Assembly: GCA_021234155.1 (NCBI GenBank)
Contig: JAJEKV010000016.1
Span: forward strand, 3,991,896-4,055,895
From: Isoetes taiwanensis
Lineage: Eukaryota > Streptophyta > Lycopodiopsida > Isoetales > Isoetaceae
Direction of reading: 5' to 3'
DNA: 64,000 nucleotides
Shown here: positions 1 through 64,000 of the stretch, in pieces
Layout of the letters: each line of letters starts with the position of its first letter
Numbering within the stretch: the first letter of the stretch is position 1
Position numbers and translations under genes: made by a program
Notes under the pieces: generated by a model
Told to the model about the DNA's origin: nothing
Databases searched by the model: none
Seen by the model: the letters and a program-made list of their open reading frames with translations, nothing else

Positions 1-1364
1 CATCCTCCAAGTGACGCATTAAAGAGTTGTTGTCATTCTCGAGATTTTGCTCCCCAAGGAATTTTTGCCATCGGTTTTGAAGCATAGAGCCATAATTGGC
101 GGGGAGGGGGTCTTCTTTGAACATGCATTGAAAACTTTCCTTCACATATGCTCTAATCCCATCATGTGAATCAATCCTATTCTGCTGATCATCAACGCGA
201 GGCGTGACAATTTGTTTTCCATGTCGGCCCGACAAGTCTAAAGAAGTGCCTAGAATTCTCATGATCTACCTCTGTATACCATTTTGTTTTGGATCTCACA
301 GCAGCCCCCCTAGCCTCTTCCTCTTCGATAGCCTTAGCTCTGCCCTCAAGGTCAGCTTCTAAAGAGTGAAGGGTAACATTAAAAGGGTCCGTAAGAAGAT
401 CTTGCTTTGCAATTCTGAGTTGGTCATATATAGTATTTTTTGATCTTTTAAACTGTCGTGCCCTATCTCGCCCCCAATTTTTAATCCAAGCCTTAATCAC
501 CCCGACCAACTGAATCCATGCCTTCATACTTGGCAACCCATTATCCTGAGGATGTGACACTAAAAAGGCTCGGAATGCATCACAAAATGCTGACTTCCCT
601 ATCAGAGAAGTATTAAATTTAAAGGGGACATTACCAGACCGCCTAGTCGTGGGAGCATCCTCGAAGGTGAGCTTTTGCGGGACATGATCAGACTGGGTGA
701 AAGCCAAATCCCCTTCAACAAAACATCATCTAGGAAGGTAGCTGACTTGTTGGCCAAATAGAATCAGTCAAGCAAACAATAAACCCTATCATGTCCTTTC
801 TGCTTATTGGACCAAGAGAAGGATGTGTTAGAAGGCGGAATAAGAGCAAAGCCCACATTGACAAGTAGGGAGTTCCATGAAGTATTCTCTTCAACCTGAC
901 GGGTTCTGTGGAGTCCGATTTTTGATCCCGGATATCTGTCATATTTAGGTCTCCCCAATAGCCAATTTTCAACTTGTTCTTTGTAGGATCCAAGTCTCAA
1001 TCTCTTTCCACATTATGGCCCTTTCTGCAGGCTTGTTAGAAGCGTAGATGTTGAGAAGACCCCACCTACATCCCTGTGTCTCAAAAATCACTGCCTGCCA
1101 TCTCCCATTTGTGCCCCTGAATTGGAGTGTAACATTTTGCCCCCTCCACGAGAGAAGCGGTACCCCCTTTGTGCCTTGAGCTGCACATGTGAACGAGTCA
1201 TATTGCCCCCCTACCCAAGATCCCAAAGATCTAGCTTCAAAATCCGGCAGCCTACGCTCCTGGAGGAGAATGACATCCGCTGCCATTGACCTTATTGCCG
1301 CAAGTACCCTAGCCCGTTTTAGTGACCCCTTGATACCCCTCAAGTTCCATGATATCACCTTCAT
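1..1364 (-). pseudogene. LINE ORF2, N-terminal part (AP-endonuclease domain plus linker), frameshifted and cut by window edge
   Basis: This is the start of a non-LTR retrotransposon ORF2 read leftwards from an ATG at 1364. The first frame (1364-969) opens with the endonuclease signature MKVISWNLRG and contains VILLQERRLP and a WGLLNIYASN strand, as in exonuclease-endonuclease-phosphatase domains of plant LINEs. The next conserved block, with GDLNM, lies in another frame (993-730). The FSWSNKQKGHDRV block that should follow is in a third frame (1000-764), so at least two frameshifts break the endonuclease. Frame 707-192 then carries the charged linker that normally sits before the reverse transcriptase. 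No RT motif is reached before the window edge. ORF1 of the same element lies upstream at 4052-2190. Seen: motifs and frame breaks. Known: LINE ORF2 order is EN, linker, RT. The copy is almost certainly inactive. Confidence 0.8.
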
Positions 1365-1417
1365 TGTGTACTTGTAGGTACCAAACCCTAACTGACAGAA
1401 CCTTTACCAGCCCTAAC

Positions 1418-1545
1418 TTCCATGCACCTGCCATGATGTATACACCAATACAACGTAGTGTTTGGCTTAGGATGGCATTTGTTTTCCATGTACCTGCCAT
1501 GACCTACACCAATATAATGTAGTGCTTGGCTTAGGATGGCATTTG
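1418..1545. repeat. 64-bp tandem duplication
   Basis: Two adjacent copies of a ~64 bp unit lie between ORF1 and ORF2 of the LINE (1418-1481 and 1482-1545). They share ccatg-acctgccatga at the start and ggcttaggatggcatttg at the end, with a handful of substitutions. Confidence 0.8.
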
Positions 1546-2189
1546 ATGGCTTTTTTTTTTAACTGTAATTGTAATAGACTAGGGCCATCAACTTTTTGGA
1601 GTGTTGGCTCTTCAATTAACCCATCAATTCCTTCAATTGTAAGGACCCTTTGATACAGATTCCCATCTTTGTTGCTTGCATGTTTATTGATCATTTTAAT
1701 GTGACTTGTCATTGTCGTGTTGTGCAAGGATACATTCAAGATGTAGGCAAAAGTAGATATATTTGATGTATACTTCCGCATATAGATAGTTTGGTAGGCC
1801 ATCAAATGATAGAAATATCAAAACTTGGGGGGATTAACCCACCTAGTTGACCAACCTAGTTTGTATGAGCAGCTTAGCTGCATAACATATAAAACCAGCA
1901 TAAAGAAATCTGCTGCAACATTGTTCCCATTACCTCTCAATCTGAAGCTAATGAAATCTGCATCAAGAACTCTGTTGTATCTTTCTTTCCACAACCACCT
2001 TTTCTGAAGCTAACCCAATCCCTCCGGGAAGCCTTTTAATGAGATCTTGCTTACCCATTTTGAAGCACTATCATATCCATGTTTACAAAGACCTGCTGCC
2101 CCACCCAAAACAGAAACAAGAATAGCCAACTAACCTCTGATGTTTGCGAGGTCCTGGGACGACATCTCTCCCTGAAGCTGAATCACCCA
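1546..2189. other. Inter-ORF spacer of the LINE
   Basis: Sequence between ORF1 (stop at 2190) and the ORF2 start. It has a short T run at 1551-1560 and no ORF with recognisable motifs. It may be element sequence or a small insertion; nothing decisive is visible. Confidence 0.5.
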
Positions 2190-4052
2190 TTAGAGATCAA
2201 AGGTGACCAACTTTTGGTTCCGTAAAAGCTTCTGACCAGATTTACTTCGATCCATAACACCTTCATGTCCCTGATTTTCCTCTACCTCAACCTGTTTTTT
2301 GCCTTTCTTCTTCCGCCCTGCTGGTGTTAGTATCTTGGGCAGGAATGCATCCACTTCAAGGGAGGATTCTTGGGCAGCTACAACCCTTGGCAATTGTTCT
2401 AACTCCCCATCTACAAGCTTGTCCCCAAGAATTTCAAAATTGACAATGATTGGAGGGGCTGCAAACCCATTAGTGGCAGCATCGTCAATGGCTGGAGGAG
2501 TCTCCTTCTCATTAGTGGCACAATCCTTTGTCTCAATCTGATCAGTCAGGCCAGCCTTGTGATGGGACAGAGAGCCAAGGGCTAAATCGGCATGAGTTGC
2601 ACAGGGCTTTGTTGCCAAATCACTTTCACTATTGACAATGGTTGAAGGGGCTGTAGACCCATCAGTGGCAGTGTTGACAATGGGTGAAGGAGTCTTCTTC
2701 ACATTAGTTGCATAATCCTCTGTTTCAATCTTATTAGCCAGGTCAGCCTTGTGATTGAACAAAGAGCCAAGGGCTGGATCAGCATGAGTAGCACAGGGCT
2801 TTGTTGCCAGCTGGGTTTCCATGTCAGCAGAAATGGAAGCCAGGTTATGCACCTTATCACCACTCCTGATTGCAGCCAGGTGGTTATCCAAATCGACCAG
2901 CTTGTTTTCCACATCATCACATTGACTAGTCAAACATGTATTAGTCACAAGAGAAACTTCCACGTCCTCTTTTTGACCAGTCAAAGCAGGGGATGAGCCT
3001 TCCATGTCATCTTTTTGACTAGTCAAAGCAGGGAATGATTGAGGAGATTTACCAATGATCAGATTTAGAGTCCTTGTCTGCTCTAAGATCATTGACTGGT
3101 CAAAGGATCCAGCATTAATATCCAGTGGGGCCCCAACAGAGGGAGCATTTTCCACGTGCTGGAAGAAAGAAGGAACCATGCCTTGATGTTCAGCAACATC
3201 ATGAACAACAGGGGTAACAACTTGGGCAGACCTGGAACATTCCCCTTTCTCACTAGTACATCTTGGGCCTGTCAAAACCAGAGCAACAACATCCTCGACT
3301 GCATCTTTAGTTTGTCCTTCTAAGGGAACATAGGATCCAGAGATAGGACATTGATTGTCCACAGAACAGTTAAAACCTGCATGTAATCTAACCCCACATA
3401 CTGCACATGGGATCGGCAAACCTGTAGCTAAAATCTGAAAGTTGATGTCTTCATCAAAGTATCCAGAGAATTGGATAGATTCGGGTATAGGCTTAAGAAG
3501 ATCCACTGAAATACAAATCTTGGGGGCCTCATCAAGTCTACTATCCATGCACACGTACTCTCCCAGCCTAGAGGCAATCAGTTTAAAACTTTGCTCATTC
3601 CAATATTCCGGACTCAGATCAGACAGGGAGATCCAGATTGGGTAGTAGAGAGCATCGGGCTTAAAGGCCCGAAATTCTGCCCGATATTTTTGCAGGAACA
3701 CTTGCCCATTTGGAGTAGAGATCAAACCTTTTCGAAATAGAGCATCAACCTCTCTCGTGGTGGCAGCAGTTAGGAGGAAGTAAGTGTTCCCAAGAACTTG
3801 GACCTTAATCTCAGTTTTAGCCCTGCAAACTCTTTCCAGAGTTTTCTTTATTTCGATCCTGCTTGGGTGGCCCCTGCATACCTTACCAATCAAACCAAAT
3901 TTCTCAAAATAACGGATTTTATCAGCCACAACTGCAGTGTGTAGGGAAACTTTTCCTTGGGGGCAAGGGACTGTCTTCCCTTTGCCAGTAGTAGTCGTCA
4001 TTAAAGGAGGAGCAGAAACCTGAGCATATGTTCTAACCTCTGAGCCTTCCAT
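2190..4052 (-). CDS. LINE ORF1 protein (DUF4283-like, CCHC zinc knuckle)
   Basis: An intact 620-residue ORF with a real ATG at 4052. Residues ~45-215 resemble the DUF4283 family found in ORF1 of plant LINEs and in related zinc-knuckle proteins: an FEKFGLIGKV start, a basic helix, LGNTYFLLTA, then YYPIWISLSDLSPEYW and a strand ending in VDLLKPIPES. A canonical CCHC knuckle (CAVCGVRLHAGFNC, spacing C-x2-C-x4-H-x4-C) follows near residue 225. The family is thought to bind element RNA as an RNP. The second half is low complexity and contains two ~63-residue tandem repeats starting LATKPCATHAD. The C-terminus is lysine-rich (GRKKKGKKQ). ORF2 lies downstream on the same strand, and a short ORF ends only 30 nt upstream. 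This ORF is open while ORF2 is broken, so the copy is decaying unevenly. Confidence 0.8.
   Translation of the reverse strand: MEGSEVRTYAQVSAPPLMTTTTGKGKTVPCPQGKVSLHTAVVADKIRYFEKFGLIGKVCRGHPSRIEIKKTLERVCRAKTEIKVQVLGNTYFLLTAATTREVDALFRKGLISTPNGQVFLQKYRAEFRAFKPDALYYPIWISLSDLSPEYWNEQSFKLIASRLGEYVCMDSRLDEAPKICISVDLLKPIPESIQFSGYFDEDINFQILATGLPIPCAVCGVRLHAGFNCSVDNQCPISGSYVPLEGQTKDAVEDVVALVLTGPRCTSEKGECSRSAQVVTPVVHDVAEHQGMVPSFFQHVENAPSVGAPLDINAGSFDQSMILEQTRTLNLIIGKSPQSFPALTSQKDDMEGSSPALTGQKEDVEVSLVTNTCLTSQCDDVENKLVDLDNHLAAIRSGDKVHNLASISADMETQLATKPCATHADPALGSLFNHKADLANKIETEDYATNVKKTPSPIVNTATDGSTAPSTIVNSESDLATKPCATHADLALGSLSHHKAGLTDQIETKDCATNEKETPPAIDDAATNGFAAPPIIVNFEILGDKLVDGELEQLPRVVAAQESSLEVDAFLPKILTPAGRKKKGKKQVEVEENQGHEGVMDRSKSGQKLLRNQKLVTFDL
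2440..2815 (-). repeat. Internal ~190-bp tandem repeat within LINE ORF1
   Basis: Two in-frame copies (about 2815-2625 and 2624-2440) encode paralogous 63-residue segments that both start LATKPCATHAD and continue ALGSL, HKA, IET and CATN/YATN blocks. The duplication keeps the frame, so it expands the low-complexity half of ORF1. Confidence 0.75.
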
Positions 4053-4082
4053 GGGGAACCTTTCTGGAAGAGCTTTCTCCGT

Positions 4083-4514
4083 CTAGTAGAGCTCCAATAA
4101 GAATTCAGCGTCAAAGAAATCACACTGAACAACTAAGGAATGTCTTGGAACTACTAGGTAATCTCCGAAGATAAGGTTCCTGACTGATCTGCGAACCTCT
4201 AGTTGGTCTCCCAAAATGACCAAGCCCCCTAAACACCGAAACTGATCCTGATGTAGAACACCGTGATCAAGAACAGTAGCCCAAAGTTCACCCACAGGAC
4301 CGTTTAGAATTCCCCAGAAAAGATGAGAGTGATTCACTAGGACAATAGATCTGGAAATAGAGCGAGTAGAGGCTGGGGAGCTAGCTGTTGAAATATCAGA
4401 GGGATTAAGGCTAGGGGATCTGGGAGAAAAGGGTGGCGAGCTAAGAGGAAGAGGGGGAGAGACTGAGATTACATGAGGGAGAGGGGAGTCAAGAAAAGAT
4501 GGTGGGGATTCCAT
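4083..4514 (-). CDS. Small LINE-associated ORF, third of three related copies (C)
   Basis: 143 codons from a genuine ATG at 4514. The first 55 residues are Ser/Pro-rich. The rest is a compact domain with FWGILNGPVGELW (residues 66-78), a GDY motif and the ending FLLELY. The same layout occurs in the two neighbouring ORFs (4547-4876 and 5214-5534), so this is the most diverged member of a local three-member family. The stop is 30 nt from the ORF1 ATG and the start is 32 nt from the stop of the previous ORF, so the ORFs are packed as if on one transcript. I recognise no known domain and give no function. A host origin is possible, but the strand, order and tight spacing to ORF1 argue that it belongs to the LINE. 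Confidence 0.55.
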   Translation of the reverse strand: MESPPSFLDSPLPHVISVSPPLPLSSPPFSPRSPSLNPSDISTASSPASTRSISRSIVLVNHSHLFWGILNGPVGELWATVLDHGVLHQDQFRCLGGLVILGDQLEVRRSVRNLIFGDYLVVPRHSLVVQCDFFDAEFLLELY

Positions 4515-4546
4515 GGTGGGAAAACATTTAAGAGGGGCTGTCCCAA

Positions 4547-4876
4547 TTAGGCCCTGTAAACCTCTAGAGTGATTTGATCAGCAGAAGCTGGGAAGAGCAG
4601 CCTAAATGTTGAGGAGCAAGGTTGATCAGCCCCTAGAAAAACGATTTTCCATTCAAGAGCAGTGGCCACCGGATGTAAGGATGAGCTGCTTGCTGCTTCC
4701 GTGAAGAAAAGGGCAGGGAAAAGCTTTTCATCCATCAACAGCTTCCATAGCTCAGAGAAAGGGCCTTCCAGCCAGCCGCAGAAACTTTCTTGCTCCTTAA
4801 AGCCAATCACAAAGTATTTTCCAGAAACAGCTTGTGTTTTAGAGCTGGCTATAGACGAAGGCAATGGGTAGCCCAT
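4547..4876 (-). CDS. Small LINE-associated ORF, second of three related copies (B)
   Basis: 109 codons from the ATG at 4876, chosen because the protein then starts MGYPLP, matching MGRPLP of the sister ORF at 5534. The frame is open further upstream but without another ATG. Residues ~33-57 hold CGWLEGPFSELW followed by a short acidic stretch, LFP and FFTEA. The sister ORF has CGWLEGPIVELW, FFP and FIGEA at the same distances. The C-terminus ends ITLEVYRA, comparable to IRVKLY and LLELY in the sisters. No family is recognised. The conserved start, core and end suggest protein-level selection in the past. Confidence 0.55.
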   Translation of the reverse strand: MGYPLPSSIASSKTQAVSGKYFVIGFKEQESFCGWLEGPFSELWKLLMDEKLFPALFFTEAASSSSLHPVATALEWKIVFLGADQPCSSTFRLLFPASADQITLEVYRA

Positions 4877-5213
4877 TAAAAGAAAGGCTGTGAATTTTAA
4901 GCAAGAATGCACTCATCTCCATAGGACAGTACCAAAAAAGATCAATAAATTGGATCAGTAGAGTTTATAGACCTGATCCTAAAAAAGATGATAATCATAG
5001 ATGAAATTATGAGCCGTCTTCCAGAAAAGAGGGCAGGCAGAAGGAGTCCACTGAAAAGCCAGTAGCCACTGCATGCAAGGGAGCAGGTCTACACGTGGAA
5101 ACGAAAGACTAAATTCTAGAATCGAAGGCCAGATTCAGGGCATAATGTAAAAGATGGACTGTGACTGTCGTTGAAGCTAACCCGACCAAGTAGAGAAGTG
5201 GCAAAGATTGCCT

Positions 5214-5534
5214 CTAGTATAGCTTTACCCGAATCTTCCCTATGGCCCATTCGCTGTAGACATCGAAAATTCCGACAGGAGCTGCTTCTCTATCCCCTAT
5301 GTAGTCTCCCAGCCAGCATTCAACCAGATCAATAGGGTTTTCGGGGGTAACTCCCGCTTCACCAATGAAGAGATGATCTGGAAAAAATTGCTCCTCCAAA
5401 AGAGCTTCCCAGAGTTCTACAATCGGGCCTTCCAGCCAGCCACAGAGATAGTGATCACCGTGGATAATAATGGCAAAGGCTCGAGCTTGCTTGGGCTTTC
5501 TCGGCTGCAGCAGGGGCGGTAGAGGTCGACCCAT
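5214..5534 (-). CDS. Small LINE-associated ORF, first of three related copies (A)
   Basis: 106 codons from the ATG at 5534 (protein start MGRPLP). The core is CGWLEGPIVELW (about residues 31-42), then a Leu/Glu helix, FFP, FIGEAG, a GDY motif and the ending KIRVKLY. It aligns end to end with the ORF at 4876-4547 and more weakly with 4514-4083. The 337 nt spacer to copy B contains stops, but also fragments such as HAVATG and a VYKLY-stop that resemble pieces of the same domain, so a fourth, decayed copy may lie there. Function unknown. Confidence 0.55.
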   Translation of the reverse strand: MGRPLPPLLQPRKPKQARAFAIIIHGDHYLCGWLEGPIVELWEALLEEQFFPDHLFIGEAGVTPENPIDLVECWLGDYIGDREAAPVGIFDVYSEWAIGKIRVKLY

Positions 5535-5796
5535 GAACAAGTGAGAGCATCAGGGGACGAGTGGGCTTGCCCTTACCAGGGCCAGCCAAGCCTAGTTGAG
5601 AGCAGAGATCAGTGTGATATCTTCCTCTTCACAAAGGGAGAGATAGATTTTTGCGTGGTGAAGCAGCCCGGGACAGGTCTTTCATGATGAGCGCCTTAGC
5701 CGACCGAACGAGCGCCAGAACGAACTGCTCGGTCTCCCTTTTTCTTCGCCAAATCTCTCTTCAAAAACCTGTCATCGCTTTTCCACCCTAATCTTT
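5535..5796 (-). other. Probable LINE 5' leader / junction with the Gypsy copy
   Basis: No ORF. It lies just upstream of the first small ORF and just downstream of the Gypsy RT remnant, so one element ends and the other begins here. No target-site duplication could be fixed by eye. Confidence 0.4.
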
Positions 5797-6292
5797 TCAG
5801 GGTCCATCCGTATGTCCTTTTTGAATATAATATGACCCCAACTTCTTGCATGAAATATCGCTCTTGGACTCATTAACAAACGACTTATTCTGCCTCAGAA
5901 GATCAAAAACCTGTCGAAGATGTTTGTGCTCCTCTGTAGTTCTGCTATATATAAAGATATAGTCAAAGAATACTACAACACTTTTCCCCAATACTGGTGC
6001 TAGAACTCTTCCCATGAGGCGGCAGAATGTTGCCGGAGCATTAGTCAGTGCAAAAGGCATCACACGGAACTCATAATGTCCAAAAGTTGCTCTGAATGTT
6101 GTCTTATCAATGTCCTCATTCTTGATTCGGATCTGATGATATCCGGATTTCAAATCTATTTTGCTAAAGATGCAGGCACCTCGTAACTCATCAAATAAAT
6201 CATCAACTCTGGGTACTAGAAACTTATCCTTGATAGTTAGCTTGTTGAGAGCTCTATAGTCTACGCACATCCTATATCCCTTATCTTTCTTT
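5797..6292 (-). pseudogene. Gypsy reverse transcriptase fragment, catalytic motif mutated
   Basis: Reads leftwards from 6270. It contains MCVDYRALNKLTIKD, IFSKIDLKSGYHQIRI, FGHYEFRVMPFALTNAPATF and then VVFFDYIFIYS. In Gypsy RTs the last block is normally F-x-D-D; here the second aspartate is tyrosine, so the active site is lost. The frame ends at GHTDGP, where GH-V--DG normally continues, so RNase H and integrase are missing. The product would copy RNA to DNA in the Ty3/Gypsy cycle; this copy cannot. Confidence 0.88.
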
Positions 6293-7200
6293 TTAATCAG
6301 AATAACTGGTGCGCCAAAGGGTGAACAGTTCGGCCATATTTAACTGACAGTCTAACATCTCTGTTATCTGTCTTTCAAACTCCAGTTTTTCAAAATGGCT
6401 GACTCGGTAAGGTGCCCTATTTGAAGGCTTTGCATTTTCTTGCAATTGGATTGGATGATCTTCGGGATGATGAGGAGGTAAATCTAGAGCTTCCTCATCC
6501 TTGAAGAGAACATCAAATTGCCTAAAAAAGTTGTATAATTCAGGAGGCACTTGTGGCTGCGGATCTGAATTTCTCAAGTAAATAAAATACGACTCTGCTT
6601 CACACTGTATTAATTTCTTAGTTTTTGAATAGGTCAACAAGGGTTCAACTTGAGATGCAGAATCTGTGTGCAGCTGCAAAGATTGACCTTCGACAGTTAT
6701 ATTCATTGTCTTTTCACGATAATTAGGTCGAGCGTCAAACTGTTCTCGCCATCCAATTTCTAATATCACGTCCATAGATTCTAAAGGGGCCATAATCAAC
6801 ACTCTTTTTTCTGAGTACTGCTCTATTTGGATAGAAGCTATCAAGTATTTGTCGCACTGATTCTTGAGACCCTTCAAACCTTGCACAACTGTGATTTTAG
6901 AAATCACAAATAGGTAATCCTAATTTGTACACCAAGTCCTACGAAATGAAATCATGTGTTGATTCATCGTCAAGCAAAACAGTCACATCTTGGCCTTTTA
7001 CTGAACCTTTCATTTTAAATAACCATGTTTCTGGAGACCCAATATCTACTCCCGATAGATTCTTTAGGTATGCAATCTGCAGTCTCCCTTTTTCTTGCTC
7101 AATAGCTGCAAGCTTTCCTTTATTCCTTTCTTCCCCGTCCCTAGAAGTCTGGTCTGTCCTCCATATGATGGGCTTGAGCAACCTGCCTTTCTTTGGGCGG
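6293..7200 (-). pseudogene. Gypsy protease and PR-RT linker, degraded
   Basis: Two frames (6907-6293 and 7181-6939) carry the aspartic protease and the linker to RT. The protease active site reads VTVLLDDESTHDFIS, where the family has D-S/T-G; both the Ser/Thr and the Gly are replaced. Later blocks SMDVILEIGWREQF (flap region) and LPPHHPEDHPIQL (pre-RT linker) are typical. A frame change separates the two parts. Confidence 0.8.
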
Positions 7201-8250
7201 CGTCTCTTTGAACTGTACTTTCTTTACATTCTTATCCATTGAAGTTGTATTCTTTGGACAGTTAGACTGATATTGTGGTCCTCCACAACGATAGCATCAG
7301 TCGTTGGCCCTTTACTCTGTTCTCGTTTGGCCTTTTGTCCATTATTTGAGCGTTTTCCATTCCTTCCATTGAACCTTGTCTTACGCTCATCGTGGCCCCT
7401 TTTATTTTTCTTATCTCTTCTATTTTCAAAATTTTCACGCTTCAGTCTTTTTTGCTCCCGAGAAGGCGCTCCTTCCCAAATAACTAGTTTTCGGGTCCTG
7501 GGATTTAATTTCCGTTCTACAGCTCATGCTTTCTTAATTGCATCTTCCATATTGACTGGTTCAATAAGATCTAGCTCTGCAAATATTTCTTGCTATTAAC
7601 CCATTTACAAATTTTCTTAATAGTTCTTTTTCACCCAAGTTTCTAACTTGTGAACCCAAATGACTGAATTTCATGTCATAATCAGACATAGTTTCTCCAT
7701 CATCCTGTTTAACAAGATTCCACTCTTTTTGCAATATCCTGTGATAATTTGCAGGTAAGTAATGGACTTCAAATGCACTACGGAATACTCTCTATGAGTT
7801 AACCTCGGGCTGCATCAATCTGCGGCCTTGCCACTAAACTTGTGCTTGTTCATCCAGATAAGTGTTCATGGCTTACAGTTTCTCTTGTTCAGTCGCGTTA
7901 ACTCTCTCAAAGAACTTCTCCCAAATTCCCAGAAAACTTATCACCTGCATCGGCTTAACAACTACTTCGCCAGTAAAGTATGGCAGATCCACTTTTCCCA
8001 ACCATTTAGGAGCCTTGTCCTTTTTATTTTGAGAGTCAGTTTCTGTAGCCATTAGATGATCTGGATTGGCGTTAACTGGTGGCGGGTTTTCAGGTGGTGG
8101 TGGATTAGCAGGTGGAGGGTCTCTGGGTAATGGAGGTTGCTGAACATCACTGGGTAAGAATCCATCAATTAGTTCGATCTGCTCTAGTTTATGCTGATAA
8201 TCTTCTGGAGATGTAGGTGGCGGAAGCGCTATCTAAGTAGCAATGAAATT
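7201..8250 (-). pseudogene. Gypsy gag remnant with altered zinc knuckle
   Basis: The minus strand encodes a knuckle at about 7296-7258, CYRCGGPQYQSNC, in which the usual histidine is glutamine. Upstream (7300-8050) are short open frames and Lys/Arg-rich sequence followed by proline-coding repeats at 8070-8130, as expected for gag, but no continuous ORF. The knuckle resembles CYRCGGKHYLRDC of the gag at 32.2-33.4 kb, so the two elements may be related. No clear 5' LTR was found. Confidence 0.6.
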
Positions 8251-8956
8251 AGCAGTTCTTAAGGCTTGCTGGTACTAATTTTCAGTAATGTTAAACGATG
8301 AGCGATACAATAACAAGAAATACAACAATTCGAATAACAGAAACATAAAGAGAAACGCTCCAATCTTTAGGAGGTAATATGCCACCTAACCGGGCTCAGA
8401 TTCCCAATAAGAACTCATTTTCTTGCTATCTCAACAAATTATACAGACGACAACCGTCTCAAGATTAAACTAAAGTGCAGCAGCAATGGATCAGTTTCGC
8501 AGGGATATAAGGCAGTGGCTGGTAGATTACAAGATTCGAGAGGATGGGCCAGGTATCAGAATTCCAAGAGCAACTGCTCTTTTATAGGAGACAAGCCTTT
8601 TCTACTGTGGGTGAATTAACTTAGATAAAGGGAGGGTATGAATAGGCAAAAACCATGTGGAGAAGATTATCCCAAGCCGGAATAGTAAATTGGCCTTTTT
8701 CCCAAGTCAAAATGACCTTTTACTTGGTCGGCGGCATGGCCGTGGTCTGATACGTCTGATATATAATTGGCTATAACATGTCCGTTATCAGCCAATTATT
8801 AATTTATAACATAAAATGATGGTTCCTTAGCTTAGCTTTATTTTGTTGTTTAACCCCAAGTAAAGACCATAGAAAAATATTCCTAGATACACAGGGTAAA
8901 CTAAGCCTAAATACGTTGAGCTTGAGCCGCTCCCCCAAGCCGGCGTTAAGCCGTAA
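8251..8956. other. Non-coding region upstream of the Gypsy remnant
   Basis: No supported gene. At 8744-8755 the minus strand reads acgtatcagacc, a 9/12 match to the initiator-Met primer-binding site, so a decayed 5' end of the Gypsy element could lie here. The LTR partner was not found. Confidence 0.35.
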
Positions 8957-9862
8957 CAAAAGGAAAAGGAAAAGGAAAAGGTAAAGGTAAAGCTAAAAAA
9001 AAGGAGGGGTAAATGGAACCTAGGAAAAAGGGCACGAGAGAAAAGAGAAGAGAGAAAGGAGAAAAGGGAAGAGGGAAAGGCCATGGGAAACAGGGGAAGA
9101 GAGGAAGAGAGAGAGGTTAAAAAAAAGGAAAAATGGAAGCAAAAAAAAAAAAAGCATGGAAAAAAAGAGAAAAAAGGGGATAGGGAAATTGTTTCGAAAG
9201 GAAAAAAGGGAAGAGAAAAATGACGTGGAGAAAAAGAAAGAGAAAGGAGGGGAAAGAGAGAAAGGCAAGGGGAAAATAGCATGAAAAAAAGGGAGGGGAA
9301 AGGGAAAGGGGGAAAGAAGAAAAATGGAAGGGAAAAAGGAAAACAAAAAAAAAAGGGTAGGGAGAAAGGAAGGGAAAAAGATCATGAGAAAAAAGATAGA
9401 TAGATAGATAGTATTTTAACAGAAATGGAGAAGAAAGAGAAAAGGGGGGAGAAAGGGGAAAAGGGTACTTGGAAAAAAGGGCACAAGGAAATTTATAAGA
9501 AGGAAACGGGAAAAGGGAGGGGGAAAGGGCACGAGAAAAAGGGGAAAAGGAAAACAATGAGAAAAAAGAGAAAAACAGGAAGCAAGAATTGGAAAATGGA
9601 AAGGGAAAAACAAAAGGAAAGAGGGAAAGGGTGGGGAAAAGAGGAAAACGAATACATGAAAATGAAAAAAAAGGGAAGTGAAAAAATGTGTTGAGAAGGG
9701 CATAGAAGAAAAGCGAATATAAAAAGGAAATGAAGGTGGAAAGGGGAAAGGAAAGGGAAAAAGGGTACCGCGAAAAGGGGAAGGGGGGAAGGAGGAAAAG
9801 GAAAAGGAAAAGGAAAAAGTCCGTCAAGAAAAGGGAAAGGGAGGGGAAGCGGAGGCAAATAT
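8957..9862. repeat. ~900-bp purine-rich (A/G) low-complexity tract
   Basis: The plus strand is overwhelmingly A and G for about 900 bp, built from variants of aaaggg/ggaaaa, with only scattered C/T and a small (gata)n run at about 9395-9412. The many long ORFs across it, on the minus strand made of Phe/Ser/Pro/Leu and on the plus strand of Lys/Glu/Gly, are composition artefacts. Confidence 0.9.
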
Positions 9863-10576
9863 TCCTTGCTTTATGCCAAATCAAAGGCCCGTGAATTTTT
9901 CTTTCGATGGTGCAAACCATCGATTCTAGCATAACCAAAACACAGAGCATGAACCAGAAAAAAAGCATGAACCAAAAAGCTTTGATCCAATCAACTAAAA
10001 AAAAAAACAGAGCATAAGCCAGAAGCTCTTGTCGCCAGAAAGCGGAACCTCATCGGAGCTTGAATCCCCAAAACCCTGCACAAGCAACTTGCAAGCAGTC
10101 CAAGCAGTTCTGAAATCTAAACGTGGGATTTTAACCCACCATCACCAAACCAGAAACACGAATCCTTGGTGCAAAGCATACAATTTCTCATGCAAAAATT
10201 GGCTATGGAGACCAGGTGAAGAAGATCTAAATCCATTGCCATACTGTAAACCCAGAAATCCCACCGCACAAGTAACGAAGAATGGAAAAATCGAAAGAGA
10301 AAGCCAATTTTGCAATCCTACAACACAAGGCCACTCCAATCAGCATGAAGATAGAGCTGAGAAACCGTGTCTGCATCTCCACTACATTTTCTTTGCAGAC
10401 CATTGCAAAAAATTCTGCCTAAAAAGCCTCAAAAAGAGAGCCTCAAACGTATTACTGTCAGGATTAAAAAACCCCCGCCCAAGAGGGTTTTCGAGGGAAA
10501 AACCTTAGCAGTAATAAGTATGCTGGTACACTGTACAATTGTATAGGATAATTCAATACTGTCCCGGGGGACACAA
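9863..10576. other. Intergenic sequence
   Basis: A 159-codon plus-strand frame (10029-10508) is open, but has no domain, no periodic composition and no spliced neighbours. I do not call it a gene. Confidence 0.5.
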
Positions 10577-10990
10577 CTAATTTCGTGCATCCATAACCTC
10601 CTGGAGGTATGACCCCAACAAGCCCATGGACGCCGTATTCAATAACTCATGCAATGGCTGGCCAGTCACTAGTAATCGAACATATCGTGCTCGGATATGG
10701 GCAAACCCTGGGCAGATCTGGAGGGCATGACATTCATCTTTAATGGCACCCTGGTGGCAACACTGACAAAGCCTCTGCTCCCGTGCTTCCCGAGTCCAAC
10801 GCCCTGTCTCAATGCGGTTGCGAATGGAAGCTATAAGTCTGCGCTTCTTCATGGGCAAATGGGTGCACAAGTACTGATGTGGGCCTCTCGTGAGCCTAGG
10901 ATTGACTTGCTGCTGATAGTGTGTCAGCTTAACGTGCGTCAGAGCATCTGCATCCCAGAGCTTGCGAAGGAAAGTAACATCTAGATACAA
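10577..10990 (-). pseudogene. LINE ORF2 C-terminal fragment
   Basis: The frame lacks an ATG and carries the C-terminal cysteine motif of a non-LTR element: THLPMKKRRLIASIRNRIETGRW is preceded by YLDVTFL and HYQQQVN blocks and followed by RLCQCCHQGAIKDECHALQICPGF. The pattern IETGRW, R-x-C-x2-C, E/D-x-H, C-P is typical of the region after RT in several LINE clades. No RT is attached, so this is an isolated tail. A second, shorter copy of the same module is at 38746-38975 on the plus strand. Confidence 0.65.
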
Positions 10991-12120
10991 CTTTAGTGCA
11001 TTGTGATCCTTCTTTGTCCATACCTATACGCATATATTTGCCTGAACACCCCAACGTGGGAACCACTGAGCTTGCTTGTCCTTTCAAATAAGATCATGAG
11101 AAAACCAAATAAGCTACTCATTCTCGCTAAAATATACGAATTTCAATACAATACTATATACCATTGCAAAAATATTCTTCCCCGATATGAAATAAATTGA
11201 AACAAATGGTGGAAGGTTTATCGAATTGTTTTCTTATTAACTTGGACGATACTCTCGTAGACTATTTTTGTCTTATGTGATGACTATGGAGACATACTTG
11301 CTTAAAACTTCATATATGCTGAGATGCCGCATGTGGATACCGATGACATGTAGCTTATTTCAAGCATATTTCCATGCTTATGCCTATCAAATCGACCTTG
11401 CTGCAAAGATGGACTAGAATTTTTTTATGGCCAAGATTTACTCCCATGATTGTGGAAATGACTTGACAAGAGAATATCTCTCGAGATCTCCCCAAATGGC
11501 TACATATTGTGATGGCATATGTGCATTCTTGTATGTAATGGACTATGAAATCACACGTTTCGTGGATACTAAACCGGTCAACAAATGGGAGATGAAACCT
11601 CGAGGATTTGCTCAGAAGACGAAGACGACTGTTGGGCAAACTTTAGAGGAAAGAAGAATTTCCACTTCCAAACAAGAAACGCCTCCCATTTCCATTCGAA
11701 GGTTGTCTTCTCTGGAACCTTGTCCATGACCATTCATGTCTCGGAGTCATGAATAACCAGTTATTTTGGTTGGCTCAACTAGGCTAGAAGTGTCTAAATT
11801 TATGGTAGATTTTCATGTATTTTTCTCTCATCTAAAAATTTGTAGTGGGGAGAGAGTAGGCTCTAAATTCGCCAGCCAAAGCCCAAATCCCTAAAGATAT
11901 GTAAGAAAGCATAGTGGCAAAGACTAAGGCGCAGAAGACTAAAGCAAAAAGCTGCTACATGAACAGCATATTAGGCTACCATTGTTGACTGACAAGTCCA
12001 CACTAAGTTAACTTGTGGAATTTCTATGGTCCACAGGCGTACGGAGAGAAGAAATTACCATATATTCGTCTTCGGGCTAGCAAATAATTCCACCTGGCTC
12101 ATAATTATGGCTTGCCTCCT
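10991..12120. other. Upstream region of the receptor kinase
   Basis: AT-rich intergenic DNA. Short overlapping frames at 11355-11729 on both strands show no motif. This stretch probably contains the promoter of the gene at 12179. Confidence 0.5.
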
Positions 12121-12127
12121 TATAAAT
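12121..12127 (+). promoter_or_regulatory. TATA box of the LRR receptor kinase
   Basis: tataaat lies 58 nt before the ATG at 12179. It sits downstream of the ATGs at 12026 and 12107, which argues that those are not translated and that 12179 is the start. Confidence 0.6.
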
Positions 12128-12178
12128 GAGCAGATGTTCCCGACTCTGGCCAGCCAGGCTTCGGCGTTTGCCACGGCC

Positions 12179-15100
12179 ATGGCCCTCTTCTTTTTCTTCT
12201 TCCTTCATGCCCTCACACTCTGTTCCTCTTCCGACAATGGGGATTCATCAGCTTTGTTATTGTTGAAGCAGGACATCACCGGAGATCCTCTGGGTTTTTT
12301 GAAAAATTGGAACTCTTCTACTTCCTTTTGCAGCTGGAATGGCGTCTCTTGTGAACACATTTCTTCTTCTGGTTCTTGGGTTGTCACAGAGCTTGACCTT
12401 TCTTTCAAACAGCTAAGTGGTTCTCTTTCTCCTTACTTGGGTAAACTGCTCCATCTCAGGGTTCTTAATTTGTCTCATAACAGTTTCTCTGGCTCTGTAC
12501 CAACAGAATTAGGATCTTGTTCTTCCCTTGTTACTTTAGATCTTTATAAGAACAAGCTAAGAGGAAATGCTCCACCTCAGCTTGCTAATTGCACCAACCT
12601 TGCTTTTCTGGATATTTCTGTGAATTTTTTGACTGGGACCATCCCCCAAGAGTATGGATTGCTAGGTAATTTGCAAATTTTGTCCTTGAGTTATAACAAT
12701 ATTACAGGAAGCATACCTGCTTCACTTAAGAATTGCTCCAAGCTCCAGAAATTATCATTGACAAACAATGATCTTACTGGTCATATACCATCTGAATTTG
12801 GCTTGTTGAGTGAACTTACAAGCTTGTTACTATGGGAGAATGACTTAACAGGAAGCATACCTGTTAGTCTCTTCAATTGTTCTAAGCTTGAAAGGCTGGA
12901 GGTGTACAGAAATTTCCTCTCAGGTCCCATACCTTCTGAGGTTGGGCGGCTTAAGGATTTGAAATGGTTTTCAGTGTACAGCAATAACCTGACAGGCAAT
13001 ATACCTAAGTCCTTTGCCAACTGCACTCTAATACAAGAGCTAGTGCTGTATACAAACCAGTTAAGTGGTACAGTGCCACTTGAACTTGGTCTGCTAAGTG
13101 AAGCAACTTATATAGATCTATGGGACAACCAATTTGTTGGTGATGTGCCAGTGCAGTTTAGCAATTGCACGAAACTCGAGTCGCTTGGCCTTGGTAGAAA
13201 TTACTTCACTGGCACCATTCCTTCTGAATATGGGAAGCTCAAGCACCTGACCTTACTCTGCCTTTGGGGTAACAAAGTGACAGGCCAAATACCAGCATCT
13301 CTTGGCAACTGCTCATCCTTAGGGAGTCTCAATGTTGGCTCTAACCAGCTTTCAGGACCTTTACCTGAGCTCCCTCCACTACTATACCTAACTCAGTTTC
13401 AATTATCCTTCAACTTCAAAATCACAGGCCCTATACCTCGCTTTTTGACCAATTGTACTTCCCTCAATGAGCTTAACTTGGAATCAAACATGATAACAGG
13501 GACCATTTTGCCTGAACTAGCACAACTTAAAAATCTGACTTATCTTGGTCTCTCTAGCAACCAACTAGAAGGATCCGTGCCCGAGGAACTTGGCTTGCTC
13601 TACAAGCTGCAGCAACTAGGGTTATCAGGGAACAAGCTAGAGGGAACCATTCCTTCTTCCCTTAGTAATTGTTCTGCACTGGGCAAGCTCTTCATGGCGA
13701 ACAACAAATTTGGTGGTGAAATACCTCCAAGCTTGGGGAATCTTAGGTTCCTGTTTGAGTTGAATCTTTCCCACAATCACCTTGTTGGCAGTGTTCCACC
13801 TGTCCTAGGCAACTCTTTTCGTCTGTACTTGCTGGATCTCTCTTACAACAATCTAACTGGAGAAATTCCTGCAAAGGTTGCCAGTCTCCCAGACTTGTAT
13901 AGCTTTTCAGCATCAGCAAATTCATTAACAGGCAAAATTCCATCAGAGATAGGAAGCATGAAGCATGCGGTTTCTATCGATCTGAGCAGGAACCAGCTAA
14001 CTGGGAGTATTCCACAGAGTATAGGTTCTTGTTTGGGGCTTCAAACATTAGACTTATCATTGAACAAGTTGACAGGGGAAATCCCAGAATCATTGGATAA
14101 TCTGGTGAACCTAAAGCTGCTGAACTTATCATACAATGATTTGACAGGAGAAGTTCCAGATACAGGCATTTTTGTTAATCTCACAACATCATCTTTCAGT
14201 GGCAATCCAGGACTCTGTGGATCAGTTATCAATGTCAAGTGTGCAACTAGCAGAAGTCCATTATCTAAGAGGTCACTAGCGCCATACAAGATGGCCATTA
14301 TCATCATTATTGCAGCATGTCTCTTCTTCAGTTTAGCTACTTTGATACTTTATCATGTGTTTAAGTCTTCAGAGCATGTTACTACAGACTCCTCAGATGG
14401 GGATTTATTTGTGGACCGCACAAAGGTCACCATGCGCGAGCTATCTCAGGCCACCAATGACTTCAGCAGTAGCAATATTGTAGGCACCGGGGGATTTAGT
14501 ACAGTTTACAAAGGAAAGATGCCAGATGGTAGGATTGTTGCAGTAAAGAAACTCAATTCCCGCATGAGTGCTCGCAAGACATTCGAGCGAGAACTTAGAA
14601 TATTATTTAAGATCAAGCATAGAAACCTGGTCAAGATCTTGGGGTATTGCGGCAACACCGAGAACATGGCCATAGTCTTGGACTTCATGCCAAATGGCAG
14701 CCTTGAATATCAGCTACACAAGATGCAGCCATGCAAGTTAGACTGGGCTGCTAGATTAAGTATAGCATTGGATGTTGCCAATGGTTTGGATTATTTGCAC
14801 AACTATGGTGCAGTCTCTATTGTGCATTGTGATCTAAAACCTAGCAACGTTCTTCTAGATTCAGAGATGGTAGCTCATATTGCAGATTTTGGAATTGCCC
14901 GCAGCAGCAATCCGAAGGAAGATGCCTTTTCCTCCAATCTTGGTGGATCACTTGGCTACTTGGCTCCTGGTATGCACATTTCTCTCACTTTCTTTGTTTG
15001 TATTCTCTATTTCCTTCTTCTGGTTGTTACTTCAGTTATTCTTCTTTTCTGCTTGTTCTCTTTCCTCTGCATTCTACATTGTTAGTGGTACATTAATTAT

Positions 15101-15643
15101 CAAGACCTACTATCAATCTACATTGTTAGTACTATCTACTCTTGCAGTCTCACACGAAGATTCAGATTTTATTTCCTTTGTATTCTACATTGTTCTATAA
15201 TGTTATGTACCTTAATTATGAAGATTTATTCATCTGACCTCTTGCCTTCACATGAATATGCAGAATATGCCTACTCCACAACTCCCACCATCGAGGGCGA
15301 CATCTACAGCTATGGCATTGTCCTCTTAGAACTTGTTACTGGAAAGAGGCCAATAGACAAAGTGGTTGGGGATGACATGAGTATGCCTAATTGGGTTCGA
15401 CGCTTTTTGCCTGATCAAGTTATATATATTGTAGATGAAGCATTGGTTGAAGAAGTGTCCTGCCATGGTCCAATGTTTCAGACTCTTGAGCTTGCAATGC
15501 AGTGCACTTCAGATACACCAAAGTCGAGGCCCCCAATGAGTTATATATTAGATACGTTACATTGTATTATTGGGGACAAAGGTAAGTATTATCCAACCAT
15601 TGACTGCCTTGCAAATACCCCTAGCCCATATAGCAGATACTAA
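12179..15643 (+). CDS. LRR receptor-like kinase, subfamily XII type (non-RD), two exons
   Basis: Exons 12179-14969 and 15264-15643 give 1056 residues. The 294 nt intron has gt at 14970 and ag at 15263, and the join restores LAPE-YAYSTT of the kinase. The start at 12179 gives a signal peptide (MALFFFFFLHALTL) and follows a TATA box; upstream ATGs 12026 and 12107 are in frame but less likely. Order: LRR N-cap with WNGVSC (residues ~20-58), 25 plant LRRs, C-cap with a CGS and a second Cys, membrane helix ~705-728 (MAIIIIIAACLFF), juxtamembrane segment, kinase from ~766. Visible: GTGGFSTVYKG loop, VAVKK lysine, HCDLKPSNVLL and DFG. Cys replaces Arg before the catalytic Asp, so it is a non-RD kinase as in FLS2/EFR-type immune receptors, which also have one intron near this point. 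Expected role: plasma-membrane perception of an extracellular ligand. The ligand cannot be inferred. Confidence 0.93.
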
Positions 15644-15929
15644 ATGGGAAGAGAGATGTATATAGCCTATTTGTACATATAATATAATGTCTCTTTTGGC
15701 AATCTTAAGTTGAGAACCATTACGCATACAAGCAACATCAAATATACAATTAGGTAAAGGAGTATAATATGCGCAAAAGTGAAGGTTTGTTGTATAGGAC
15801 GGAAAAGTTGTTTTGGTGTATGTTTTGGCTAGGGTTTAAGTTTTTGTGTGTTCTTATTTATAGAACGAAGAAAAAGAAGCATTAGTATTTTAGGAGGGGA
15901 CTTTATGGAACAAGGCACAGAGGTTTGCT
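15644..15929 (+). other. 3' flank of the receptor kinase
   Basis: AT-rich; likely contains the 3' UTR. ataatataatg near 15678 and agtataatatg near 15762 are possible AU-rich 3'-end signals. No ORF. Confidence 0.4.
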
Positions 15930-16505
15930 ATACTTATGGCCTCCCATATGTGTTCTGATGGCCTCCATTTTGACCTCATACTCTATCGACATCCCGCCTT
16001 TCAGCCGTTGAGACTCTTGAGCACTGTCTCTTTGATTGTCCAGAGGTTCAACCAGCGTGGTCCTGGCTACAAGGTTTGTTTAACAGTACATTGGACTGCC
16101 GATGCATCCTCTTGGCATCCTATCCTAATGCATGGCCCTCAGCTGAGGGCATTCCATCTTGGTTCTAGTTGGCTCCTATGGTCGATATGGGAGCGTCGCA
16201 GACACTATATCTTCCAAGGCATTTATTCATCTGCACATGGTGTTACTACGATGGCCCAGAAAAAGATACTGACAGCCTATGAGTGCTCCTCTCTTGATTC
16301 AGAAATGATGGAACGCATCTGGATTCAGTATCTTCGAATTGATTCTTATCGTTAATCTCCCTTTCTGGAGTAAGCACATTGTGCTCCGGGCTCGTGCTCC
16401 TGTGGCATCTTTTTTATGCTTACACAGTTAGATGAGACATGTAAAGTTTTCACTTTTTATCTAATTAATAAACTTTTTGGCGTTTGTTCGTCAAAAAAAA
16501 AAAAA
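15930..16505 (+). pseudogene. 5'-truncated LINE: ORF2 C-terminus (zf-RVT), 3' UTR and poly(A)
   Basis: One frame encodes VETLEHCLFDCPEVQPAWSWL, the zf-RVT zinc-binding motif near the end of plant LINE ORF2. After a frameshift, WLLWSIWERRRHYIF continues the family pattern in the frame that ends at the stop in 16353-16355. About 140 nt of 3' UTR, with aataaa at 16466-16471, leads into an A run at 16493-16505. Structure and poly(A) show a typical 5'-truncated LINE insertion on the plus strand. I could not fix a target-site duplication. Confidence 0.75.
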
Positions 16506-16669
16506 GCAAAATAAAAATTGCACAGCCTTCCAGGCCTCCAAATGCAGATTTTTTTGGACCAAAAAAATGTTCAGATGTTAGATTACAAGATGATACAAAA
16601 AATTCAGAAAAAAAAACCAATTATGGAAGGTGGTCAGAAAAGTGCAACAAATTTGAAAATAGCATTTAC

Positions 16670-17606
16670 AACGGCAGTAATGTTGAGTCTACCCAATCTA
16701 ATGAAACCTTACGAGCAAGTCACATATTCATGAACCACAAGGGATTGAAACATTTTCTGAAGTATGAGGCAACGGAGATGGTTGGAGATGATGCAAGCCT
16801 ACATACTTTTTGAGATCACCTACAAGCCAGGCAAATTGAATGTCATCGTTGATGCACTCTTGCAAATGCCTGCCAAATGGAATGCTCAACATTGATGGTC
16901 ATCTCCAGCGACACATTAACATCATGGAGGGTGGGGTAGCAAAAAATGATTTCTTCATTTGAATGCAAGATAAGCTCAAAGCTCATAAGCGCAAAAGGAC
17001 CTAGCAGTTGGCCATTAACTAGAGGAAGGACACATCTACTACAAGGGTAGGTTGTGCATACATAATGACAAGGAGATCAAAGACCAAATTTTTCATGAAT
17101 TGCATGATGCTCCATCAGCAGGTCACCCAGAGTGTGATCAACCATATGGAATCATAAGAAAAATCCACTTTTATCTAGGCATGGAGAAGTACATTACAAA
17201 GTATGTCCAACAATGCGTATCATGCCAAGTAGTGAGGAATGAGTAGATAAGATGCCCATGACATCTACAACAACTTGAAGTGCCAATCTACAAGTAGGAT
17301 GTATATACCTTAGATTACATTACAGGGATTCCAACTACAAGAAAGAGGAACGATTGCATTAAAAACTGCAGTACTCTTCGCCACCAACATTTTCAAGTAG
17401 TGTGGCATGTCCAAAGGCATATTATTTGATCAAGACCCTAAATTCATAAGAATTTTGGAATGCATCGTGCTACATAAGTTCATAGTTGGTACTAATCTAT
17501 TTATGAGCACGGAATATCATCCGCAAAACAAACAACCAAACGAAAGGATTGAATCTAGTGTGCTAAGAATGCATGTGTTGGACAAACAAGAGCAATGGGA
17601 ATTTTA
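16670..17606 (+). pseudogene. Gypsy RNase H-integrase fragment, heavily decayed
   Basis: Broken frames spell the family order: NHKGLKHFLKYE (RNase H, normally T-D-H-K-x-L), FEITYKPGKLNVIVDAL (RNase H end), then LHDAPSAGHPECDQPY and CVSCQVVRNE (integrase H2C2 zinc finger, 17052-17246), ITGIPTTRKRND (core), and FDQDPKFI plus MSTEYHPQNKQPNER (17407-17606, the second core Asp and the YHPQ region). Stops and frame changes throughout. The earlier RT part and LTRs are absent. It lies directly after the LINE poly(A), so one probably inserted next to or into the other. Confidence 0.85.
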
Positions 17607-18049
17607 AATTTATTTAGGTTTTTCTTCTAGAATATCCGGTACACAAAAAGATAACATTAAACATACAGGGTGTTCGAAGGATAACACGAATGATAACAAT
17701 AAACACAGGTGTTCTTAGACTACAATAGGACTTAAAAGGATATGATGAGGATCGCTATTACATACTATTACAAGGATAACTTTAGATCCCATGGTGGTTC
17801 AAGTTCTCATATTACTGCAGTGGGACAACTGCTCATAATATATAACTTCTATATTTGATTTTAATAGACATGAAATATAAAATGTGTTCTCACATGTTCT
17901 TAGAGTATGATACAAATATTTTCTATGGATGTTTTCGAGGCCATAGACTAAATAGTTGTCACAATAAGAGTCATGTGTAAATGCAAAATGGAGATTACAA
18001 AGTAATGTAACATCTATTTTTAGAGTATGATACAAAAATTTATTGTGGA
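17607..18049. other. Non-coding AT-rich sequence with a short direct repeat
   Basis: agagtatgatacaaa occurs near 17900 and again near 18020 with similar flanks, about 120 bp apart. No gene seen. Confidence 0.4.
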
Positions 18050-19215
18050 TTTTTCTCTATATGGGTTCGTTTAAGGTTTCAAATTTTGTGATATGGAGAC
18101 TCGAACCTCTACCAAAATAATTCAATATCCTAATAAGAATGCTTTGACCAATGCTACTAGTAAACTAACATGCTTATTTTCTCTACTAAATCTATTTTTT
18201 TTTCTGCAATAATAACCTATTCAAATGCTTTAGAGGTATGGTCTATTGTCTCAGGGATAGTGATTTATGCATCCATATCAAATCCTTCTGGAACCCCCTG
18301 TTATTGTGCTACATATTCTAAACGAGGTGCACCCTGGACTACCTCAATCATCGGATCTGTCCATCGTATGACCAAGATTGTATGTTGGAGTCTCTGGGTG
18401 CCTCCTGTTTCGATTATGTTCATTTATGACTAGGGGTGCCTATGATTTTGAAATATGGAATATAGGTTTGCCTAAGGTTTTGGAATATGAAATACCGAGA
18501 CTCGTCTCTATATGGGTTGGGTTAAGGTTTCAAATTTTGAGAAATGGTGACTCAAACCTCTACCAAAATAATTCAATATCCTAATAAGAATGCTTTAACC
18601 AATGCTACCAGCAAACTAACATGCTTATTTTTTTCTACTGAATCTATGTTTTTTTTTCCCAGTAATAACCTATTCAAATGCTTTAGGGGTATGATCTATT
18701 GTCTCAGGGATAGTGATTTATGCATCCATATCAAATCCTTCTGGAATCCCCTGTTATTGTGCTACATATTCTAAATGGACTACCTCAATCGTCGGATCTG
18801 CCCATCATATGGCCAAGATTGTATGTTGGAGTCTCTGGGTGCCTCCTGTTTCGATTATGGTCATTTATGACTGGGGGTGCCTATGATTTTGAAATATGGA
18901 ATACAGGTTTGCCTAAGGTTTTGGAATATGAAATATCGAGACTCCTCTCTATATGGGTTCGCTTAAGGTTTCAAATTTTAAGAAATGGAGACTCGAACCT
19001 CTACCAAAATAATTCAATATCCGAATAAGAATGCTTTAACCAATGCTACCAGCAAACTAACGTGCGTATTTTTTCTATTTCATCTATGTTTTTCTTTTTC
19101 TTTTTCAATAATAACTATTCAAATCCTTTAGGGGTATGGTCTATTGTCTCAGGGATAGTGATTTATGCATCCATATTAAATCCTTCTGGAACCTCTGTTA
19201 CTGTGCCACATATCC
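18050..19215 (-). repeat. Tandem array (2.6 copies) of a ~445-bp interspersed repeat with tRNA-like A/B boxes
   Basis: The block ctctaccaaaataattc starts at 18107, 18558 and 18999, so the period is 451 then 441 bp. On the minus strand each unit carries a B-box-like ggttcgagtctcc (18107-18095, with relatives at ~18558-18546 and ~18999-18987) and, 43 nt before it, an A-box-like tggtcaaagc (18150-18141). That spacing matches tRNA genes and tRNA-derived SINEs. Related single copies occur at 34985-35290, 49150-49580 and partly at 19815-19900. Short ORFs in the array repeat from copy to copy and are shadows. Confidence 0.75.
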
Positions 19216-20152
19216 AGAATTATCTATAATTGCAAAATCAAGGTTGCAAAATAACAAAACATCCATGAAGAATCTTGAATCGAGACAACACGCACTAATA
19301 ATTGTAGGTGAAATCATGAAAGATTGTCATTAAAAGCAACTAATATAGAACAAGAACTACACTACTATAACGTACCCAAATTTCTTTGATTATGTGCAAT
19401 GAGCACAATTTAACACATCATACTTTATTTTTCTTTATATTGAAAGGTGTTAGTCTGTAGTTCATTCATCATCAACTGTAATACTCTTCAACTTTTGCAG
19501 TCTATTGCATCTATGCTATGGTTACAATCCCAAATACTTTTCCACCTACAAACTCCATTACAATACCCATTCCACATGTGCATGACTAATGCCCAGCATC
19601 GTCGGGCACAGGTTTCTAATAATAATAGTTAATAAAAACTTATATACTTATGTGCATAAATCCATATGATGCTCCTATTGTATAAATGCAAGAAATCCTC
19701 GTTCTCAGTGACTGCTATCACCAGAAAAGGCCCTCCATTTGAGTAGGATGATTTATAATAGCCAAGTGTTAGGATACCCTATACCATGAAATCGTAGCTA
19801 GAATATATAGCACAATAAAAGGGGTTCCAGAAGCATTTGATATGGACATAATTCCTGAAACCATAGGCCATATCTCTAGGAAAATTGAATGGAACCATCA
19901 TTCATTTAAATTGGATTTATGTCTGTTCCAAAAGCACGCCACTTTTGCATACCCTTTTTTCAATATAGTGTTGTGTTGTATGACATGTTGTTTTGCATTG
20001 TTGCAAATTTTTGCATTATAATAGTGGGTGGTTTAACATTTTCTTGTTTTAATGAGAAGAATGTGATGTTTGATTAGCATTTGTAGATATAACAACACAT
20101 CAATATACACAGAACACTTTTTACATTGTATTCACTTGATATGAAGATTACA
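19216..20152. other. Intergenic, with a partial inverted copy of the 18-kb repeat
   Basis: At about 19815-19900 ggggttccagaag-atttgatatgga and the following 60 bp match the reverse complement of the 18-kb unit. Nothing else is recognisable. Confidence 0.5.
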
Positions 20153-20790
20153 TCATGGAGGGACTAGTCCTTTCTTTGTCAAATAACTCTCAAGATAAGG
20201 ATCCATCTCCTTAGTCCGATCTAGTTCTGGATGCGTTTTGACAACATCTGATACTATTTTACCAGCAGTCAAGCCACTCATGATGGACATGAATAGTACT
20301 AGAAACTCATCTGTTGAGTAATCTTGTGGACTATAAGTTGGTGGATTTAGAGCCTGACCTAAGAGCATCTACTATTATGATGTCATCATCTACTATTATG
20401 ATGTCCTCTTTCTTTTGAATGCCAAGCTGATCCATCATAGTACCAAGATATTTCACGAAGACCGGCTTGCCATCCGGATCTCTTGGATGTGGAAACTTTA
20501 TACACTTACTTTGGTCCCAAATCGTCACAAAGTCTCGATTCATGCCTGGTAACATCCTAAGTACTTCATCAACATTTCTGCATTCCATTGAGGACCAGAT
20601 GGCAACTCGAAACAATCTGAACGCCTTATTCATCATATCTTCTAAGTGTGGACGAGGATAGATCCACTTAGTATTCGATTCTAGAGGGACTTGCTCGAAG
20701 TCATCCTTGTTAATAAGCTTCTTAGGAAACGTTTTACACAGGACACCATTCAGATCGAAGACAATGATTTTGTCACAAGCAGGTGGAGCC
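20153..20790 (-). pseudogene. Last exon: FCP1/NLI-like phosphatase domain, damaged
   Basis: Starts after the acceptor at 20791 with DKIIVFDLNGVLCKTF. The HAD/FCP1 nucleophile motif is D-x-D-G-[VT]-L; here the second Asp is Asn (DLNGVL), which should weaken or abolish phosphatase activity. VAIWSSMECRNVDEVL matches the W-T/S-S block and IIIVDDD the third acidic motif. A ~21 bp direct duplication near 20360-20400 repeats IIIVDD and is followed by a frame change. The rest (LNPPTYSPQDYSTDEFL to the stop at 20153) continues as in NLI-interacting factors, which dephosphorylate serines, for example on the RNA polymerase II tail. Confidence 0.65.
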
Positions 20791-20899
20791 CTGAACCATG
20801 GAAAACAAAGAGTTAGCCATGCAAAAGTGGTCTGCAATACACGCCAAGCGCGTTTTGTCCGTCATAAATAGGCTACATATCGCGCCTGGCATGAATTAC

Positions 20900-21690
20900 C
20901 TTTCATCATCGTCGTCATCCCCAGCAGTCGTAGCGTCTACTTCACTCCCCGGATGCTTACTGTCAGAAGCATCAACTCCACAATTTAGTTCGGACACGTT
21001 CTCTTCTATGAAAGCTACAACAGGGGTTTGATTCCTAACCTCAGTGGTTGCATCTGAGCTTGCATGATCATCCTGGCTGGTATCAGGAACTACCGCAGTC
21101 GTACCCCCAAGCTGGACATTACCAGTTGCAATGTTATCAAGCATGGACTTCATATTTTTCTCCATGGTCTCACGTTCCCGCGCTAGCATTTCGGCCTTCT
21201 CCTCGGGGGTTGCATTGCTTTTTGAACATTCTGGAGTTGCACTTGGAGGCTTTTGTGAACTAGTAGTCTGCCCTTTGAAAGGTACCAAAGCCAACGGGTT
21301 TTTATCTTTGACAGGACCCCAATCAACCGTGGCTAGTACCTTTTCGAAAAACACTTCAAGGAAATCCCTGGACTGGTCATCGTTGACGTTTGATGCGGGG
21401 TTTGATGTCTTCAGGGCTTCTCTACCAATATACCCTCCAACAAGTGGTATCAAGTGGTGCAAATGCCTCAACAAGATAGCTTGCCAGATTGATTGCAAAC
21501 CCATGTTTATTCAAGGGCCCCTCTTCTTTTGTCAGCAATTCCAGAGTGATGTCTTTCCGTTAGAGGTTAGGAACATCAAATTCCTCACTTTCATTTGCTT
21601 CATCCTCATCATCTGCTTTGTAGAAGACATTTTTCAAGTTGGGTTCATCCAAAAGAAAACACTGCCATGCACCTTTATCTGATGCCCCTT
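20900..21690 (-). pseudogene. Exon with acidic low-complexity linker
   Basis: Frames join LNKHGFAINLASYLVEAF (about 21520-21465), then REALKTSNPASN and a Ser/Thr/Glu-rich linker ending DDDDDE at the donor at 20899. At least one stop (about 21550) and one frameshift lie in it. No domain recognised; composition suggests a disordered hinge before the phosphatase-like end. Confidence 0.5.
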
Positions 21691-21699
21691 TGCTCTTAG

Positions 21700-22849
21700 C
21701 TACTGATAGTCGTCATCTGGCACATGGGATATCATTATGAAGATTATACAAGCGCTTTTAAACTGCATCCTCAAATCAGTATCCTTTGTCTCAAAGAGAA
21801 GAAAACCTTCCCTAACGACCTTTAGGCATTCCAAGTTGTATGAAGCCACCAAAGCATGCATATGAGGCTCTCCTGGGCGACATATGATGACAATAGTAAA
21901 GAGCTTTTGAGTTGTTAAGCCTATGCAGCTACTAAAAAAACTGATGTACTTCTGTTGAGTCATCTTCATTCTCTCCTTTTGCAGTCATGCTATCCAATAC
22001 AAACAGAGAAATATTGCGAGGGCCTATTGTTGTATCGGGTAGGAGACCTTTATAGCCAGTAGAGACCAGGTATTGGAGTGCAGGTAAGTCACCACCAACA
22101 TCTTTCAGGACGGCAACCTTTCTTCTCAGCTCAGCCATCACCTTATCTGATAGTTTTATGGTGTGTTGTTGGTTCTTTGATTTCCTGTTTTGCAGAAATT
22201 CCTTCGACCAAAAGACGTATTTCTTGATGTCATCAGCAGACACGCCATACTTGTCTAGCAAGCCGAGAGTTCAGACAATGTTACATCACCAGATAGCTTC
22301 TGAAGTTCTTCACCAACTGCTAACTTCATAACTCGCATGTTCTTTATATGAGTGCAACAATCAATGAAGGACATTTTGTCCTTAACTGAAGAAGCCTTCT
22401 TGTACAGAACTTCTTTGTTTATGCATTGATTTAACAACCAAATAATTTCATCATCTTGAAGGCCCTGTACTTTCCTCATCTCGGTAGTCTTTAGATCAAA
22501 TATTGAAGTATCTTGAGGAGGCACTCTTCCCATTGGGTCTGATAGCTGTTTCTGAGCATAAGCATCCCAGAACTCGTTCCACTTCGCCCAGACTTCGTCC
22601 GTAGCGAAGACGATCTTGTAGGCATCTGTAGGACCTCTGGAAGATGCTTCAGACGTCTCGCCTGCTTCCTCCCCAGTTTTTTTTCCTGTCTTTTTTGCCC
22701 TTGGTTTCTTATCTTGGATGATAGTCTGAGCCAAGGTCTTTTCCAATGCCTTAAACTCCTCAGACTTCGTTCCTCCCTGTTTTGTTTGCAGGGGTCTTCC
22801 ATATTCTATCCATTGCTGGCGGGCATGACGGAGTTGTTCCACGTAAGGG
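21700..22849 (-). pseudogene. Middle exon, helical region of unknown family
   Basis: Begins after the acceptor at 22850 with PYVEQLRHARQQW, then a Lys-rich segment (KKPRAKKTGKK), WAKWNEFWDAYAQ and LQDDEIIWLLNQCINKE. It continues after a 1-nt frameshift near 22265 into LDKYGVSADDIKKYVFW and after a second at a T7 run (about 21940) into TIVIICRPGEPHMHALVA. No family recognised. The two breaks are single-base, and one is in a homopolymer. Confidence 0.5.
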
Positions 22850-22929
22850 CTGCACGAATAAAGAAAGCATGTCAGCCAATATGAGCAGGGCATACAAAAA
22901 TGAACCGCTTTTTAGATCAAGCAAACAGG

Positions 22930-23300
22930 ATAATCAGGAAACGACAAAGCCAGGCGTGCCAATTCTGCATGAATACGTGCCAGAAGCATTTTGATCAGGC
23001 AGTACACTGCCAATTCGCGCCTGGCGTGTATTCATCCGCGAATTATCAGCATGAATACATGCCAGGCGCGAATTGGCAGTGTAGTGCCTGATCAAAACGC
23101 TTCAGGCGCTTCAGGCGCGTATTCATGAATACGCGCCTGAAGCGTTTTGATCAGGCACTACACTGCCAATTCGCGCATGGCCAGGCACTACACTGCCAAT
23201 TCGCGCCTGGCATGTATTCATCTGCGAATTGTCAGCATGAATACACGCCAGGCGCAAATTGGCAACATGGATACATACCCGGCGCGAATTGGCACGCCTG
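22930..23300. repeat. Cluster of nested GC-rich palindromic repeats inside an intron
   Basis: At least six copies, in alternating orientation, of a motif built around cgcgcctggcgtgtattcat. Neighbouring copies form hairpins. The largest is centred near 23130, with arms from about 23050 and to about 23220, matching gcgttttgatcaggca and cactacactgccaattcgcg with their complements. The cluster fills most of the 526 nt intron. Confidence 0.85.
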
Positions 23301-23375
23301 GACACACACTGGACCTAGTCTACTACTGTTATTCCTACTTGATATATCTGACTCAATTCCACCTAATATACTAAC

Positions 23376-24549
23376 CTTTTATAAAGAAAGACTTCGCCCA
23401 TTTCGTGCAATGTTGCACTAATCTCTGCCAGGTCCTCTGCAGGGGTATGAGGGCTTAGAAACCGACATATCCTGTGGTTGTAATGTAGCAGATACATTGT
23501 TTGTCCTATTTGCTTAGCCTGGTTGGATAGGGATCGTTGTGCCTCAATAGAATGTTGTCCGTCAATAATAAGGAAGCATACATTAGGGTTCTCCACTGTA
23601 AGCTCCTCTAGTGTTGTCCACTGGAGTGGAGCATCCTTTTTCCTATCCCAAGGAAGCACGTCTGCTGGCATAGGAACTTGGCTTGGATTCCTCACCATCG
23701 CCCTCAAGATTTCTCTAGCATGCTCAGGGTCATACCTCCTGCTAACAAGACTTGACTTATGTGATCTCACCAGACGGTCAACATGGATGGGATGTATAAA
23801 ATATTGGCCAAGTGGGTAGTTGTCTGCATACTTGACTAGCCTACTCATTGCCTCCAGCTGCGATTTCTTTTTGGAGTCATTTTCTGCCAAAATGCCATCA
23901 ACTGTTGCAGCTGGGATGTCCTTTCCTAAGTCCAGCAATCTTCGTACATCCCTGATATCATTTTGATGCTTCAACTCTTCCAAGTAGTAACTTGGAGAAG
24001 GTCCTCGCAAAGCTCTCCTCACTGCAGACACCCCTTCATTTATAGACACTGGAGTGAGAGCAGTATTTTGAGGCCATCCATACTTGAAACATGACTCAGC
24101 ACTCACGTCCTTCTTCATTAGACCATCTTTGAAAGCAGTTGCCCTGGCATGTGTAAATCTGACGAGATCTTTCTTGTGGTTCTTCACAACCTCCACTAGG
24201 AGTTGACAACATATGTCATCTTGGTCCTCACAAGTGATAAGAATACCTTGTTTCTTCATAAGATCGGTCTCTTTCTTTCTGTAGTGTAACACAAGATCCA
24301 CCTTACCATTTGTTTTGCCTACATCAACATACCACTTACATGCCGTCATCCATCTTCTCCTCCGGGCATGGAGGATCTCGTAATGCTCGATAATGGATCC
24401 GCTATCATCCATCGACAATGCATAGGATCTGGCGTCCTCATTAGGCTTTCCTTCTTACGTGAGCTTGAGCTCATTTGGAGGATCTTCCGAGCCTCTTGCT
24501 TTCTTAGGAGGAGGTGTAGCAACTACCAATCGGTTTTGTCTCTTCCTCC
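23376..24549 (-). pseudogene. DGQH-motif (ParB/Srx-like fold) exon
   Basis: Open from about 24447 to the donor at 23375. The ATG near 24414 gives MDDSGSIIEHYEIL. Near the end it reads VCFLIIDGQHSIEAQRSL, close to the D-G-Q-H-R motif of DGQHR/ParB-like proteins (Arg is Ser here). It is preceded by a helix-rich stretch with a YDPEHAREILRAM block. ParB-fold members bind or cut nucleic acid or hydrolyse NTPs; which applies cannot be told. Upstream codons (RLVVATPPPKKARGSED) look coding but are separated by an in-frame TAA near 24450. Confidence 0.55.
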
Positions 24550-24599
24550 CTGCAAACGAGGGTGCAATACACGCTTAGCGCGATTTCGAGTGGTCATTC

Positions 24600-25650
24600 A
24601 TTCCGGCCAGGGCTAAACTTCTGAGAATGGCATCTGATCGCCAATTCTGGAACATGCACTCAAAAGCGTGACAATTCTGGCCGGCGAAACGATCACTTTC
24701 GAAGCGGGCCAACTAAACACGGTCATACCAATTTACACACAAAGCGGACAAATTATAGACCGAGCGGTTATTCACGAAAGGGACAATTTAACACGGGAGG
24801 GACATTAATTATGCAAATGCAAATTTAAGTCAACTTTGCTATAAAATTAATAGACGAGTATGAGCAGCTATAGAAATGATAGACGGGGAGTATGAGCGGC
24901 TATAGAAATTTAAGTCGTTACTTCTGTAAATAATAGAAGCGGGGAGTATAGGCGTAAGATTTATTGACAATAAATACAGAGCAAACACTGCACACTAATC
25001 AGAGCAATGAACATAAGCCTAAACACTTGAACAATACTGACCTTGAACAGCTTCTCTCGTGGCCCGACCTGAGTTTGGAGCAGCACGACCTTTAGGCCGC
25101 ATCTTCGCGACGATCTTGAGCGCCTCGGAGTTCTTGAGTTCTTGAGCGCCTCGGAGTTCTTGAGCGTCTCGGAGCAAGTCGGCAATCAAAAAGCAAGAAA
25201 TGACATTCAAAAACTTATATAGATTTTCATAAGCCGAGTAGGTCGGCTTTGGATCGACGGGTTTCATTCGGGACGACTTTTGATCGACGGTCCGATAGAA
25301 GCGAGCGGTTATTTAAATTTCGCGGATCGACTTTTAATCGACGGTCCGATAGAAGCGAGCGGTTATTTAAATTTCACGGATCGACTTTTAATCGACGGTC
25401 AGCAATCTTACGATTGGGCCTAATGGACGAGACGCGATTGTACGAGCATTAAATGGCTCTACGACCGTCGTATTGTCAAATCCCATAATTAAATTTCACT
25501 CAGCCGGTAAAAAAGCAGTACAATTAACGGATAATTTGAAACTACCACCTAATCTTGCCGCCAGTCTTTCTTGTCATTCGAACTCGAAAGAACTGGGAAG
25601 AACAGGAAGAACTCGAAAGAACTCGGAAGAACTGGGAAGAAGCCGGCGCC
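24600..25650. repeat. Block of several short tandem repeats between two diverging pseudogenes
   Basis: Four arrays: a ~32 bp unit with gagtatgagcggctatagaa at 24845-24955; a cttgagcgcctcggagtt unit at 25110-25175; a 54 bp unit starting cgacttttaatcgacggtc at 25274-25400 (2.3 copies); and gaactcggaagaactgggaa variants at 25578-25640. Such clusters resemble subterminal repeats of DNA transposons, or the shared control region of two divergent genes. Confidence 0.65.
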
Positions 25651-25740
25651 TGAGCGATGTCGAGCGCCTTCATGTAAGTTCATCTACTCTTCCAGATCCC
25701 AAGCTCCAAATTAATCCCATGATCTTGCGAGATTGAACAG

Positions 25741-25984
25741 CGTTGGAGAAGAATGTTACATGCTGACGACGAATTTGAAGAGGAGGGTGGAAAATTGCAA
25801 GATAGAATCAGTCGATCCGGAAGCAATATGCCATGGAGTTCCTTTTAGAAATGATCATGTGAAGATCCTAGTAACCAGTTGCCATTTCAACGACGAAGCA
25901 TTACCCAGAAGGCATCCTGATGGAGACACAGTGGGTGAAAGCATCGGAACCTTTGTTGCATGGCCAGTAATTCGCTTAAAGAAG
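25741..25984 (+). pseudogene. DUF8039-like transposon-protein fragment (exon)
   Basis: The plus strand encodes HGVPFRNDHVKILV, then LPRRHPDGDTVGESIGTFVAWP, matching the pattern H-G-V-P-x-G-x-x-x-V-x-V ... T-V-G-x-A-V-G-x-F-V-A-W-P seen in a domain of plant CACTA-type transposon proteins. It ends at a good donor (aagaag/gtgagt, 25985). Upstream (ATG at 25753, MLHADDEFEEEGGK) looks coding in another frame, so a frameshift is likely near 25800. Its phase fits the exon starting at 28381. Confidence 0.45.
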
Positions 25985-26211
25985 GTGAGTTTCATTTTCT
26001 TGGAAGAAATAGAGGAAGATACATCAGCAAAAGTAGATTGAGTGCTTATACTAAGATGCACAAGCTGATTCTGTCATATGTATGAAATTAAAACGCTTGC
26101 ATACCAGACCATTCATTCAAAATTTCAAAACTATAAGGCCTGCAGACCAGACCATTCAGGAATTTAAACAACACTAGACACTCTTTACATTGTTTTAATT
26201 ACATCTGTGTG

Positions 26212-26470
26212 TTATTCATCTGTGTGTTGTTCCTCAGTAGTCTCAAATGTTGGCACAATAGTCTCAAATGCTGTTGTAACAAGATAATCTGGCACACAAG
26301 AATCTGGCAAATAAGATGGTGCAGCTATTGGGATATTACCCAGAATGGCTTCGAGGTCTGCAACTCTCATTCTCAGCTGAGCATTCTCCATTTCAAGCCC
26401 CTCCAGAGCACGACACAACTCATTGAATAAGCCTATGCTTGTAGCCTATGCTGGCACAGGAGGAACTTCA
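26212..26470 (-). CDS. Coiled-coil ORF, hypothetical
   Basis: The minus strand reads LCRALEGLEMENAQLRMRVADLEAIL, a leucine-heptad coiled coil, then an acidic Thr/Glu-rich tail to a stop at 26212. It has no ATG of its own and its 5' side runs into the palindromic repeat at 26469-26523, so it may be a last exon of the gene with an ORF at 27238-27765. Weak. Confidence 0.3.
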
Positions 26471-26523
26471 GTTGAATACGCGCCAGGCGTATGTTCAGTT
26501 GAATATGCGCCAGGCGCGAATTC
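26469..26523. repeat. Two 27-bp tandem units containing the palindromic motif
   Basis: cagttgaata-gcgccaggcg is repeated twice in tandem. It is the same core as the intronic repeats at 20.8, 23 and 24.6 kb. Confidence 0.8.
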
Positions 26524-26671
26524 ATAAATCTGTAAGTTAGAGAGAAAAAATAAATTAGTGATTTCGCTTACTGGCATTAGCAGAAGTCTTATGAATTGTA
26601 AACTCATTTAATGCATTAAAAAAATTAGCAGGTCTTTGTTAGGAAATATTAAGATACGAAAGCTAGTTAGT

Positions 26672-27001
26672 GTACTTTAAAGCAGTACTGTAATTTCTTC
26701 AGAAGCTGTACTGTAATTCTCAATTTTGAGAGAGATGAAGTGAAATCACGCCAGGCGCGAAATATGTTTGTGTGCAAAATGTTTAAATTGTACAGGTCCA
26801 ATACACGCCTGGCGTGAATTGCATGCAGTTCTTCACGCTATGCAATTCACGCCAGGCGTGTATTGGACCTGTACAATTTAAATATTTTGCACACAAACAT
26901 ATTTCACGCCTGGCGTGATTTCACTTCAGCTCTCTCAAAATTGAGAATGAAAGAGCCAGAATTCAAAACAGCTTCTGAAGAAATTACAGTTCTGCTTTCA
27001 A
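26672..27001. repeat. Foldback element: ~330-bp inverted repeat with arms of ~150 bp
   Basis: The left arm (about 26672-26826) and right arm (about 26838-27001) are near-complete reverse complements around a loop near 26832. The matching extends from the outer aagcag-actgtaatttcttc through caattttgagagag and tttgtgtgcaaaat to the inner ccaatacacgcctggcgtg. The right arm has about 15 extra bases. Each arm carries two copies of the cgcctggcgtg core. No terminal TIR of a known superfamily and no clear target duplication were seen. Transcribed, it would form a long hairpin. Confidence 0.88.
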
Positions 27002-27237
27002 GTTAGAGTTGACACTAAAGAAACATATTGCAGTCATTAAATCCTTGTATTGCCATTGGAAAATTTTACATAAGGCCTTTTATTAGTTGCCCAGCTCTGT
27101 GTTACAAAATTACCAAAGTTCTAGGCAGTTTAAGGAGATGTCTAGCTCCATTCATAATCATCATTTGAGGCCTTTTTTGGAGATGCCCAGCTCGCTTTTC
27201 TGAACCAAAAACCTAATAACAAAAACAAAAATCAAAT

Positions 27238-27765
27238 TCAGCCCTCCTCCTCCTCCTCCTCCTCCTCCTCTGAGTCTTCATCTGCCATCTCTTCAAGGAC
27301 GGCTTCTGCAATAACTTCATCATCCGAGGAGGAGAGGGCGTCCATTAAAATCTGCTTCTTCTCTTCCTCCAATTCTTCTCGCCACTCCTCATCTGCTTCC
27401 TCCATTTCTTCTTCTTTTTGAACCTCCTTCTCCATCTCTTCATTAGAATCTGCTGGTGTATGGGGGGACTCAGGGCTGCTAGTGCTGGTGCTGAGATACT
27501 CCTTCCCCAGATGAAGCTTACCCTGAAGAAACAAGTCCTCGCATTTATCCAGTCTGTGATGCGGAAGGCAGCCACAGCGGCATCTGCGGGATGGGGGAAT
27601 GGATTTCTTGATCAGTTTTTTGATCTCCCTCTTCGCCTCTCGGAGGCGAGTCCGGCAGGATAGAGCGGGACGAAGCCGGGCAGCATGGCTCACCATGGTA
27701 AGGAAGAAAATGCAGGGCGCTAGAAGAAAGAAAGGATGGGCGGTTGAAGGAATGGAGCGTTTCAT
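27238..27765 (-). CDS. Hypothetical protein with acidic glutamate tail
   Basis: 175 codons from the ATG at 27765. The start (MKRSIPSTAHPFFLLAPCIFF) is hydrophobic; an alternative ATG gives MVSHAARLRP. The middle is basic with CRCGC, then EELEEEKKQILMDALSSSDDE and a final run of about ten Glu encoded by (gag)n at 27240-27268. No family recognised. The Glu tail comes from a microsatellite, so coding status is uncertain. Confidence 0.3.
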   Translation of the reverse strand: MKRSIPSTAHPFFLLAPCIFFLTMVSHAARLRPALSCRTRLREAKREIKKLIKKSIPPSRRCRCGCLPHHRLDKCEDLFLQGKLHLGKEYLSTSTSSPESPHTPADSNEEMEKEVQKEEEMEEADEEWREELEEEKKQILMDALSSSDDEVIAEAVLEEMADEDSEEEEEEEEEG

Positions 27766-27889
27766 GCAAGATATAGTAGTTGCATGCAAGGTTTCGTATA
27801 GGCGCGGTTGTAATTATGATTCCATCACATCATATACGAATTATATCCTATACGAATTAGCTATCATTACTTCTATTGAATTAATTATG

Positions 27890-28110
27890 CCCTAGGTTAT
27901 CATTAATTCTCTATAGAATTACCCATATGTCAGCTATAGAATAGAATAGACCTATGTTGTCATTAATTTTGTATAATTACCTAGACCTCAGCTATACTTA
28001 CAACCAACTTTGGCTCATCTAGAATTACGACCAATACTTAACTCATTAGTACTACTAACATATACCCTATGTTATCATTAATTTTGCATAATTACCTACA
28101 CCTAAGCTAT
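27890..28110. repeat. Imperfect tandem repeat in an intron or spacer
   Basis: gtcattaattttgtataatt and ctcagctatacttacaacc recur in order near 27955-28010 and 28070-28112, with a partial copy near 27895. Period about 115 bp. Confidence 0.6.
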
Positions 28111-30402
28111 ACTTACAACCTATTTTTTGCTGCACTTACAACATATATCACCACCATTTAATGGTTTTTTTGGTATTTTTTAAAGTTCCCTTTAATCTAC
28201 TCTCAAAATTACTTTGTCCTTTTTTCGAACTAATATTAAAACATTTAACTTTATATAGGTGAAGCATGTGGATCCTAAAAAGGGTAAAAATGTAATACCT
28301 ATCCCCCTCCAACATGTTTCAACATTGTTACCACATGTTCTTATCACATTGTTACCCCATTGTAAACATTGTTCTTGTAGGTCAATGGTGTGGACCACCC
28401 AAAGGGTGTTGAGGCTGAGAATACTAAGCAAATTATCCTCTACAGTAGGTTGGATTGGAAGAATAAGAAGGTGAAAGTGAAGCACCAATGCAATAAGAAG
28501 CTAGTAGGTGAAGGAACTATCATACTAGCTGATCCCATCCAAGCTGTCAATGATGAAAGGTTAGGAGAGGATAAAGTGGGTGTGGCCATAATAAGTTTAG
28601 AAGAAAAATGGAAGGAAAAAGGGTCAAATGACCAGGATTGCACTGTTTGTATTAAACAATTGGAGGTTCCATGCATCATGCCATGACCTATAGCCTGCAT
28701 TGAGGTTGTGGATGACACTGATTTTCTTAATGCACCTTCAATAGCTGCCAGGACCACATTTTCAGAGAAGAGGGCACACTCAGTGGTGAAACATTATCCT
28801 AGCAAGAGGTCCAAGTCAAGTAGTGATTGTTCATGTGAAGCTCTGACTAAGGTAAGGGGAATGGAATGTTGTTGGGCTAATTGTGTTCAGAAGTTTGAAA
28901 TTGATGAATTGGTGGAAGCAAGAGCCACCTTCCAAGAGTATATTTGTGATGAGAGGAGGACTTACATGTACTCCATTCATGAGCTTGCACTTCAAGATGA
29001 AAAATTTCCAAAGAAAAAAAAATACCCACTGCTAGGGACATGGATACATAAAGTTGTATGGATACATATTCATGGCATTCCAATTTCATCTTGGCAAAAT
29101 TGGCAAGCAAGTCATGCAAAGGGGAGTAAAATTGCATTACATGGAAATAATGGCATATTGAGGCCAACTTCTAGGATCCTGGCTGCTAGGGAGGTTTTTG
29201 AAAAATATGTTGAATTCAATGCTGAGAATATGCCACATAAAAGTAGGAAAGATCAACAGGGAAAAATAGTTGTCGAGAAGATATTGTCATCCCATTGTAC
29301 CCAGAAGAGCATATTGGAGGAAGTGAATGCTTTGCTTCGAGAACTACAGGTATCTGCAATATCTCAACCCAGCTTCAGTAGACTATGGAGCAAGCACTTC
29401 AAGCATGTCACTATAGACACTTCGAACAACTTTGCAAAGTGCAACTTGTGTGCTAAGTTGAAAGAGGTTCTGGATAAGACCAGGCAACCAAGCCAAAGGG
29501 CTAAGATAAGGGAGCAAATGAAAGATCATATGACAGAACTATCATGTAGATCCACTTATTGGATGTGGAGAACATTATCATGTTTGGAACCCACTAACTA
29601 TGTTTGTATTATACATGACAAGATGGATCAATCGAAGACTTGTTTGCCACAGTATAGTTACATACCCAAGCAAATCAATAGCGCTTATCCTTTGCAAGTC
29701 TCTCTGACAGGTGCAATAGTGCATGGCTCGGTGCCAATTTATTATGGTCATTTTAGTTTGCAATTGTGGAGTGATGGTCTTGATTTTCATATTGGAAGTG
29801 TGATGAGGTGCTTGAGGAACTATGAGAGTGGTTATTCTGGTGACCTCCACAACCCTGGAGGTGGTAGCCAACCACTCTTCAGTGCATTGTTGGATAGAAA
29901 GCCTAATAATTTAGAGAAGTTTACTAAGACAAGGTTTAGGAAGTCAGGTGCTTCTGAACATGTTGGAGCCTCAAGTTCACGTCCCCAACCTCGAGATCTA
30001 TCACCAAGGTTCCTCCTCCAACTTGACAATTGTGCTGGACAGAATAAAAACAGGTATATGTTCTCGTTCCTATCTTATTTAACAGCTCTGGGTGTCTTTG
30101 AAAGAGTGAATTTAGGGTTCTTACTGCCTGGACATACTCATGAGGATGTGGATGCATTGTTTGGGAAGTATAGTGCGCAGTTGAAATCTCAAACAGTGAC
30201 CAAGCTTCCTAGACTAATGGAAGTTCTTAGTGAATGCATTCTTCTCCTATAGGGTTGATCATACAAGAGGTGCCTGATTGGAAGAATTTTATCGAAGGTT
30301 ATGCTCTTGATATGGAAGGTCAATCTAGACCTCTTCAGTACACTTTCTGGGTCATGGGAAATAAGCCAATAATGCAATAGAAGATGAGACCTTCAGGGTA
30401 AA

Positions 30403-30709
30403 AGCATGCTACGATGTACCACTTTTGGAACCCTCAAAAGTACCTACACTGGGTACTTTTAAAACTGGTACTTTCTGTTTTTTCTTTCCATTAAAATCAA
30501 TCGAATTTTTTTGAATTGAAGGTCAATAACATGCCAATCTATAGTACTAAAGGATAACAATACTATTAGAGACGAAAATAAATCAATCAACTCTCAAACT
30601 TATTTTTTATTGCGGCATTTATGCAGTTCCCAGTACCTAGTACTGGGTACTTTTTTGGGTAGTTACGCACTCCCTAAAAAGTACTTTAGATGGTACACCC
30701 TAGCATGCT
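30403..30709. mobile_element. 291-bp MITE with 8-bp target-site duplication
   Basis: The element (30411-30701) is flanked by agcatgct at 30403-30410 and 30702-30709. Its ends are imperfect inverted repeats (acgatgtaccac and, reversed, agggtgtaccat; 9 of 12), and it holds repeated aaagtacc/ggtacttt motifs. An 8 bp duplication suggests a hAT-type non-autonomous element. Deleting the element and one agcatgct restores the host reading frame (AGG GTA AAA GCA TGC TTT), which confirms the borders. Confidence 0.85.
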
Positions 30710-31375
30710 TTCACCCTTCAGATGATAAATGGAGGCCAGATGAGGGAGTACCTATATGGCACGAAGATGAAAATGGTAAACCTAAGATTCCACGGGGTCA
30801 ACCAAAAGCTCTTAAGCCTTTTGCAGAGGTGGATTCATTGCAAAGCACATTAGACGGCATTTCTGAATACATCAAGTATTGGAAAAATAACCCCGATGAT
30901 ACCAACCTTGCATTGATAGATTATTGGACACAGGTACATGGATTATTGGGACAAGTAGACACATCCTCTGATGAACTGAAAGATGGATGGCTACCTAAGA
31001 CTAGGTGGAGAGACTTGATAACACCTGAGGAAGTTGATGATATGGTTAGTAGTATTCGCAAGTCGATGGCTCCTCCAATTTTTGAAACCACTATCTTTGG
31101 TCCTAGGAAAGGAAGGCCTAAATATCTCGGGCTGGAGGACTATGATTCCAGAGATGACTTGGTTTGCCATCAATTTGCACTTATAGTACCAGAGCGCAAA
31201 GAGATATACCATGTGTGGATGGGTTACACCATCTCAGAGGTTTGCAAAGAAGTAGGTGACCGCAATGTGAACAAAGTTCGTGTGGAGTGGTGGTGTCCAA
31301 AGCACCCGGTTAAATCTTTGTGGCGGGCAGGAAGAAAGGTATAGAGACTGTTGGACAAAGAGATGGAAGAGAAAC

Positions 31376-32196
31376 TGATATGGAGCATGCTAGGGGGAGT
31401 GGTCCAAAAACAAGGGATTAAGACAATGGGGCGTAGGAACACCAATGTTTACAAGAAATGTTAAATAAAAAGGGCAAGATATTAGGCATATTCAACTATT
31501 GAAGCCAAGTATAGAAAAGCAAAAGGTGAGCAACGAATAAGGCATGCAACTATATTGAAATAAGGCATGCAACTATTTTTAAAAAAAGTGAGACGAACTG
31601 GCGGACCCGATGGGCGTGAACAGGCTTTTAATCAAAAGAAGAAGGGAATCGATGGATTATTGGAGAAGGTCGGCCAGGCCACGAGCGGTAGGAAAGGCGG
31701 AAGACCACTGTTAAGAATCGGCATCACGCAAATCGGCTTTGGGTACGGGCCGCTTCCAAATCCGGCTCCAAAGATCCAGCCGCTGCCTGCTGGTCCCGAT
31801 CCAATTCAACTTGCTAGAAGCTGACAGCCGTTTAGAATCTTGCAAGCGGAGCTTTATCTGTGGCCCTCTTTGTGAAGCCAGAGATTGAGTCCATCTCCTG
31901 CGATTGGCAATTGTGATTAAATCCATTTAAACCCATTGCTGTTGTTAGAAGGATAGATCTAGTGCTGAAGGAAAGTTGGCCTTGATCAATTCCGTCACCC
32001 TGAAGCCCTTGGAAGTTGTCTTAATCCCTGGATCCGGTTGGGTGGTAACTGGATGCTCCATTCCTGGTTGTGGAAACCTTGTACAATCGCTCTTGAGAAG
32101 AACTCTTATAGAACTCAAGTGTTATCTCATCTGTTTCTGTCTATTCAATTGTTGATCTAAGTGAACAATATCTCTAAGAATCCTTAAATCATATCA
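31376..32196 (+). repeat. 5' LTR of the gag-only element
   Basis: 821 bp, tg...ca ends, ending aaatcatatca just before the PBS. It matches 33856-34670. Confidence 0.93.
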
Positions 32197-32198
32197 AG

Positions 32199-32212
32199 TG
32201 GTATCAGAGCCA
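32199..32212 (+). promoter_or_regulatory. Primer-binding site (initiator tRNA-Met)
   Basis: tggtatcagagcca, two bases after the 5' LTR. This is the standard sequence complementary to the 3' end of plant initiator tRNA-Met, and primes minus-strand DNA synthesis. Confidence 0.95.
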
Positions 32213-32233
32213 GCCGATCCTCCTACCTGATCA

Positions 32234-33431
32234 ATGGCCCAACGCTTCAATGTTACTGAAGCACAATACCAGCAAGCCTTGTCTAACGCTAGCTACATTG
32301 CATCCCGAGCAGCACCTATGCCTAGCAAATAGGCAAGAGTATGACAGGCAAGTGGAATTGCTGTCTATCTTGTACCGCTTCCTACCAGATATTTATCTGC
32401 AGCCCTCGCAACCTCCTTTGCCTAATGGTCCTTCACCAGTAACTCTGCCACCGCCACCTAAGCTGAGAAAATGGTTAGAGAAAGTAGACATGCCGTCTTT
32501 CAAAGGGGGAAAGACAAAGCCAGTCAAGGTTGTCAGTTTTATCAGTCAGTGGGAAATGTTCTTTGAACGTGTGCAGGCAACAGATGTGGAAAGACTGCAA
32601 GCCATGGATACCTATCTAAAAGATCAAGCCCAAGCATGGTGGCAAGGCAGACGAGAATGTGATCCCAAGATCACTGATTGGGAAAGTTTTAAAACGGCAT
32701 TTGACGCACATTATTTGCCCTCTAATTATCACAGTGAGCTGCGTAGGGAATGGGATCGTCTGAAGCAGGGGGAAACAGAGAGTATTCAGTCCTACACTTC
32801 CAAATTTACTCACTTAGCGGCACTAATAAGGAATTTGGATGGGAAAGAGCTTCTGAGAAAATATGTCAGCGGATGTAGGGATGATATCTATGCGGAGATG
32901 GAGATATTTCACCCTAAAGATTTAAATGAAGCCATAAAATTAGCATCTGCAGTGGAACGGAAAATAGATCCCAAAACTAGGAAATTTGATTTCTGGGATG
33001 AAGACGCTTCAGATGATCAGGAGGATAAAAAGAGTAGCAAAGACAAGAATGGAAGTAAGGAATCTTCCAAAAGCTTCAAGAAGAGGAAAAACAACGGCAA
33101 CGGCAACGGTTCTGAAAAGAAGCGGGAAGAGGGAAATCAAGGTAGACCGAGAAAGGAAACTAGGGAACCAAAAGGAGGTTGTTATAGATGCGGAGGAAAG
33201 CATTACTTAAGGGATTGTCCGTTTGGAGAAGGGGGGATCACAAAGGTTGAGACACCTAAACCTCAAAGGGGTGTACATATGCATGCTATTGAAGGTTCCA
33301 AGCTGGAGGATATACCTGAGACCTCTAAAGCTGCTGACGAGCGGAAGAAAGGTGTAAGCTTCCAAGATGAGGAACGAGCAAAGGCTAATGCCAAAGAACG
33401 GAAATGGCTCCAAATGGGAACTATGGGGTAA
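32234..33431 (+). CDS. Gag polyprotein of the gag-only element, one frameshift near the start
   Basis: An ATG at 32234 opens MAQRFNVTEAQYQQAL and reaches a TAG after 32 codons. The main frame, open from before 32250, carries the rest from about RQEYDRQVELLSILY, so a 1-nt slip near 32330 separates them. The main frame holds the capsid-type domain (MPSFKGGKTKPVKVVSFI, WWQGRRECDPKITDWESF, YTSKFTHLAALI, YVSGCRDDIYAEM), a basic linker rich in Lys/Arg/Asn/Gly (about residues 265-310) and one zinc knuckle, CYRCGGKHYLRDC (C-x2-C-x3-H-x4-C, common in plant Gypsy gag). It ends at a stop at 33429-33431. Gag packages element RNA in cytoplasmic particles. The slip could be an assembly error. Confidence 0.85.
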
Positions 33432-33601
33432 ACATAGTTAAGATTTATACCTTTAGGGTAAGACTTGCAAAATTTGATTTGTATGTTGAGTTTTTTTGTG
33501 TGGAATGAAAATCAAATTATTATGTACGCATGGTGCATTTGATGTAAATTTTGAAGAATGGTAATTGTAGTTGTAGCAATAGGCCTGCCAAAATTACATC
33601 A

Positions 33602-33705
33602 GTATCGTGGAGATACAATGATTGGTATCGTGGAGATACTGTATTGGGAAAATACAATCACGTGGTACCGCGGAGGTACAAGGATATATCGTACTGCGGA
33701 AGTAC
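33602..33705 (+). other. Array of five 15-nt hairpins with covarying stems and GNRNA loops
   Basis: Positions 33602-33616, 33625-33639, 33641-33655, 33665-33679 and 33691-33705. Each is a perfect 5 bp stem around a 5-nt loop: gtatc/gatac (twice), gtatt/aatac, gtacc/ggtac, gtact/agtac. Loops are gtgga, gtgga, gggaa, gcgga, gcgga, all fitting G-N-R-N-A. Two base pairs change on both sides together, so pairing is kept while sequence varies. The last hairpin gains an outer stem (ggatat at 33682-33687 with atatcc at 33710-33715). They lie between the gag stop and the polypurine tract, in the 3' untranslated part of the element RNA. Confidence 0.85.
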
Positions 33706-33840
33706 GCGGATATCCATAACTGTTTCTTAAGTTTGCAGGATTAGGGAATCCTTCGATGCAACTTGATTCGGGAGCAATCACCTTGAGAAGGGATGGACCC
33801 ATCTCAAGTGCATTCGAAAGATCGCGGACGATCTTCTTTA

Positions 33841-33855
33841 AGAAGGGATGGAATT
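33841..33855 (+). promoter_or_regulatory. Polypurine tract of the gag-only element
   Basis: aagaagggatggaat directly before the 3' LTR start at 33856. This is the plus-strand primer position. Confidence 0.75.
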
Positions 33856-34670
33856 GATATGGAGCATGCTAGGGGGAGTGGTCCAAAAACAAGGGATTAA
33901 GACAATGGGGCGTAGGAACACCAATGTTTACAAGAAATGTTAAATAAAAAGGGCAAGATATTAGGCATATTCAACTATTGAAGCCAAGTATAGAAAAGCA
34001 AAAGGTGAGCAACGAATAAGGCATGCAACTATATTGAAATAAGGCATGCAACTATTTTTAAAAAAAGTGAGACGAACTGGCGGACCCGATGGGCGTGAAC
34101 AGGCTTTTAATCAAAAGAAGAAGGGAATCGATGGATTATTGGAGAAGGTCGGCCAGCACAGAACAGTAGGAAGGCGGAAGACCCTGTTAAGAATCTGGCA
34201 TCTGCAAATCAGCTTGGGTACGGCTGCTTCCAAATCCGGCTCCAAAGATCCAGCCGCTGCCTGCTGGTCCCGATCCAATTCAACTTGCTAGAAGCTGACA
34301 GCCGTTTAGAATCTTGCAAGCGGAGCTTTATCTGTGGCCCTCTTTGTGAAGCCAGAGATTGAGTCCATCTCCTGCGATTGGCAATTGTGATTAAATCCAT
34401 TTAAACCCATTGCTGTTGTTAGAAGGATAGATCTAGTGCTGAAGGAAAGTTGGCCTTGATCAATTCCGTCACCCTGAAGCCCTTGGAAGTTGTCTTAATC
34501 CCTGGATCCGGTTGGGTGGTAACTGGATGCTCCATTCCTGGTTGTGGAAACCTTGTACAATCGCTCTTGAGAAGAACTCTTATAGAACTCAAGTGTTATC
34601 TCATCTGTTTCTGTCTATTCAATTGTTGATCTAAGTGAACAATATCTCTAAGAATCCTTAAATCATATCA
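33856..34670 (+). repeat. 3' LTR of the gag-only element
   Basis: 815 bp, tgatatg...catatca, followed by the target duplication gaaac. It matches the 5' LTR. Confidence 0.93.
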
Positions 34671-34825
34671 GAAACCCTATTGAAGGGGATGATTGGGTTG
34701 AGTTAGATACTATTTTGTTTTCATGGACCCCAAAGGTCATCCCAGGCAAGACTGCTAGGGTTACAACACCTGTGGAAGTGAGGAAGAAAGCTATGATATC
34801 TCTAGGGGTCACTTCTGAGAAGTAA

Positions 34826-35890
34826 TTGGCAATATGTAACTCGACATGCATATGTAAAATATTTTTAATTTTTAATGCAATCATGTTGTGCTGTTATATA
34901 AAAAAGTCACATTCTCGATGCAAATTTACTAACCCGGGAAAAAGTTGCAGTGCCAAAATGGTCCAAAATCCTGACATAAATCCAATTTAAATAAATGATG
35001 GTTATGGGTTATTATTAAAAAAAACATAGATTTAAGATAAAAAAATAATCACATTAACTTGCTTCTTAGATTGGTCAAAGTAGTCTTATTAGGACATTGA
35101 GTTATTTTGGAAGAGGTTTGAGCCCCCGTATGTCATATTCTAAAATCTTAGGCGAAGCCATATAGAGGCTCGATATTCCATAAACCTTAGGCGAACTCGT
35201 ATTTCATATTTCAAAATCATACGCACCTCCAATCATGAATGACCATAAGCGAAAAGAGAGGTGCCCAGAGGCTCCAACATCCGGTCTAGGGTAGTTCACT
35301 CCATCGGCCCCTCCTATGCACACATTGCAGATAAGCTAAGATGTTGTGGTGTGATTGTAGTACTCCGAAGACCTAATCCCATGGAATTAACCTATGGAAC
35401 AACTCTAGGTTGTGTCTCCATGGTCCGATGAGGAGGAACGGGGCGAACCCCCCTCCCCCCTCCAAAAAAAAAAACCCCGATAAATCTCTCGATGGGTAGA
35501 GGATCACGGCGATACACATTTGTATCTGACTTTAACCCCCAAAACAATGAGTCGGGGTGCACCTCAACTCAGGCGGTGTCAGGCCCATACCCGGCACGTA
35601 TACACGGTGATCGACTATAAGGCTAGAACACTATAAGAGCCCCAATAGCTGCGATTAGCAAGGCCCTATCTCCACATTTTTATTGCCACCCTTTCCTGGT
35701 GCTCAATCACAAAATAGCATCTCCAGTTAGATGGGCTCTATGCATAGGGTACATTTATTAGAGCTTATGGGGATACATATTCTAAACGAGGTGCATCCAA
35801 GACTACCACAGTCGTCGGATCTGTCGATCCTACAGCCAGACCGGATGCGTATGGGCTTGAGAAGCTTCATATACATAAAGCTCAGACCCT
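34826..35890. repeat. Copy of the 18-kb repeat family plus flanking non-coding DNA
   Basis: 34985-35290 matches the reverse complement of the 18-kb units: A-box-like tggtcaaag at 35072, B-box-like ggtttgagccccc at 35115 (43 nt apart), then gaggtgcccagaggctccaa. 35291-35890 has no gene. 35780-35830 (tattctaaacgaggtgca) again resembles the 18-kb unit in the opposite orientation. Confidence 0.65.
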
Positions 35891-36416
35891 ATAAATAGTG
35901 TATAACAAACCTTTTCTATTTTTAATACATATTAATTTGAACTAGATTGGTCCTTATGTCCCAAAGTCCATTACGAACCTTTTTTTAAACAAAAAATTAT
36001 AAAAGGCTGCTGGATTTATTCAAAAGAAAATGCCACTGTTGGATTTGCAAACATCTCCTCATCCATGACAAAAGAAAAGAAAAGAAAGGAAAGGAAAAAA
36101 AAAAGGATAGAAGTGCAAAATTGAAAAAACCGAATTTGTTGGGGTTTCTTGCTTGGCTACTACAATTTTGCCCCTTCCTTTTTTCGCGCCAATTTGTGTG
36201 CAAACGATGCATGTAATGCATGCAGTATCTTATGAGAAAATGTATAGGGGAAGGGAAGTAGGGGCTCCCCTTCCGCAAAATCGGCAGGGGCCCCACGACC
36301 GGCGGCAGCCGGGAGCAGGTCAGTCGCATTTTGCATAGATTTACCTACTAACAATGCATAGATTTACCTGCTGGGCAGAATGGATGCCCAAACTTCCATT
36401 CCGCGTTATTGGAGAG
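35891..36416. other. Intergenic sequence with small direct repeat
   Basis: gcatagatttacct is duplicated at 36334-36369. A-rich run near 36070-36110. No gene. Confidence 0.5.
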
Positions 36417-36710
36417 GACACGTGGCGGCACACAAATGCACAGCGGTAAACCAACTTCCATATTGTTTTGGAGGCGATTGTTTGAAGGCGGTTTAGAGTA
36501 TTTCATGTGGATCGAAACTTTAATTTGATCCAGATTGTTTGATTCAATCCAAGGACTTTGTTGCACACTACCTATAAGTACCCCTTATTGTGGGTTTCCC
36601 ATTTTGCTCCTCTCACCTTGAACTGCGTCCTCATTCAATGCTTCCTCTAGCAACTCCGACGACCTCCTACTGTACCCGTGAACTTGATTCTTGATCATGG
36701 ACACCTCAAG
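36417..36710 (+). promoter_or_regulatory. Promoter-like block: G-box/ABRE, TATA and a short first-exon-like ATG
   Basis: cacgtggc at 36419-36426, tataagta at 36573-36580, a pyrimidine-rich leader and an ATG at 36697 reading MDTS up to a donor-like aag/gttagt (36711). The order and distances fit a plant core promoter. No intact gene follows, so it may be left over from one. Confidence 0.4.
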
Positions 36711-36782
36711 GTTAGTGCACCTTCCCCCTTTTGAGCTTTTAGAGTCTGATTGTGAGTATATGGACTGATGTCTTAACTACAG

Positions 36783-37500
36783 AGGAATGATCTTGCTTTA
36801 TGGATGACCTAGTCGGTTGATCTTCTACAAGTGTTGTGATCCCCCAGCTTTAGATACTGCCTCCGACATTCATGGTCGATTCTATTCTTACAGGATTTCA
36901 GAGAAGGGTGGAGAAAAGTGGAATGTTGTCCTGTTTGTGTCTAATTGGCCAACTAGTCAGCAACACTCTTCTCTTGAGAAAGAACTCGGACTCAGTATCC
37001 AAACTCCTATTGAAGGTAGTATCTAACTGTAAGCTAGGGTATGAATTGCGTACTCTAGAGGTAAGATGGCCTAACCCCCTTCTCTACATTCTCTTGAATA
37101 TTGCAAAACTCGAGTCCACATCCTTCTCATCCAGGTGGCTCAATCCATGTGCATGGGCTCGGGTGTGCCTCAAGTACTATGGCCAAATCCACCAGTATCT
37201 TTCATTTTTCCAAATACATAACCTTCATTGATGATGCAAATCGTAACCAAAATTTGTTGCTCCTTTAAATGACAAGTACTTGCAATAAAGAAATGGAGAT
37301 AGGTATTTAGAGTGTAAAGAATCATACAGAGAGAATCTTAGTAGCTGGTACCTTGTTTAATGGACATCAATAAACTGGGATGGGAATGATGTAAAAGCTT
37401 TTTATTTTGGCCAAGTCGAATCTGTCATCCTTGGAAGCTGCAAATTGCCAGAAATTGAGGAGGCATGTAGGTTGAAAGTAAAGTCTCTCAGATTTTTTAT
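36783..37500 (+). pseudogene. Decayed coding remnant of unknown family
   Basis: After an acceptor-like taactacag (36782), frames read DIHGRFYSYRI, KWNVVLFVSNWP, LNPCAWARVCLKYYG and, near 37370-37460, NWDGNDVKAFYFGQVE and ILGSCKLPEIEEA, split by stops and frame changes. The composition is protein-like and the distance to the promoter-like block is right, but I recognise no family. Confidence 0.3.
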
Positions 37501-37924
37501 TTTTCCTACCTAAGGGCACATGGATAGGCTAGAATTGCTGCAAAACTTGTTATTGCAAACTTTTCATGCCATATAGAACAATTCCATAAAGCGAATGTTC
37601 AAGGGTTCATAATAATGGATCACTTTTCCATTGTCAGCAACACCTTTTGAGATCATTTTGAATTTGATACGATATCTCCACCCTTCGTGGCTAAAAGTAT
37701 TTGCAGTGGCCTTGGCCGCCACGATAGATTTCTTGTATTTATAAGATATTTAGGAACTATACAAGATTAAAACTCAAAGGATTTCAAACTTCAAGCATGA
37801 TAAGAAGAATAAGAACAATGTATATATCATGCCTTTAGTAGCATCCTATTGGACATGTGGAAAATACTTATTACACCAACATTGCTCTGTTGAGCTTTGC
37901 CCCCAACCATCTTACATTGAATGC

Positions 37925-37995
37925 AACTCTGAGTGGCTTTGAACTTAAAACCGGTTTGTTATAAGATAGGTGTGTTACCACTAGACCAAATGCTT
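37925..37995 (-). repeat. tRNA-like SINE head (A and B boxes)
   Basis: The minus strand has tggtctagtggtaa (37988-37975), an excellent Pol III A box, and aagttcaaagcc (37946-37935), a B-box-like site 42-43 nt further. The flanks do not pair as acceptor or T stems, so this is not an intact tRNA gene. A tRNA-derived SINE is the best fit. Confidence 0.45.
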
Positions 37996-38504
37996 AGAGT
38001 GTGGTTGCCTCTTATCTTGACATGATTTTCAGGAAAGATTCCTACTCTCCATTGGGATGTGCTTATATGAGAGAAGGTAATAGAGAATATGCATCTTATA
38101 GTGGAGGTTGGCATTATGAAAGTATGGTCGACGTTGTTAAGAGAATGTTCACAAAGGCAACCACTTTGTTAGCTCCATACATTGTCTCCTCTTAGCTCCA
38201 CAGCCCCTCTCGTTGCCAAATGGGTGATCATAACTCAATTGGGTTCGTATATGATGTTACCTTTGGTTCCATCCCAAAATTTCTACTTTGGTGGCAAGTT
38301 GTACATAGACATCGCGATGATTTTTCTGTGTCTGCAGCATGCTTGCACTGCCTTTTAGACATTTAGATGCTTGAGCATTACCTTTTTCTTACTTGGAGTT
38401 CAACTGCTATGGTCTTGACTACAATATATTTCTCTTACGGGAAAATATTAATCCTTTTTCAAGAAATTAGATCTAGCAAAGTGATTGATTTATTAAAAAC
38501 TATG
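37996..38504. other. Non-coding, one unexplained open stretch
   Basis: 38001-38195 encodes IFRKDSYSPLGCAYMREGN and SGGWHYESMVDVVKRMF, which looks protein-like, but I recognise no family and no splice partners. Confidence 0.3.
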
Positions 38505-38645
38505 AGTCAATTGGAATTAAGTAAAATTCCTGGCTTTGTTAGGGGCAAGATTAAAAGAAAGACTGAGAAGTTCGCAAGACAGAGTGGCATTACAAACATT
38601 ACCGTCGAAGTAATGTATGCAGCTAAGGAAGCATTGAGTACTTGA
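38505..38645 (+). pseudogene. chlB: chlB C-terminal fragment (plastid DNA in the nucleus)
   Basis: The frame ends [20 protein letters not shown], then [24 protein letters not shown] and a stop. This matches the C-terminal domain of subunit B of light-independent protochlorophyllide reductase (ChlB), which is plastid-encoded where it survives and absent from flowering plants. In the plastid the enzyme reduces protochlorophyllide in the dark with ChlL and ChlN. Only the last ~47 codons are present, with no nuclear-type start or transit peptide, so it is most likely a NUPT. The codons before 38505 are open but not recognisable. Confidence 0.72.
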
Positions 38646-38745
38646 AACATTACATTGGGAAATCATTTTTAATTAATTTATTAGTTTCGCGATCTGCTAT
38701 ATGGAATGTGGCTGGCCAGATGGAATGTGTAGAAGCACAAGTGCA

Positions 38746-38975
38746 TCCAAGTGCAAACGGAGGCAGACCGCCACAGCCTTAGACAGTACCTTGATACATG
38801 CTTCCTCAACAAACCAACGGCACATTACCAACGCTACATAAACTCCATGCTGGAGCAAGGCCCGCAATGCTATTTGCGCACTCATCTACCCATGAAAAAG
38901 TGCAGAACCATTGCCTCTATTCGCACATGTGCACACCATCTCCGGATTGAGACGAGGAGATACATCACCATCCCA
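38746..38975 (+). pseudogene. LINE ORF2 C-terminal fragment, second copy of the THLPMKK module
   Basis: Reads QYLDTCFL, HYQRYIN, GPQCYLRTHLPMKKCRTIASIR, then LRIETRR. It aligns block by block with 10577-10990 (YLDVTFL, HYQQQVN, THLPMKKRRLIASIR, IETGRW). It stops before the cysteine cluster. Confidence 0.6.
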
Positions 38976-39228
38976 TTTCAAATATTGGTATGCCATCTAT
39001 CTAACAAGCTGGTACCTCAATATTACAATAAAATGTTGTTTTATTTTATCTAGCTTTTTAACAACGCACTTTGAGCGAGTTTCTCACATCTCATGCTTCT
39101 TTTCAAATTGGCAATATTTTTTGAAATCCGGCTTGAAAGATTTATCTGTTATTTTGCCTTCCATTAAATGAATTGGTTTTTTTAATCCGCCAGAATGTAT
39201 ACTGTAAACCAAATTACATGCTGATCTG

Positions 39229-39425
39229 AGCTTTAGATTTCAAAGCCACTCAAAGTCTTCACACAACAAAGTCCATGCACTATTAACTTTATATCATCTA
39301 CTTCAACAATATATTAGCTTACAGAGTAAAATAGGGGTGTAGACGTCCAAAAGAGTTCCAAGCTTGAAATTTCAAAATCACTCAAAACTCTACACACCAA
39401 AGTCCATGCACAATTGAAGTCTATA
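39229..39425. repeat. Diverged direct repeat, period ~133 bp
   Basis: caaagtccatgcac occurs near 39269 and 39401 with matching flanks (tcaaagccactcaaa / tcaaaatcactcaaa). Confidence 0.55.
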
Positions 39426-40585
39426 GTAGCAATACAAAACCTTCTCTCTAGATAATGCTATCCTCTTAACAATATAAAAAATCTTCAAAGATCTTAAGGA
39501 AATCTTGAAGAAATTTAAGTACAAGAGATAAAACCAGGCACAGTTCCAACTTCGAACGTATTTGCAAACCAATAAATGAGTCAATGAAGAAAAATGCAGT
39601 CACGATAGATTTCTTGTAGTACCTAAAGAAAGCGAAAGAAGACATACATGGCCAGAATCCTTGCATTATAATAAAGATGAAGTGAAGTTGCAATGGACTT
39701 TTGAAGTCATGATTAGCAATAGTTTTTGAAGCAAAGAATCGCGATTACCAATGTGGAATATTACATCCACATCATTAGTTCATAGCGTCTGAGAGTCGAG
39801 GGAATAATAAGCAAGGACGTGGTCCCTGGTGTGGGCGGATTTACGTGCTTTGCAATGTAAGATGAGGTCGGCAGCGCGACTAAGTGGGAAGTATTGTTCT
39901 ACTTCTGTGGCCAGGAAGAAGATCAGACTAGAATTGCTTAGTATGCAACTGAGAGCAATTTTCTTCCTAGACCATGTCAATTGGCGAAAATGAAATAATT
40001 CTTTTGTTTAATCTTAATATACAGATTTTGAAGGTAACTAAAAGATATTTTGTGGCACCCAGGTTGCCAACCTGACCAGTGAGGTCAGGTCAGGCCAGGC
40101 GAACCAGGATTATATTCCCGCTCGGCGCCATTTGCGTGCTGACACGTAAGCAACACAATTCTTTGAATAGGGTATTTCAAGCGTGTGAATCAGGTTTCAC
40201 GGCTCTTTAACGGGCTTCATCAGGAACAGCCCATCCTGGCCGTCTACAAAGTGTGCTACTTAAATCCGGCCGCTCGTCCCACATGCTACAGCCCTTAACG
40301 CATCCAATGGAAATTCCCCCGCCCCGTTAACGTTACCATACTCGACAAGAAGAACCATGGAGAGAAAGGCGGCCGATCCTGGCCCTTTTCTATGCCTTTT
40401 ATTTTCTGTATAATCCAAGCATAATCGGTCGATTTTCTCTGCCCCTTTTGCTCCGCGCCTTCAAATCGAGCTATCCAGTCCAATTCCGGACCGCCAAACA
40501 GGCCGATTCATCGCCTTTTTAATTTTTGTAGCGCTGTATATGGCGATTTGGAGGTTTTCCCCTGTTTTCAAGCTTGGGTTTTAGC
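39426..40585. other. Upstream region of the UPL5-like gene
   Basis: No supported gene; minus-strand frames at 39390-39980 lack motifs. GC rises after 40070. tgtatat near 40534 could be a TATA-like element. Confidence 0.45.
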
Positions 40586-40672
40586 ATGGGAGGTCGCAAG
40601 AAGCGGAAGATTGAGCCGGGGACGAAGGTGCGATTTGGGCTTGCTGAATTAGGTTTTGGGATTTGTTTCTAA
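40586..40672 (+). promoter_or_regulatory. Upstream ORF or alternative first exon of the UPL5-like gene
   Basis: ATG at 40586 encodes 28 residues starting MGGRKKRKIEPGTK and ends 37 nt before the main ATG. The basic KKRK start resembles a nuclear signal. A donor-like aag/gtgcga follows codon 14, so it could be either a translated uORF or a first coding exon. No convincing acceptor was found. Confidence 0.4.
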
Positions 40673-40709
40673 GACGGGAGGTCTTTATTCGCGCTGCATC
40701 TGTCCGGTG

Positions 40710-43700
40710 ATGGCATCGGCCGTGGCGTCGGCTCGAGGGCATGCATGTTTATCCCGATCCGAGTCTCAAACCTCGAACCCAAGTCAAGGTTCTGGGATTA
40801 TGCTAGCTCAAGCCCAAGGACAATCCATTCCGGCCGTCGGAGTTGCAATTTCGTGTGTTGCGCAGGCCGAACAGACCTCGAATTATAGGATTTTGTCAAG
40901 CAAAAGGAAGCTAGATGAAATCGACATGGGTTGTTGTGAATCTTCTTGCTCAGCAAGTACCCAGGTTCGAGCTCGCCGTGATAATGGAAACGATGGCGCC
41001 ACGGTTGAATGCAGAGGACGAGAAAGACACCAGGAGGCTCAGCCCCTTGATGCAGATAACGAAATGAGAGAAGAAGGTGGGAATCTGGCATCAGAAGCTG
41101 ATGTCATGTGGGAAAATGTATCAGCCCAAGAAACCCAGGCAGAGGTTCCATGGAAAGGGTCTGCAGAGTGGATCGAAAGTGTCGAGGATTCTCCAGACTT
41201 GAATATGAAAGAATTGTTCTCTAATGATGCAATTGAAGATGATCTGCGAAATGAAGTTCCTATAGACCATGCTAGTACTGATTGCAACGTAAATTTTCTA
41301 TCACATGATGATTTAGAAGGGGTGCTTACTGAAAGAATTTGGCATCAAGAAGTGCCATCTACCTCTTCTATGATTCAGTTCTTTGTTAAGACTCTAGGTT
41401 GCGGTGGCACTATGGTCTTCCAAGCTAATGCATCTGAAACTGTTGAGTGGTTGCAGCGGCAAATAGAAGATCGAAGTGGGTTGCCATTTTGGCAGCAGCG
41501 TTTGCTCTATTGTGGACGGCAGTTGCAGTTGGATCAAACACTTGAGCAGTCTATGGTAACAAATGATGCAACCCTTACCCTAGTAGGGCGCATGCGCAGC
41601 ACACTTTTACCTCATTCTTGGCAATTGGCCAATGATATTGTGTCTACTATTAGGCATATGTGTGAAAGTGATGGAAAGTACTCGTATCAAGAGAGTGTTC
41701 ATGTAAGGAGTAGTGTCAGGGAGTTTCTGAAGTTGGCTACCAGTAATAAGTCGATGTCTATAGTAGATCACATGGAGATCTTTCAGCTATCAGGTGCTAC
41801 TTCTGCACTTATAATGTTATTGCATTCCCCAATACAGAGTAATAGGACTTGTGCAGCAGAATGTATTACATACTTCTTTTCATCAAATGAGGATTACTTG
41901 CCTATTGATATTCATCCTCATTGTGCGCCTGTTCTCATGGAATTTTTGAAGCTTCTTGCTCAAAGTGCCCCCAATGATAAGCTATACCCCACATGCAGGC
42001 ATGCTTTGGCCCTTATGAGAGGGAGTTCATACTTTAATGAAGCTAATTCTGACACCATCATAGTTGATCTCCCCCCTTTTGTGCACGAGTTGGCCTTGAA
42101 ACTCACTTCAACTCTTGTATTGACTCCTGAATTGTCTGGAGACGCAGTAAGGTTCAGAGAATATTATGAGGAAGCTCAAGACTTTGCAGCATTTTTTGTG
42201 TCATTCTGTAGGGCTTGGAAGCATACTAAGGCTTCTGAAGAACAGGTATCTTTTCAGGTAGATGGACTTTGTTCTTTGAAAAGAATTAAAATTGAGGAAG
42301 ATGGTGTAAGTTCTCCTGAGAGTTGCACACTAAACTTAGTGACTAACAATGAGATCAGTTGTCACCAGATTGGGAGTGAAACTTGGCTTTATTCACTATT
42401 TGTTGGCCTGCTTCAGGAGATTGATAAATGTCTTCAATTAATTGGCACGATGGGAGATAAGTCTGGAGAAATTAGGTCGAGCTGGGGTGCTCCAATTCGC
42501 CTTGTGCTTAGGAGCATATATGAAGTAACATCTCTCTTTGGGGATGCCACGGAACAGCTGCTTACAGTATTGAGCAGACATCGCGGTGCACTAAATTTGC
42601 TTGTTCAACAATCAAAATGGCAAGATGATGATTTTTGGCTGCTTCACCACAAGGGTCTTTTAGATTTTGAGTCGAAAAAGCAGCTTGTGTTGGCAATGTT
42701 ACCAGAACTGCAAGATGATCATGATGGTCGCCAAGAACTTATGATTCAGAGATCACAGCTGCTCACAGATTCCTTTGAACAGCTTGCATATGCAGATTGT
42801 GATATGCTGCAGGGTGAGCTTTGTGTTGAATTTACAACAGAAGAAGCAACAGGGCCAGGTGTCCTGAGGGAATGGTTTTTCTTGATTTGCAGGGAAATAT
42901 TTAATCCTCAGAATGCACTTTTTATTGCATGCCCAGACGACCGCCGGAGGTTTTTTCCAAACTCTGGTAAGTATCTTTACTTAGTAAATTAATGGAAAAG
43001 AAATGACAGCCATAACCATGAGTTGAGCAATAATATATTCTTCAATTGTGTGTCTCTGTTATTTGATAGTCTGCTATAAAAATTTCGAGGAACAAGGGAT
43101 AGAATACTGTTTTTGGCAAACTAGAAATAAATGGAAGATCTAGAGTAGGCCAAATGGGCAACTTCAGCTTCTTTGCTTGCTTTTGCAGACACCAGGGTGA
43201 AAATATTTCATAAATGGATACTTCTAGTGTTTGGTGGTTTGACCTGTTCATGTGAACTGATATGCTTTACGAGTGTGAATTACTGCTGACATTTGCACAT
43301 ATATTTGTTCCAGGATCTGGTGTAAATCCTGGCCATCTTACATACTTCAAGTTTTGTGGACGGTTAGTTGCACTGGCTTTAATGCATAAAGTGCACATTG
43401 ATGTCCGATTTTCTACTGCCTTCTTTAAACAGCTTGCTGGCGTTCATGTGACTTGGGAAGATTCAAAAGATGCAGATCCAATTCTGTATCAAAGCTGTAA
43501 GAAGGTCTTAGAGATGGATCCAGGAGATATCGATTCAGATGCATTATGCCTTACCTTTGTTTGTGAGGTTGAATATTTAGGATCTCACAAAATTATTGAG
43601 CTTTGTCCTGGTGGGAAAGATATTTCTGTCAATAGTAGTAACCGGAAAGACTTTGTGGAATTATTGGTTAACCAGCGTCTAGTGACATCAGTCACAGAAC

Positions 43701-44301
43701 AAATAAGTTCTTTCAAACAAGGCTTTTCTGACTTGCTCATTAATTTTGGAATAGAGCAGTTTCTTGGAGGCTTGGACCTTGAAGATCTCGACTTGATCTT
43801 GTATGGTAAAGAGCATGAAATTTCTGTAGATGATTGGAAACGGCACACAGAATATCATGAGTGCACTAGCATGGACGACCATATCCAATGGTTCTGGAAG
43901 GTGAGTACCCCAGACATGCCATTCCAGTCGCAGGTTATAAAAAAAGTTGTACTAATATTTGACAATTAATCCTTGGATCTTTTTGATTTATTATAATGCT
44001 TTCTAGTTACTAACCTCTCTGCCCTATACTTTTGCAGGTAGTAGAAGAAATGTCTATTGAACGGCGCAGAAGACTTTTGTATTTTGCTACTTCAGTTGCG
44101 CACTTACCTGCAGAAGGTTTTGCAGGCCTTCAGTCCAAATTTCATATCCACAGGGGCTATGGTGAATCTCGTTGTCTACCAACTGCACATACATGCTTTT
44201 TTCAATTGATTTTGCCAACATATCCCAGCTTCAGTGTAATGCATGAATGCTTACATGCTATTACTGAAGCCCACGTAGCTGAAGGGTTTGGCTTTGCCTA
44301 G
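40710..44301 (+). CDS. UPL5: HECT-type E3 ubiquitin ligase with ubiquitin-like domain (UPL5-like), three exons
   Basis: Exons 40710-42966, 43314-43900 and 44038-44301 give 1035 residues. Introns are gtaagt..ccag (joining FPNS-GSGVNPGH) and gtgagt..gcag (joining FWK-VVEEM). The open frame extends upstream of 40710 without another ATG. Order: low-complexity N-terminus; ubiquitin-like domain ~220-300 (IQFFVKTLGCGG, LLYCGRQLQ); helical middle; HECT domain from ~670, with GPGVLREWFFLICREIFNP, YFKFCGRLVALALMH, the FGIEQFLGGL lobe and LPTAHTCFFQL. The last holds the catalytic Cys (codon 44194-44196, about residue 1001). It accepts ubiquitin from an E2 and passes it to substrates. Arabidopsis UPL5 has this architecture and regulates leaf senescence by degrading WRKY53; whether that holds here is unknown. 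No damage is seen. Confidence 0.92.
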
Positions 44302-45645
44302 TCAGAAAGCAAATACTGCCTTCAAACATCTTTTAGAAATCAATGTACATGCTGCTTTATCGGATTACACTTTTGCATCACCTAAGACTGAAAGTCAATT
44401 TTGTAAAGATTTGATTGAAGAGGTGTTTTGTGAGGATACATGTGAATAATGATAGCTCGAGGGCAATTATAGGTTCGATCATTATCTGATGTGATTTTTG
44501 TCTTGCAAGACTGTTTAAGGCAAGATGGTGTATATATCTACCTGAGGTTTATTGGAAGATGCAATAGACTATTTGATCGTCTCCACGTCTTTTTGAGTTC
44601 CAGCAGTGGGAATTGAAGGTATTATGTGTTTGCAATCCAAGTACGTTTTGAAATTGTTGGTTTTTTGTTTAATGTTCTAGAGGAACATCAAAATCATGTG
44701 ACATGCTTATGTGGTGATTAATTTGATTTTGTTTATCCTTGCTAGTAGGTAGATCTGCTATAATTACGGGACTTCAGTGTTGTGTATATTTTGAATGTTA
44801 AATCGCCCTGTTATGTATATTCAGTGTTAAATCAGATAGAATTTGATATGACATCTTCCAGCTTCCGTGCAACTCGCCTTTGAAAAATTAATGCCGAGAA
44901 TTGTTCCATTGATTTGGAGTGGTATTAGATCTATCGGGAGGGCAAATACAATGAATAACTAATTTATGCTCAACTAATTTATGCTGTTGCATCGTTTTGT
45001 CGTCTATATTGATTTCATTACGTTTTTGTACTTTTAAACAAGATGCTAACGCATCAATGGGTTACCCTTTGGAGGAGCCATTGATGCATGCGCAATTTTA
45101 TACTTTGAATCTCACAAGCTGGTTGTGTCTAGAGTCAAATTTGTGTATCCTAGAGCTTAATGCATTTGCTATCGTCAATGACAGCACGTCAAACAGTCCT
45201 TAATTGACAGGAAACTAAAGTTCCATTTTAATACCTTGTGAACAACGGCGATGTTCTTAAATGGTTTCTGTATCCTGCTATCTATATGTGCCCTCCTTTT
45301 GTCTGGAGAACACTCTGCCAAGATCCCCTGAAATATTGTGACCAGAAGCGTGAGGGTGGAAAATAGAAGTCCAAACAATTCATTACCTCCATTGGGTCTC
45401 TACAACAGATATGACATGTAAGGAGAAACATAAGCAACTGCTAGGTTTGTAACATGTCATTTGAAATGAAATTGGGCTTAAAAAATAGCCTAAACAATAT
45501 TTCATACAATGGATGCCACAAAAAAGCATAAACGCCTATCAAGATAAGATAAGATAAGAATACATTTCAAAAACAGCTTTTGTACATTGTTTCAGTGGCA
45601 ATAAGAAAAACATCTATTAAAGGATCTTTAACCTAAACATATCCA
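44302..45645. other. Region between two convergent genes
   Basis: Holds the 3' UTR of the UPL5-like gene and, near 45540, a gataa microsatellite. No ORF with motifs. Confidence 0.5.
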
Positions 45646-46750
45646 TTAAGAAGGTTCAAAGGGAACAAAATCTTTGGTATTTACCAATTCGCTTCCTGGT
45701 CCAACATACTCATCATATTCCAATACCATATCACAAACATCATTCTCCATCCCAAAGATAAGAATCAATTCTTTCTTCCCCGAAACCTTACATGTTACAA
45801 TTTATATTAAACACTAGCACCATATCCACATGGCCATGTTCTAAAATATTCTACTTACCTTGCACGACTTTGAATGTTTAATGGGTACATTCTTGCTCAT
45901 GGGGGCATCTGGTGATTTGCTATGCGTATGCTTTGCTGCAATGACAAGTAACTGGAACCAAAAAGACACGATTAGATATTTAACCACCACTCTATAGAAC
46001 TTCAGAACTCCATGTGACTTGCTCAAAAGTTAACAGGTTGTATTCAAAAGTCATATGAATATTGAATATTTTTTGTAACTTCAACTAGACAGCAATGGAT
46101 ATTTCTACACATCTGTAACCAATTAGCTGCTGTGACAGTATTCTAGTTGTCATTCGTAGCAGATGACATTTTATTTGCATGAACATTGCAATATGCAGTC
46201 CCATCTAAAAGGCATGTAGTTCCCTCAGCTGCATGATCCATGTACCATCTTTCATCCTTCAGCCCACAGGATGATGCACCATAAGGGAAACTATTTTTTC
46301 TTTTCATTGCTTTTTATTGAAGGTGCAAGAATATTTGCCATCTTTGCCTTTCTAAATTATGGGCATGTATGGCTATCAGCGTGCATAACTTCACATGCAT
46401 AAGACTCCTTAGTTGCCCATTATTTGAAGCCGTGATTTCCTAAAACCAAACAAGAAAGTGATACCATGCATAAACCAAATTCCGGACCAAGCAGAAGAAA
46501 ATACCTTGGTAATTGCAACAAACGGACTTTCGCCTTCTTCCGGTTGAAGCAAGACTGTATCCTCCTGAATAAACTAAAAACTGGCCATGCAAAATGCCGT
46601 GTTTTGGACCCATTTCCGGAACCGGCTTTAGGGAATTTTGTGCATATCTGCCATGACCGGAAAAGCTTCAATACCAATACTTACAACATCATAGTGATTG
46701 CCTCTGAAAGTCAAGGGCCGGGACGAAAGAAAAGGGAGCATTCGTGCCAT
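45646..46750 (-). CDS. Small four-exon gene with BAH-like N-terminus
   Basis: Exons 46750-46685, 46564-46505, 45951-45859 and 45786-45646, all phase 0, give 119 residues. Borders: gtt/gtaagt, ttcag/gag, aag/gtattt, ttccag/tta, aag/gtaagt, gtaag/gtt. Exon 1 starts MARMLPFLSSRPLTFRGNHY. Exon 2 reads EDTVLLQPEEGESPFVAITK, like the first strands of a BAH domain (G-D-x-V-x-x-x-P ... P-x-V-A-x-I), the chromatin-reading module of proteins such as EBS, SHL and ORC1. Exons 3-4 (KHTHSKSPDAPMSKN; GMENDVCDMVLEYDEYVGPG) are not recognised. A full BAH domain is ~120 residues, so exons may be missing in the 553 nt between exons 2 and 3, or the gene is truncated. The splice sites and unbroken phase favour a real transcript. 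Confidence 0.5.
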
Positions 46751-46917
46751 CGATCAACTACATCGCAGGCGAATCCTCACCGTCTAACTGTCACTGGGCC
46801 TCACGAAAACCCTAGAAAAAACCAACCTATCGCATCCGCTTACATAGGATATTCCGAAGCATATTATCATCAAAACGAATCCAAGCCTTCAAACCGTCAC
46901 TCCACCCTCCAACAAGA

Positions 46918-46940
46918 GGGTTGCCCCCTACGGGCAACCC
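46918..46940. repeat. Perfect 9-bp inverted repeat upstream of the BAH-like gene
   Basis: gggttgccc (46918-46926) and gggcaaccc (46932-46940) with a 5-nt loop, 168 bp upstream of the ATG at 46750. Confidence 0.7.
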
Positions 46941-48726
46941 AAAAACTAGTTAAAAGGACATTTGGGTACTTTGCTTAGGAATTTAGTTGGTAAGTATGGT
47001 AATGTAACCTCCACTTGTTGGTCCTAATATTGGATTGTCGCTAGAAACCTAGCTCTTTGAGATGCAATCCGTTCAAGTTAATTAAGCATTATCTGGAACT
47101 CACTCCTTAGTCCTTGGCACATTCCCATTTTTGAACACTTCAAAAAGATCATGCACCCATGACTTTTCGTCTCTTGCATGGCATGTACACAAATTCGGAA
47201 CAAAATCCGAAAATAACAAACTGCAGCAGACCGCAAATCCGGCTGGAGCTTCCTGCCTCCGGAGCCTAAATAGAACAGAACAGAGTCCGCATTCCAGACC
47301 AGAGCTTCAAGCCCAGTTCGACGGTGCAAAAAAACCTCAAAAAACCCTGTTCAAGAAAGCCTATTCAAGAAAACCCTGTTCAGAAAACCATGTTCAAGAA
47401 AGCCATCGCTGTGCAAAGAAAGCCATCGCTGTTCATGCTTGTGCAAGAGATCCCTGTCCGGTGGTTATGGCAGATGCATGAATCGCAGTCCCTGAGAGTG
47501 GCGACAAAAAAAACAATCCCACTTTCTAAAATTAACCATTAACAAAAAGAAAATTAAACCAAATCCAAACCATTAAAAAAGGCTTACACCTTTAAAAAAA
47601 AGACCCCACGGGATCTTTTGCGGACCTTATGAACAGAACATACATTACGATTAATTTGCTTCGGGAATTCTACAAAGATGTAAGATATTTTTGTAAACGA
47701 TTAAAGTCTGGAGGTGCTTTCAAGATATGTGCAAATAGAATAACATTCTCCATGAGGGCAATAGAGTCACGTTATCAATTTTATAACCCCAGCAAATGAA
47801 TAGCAACTAGTAGTTTTAATCATACATTGAAACCGCAGCATGTTGAAACTTCTATGGAGAGTGCTTTTGCTCTTACGATGGGACTGCAAGAAGTGCATCT
47901 GAATAGAGTTTTTTAAATAAGCCTTACAATCTTATAAATTCTTGAATTATATCCACAATGTCCTCCTATCTTGAAGGACTCACCTGCTTTCAAGGTAAAC
48001 TTTGTACGCATGTGAGTAGTTCATCCATGAGCGGCTCTTGTGAGTTGGTGTTGGCGCTATCAGGTCCTAGACTTTATTGTACAGTTAGTTCTTTGCAGCG
48101 ACATCCTTATCCTTTAAAGAAGTTAATGGGAGATTCTTGTCCAGTATAATCAAGTTGATACAACTGTTTTTGCAGAGCAGTCCTGTGTAGATGGATGCTA
48201 AAGACATCCAAGAAAGCTCTGCCTCATTGCCATATGTTGACAAAACGTCTAAGAGATATGAAGTAAATGTATGATAGAACCAATCTTCTAGAAAACAGAA
48301 GACTAAGGAACAATCACTTAATATTCCCGTTATATTTTTTAAGACATAGCTGAGCTTAGGTAATCTAGAGCACCATAAATGTCCCACTCGTATTTGGCAG
48401 AAGGAAGATAACCATGAATATGTGGCATTGAGCAAATGCATTCATCATGGTTTTTTGACATAATGACATCAACTGTATTCATCATGGTTTACTAAAGGTG
48501 CTGAAACTAAAGGTGATATTGATAACAAGGCTTGAGACATGCTATGCAAATCTAGCTAGTCAAAGAACAAGTCTACTAGATTGGTAGATAAACTATTATC
48601 ATATGATGACCTTTAACTAGAAGAGATGAAATACTGCATTGGCAAGAGCATGTATGATTCATCTATGTTAGTGCAATATGACAGATACAAATTGAAACTT
48701 CATCTACAGTAATTGAATAAAAGTAT

Positions 48727-48731
<5 letters not shown>
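46941..48731. other. Intergenic sequence with short repeats
   Basis: 47336-47430 contains repeated ccctgttcaagaaagcc-like and aagaaagccatcgctg units. ORFs in this span show no domain. Confidence 0.45.
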
Positions 48732-48765
<34 letters not shown>

Positions 48766-48769
48766 GCAT
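48732..48769 (+). repeat. Poly(A) run of ~38 nt
   Basis: A long uninterrupted A run after ttgaataaaagtatc. It may be the 3' tail of a short retrotransposed sequence, but no body or target duplication was defined. Confidence 0.6.
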
Positions 48770-49149
48770 GTAAAATTGCTTATCTGGAAGAGTCTAGAAA
48801 AATCTCTGCTTTTTATGCGCAAATGAGCCAAAAATAGTAGCAGCACGTGTAGCAATGAAAAAGTCTCGCAAAAGAATTAGTTTTGTTTTGGTTCAATCCT
48901 AGTCTGGCATTGCATCCAATAAACTAGTTTCTCAACCTGAGCCTGTACTTATCTCAAACTCATAGAAAAAAATATGGTATCCCGCACTGCATTTGCTTGA
49001 AGCCCAGGGCCTCTTGAATTATTTAATTAGACATAACCAATAGACATTATTGTCCAAGTCATTAAATTCTCATGATGCATTTTTTTTGTTGAAAACTTCT
49101 AGGGCCTTGTAAAGATATCACTTACATCCATGACCAATACCAATAAGGT

Positions 49150-49580
49150 AAGTAAGGGATCCAGAGCAAATATGTAGCGCAATAACAGAGGGTGCCAATG
49201 GGATTTGCTATGGATGTAAAAAAAGACAATTCTTGAAACTATAGACCATATCCTCAAAACAATTTAATGGATTGTTATATAAACTATTCTATTCTATTCT
49301 ATTCTATATAAAAAAAAAACATAGATTTAAGATAAAATATAATCACATTACTCACTGATTATACTGGTCAAAGTAGTCTTATTAGGACACTGAGTTATTT
49401 TGGTAGAGGTTCGAGCCCCCGTATTTCATATATGAAATCTTAGTTGAAGCGGTATAGAGACTTGATATTCCATCAAAATCTTAAGCGAATACGTATTTCA
49501 TATTTCAAAATCATAGACGTCCCTAATTATGAATGACCATAAGCGAAATGAGAGGTGCCCAGAGGCTCCAAGCTCTATTC
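49150..49580 (+). repeat. Copy of the 18-kb repeat family with best-preserved A/B boxes
   Basis: Matches the reverse complement of the 18-kb units. A box tggtcaaagtagtc at 49365 and B box ggttcgagccccc at 49408-49420, 43 nt apart. An attct microsatellite (49281-49305) is embedded. Confidence 0.7.
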
Positions 49581-51199
49581 TGTTTGATCCGTTTTGTTGG
49601 AAGCGTGGTCTATATCAGGCAGGAAACAAATGCAATTTTGCAAGAAACAATTGGCTTTGAAAATTTACAATTCTATAAGCTGGATAATAGTACATGCACC
49701 AGACGTTCATAAGTGCATTTCTTGTAGAATACCTTACTAGTAGATAAACACACACCATATATACTATTAATGCTTGTACACTTTGATAACAGGAGACGGG
49801 GTCACGGGAAACCTCCTTATCATGCATCCAACCAACATGCAACAAAGACAAATATTCGTAAGCTTCGAAAAAAAGATGCATACAACTCAAATACATGGCT
49901 CAGTTATATACAAGCAATTTCTCTACAATAAAAGACGAGCTGGAAAATTGCTTGGTCTCAAAGCATCATCCGCCTCTCTATTTTTTTTTTCCTTTTTTTG
50001 TACACCTTTGGTTGCTGTGGTTGAAATACAATTGTAGGTAGCAAATAGAGGTTTATCTTGAAGTTGAAGTTCAAGGACAAACCATTATCAAGGATATATT
50101 ACATTGTAAATCAGGTGTAGTAAACATTCACCACCATCAAACGATGACCCAATGTTGGAAGTTGGAAAAGGCAACAGACAGTAACTATGTACAAGGTGCA
50201 AAGCAAACACTGTGCACGAGAGGTACTTTCCAAACAGATTCCACATCTTACTTGCTACAAATATTCACCTCTTCTTCTTACACCTTTCAGTTCAGCATTA
50301 TCTGAAGAATCTAATGTTGAGCAATTTAGTTGAACGCAACTCTTTCCCTCTTGTTAAAAGCAAAGGGATTGACACACATGAAGTTTCAATGGCAAATACT
50401 TTGAATGATGCAAGCATACATTTGTCTATCTTTTCTGCTAAGACATCTGGCATGCAATTGAAATAGTAAACAAAGTGGTCATGTATGGTCTCATGCCCCA
50501 AAAATATATATGTTTGAAAAATTGCATAGCATAATACAATGCATGCATCTACCATGCTCAACACTTATCTAGTGTCTCCTAATTGGTCAATAACGCAATT
50601 CTGAGTCCACAATTGAATAATGCCATCGATGTTCTTTGGGTTCAGGTTAATGAAATTTCCATCTCCAATATCTACATCTTTATTTCGACATGCCCAAAAC
50701 TCCAACAAATAAAATATGTTCAGCAGCTAACTAAGTGAGTTAAAACAGGATATCTGCTGCACTTGACTATGATAAAATGTATTTAATATCCATGCCACCT
50801 AAGTAACATCTTTTACTAAATAAATTCAACTTATCATCTACAATTGCTCGGGCACAATATTTCAATCTTCAAAGCCATCTGTGGCATCCTTAGACCCAAA
50901 AGTTTCACGTGCAAGGAAGCTGCAACTTGATGGTATATGCTAATAGGCAAGGAGGTTACAAAGTCCTTCAGCCATATGAACATGGCTACCTACTACATTT
51001 TGACCTGAAATGATGTCGCTCTAGTTCTGCTTTAATCTGAGACTGTAGATACCATACTCTTCCCCTTTCTACATGTAAATTCCAAGTCTCCTTAACTCCA
51101 AATATTTCAATGAGGGCTAATGTAGAAACTTTGCAAAGTAATTCCTAGCTTCTTGCCTTGATGAGCATGGGTGTAATCTTGCTATTCTGGTTTAACTAG
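49581..51199. other. Mostly non-coding, with one decayed coding stretch
   Basis: On the minus strand about 50703-50566 reads EFWACRNKDVDIGDGNFI, NLNPKNIDGIIQLW and a stop, which looks like the end of a protein of unknown family. Frames just upstream (about 50990-50820) give WLKDFVTSLPISIYHQ in another frame. No other feature seen. Confidence 0.35.
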
Positions 51200-51756
51200 A
51201 ACCATTGCAATAGTGCAACATAAGTTTAGGTAATAAAAGCTTCATAACATAAGCAAAACACTTTCTATATATAAGGCTTTTTTTTCCACATTGCTTATTG
51301 TGCAAATCCTTCTTTCCCTTATTCAAAATGTCTTGCAAAATAGATTATCACTATTGGAACACCATAGCCCATCATTGCTTGAGGTTTGAAATGGTTAGGA
51401 GAACAAAAAAAGCAACAAAGCAATCTACATCAGTCTACCCTTTCTACTGTGTAAGTCAAATCTGCATGCTATATCACTGCTACATCTGTGTATATCCTTT
51501 CTGGTTGCTTGTGTGCAACAGAGTTGATGAGCGTAGCAGATTAGGACAATGAACTTCCCTTATACCTATGGTCCTAGGCTATGTGGTATTTTTGCAGTAG
51601 ATACTCCATGGAAATCTGTGACTGGCATATTGCTGGAGCATGTAGAATCATAGACATATTGAAACCATAAGTTCAAGGTTATATAAGCTTCACAACATAA
51701 TCAGAACACTCTCTATCTATAAGACTTTGTTCTCCACATTTCTTATTGTGCAAATC
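51200..51756. repeat. Tandem duplication, the second copy split by the 11.6-kb LTR element
   Basis: Copy 1 is about 51215-51600. Copy 2 starts about 51660, runs to 51756 and resumes at 63388-63670 after the LTR element. Shared blocks include ttattgtgcaaatc, ggagaacaaaaaaagc-acaaag and gaacttcccttatacctatg. Confidence 0.8.
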
Positions 51757-53352
51757 TGTGACGTCCCCTACTCATATACGGTGCACTCACCGTATACAAA
51801 CAGGAGTTCATCCCCCATACCAGCTCCATGCTAATATAGGGCCCTCCATTATCACCGCAACCTTGAAGAGTTCCATTGGGAAGAATGAAGGGGTCCTTTA
51901 CCCCTGTCTCCCTCGGGGCCTACCTAGCCTGCGGAAGCGTAAACATACATGTCGATGGTACATACATCAACATCATATGACCATCACGAAGGATGGTCCT
52001 CCACATATCTGCATAGACAAAGATCAGCACATCACATAGGGAATCCTACCCAAGGCTCGGACTCAAAGGGATGGCCCGGCGGCTTGGGTCTCCGAGTTCA
52101 TTCATTGGATGCAATTCATGGCAATGGATTTGGCTGGCATAAGAACATGGCATAGGGTTGTCCACTCCATCCGCCCCTCACATTGCACACTTTGCGAGTA
52201 GGCTGAAAAGTGTCGGGACTCGATTTGTAGCCAGCCGGGATGCATAGCCGGAAGGGCTATTCCCGGGGGTCATCATCCCAGGTTCGATGGGGCGGTAGGG
52301 ATCACTCCCTCCAGAGATCTACATGCCGACTCAAGGTGACTAGAGGGCCACTTTGCCTGTATTATTTGAAACCCACCGGAAAGTCATGAACACCACTTCA
52401 CGGTGTCGAGCCCATGCCTTACCCACACTTTCGGTGGTAAGCCATTAGACCTAGTCACAATGATCCCGGTGAGCCTTACACACCGGAGGGATCGTTCAAG
52501 AGTCGAGAACACCTAACCTCCTTCTTAGCCCGGTCTGCCCCTTCACCCACAACCAGGTGTGGTTCTTGTACACAGGCGAATCTATGGTGTGCTAGAGAGG
52601 CTAATCTAGGAGCATCTACTACCAAGCTTGAAGTCTCTACCCCCCTTCCCAATACAAGGAGTTCACAGAGATACATCATCCATATACATCACGGAAGAAC
52701 TAAAGAACATAGATCTAATCTATATCATAGAGTTAGGTTCTTTAGTTAGAGTCTCAGTATCTACTCATCTAGAGATCTAGATAGCTGCTAAAGGCGATTT
52801 AATAGGCTAAACCTCTTGATACAATGACCGGAAAACGGTTTAGACCATTAAATCGACTACATACCGGGTCCATGAGTTGCTCCTCCCGACTGAGTTCGAC
52901 CATCCCACTTTGGAATCGCGAATCAAGGGAAACTAATGGTGCCATTCTCTCGGGCAGTCCGGGAGGCGGTTTTGACTCATAGAGCAGCCAAAACGAGCTC
53001 TAAAACCCTAGGAACGAAAATGGGCAAGTTAGGGTTCTTCTACTTAAATAGGCAAGGGTTGGGACTTAGGGTTTCCAATTATCCCTTTAGGCATGTGGGA
53101 TAATTGGAAATGGGCCCACTTGCCTTTAATGGCTAGGTGGCCAAATGTGCCTACATGGAAATGTGTGCACCTTAATAAATGTGCATGTGCACATTAATAA
53201 GAAGTGCACATACCTAGCAAGTTGCCCCCTAGGGCTACTCACTGGCTACACGCCGGCGCAGACAATGCCGTCGGTTGGGTGGTACGCTGCGGATTTGTGA
53301 CAAAGACAATGATACGCCCCGGGACCGTGATATCGTGTCTTTGAACGTCACA
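51757..53352 (-). repeat. 3' LTR of the LARD-like element (left copy)
   Basis: 1596 bp, tgtgacg...cgtcaca. Contains a 9 bp-stem hairpin (51775-51796) and a 14 bp-stem hairpin (53072-53110) also present in the other LTR. Confidence 0.9.
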
Positions 53353-53365
53353 TTCTCCCCACACC
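53353..53365 (-). promoter_or_regulatory. Polypurine tract of the LARD-like element
   Basis: The minus strand reads ggtgtggggagaa directly before the LTR start (tgtgacg). Confidence 0.7.
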
Positions 53366-53449
53366 TTGAAATGATGCTTGTCCGGCAGATCGTGGGTCTC
53401 CCACCTTCGAATCTTCCTAACCTGCAATCAACCCGATGCATCACGATAT

Positions 53450-53985
53450 ACTACTATTATACTTACACATTTATTAAGATTACCTTAAGGTAATTAAATT
53501 ATTATTACGCCATTACATTATCAAATAACTTGTCAATTCGTAACTTCTATTAAACGAGGGGTACTTATTAGTCCTCGTTATTATAACATTTAGTTTATCA
53601 CAATTTAACACTTTCATATACAATTATTATTTAAGGTACTCTTCATTCCTTGCAACACATTCCAACAAAATTTGTGTTGCAAGTCCTCACCTTAAAAATC
53701 CTGCATTAATTTTACAATATCTATAATTACATACTTACTATTACTATCTTAATTATTAGAATTACTCTAAGGTAATGTTTAAGACATTCTTGTACTATTT
53801 CATTACCCAATTAACTTATCACTTCATAACTTAATCTCACGAAGGTAATTATTAACCTTACTTAACATAACATTTAAGTTTATCAAAGTTTATCAATTTC
53901 ATACAAAATTTACACTTCTAAGGTACTCTTCATCCCTTGCAACACATTATGACTAAATTTGTGTTGCAAGTTTTTCAACTTCGAC
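53450..53985. repeat. ~293-bp tandem duplication in the LARD interior
   Basis: ggtactcttcat-ccttgcaa and the following aaatttgtgttgcaagt occur near 53635 and 53928; upstream blocks (cataacttaat, tctaaggtaat) also match. Two diverged copies. Confidence 0.7.
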
Positions 53986-56900
53986 CTCCTGAAGCCCTCA
54001 GGGCTCTATTGGCTGCTAATTAGACCTCGTTATTACTATTTTAATTATTAATAAAATTTTGGTTATATGGTGACCACCCCACCTATCTACATGGATGCAT
54101 GGCTAATCTCCCGTAGGAAGAGGGTGAATCTTCCATTATGGCCGTGGAGACAGCCTATATGCCTATATATGCGGCTCATGCCTACACCTCTAGTTGCCCA
54201 ACAGAGGATATCCTTCCCGTGGGGGCGAAAGGATAGCTTCCTCCTATCAAAGCATATATGGGGCTAAAGGTGCCTTTCCTATCAATGCATTCCTGAATGA
54301 CCTCCTTTCTCTCGAGGTCGTCTACTTCCTCGGGGCAGTAGACTTTCTAATCTACCTTCCACTCGTCCAGCGAAACGCTGTCATGCCTACATTGACATTA
54401 CACCACGCCCTAGAGATCACTGTAGTGGTCTCATCATCGGTAACAACGCATGCAACCCCTACCTAGCATAGGTTGCATGCGTGATTAATCTTAACTATAC
54501 AAGCATTTAATCTACACACAAAAGCGACATGCACGAGCCAATTTTTGTCGGGTCCGTTAATGCATGTGATTAACATAATTACCCTACAGTAATATTTATG
54601 AATTAACATTATCATAGTATCGGATACATTACTTCCGATAGTACAATTATATTACTCTAAGCTTTGCAATATTTAATCCACTTTTAGATGTGATTATTTG
54701 AACAATAACCCTGATTTAGACCTATTGTTACGTAGACAAGGTTTTAATTATCATACACAAGAATTAGATGTGCTTATTCTCTTCCTTGGGTTCTGCATTA
54801 CCCTTGGAAGTATATCCCTAAGATGCACTTAAGTATATTTGAATTCTATTCTCTATCTATTTTTATAAGGACCCCAAGGTCATATGGCTATCCTTGGAAG
54901 GAATTGCATCCTTGCGAAAGGATTAATTAACATGCTACCTCACATTATCGTTGTTATTTAACTTATTTCCGTATGATACATATCGTCGATAATTCCATGC
55001 AATTATTAGGATCTATATTTAACTTATTTATAAGACACATTAAAGCTTATAATGCATGCGCCGCGCTTTACAGGGCTAGAATGCATCCACCCATTGAGCC
55101 AAGTCGAGTAATTTGGAGATGACTTGGTGGTTGCATTGCTCCCATAGTTTTGCTCCACTTCATTGGTGTAGATAGCTCTTTGCGTCGGTCCTCGCACGTT
55201 GAAGGCCTCCCGAGCTATCTATCTATCTATCTTACGCTCTATTAAGCCCGGTCATTGCCGTGAACTCTATTCTGGGTCAGTCAATTCGATGCAAATGCGT
55301 TCAATCATAAGATTGAGCCCCCCACTTTCTTCAAAAAAGAAAGTGGTCACACCCTTCAATGACGTTGTACACAATGTCATATCTATTCTCTCCCCTTAAG
55401 AGGTTATATGCTTCTTACTTAGCACATTAATTTACTAGCCTTAGCTAACATATATAACCATCTAAGATGGATGCACATATTATGTTATCATTTATTTCAA
55501 TATAGCTATGGGTTACCTACTTAGTTAGAACGATTCTAAACCACAAGGTTTTGTCATCATGACAATTCCTTTTGTCTCAAAAGACTATTTGATTACTATA
55601 ATTCTTATTTTAGATGTACCTTACATGTATTATTCTTTTATATTCTAGAGATTCCCCTTTCTTAGTTATTTAGCTCTTGGAATATTCCTACCAATCGAAT
55701 TGATGTCATCGTAACAAGTTGGCCGGACTTGTTAGATTACTTCTTTTCTTTCGGTTGGATTATTCTTTTGGAGGTACTAGATTTATACATGGTCAACAAT
55801 TATCCTAGTAATGATTCCTTCTTAGCGAGGAGATCAATCTCACCAAGTGGTTTCAATACGTTGGATGTCTGTTAACAATCGTGTATAATTATAGTTACTC
55901 CTATGCATTTCCTTCCCAATCCTTGGCGCTTAGCTCAATATTGGGGCAATCCTTTAGCCGAATATCTCGAAATGCCTTCTAATCCCAATATGGATGTTAC
56001 CGTCCATACATTAACCTACTAGGCCCCATGGCCTTAGATCCTTGAGCTTGCTAGAAGCTCATCCACTTTCGTTACTGCTTGAAGTAGCAAGGTAACGTTC
56101 TTCAAATCGCTTCGATACTTGATCTCCTTGGCGGTGGCTCCTCTTTGATGTAGAGGTTGACTTTGTTCGTTAGAAGCCTCGCATTGCTTGATGGTGTAGT
56201 TGATCACTTGAAATCTTCCATGCCGCTTTTCAAAAGCCTGAAGATGGCGCCGTTGAAAAAGATCTTTCATCTTGAACTCTTTGTCTTGGCAGCTAAAGGA
56301 CGACTCTGTATCCGATATTGTTTCTTCGACTCCATCAATGTCTCATATGTCGAGTCCTCTTGTCGTTATCGTGTTGATTGCTTCACCCCTGCAACTTGCA
56401 TGACATCTCTTCCTTTGATCTGTTACGCTATGGGAGGGAAGGAATAACAAGGGAACTATACATGCAAAACATATAGCTTACATAGTTAGAATTACTACTA
56501 GAGCTATTAGGTCTCCCTTGTGCCTCCCTTCAAGTTGCACACCTACTCCTTGGCAATGTCATCAGTGTTCCTCCCGGCGCAATGGTGTTGATGATCTATA
56601 TCCTTCTATTTGTACGTTAGCTCATACTCCGGGGTAACTTGTTGATATGCTTGGGCCCTCCGATGTTTGTCGGCTATGGCACAACACGCTTTGCATCACA
56701 TTCCAACTAAAGGTGTGCTTGTCGTTGATGCTTCGACATTTCAGGTGCGCTTCACGATCCTGTTCTCGGTAATTGTTCTTCCTTCATGATACTTGGAGCT
56801 ATTTGGAGGCGTCTCTTGAGGTGTCTTGCGCGATTCCTTTGGCTATACTCCTCTCGGAGTTGTTCTCTTCTACTGATTGTTCTTTGAATCGTCCATCCTT

Positions 56901-58939
56901 GGGTTCACCAAGTTGCATGCAAGTCCGTGTGCAAGTCATCGACTCGTCTCACCTAATTGCTTCTCCATCGAGCTTCCAATCTTCCTTGTTTGATCCCCTC
57001 AATCACATGGCTTGGATGTCACGCGTTAGCGCGATGCTATGCCGTCTTCTTGTTTTGAGGTACCCTCCGGTGACTTTGATTGTGCTCGTCGGTTTTGATC
57101 CTCCTGTTTGCCTCTAGGGGCTCGTGGAAGAAGTCGGTTGCTAGCACTTCTCCAGCTTTCGGTTCACGACCTTTGTCTCTCTATGCATGTCGGGCCTCTC
57201 TAGCAAGTAAAGCTTCATGGCTCTTCTCCCTGCTGGCGATGTTGTCGGGATGATGGATCCTTATATCTGCGCAGCTTGATCCTTGAGTTGAAGAAGTACC
57301 TGCCTTAGATATGCTCTTGTCGTTGAATAGCCTGGCTATTATCTTGAACTCTCTTTTTGCGAAGGTGCTTTAGTTGCTATCCTTGTCGTTAAGGTGTCGA
57401 ATGCTTCTACCTTGGGCATTTGGCGTGCCACATGTCGGAGATATGATCGGCTTCTTCTCTTCTAATTCTTGGTAGGAGTACCGACGAAGCCATCACCTAG
57501 TTCTTGAAGGCATATCTCCTCATCGCGATTGCCTTTAAGTAAGTGCATCTCCATCTAATACCGCGTGTCATAGCGCATCACCCTATATTACCACAAGGTG
57601 GAATTATGGTTGTCGAGATGTTGCCTTCTTAATTGGCTCATTGATGTCGGGGCGTTCCTTCTTCTATTGTTGAGGCCACTTTCGTGTCATAAGTTAGTCA
57701 AGTGTTCTTTGCTGCCACAAGATGTAGTGTTAAGGTCTGGACGATGTCCAGTGCGGCTGATGATCTTGACATGACCGGTATTATCTCTTATTCGACATTG
57801 GGTGGGCGAGTTGTCTTCTACTTCCGGGCCACTTCCTAAGTGTTTGGAGTCGAAGGTTTGCTTGGCCTCCTGTCGTTTCTCCCTCGTACTTGCTCTTCCA
57901 TTTTGATTTTGGGCTATAATTGTGCTTCTATGCTTCCTCTTTTGGTAGTCGAGTGAAGGAGCTTCTGATCTAAAAGCGCTAAATCCGTAAAAACATGACT
58001 CTAAACTCATGTTTCTCCAATTTGTATCTGTGAGCACCGAGATATACAATAGACATATACGCATTTACATTGGGATTTTAATTCATCGACTTTTTCAAAA
58101 CAACTCACGAAGATCTACTTAATTGTTTATACTCCTTTAGGGTTTCCCCTCCTCCTATCGCATTTGACCCTTTGGTTTCTTTGCATCTTCTTTGTTACGG
58201 TTGACTCGGGATTCCTTTGAGATCTTTGCTACTATTGTTGAGCTTCATGTCTGATCCGGAGCTTCGTCACGCCCGATTCTTGAAGAGTGTTAGTTGATGT
58301 GATCCCTTGAGAAAGATGCTCCTCCTTAATGTGTATATTCGTCGTGAGGAATGTGGTGACCGCTCAACGTCCCTACATGCGGTGTGTCGTTGCAAGGTTG
58401 CCGATGTGCGGTGCCGTTGGTCGCTTGAGTAGGATCACCTAGCTATTGCAGTTGGGCATTCTTGGATGTCTTCGAAGCTCTGAGATCATGGTCGGTAGGC
58501 AGGCATTGTCATTCCTCCAGCGAGGTTGAATTTACGAGTGGAAGACTCTGTTGCTTGGGCTTTGCTTCATTCCGAGGTGCCTCTCCTGTGCCTAGAAGTG
58601 TGGTCATCTCCATTGCCCTTACCATGGCTCCTTCTGGTCGCCTTTGCGTGATTTGTATCTGCTGGCTAGGTCGTCTCCTCCGTCCTTTGGGTCCTATCCA
58701 TTCGAGTCTCGCACTCCTTGGCTGACATATTAAAGCCGATCTTCCTTTGGTTTCTAGGTGTTCCTGGGTCCGGAATTCTTGTTCGAGCGGAATATTCTCC
58801 TCCTTGATCTTGTCCCTAGTGCTGATATAGGCCTTCGAGTCGGAGATGTTCCCTGATATGCGTCTCCTCCCCTCGTGGTCTCCTGCTGGTGCAAGGGAGC
58901 TGGAAGCTCATCTTGGTCAGCCTTAGGTGCTTTGTGGTT
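53986..58939. other. LARD interior without recognisable genes
   Basis: About 5 kb with only short frames. Minus-strand 56270-56034 (KEIKYRSDLKNVTLLLQAV) and 58064-57687 look faintly coding. No pol motif found on either strand. Confidence 0.5.
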
Positions 58940-59480
58940 GCCTAGCTTGGTCGCTCCTTTTGTTGGCGTTGCCTGACATTTGCTTGAGCTGCTGGGCTGC
59001 AAGTCGAGGTGGTCTTCTCTCCGGTTCCTATACGCTCCTGTGTCGCCATGACTTCTCTCCTCGACGGAAGGTTATGCCCTCTGGCCCTAGCTCGTGATGC
59101 TAACGCGGCATCGATGTCTAACGTCTTCCTGCACCTATATTTTGCTGCCTTGCATTCCTCCATTTGAAACTTATGTGCGTTGAGTCGGTGAAGGCGTCGA
59201 GATCCTCTTTCTGATGTGACCTCGTCGTGATAGATAGGGAGGTTGACACCTAGAAAATTCTTGATGCCGTTGGTTACCAAATATTCTTCCCATTTGATGA
59301 AGGTTGATGATAGGCGGTGGTGTCTGTTCTACTCGTTTGTCGGTTGAGGTGTTTGTCATTGTGCTTCCCTCTCTTGGAGTGCGCCTTTTTCGTCTCCTCC
59401 TCTCCTTATTTGCTTGTACATCGGCTAGGACCTTGATGTCTTCAAGAAGTTGCGCCTCTAGCTCTTACGTGGCTCGGCCC
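58940..59480 (-). pseudogene. Coding remnant inside the LARD, possibly gag-derived
   Basis: Minus-strand frames give ELEAQLLEDIKVLADVQANK, ERRRRKRRTPREG, then after a frame change WEEYLVTNGIKNFLGVNLPI and AALASRARARGHNLPSRREV. The coiled, basic composition and position in the 5' half of the element would suit a gag remnant, but no gag motif or zinc knuckle is visible. Confidence 0.35.
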
Positions 59481-60179
59481 GTGCTTGAAAAGCAACGCTT
59501 CATTATTTCCTAGAGTCTAAGGTCTACTTGAAGGGCTCTCCTACAACATTCTCGGGCTCTATAAGCAAGCAAGGTGGCTCAAGCGGCATTCTTTGGAGAC
59601 ATATCTATAATCTACAAGTCTATGGATATTAGGGCGTGTGGTATGGCATGACATGAGGATTGTTTTGCAAGACCTCCATGATGTTTGAGGCATACTCTAA
59701 GGTCCTAGCAAAGTTGGTTTAGGGGAGTCAATCTCTACACATGGAGCGGCTTGGGCAGCTCTAGACTCTAGCTCCTTTCTAGGTACCACGGCAATAGGGA
59801 GTGTTAATGTGGCTGCTATATAAGTCAAACTCTATTAGAAGGACCACGGGGATTTAGGTCAAGGTTTATGCCTTTGGCATGAGCAGAGGTGATGTACCGG
59901 CAGGTTGGACTTGGGTTGCTATCTTGATGTCTAGATGACTATAACAAAGGGGTGTTCTTGGGCACTTCTATCTAGGAGTAAGGTATCAGCTTCGAGCCGA
60001 GAGCAATACTTTGAGCTACTAAATGGGGTAGGCTTCTATCTACAAACAAACTACAGTTTGGAAAAACAATTCAAGGGTTTGGGCAATTTTGGTCAATTTG
60101 GGCTAGGGTTTGACATTTCTAGCCTAATTTGAGGTCATAAATGGATTCTAGGCTATCTAATGGTCCTATTGCAACAATT

Positions 60180-60810
60180 TTCAGGCGCTTTGGAGCTCTG
60201 TAGCTCAAGTTATGGAGGTTCAAAGTTTGGAGGTCTCACAGGTTGCGCCCTGCTCAAAAATTAAAGTTTAGTTCTTTGACCAGGTAGAGAGCTGTGAGAC
60301 ATTGGCTGTAAAATTGGGTTAAACGTGTCCAATTTGGGTGATCTAAGGGTCAAATCATGCTAGTCTCATCGAGTTAGGCAGAATGGACCCCTTACTTGGT
60401 CAATTTGGAGGTGTTTTGGTCTAGTTTGGACATGGTCTAGGTATGAAATGCTTGAACAAGGCTAGGTTACCTAAAAGATGCTATCAAGATGGGTTGAAGG
60501 TGACTTTGACAAGTCCTGGTGAAGAAATGGTAAGAGGTCTCACGACTTAGCCCTCGCTTTAAAACTAACTTTTGTTTTGCGACGGTAGCGGTAATGAGAC
60601 ATCGATCTCATTTCGATCAAAGGTGTCTAATTTGGGTAAACTAATGGTGTAAAGGTGATGGGCTCATCAAATTAGGCGAGAATCGACCCCTTATTGGGTC
60701 AATTTGGAGCTGTTTTGGTCAAGTTTGGGCGAGGTCTCACGACTTAGCGCCTCGCTTCAAAACTAACTTTTTGTTTTGCGACCCGGTAGCGGTGTGAGAC
60801 ATCACACTTT
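60180..60810. repeat. Tandem repeats in the LARD leader
   Basis: ggtctcac starts repeated blocks at about 60233, 60536 and 60732, each with a following aaaactaac/ggtagcggt-type and caatttggag-tgttttggt segment. Period ~300 bp, with a shortened last spacing. Confidence 0.65.
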
Positions 60811-61783
60811 TTGGTCCGAGAGTATCCTATTTTACTAAAATAAAAACTACTACTTGCTAACTTCGTCCCTAATTACGCAAGATTTGACACATAAACTACT
60901 CAAAATTATCATGTATTAACAAAATTATTGATTATTTACAACATATCTCTTGGGGATCTCCCTTAATTAAACTAGCTAATTACATGCCTTCCCTCATGAG
61001 GGTTACTAAACCATGAACAGTCTGAGGCTGTTGAGTCTTCAAAATGTTGGACCCGGCTTCTCTGCTTTGCTTCTTGAGCCTTGGCCTCCTCGGGTTGTTT
61101 AGCCTTTGTCGAGAAAGTCGAGCGGTTGCATTTTGGTGCGCATCATGTCGATCCAGTCCCCGGTGTCTATCGAGATCTTTGTCTCTATCTAGCTTAAGGG
61201 CCTTGGTTCTAAATCTAAGGCTTAGCCATTAATATTATCTAACATTATTAAAGCTTAAATCTAATTAAGAATTATAATTCAAACATAAAACGATGCCCGC
61301 CCTCGGTGGTTGGCACGGGGGTTTGGGGGTTCAACCCCATGGGTGGGAGGTTCAATTCTGCCATCACGGGAATCCTTTTTAAGATGAGGTTCAAAGAGAT
61401 TGAAAAACTAGACTAATCTAGCTAGATCCTAGGCTAAGATTCAATTACCAAGTTACTTTTTAAATTCTATAACTTTTCAAGCTGTTTTCATCAATGTCTC
61501 CCAACAATGACTTAGCCTCGTCAAAAACTAAAGTTTAGTTATTGAACCAGGTAGCGAGTCCAGACCACCTTACTACCTCGCTCATTCTTTTTAGTTTTAT
61601 TAAGTTCCAATTCACCTAACTGTGCTAATATTAAATTCCAATCCACTTAAAAGCATTTACTAGCTTAGCATAAACTACAAAAATGAGAAAAAAAATTTCC
61701 CACTTTCCGAGGGTTCGAGGATCCTATCAAGTTAGTACTACGGGGAGCATGGCGGTGCTTTGCTCTTGGTCTCCAAGAACATT
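60811..61783. other. LARD leader, non-coding
   Basis: No gene. Contains a further aaactaaagtttagtt block (about 61529) related to the 60.2 kb repeats. Confidence 0.5.
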
Positions 61784-61796
61784 GCTCACGATACCA
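61784..61796 (-). promoter_or_regulatory. Primer-binding site of the LARD-like element (variant initiator Met)
   Basis: The minus strand reads tggtatcgtgagc one base after the 5' LTR. It matches the initiator-Met PBS (tggtatcagagc) over the first seven bases and, with one inserted base, at the end. This fixes the element's direction as minus. Confidence 0.75.
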
Positions 61797-61797
61797 C

Positions 61798-63387
61798 CGT
61801 GGCGTCCCCTACTCATATACGGTGCACTCACCGTATACAAACAGAGTTCATCCCCATACCAGCTCCATGCTAATATAGGGCCCTCCACGTATCACTTTGC
61901 AACCTTGAAGAGTTCCATTGGGAAGAATGAAGGGGTCCTTTACCCCTGTCTCCCTCGGGGCCTACCTAGTCAGCGGAAGCGTAAACATACATGTCGATAG
62001 TACATACATCAACATCATATGACCATCACGAAGGATGGTCCTCCACATATCTGCATAGACAAAGATCAAGACATCACATAGGGAATCCTACCCAAGGCTC
62101 GGACTCAAAGGGATGACCGCGGCTTGGGTCTCCGAGTTCATTGCGCAGAATTCATGGCAATGGATTTGGGCAGCATAAGAACATGGCATAGGGTTGTCCA
62201 CTCCATCCGCCCCTCCTCCAGTTGCACACTTTGCGCAGTAGGTGAAAAGTGTCGGGACTTCGATCAGAGGCCAGCGGGATGCATAGCCGAAGGGGCTATT
62301 CCCGGGGTCATCATCCCATTCCGATGGGGCGGTAGGGATCACTCCCTCCGAGATCTACATGCTGACTCAAGGTGACTAGAGGGCCACTTTGCCGTGTTCG
62401 ACCAACCCACCGGAAAGTCATGAACACCACTTCACGGTGTCCAGCCCATGCCTTACCCACACTCGGTGGTAAGCCATTAGACCTAGTCACAATGATCCCC
62501 AGGAGGCCTTACACACCGGAGGGATCGCTCAAGAGTCGAACACCTAACCTCCTTCTTAGCCCGGTCCGCCCCTTCACCCACAAACCGGTGTGGTTCTTGT
62601 ACACAGGCGAATCTATGGTGTGCTAGAGAGGCTAATCTAGGAGCATCTACTACCAAGCTTGAAGTCTCTACCCCCCTTCCCAATACAAGGAGTTCACAGA
62701 GATACATCATCCATATACATCACAGAAGAACTAAAGAACATAGATCTAATCTATATCATAGAGTTAGGTTCTTTAGTTAGAGTCCTGTATCTACTCATCT
62801 AGAGATCTAGATAGTGCTAAAGGCGATTTAATAGGCTAAACCCTACCGATACAATGACCGGAAAACGGTTTAGACCATTAAATCGACTACATACCCCAGT
62901 CCATGAGTTGCTCCTCCCGACTGAGTTCGACCATCCCTCACTTTGACGCCGAATCAAGGGAAACTAATGGTGCCATTCTCTCGTATCAGTCAAGTCCGGG
63001 AGGCGGTTTTGACTCATAGAGCAGCCAAAACAGAGCTCTAAAACCCTAGGAACGAAAATGGGCAAGTTAGGGTTCTTCTACTTAAATAGGCAAGGGTTGG
63101 GACTTAGGGTTTCCAATTATCCCTTTAGGCATGTGGGATAATTGGAAATGGGCCCACTTGCCTTTAATGGCTAGGTGGCCAAATGTGCCTACATGGAAAT
63201 GTGTGCACCTTAATAAATGTGCATGTGCACATTAATAAGAAGTGCACATACCTAGCAAGTTGCCCCCTAGGGCTACTCACCTGGCTACACGTCGGCGTAC
63301 ACGTCAGTTGGAGTGGCGTGTACGCTGGCGTGATTTTAGAACGATGCAAGATACGCCCCGGGACCGATATCGTGGCCGAACGTCACA
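61798..63387 (-). repeat. 5' LTR of the LARD-like element (right copy)
   Basis: 1590 bp; its left border is cg instead of tg, otherwise co-linear with the left LTR. The same two hairpins lie at 61816-61837 and 63110-63148. Confidence 0.9.
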
Positions 63388-64000
63388 AAATCCTTCTTTC
63401 CCCTTCCTCAAATGTCTTGCAAAATAGACTATCATTACTAGACACCATAACCCATCTTTGTTTGAAATGTGTAGGAGAACAAAAAAAGCGACAAAGTAAT
63501 CTACGTCAGTCTACCTTTCTACTGCGCAGGTCTGGTTTGCATGATATATCACTGCTACATGTGTGTAGATCCCTTCTGGTTGCTTGTATGCAATAGATGG
63601 CGTATGATTAGGACCAATGAACTTCCCTTATACCTATGATGCTATGCTATGTGGTATTTTTACTTGACATCTTTATGCTTAGCGGACTGGCCACTTAGGT
63701 AGGGCGCATCATTATTTAGATACGCGTAATATACATGCCATGGCATGTGCATGCGTAGTACATGCATGTGTAGAAGGCTTAAAGCAAGGGTTTTCTTGTG
63801 CTTTTGAGAAGGAGCCTTGCAAAGCTTTTGTAGGAGGCGAGGCAGTGCGAGGCATAGAAGGATTACATTGGAGACACCAAAGAGGCAAGAGCTTGGAGAT
63901 CACATCAAGAACGGCATCAAACATCTTCTTACAGGTGGGGTTTTGTTGAGCTAATCTGAGGTACATGGGCTGATATCATTGGATTTATGCATGAATTGAT
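63388..64000. other. Rest of the duplicated host segment and window end
   Basis: 63388-63670 is the severed second half of the 51.2 kb duplication. The rest has a short frame (63795-63935, FEKEPCKAFVGGEAVRG) ending at a donor-like cag/gtgggg; no family recognised. Confidence 0.45.

Follow-up and report, generated by a model that had tools for sequence, protein, structure and literature searches.

A string of GGA-loop hairpins between gag and the 3' LTR of a plant gag-only retroelement: a candidate RNA docking array

The element and its surroundings

The DNA analyzed here is a 64,000-nucleotide stretch of an Isoetes taiwanensis contig (the window), and positions 31371-34675 of it are occupied by an LTR retroelement, target-site duplications included (Table 1). 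An ORF with a DUF7869 domain (28708-30252) adjoins the element region, and a MITE-like insert, whose inverted ends are 27 nt long (89%), is found at 30395-30717, between this ORF and a second one at 30610-31344. The window also holds an LRR kinase gene and ORFs with ubiquitin and HECT domains, in keeping with plant DNA. Repetitive DNA further from the element includes a foldback at 26711-26953, whose two 114-nt arms are 96% complementary and 15 nt apart, and tandem units of ~441-453 bp at 18054-19220, to which inverted stretches at 35.0-35.3 kb and 49.4-49.6 kb are related. On the minus strand, 5797-6904 carries parts of a retroelement pol, namely a reverse transcriptase domain (PF00078) and a weak protease match, and two direct-repeat blocks at 51857-53242 and 61899-63280, which are ~10.03 kb apart and 89-99% alike, are probably the LTRs of a long retroelement.

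The two LTRs of the element are identical in 809 of 823 aligned columns, the 14 differences being 5 mismatches and 9 gap columns. All 14 are confined to a 74-bp patch at ~31678-31751, and several of them are run-length changes. Errors in sequencing or assembly, or conversion of this patch, are a likelier cause than age; outside it the LTRs do not differ, suggesting that the element is probably young. The primer-binding site, TGGTATCAGAGCC, we take to be of the initiator Met tRNA type.

The sole gene found in the element is gag. Read from the ATG at 32234, the frame soon meets a stop codon, and a different frame holds the long gag ORF, indicating that the gag frame may be broken near its N-terminus, or that the sequence may be faulty there. 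The zinc-knuckle-like motif of the predicted protein is one residue shorter than the canonical CX2CX4HX4C spacing, and scores 13.7 bits against Pfam zf-CCHC, under the cut-off of 20.8. A search of the PDB with Gag (E up to 1) returned five weak matches, four of them Arc capsid proteins and one a VNAR chain. Relatives of Gag were also sought in collections that are not expected to hold plant DNA, and none was confirmed among 5 viral-contig stretches, among 28 genome-contig stretches or in a phage collection. From the gag stop to the 3' LTR there are only 423 nt (33432-33854), an interval that leaves no room for pol, and pol is taken to be absent. Three translated stretches of the interval (43, 53 and 60 aa, covering some frames) gave no Pfam match at E up to 5. 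A short LDSGA peptide near 33760 recalls a protease motif and was considered as a pol remnant; without Pfam support, it was treated as chance. Judged by its sequence, the element belongs with the TR-GAG elements, an already known gag-only kind of LTR element, and is probably young.

Table 1. Features of the retroelement and of its gag-LTR interval (window coordinates)
Feature	Position	Strand	Description	Basis
Target-site duplication	31371..31375 (left), 34671..34675 (right)	+	GAAAC, 5 bp	Sequence read directly
5' LTR	31376..32196	+	821 bp; TGATATGG...ATATCA	LTR alignment
Primer-binding site	32199..32211	+	TGGTATCAGAGCC	Sequence
gag ORF	32250..33431	+	393 aa	PF03732 Retrotrans_gag, E 1.1e-16; PF19259 Ty3_capsid, E 3e-13
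Zinc-knuckle-like motif	33180..33218	+	CYRCGGKHYLRDC (CX2CX3HX4C), after Lys-rich linker	Sequence
Hairpin 1	33602..33616	+	GTATC-GTGGA-GATAC	Pattern match, folding
Possible 5-bp helix round hairpins 2 and 3 (three-way junction)	33619..33660	+	TGATT/AATCA; not in the minimum-energy fold	Sequence
Hairpin 2	33625..33639	+	GTATC-GTGGA-GATAC	Pattern match, folding
Hairpin 3	33640..33656 (core 33641-33655)	+	TGTATT-GGGAA-AATACA	Pattern match, folding
Hairpin 4	33665..33679	+	GTACC-GCGGA-GGTAC	Pattern match, folding
Hairpin 5	33690..33706 (core 33691-33705)	+	CGTACT-GCGGA-AGTACG	Pattern match, folding
Hairpin 6	33737..33752	+	AGGATT-AGGG-AATCCT; GGA only when closing base included	Count, folding
Hairpin 7	33764..33780	+	TGATT-CGGGAGC-AATCA; not favored in folded ensemble	Count
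Hairpin 8 (imperfect)	33783..33807	+	TTGAGA-a-GGG-ATGGA-CCC-a-TCTCAA; outside the eight counted	Spotted by eye
Hairpin 9	33818..33835	+	AAGATCG-CGGA-CGATCTT	Count, folding
Putative PPT, purine-rich tract before 3' LTR	33840..33854	+		Sequence only
3' LTR	33855..34670	+	816 bp	LTR alignment

Hairpins of the gag-LTR interval

An earlier note on this DNA had described five hairpins of identical geometry in the interval. When the whole window was searched with the 15-nt hairpin pattern GTAYYGNRNARRTAC, exactly five matches were obtained against a mean of 0.05 expected, and none of 100 shuffles reached five. Their placement between gag (PF03732, PF19259) and the 3' LTR was confirmed as well. Perfect hairpins with a 5-bp stem and a 5-nt loop likewise number five in 33590-33730, whereas 5000 shuffles averaged 0.16 and never exceeded 4. 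The stems of this family (GTAYY) are GTATC/GATAC twice and GTATT/AATAC, GTACC/GGTAC and GTACT/AGTAC once each, and the loops are GTGGA twice, GGGAA once and GCGGA twice; hairpin 5 is in addition nested inside a GGATAT/ATATCC helix (33682-33715). Spacings of 23, 16, 24 and 26 nt place the units in different reading frames, and a coding repeat was rejected on account of these out-of-frame spacings and of the three Pfam-negative translated stretches. The spacers between units are unrelated and unequal in length, so that the hairpin alone recurs, and TRF (score 30 or more) detects no tandem array over 33602-33715.

Compensatory change in the stems had also been claimed. Stem pairs 4 and 5 do change in step, showing all four combinations of T-A or C-G with C-G or T-A and no broken stem, but the statistical support for this is thin. 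Re-pairing the arms of the four distinct units gave four perfect stems in 1 of 24 permutations (2 of 120 with five units), and the covariation score was matched or exceeded in 13 of 500 column shuffles. We regard the covariation as modest, since it comes down to some three double substitutions between units that are related and belong to a single element, four of these units being distinct.

The array is larger than first described. Between the gag stop and the 3' LTR, counting perfect stems of at least 5 bp with loops of 4-8 nt and removing overlaps, there are eight perfect hairpins, the GTAYY five and three with unrelated stems, and the letters of the interval allow a ninth, imperfect one. 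Two further candidates, a GNRNA hairpin at 32320 in gag (GCCTA-GCAAA-TAGGC, within 32234-32340) and a wobble-paired hairpin at 33495, were set aside as chance. In a check for kissing interactions, only one of eight loop strings, GATGGAC, was found to be complemented within the element, once per LTR.

What the hairpins have in common is GGA. It occurs in the loop or closing base of all eight perfect hairpins of the interval versus 24 of 346 elsewhere in the window (Fisher 1.9e-9, or 3.3e-5 with the five-member family counted once), and strictly within the loop in seven of the eight versus 15 of 346. This excess was seen in 18 of 18 settings of the stem, loop and wobble rules (P 0.0021 to 9.5e-9), and looser rules lower the GGA share, for example to 6 of 13 when wobble pairs are allowed at stem 5 and loop 4-8. 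Across 2000 dinucleotide shuffles of the interval, hairpins averaged 1.8 (maximum 6) and GGA loops 0.26 (maximum 3). Given that GGA was chosen after inspection, the test was repeated for the most-shared trinucleotide of any kind, which reached eight in none of 5000 dinucleotide shuffles. Per 300 nt, the six top counts of GGA-loop hairpins in the window (8 down to 3) all come from this cluster, and the maximum for TCC-loop hairpins anywhere in the window is 2. Shuffles of 33432-33854 that preserve trinucleotides yielded at most 7 hairpins and at most 4 GGA loops (mean 0.47); because none of these 3000 shuffles reached eight hairpins or eight GGA loops, the array as a whole stands.

The three hairpins with unrelated stems (33716-33854) were also assessed on their own. 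With closing bases included, the count of the most-shared trinucleotide reaches three in 4 of 5000 dinucleotide shuffles, and under the strict loop rule the observed two is reached in 119 of 5000. The corresponding figures for trinucleotide-preserving shuffles are 2 of 3000 for three GGA loops and 32 of 3000 for the strict count of two. However, the region 33590-33854 is itself rich in GGA, with 15 occurrences against 4.1 expected from the window, at least 6 of them outside the nine loops. When loops of these sizes are placed at random in this region, all eight hold GGA with a chance of 3e-5, the eight not being independent of each other, and the three unrelated downstream loops all hold it with a chance of 0.019. 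With the GGA-richness of the region allowed for, convergence of unrelated stems on a GGA loop is only suggestive.

Folding predictions agree in part with the hairpin string. The interval plus six LTR bases is predicted to be more stable than shuffles (z -2.9, 0/100), and so are 33590-33730 (z -3.1, 2/200) and 33716-33854 (z -2.3, 4/200). When 159 stretches of 120 nt from across the element were scored, those at 33716 (z -3.2), at 33336 within gag (-2.9) and at 33596 (-2.8) came out on top, and because the stretch inside gag scores this well the array is not unique in stability. Across three folded stretches, the formation probability is 0.73-0.93 for hairpins 4 and 5, 0.04-0.73 for hairpin 3 and 0.01-0.40 for hairpins 1 and 2. 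The low values of hairpins 1 and 2 arise because the two can pair with each other, and they do cross-pair in the minimum-energy fold of 33590-33730. A structure with all five hairpins and the enclosing helices comes to -33.7 versus a minimum of -37.8, placing it 4.1 kcal/mol above the minimum. The GGA guanines of hairpin 7 (33771-33772) are predicted to be mostly paired, with unpaired probabilities of 0.01 and 0.02. Over 33432-33854, mean unpaired probability is 0.62 for GGA bases, compared to 0.37 for all bases and 0.43 for all G.

Possible roles of the hairpin string

Little seems to be known about the way in which plant LTR elements select the RNA that they package, or about the mobility of gag-only elements; the main text of a 2025 review of plant LTR elements contains no occurrence of hairpin, stem-loop or psi (PMC12786077). 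The near-identical GGA-loop hairpins, strung together, make a compact candidate signal in this respect, and their loop motif points to zinc-knuckle readers. Because the loop motif is shared on the sense strand, the loops would be read in RNA. We propose, with a probability of about 0.38, that the gag-LTR interval serves as a repeated docking array in the sense RNA for a GGA-binding protein, perhaps Gag, for packaging. The basic linker of Gag and its zinc-knuckle motif would contact the guanines exposed in the loops, and a series of several weak sites would permit high-avidity selection of the element RNA into Gag particles. The short element could be packaged with its own Gag or with the Gag of an autonomous partner that supplies Pol. 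The GTAYY five would have multiplied as units of ~15 nt between unrelated spacers, presumably by common descent. It is also conceivable, if doubtful, that the packaging signal is modular, the array growing both by multiplication of single hairpins and by unrelated stems converging on one loop, with Gag reading many weak zinc-knuckle contacts. If true, such a modular signal would reveal the means by which an element that is not autonomous vies for capsids.

Zinc knuckles are known to take up exposed guanines. As summarized in the accessible part of PMC7599994, both knuckles of HIV-1 NC do so in GGAG and GGUG tetraloops, the MoMuLV NC knuckle binds exposed guanines, and one RSV NC knuckle binds in the SL-C tetraloop. 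The zinc knuckles of Lin28 recognize GGAG, often in loops, according to the accessible text of PMC3759924. In addition, MoMuLV NC is described as binding tightly to a set of three stem-loops and not to single ones (PMC7599994, same portion), a finding that counts against docking on isolated hairpins but also fits the avidity model. The distance of ~20 nt from the primer-binding site to the first following ATG (32234) was counted in favor of packaging through Gag docking. Counted against it were the single element copy, the position of the array 3' of gag, the fact that hairpins 1-3 and 7 are not always the preferred fold, the comparable stability of the stretch inside gag, the GGA-richness of the region, the shortened knuckle with its score under the Pfam cut-off, and the report that HIV-1 packaging was not significantly altered when the GGAG loop was replaced (PMC7599994, same portion).

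The earlier note had read the loops differently, as GNRNA pentaloops of the boxB class, which arginine-rich peptides bind; on this reading such a peptide would lie in Gag. The packaging or trans-mobilisation that the note suggested is conjectural. The 5+5 geometry and the fit to GNRNA do hold for five of the nine hairpins, but these are related units whose loops are not independent evidence, and the loops of the other four (AGGG, CGGGAGC, ATGGA and CGGA) violate the rule and yet carry GGA, AGGG doing so with its closing base. The Gag linker, which had been described as Lys/Arg-rich, is indeed basic but mainly Lys-rich, and lambda N protein is absent among the PDB matches to Gag (E up to 1). 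We therefore hold this reading to be very improbable; the GNRNA likeness is most readily explained as incidental to the loops of a single family, the common feature being GGA and not boxB geometry. Less easily dismissed, although still unlikely, is that the array has no function, its units having been multiplied by template switching in reverse transcription, with arm-to-arm correction keeping the stems perfect and GGA resulting from descent and the GGA-rich region. Tandem repeats are common in the 3' UTR of Tat-lineage elements, as reported in the accessible part of PMC7004042, and in an element this young constraint cannot show in one copy. Covariation alone is weak (13/500; 1/24), and the GGA of the three unrelated loops is, at 0.019, a hint at most. 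Against functionless expansion are the unrelated spacers, the lack of a TRF array over the units, and a count of eight perfect hairpins that lies beyond all 3000 trinucleotide-preserving shuffles (maximum 7).

Next in rank, and likewise unlikely, comes post-transcriptional control read by the host, in which the unspliced RNA would depend on the array for its export from the nucleus, its stability or its sorting. CTE and RTE elements sit between the last ORF and the 3' LTR, as this array does, and a host factor could use repeated small loops just as Gag could. Cis elements of this kind have been described for mouse IAP and musD (PMC12786077) and for type D retroviruses (PMC1363727), going by the accessible parts of both sources, but the former names no plant element of such kind there. 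Furthermore, no Rfam match was obtained at E up to 5 across 31300-34800, by which a known RNA family was rejected. Binding at the DNA level, with the palindromic units recognized by a dimeric DNA-binding protein, is improbable. The units are palindromes with a spacer, and in one viral contig (L001) tandem GCGGAAGTA repeats resembling DNA iterons include two GTACTGCGGAAGTAC units; but half-sites would be expected to be constant, yet two stem positions change in step, and a strand-specific GGA between otherwise differing arms would not be expected. That contig came from searches with a two-hairpin pattern in collections where plant DNA is not expected. With a GTAC start there was one viral-contig match, at 1925-1964 of L001 on the minus strand, in which 20 nt are by eye identical to hairpin 5 of the window; with a GTATC start viral contigs gave none, and genome contigs had no match to the pattern. 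L001 was rejected as a relative, since the similarity was judged to be chance or analogy and its tandem GCGGAAGTA repeats are probably DNA-binding iterons. Among all of these, docking of Gag for packaging is the most likely function, followed by functionless expansion and then by a host-read export or stability element.

Comparison with known systems

The hairpin string resembles the CTE of type D retroviruses, the RTE of IAP and the MTE of musD in being a structured cis RNA of an LTR element that lies between the last ORF and the 3' LTR. CTE and RTE are export elements that bind NXF1 or RBM15. The string differs from them in that the element here has no Rfam match, and to our knowledge CTE, RTE and MTE are not strings of GGA hairpins. 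The boxB hairpins of lambdoid phages combine a 5-bp stem with a 5-nt GNRNA loop, as do five units here, whereas the remaining units depart from that pattern, nothing resembling an N protein is seen as a partner and the genetic setting differs. Bacterial trans-acting RNAs of the CsrB/RsmZ type are strings of GGA-loop hairpins that bind CsrA/RsmA many times, and their likeness to the array is a design analogy only. Closer to the proposed role are the NC-binding hairpins of HIV-1, MoMuLV and RSV, which share with the element, as judged here by sequence, exposed guanines in small loops and, in Gag, a motif that resembles a zinc knuckle. The retroviral hairpins are located in the 5' leader, whereas the array lies 3' of gag and has eight or nine units, which are candidate sites only.

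Among plant elements, TR-GAG elements have been found in many species and one has been seen transposing in Arabidopsis, according to the accessible text of PMC8704663. The element described here, which has a target-site duplication (GAAAC), is similar in having two LTRs, a gag ORF and no room for pol. However, a hairpin array is not named for TR-GAG in that part of PMC8704663, and the transposing example resembles ATCOPIA63 members, whereas the gag here is of Ty3 type by Pfam. The 3' UTR repeats of Tat/Ogre elements also follow the coding part and precede the 3' LTR, but in the accessible part of PMC7004042 they are tandem head-to-tail monomers, whereas here the hairpins alone recur and the spacers are unrelated. 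In the open-access literature, covered mostly through titles and the beginnings of abstracts, we came across no account of GGA hairpins strung together in an element of this or any other plant.
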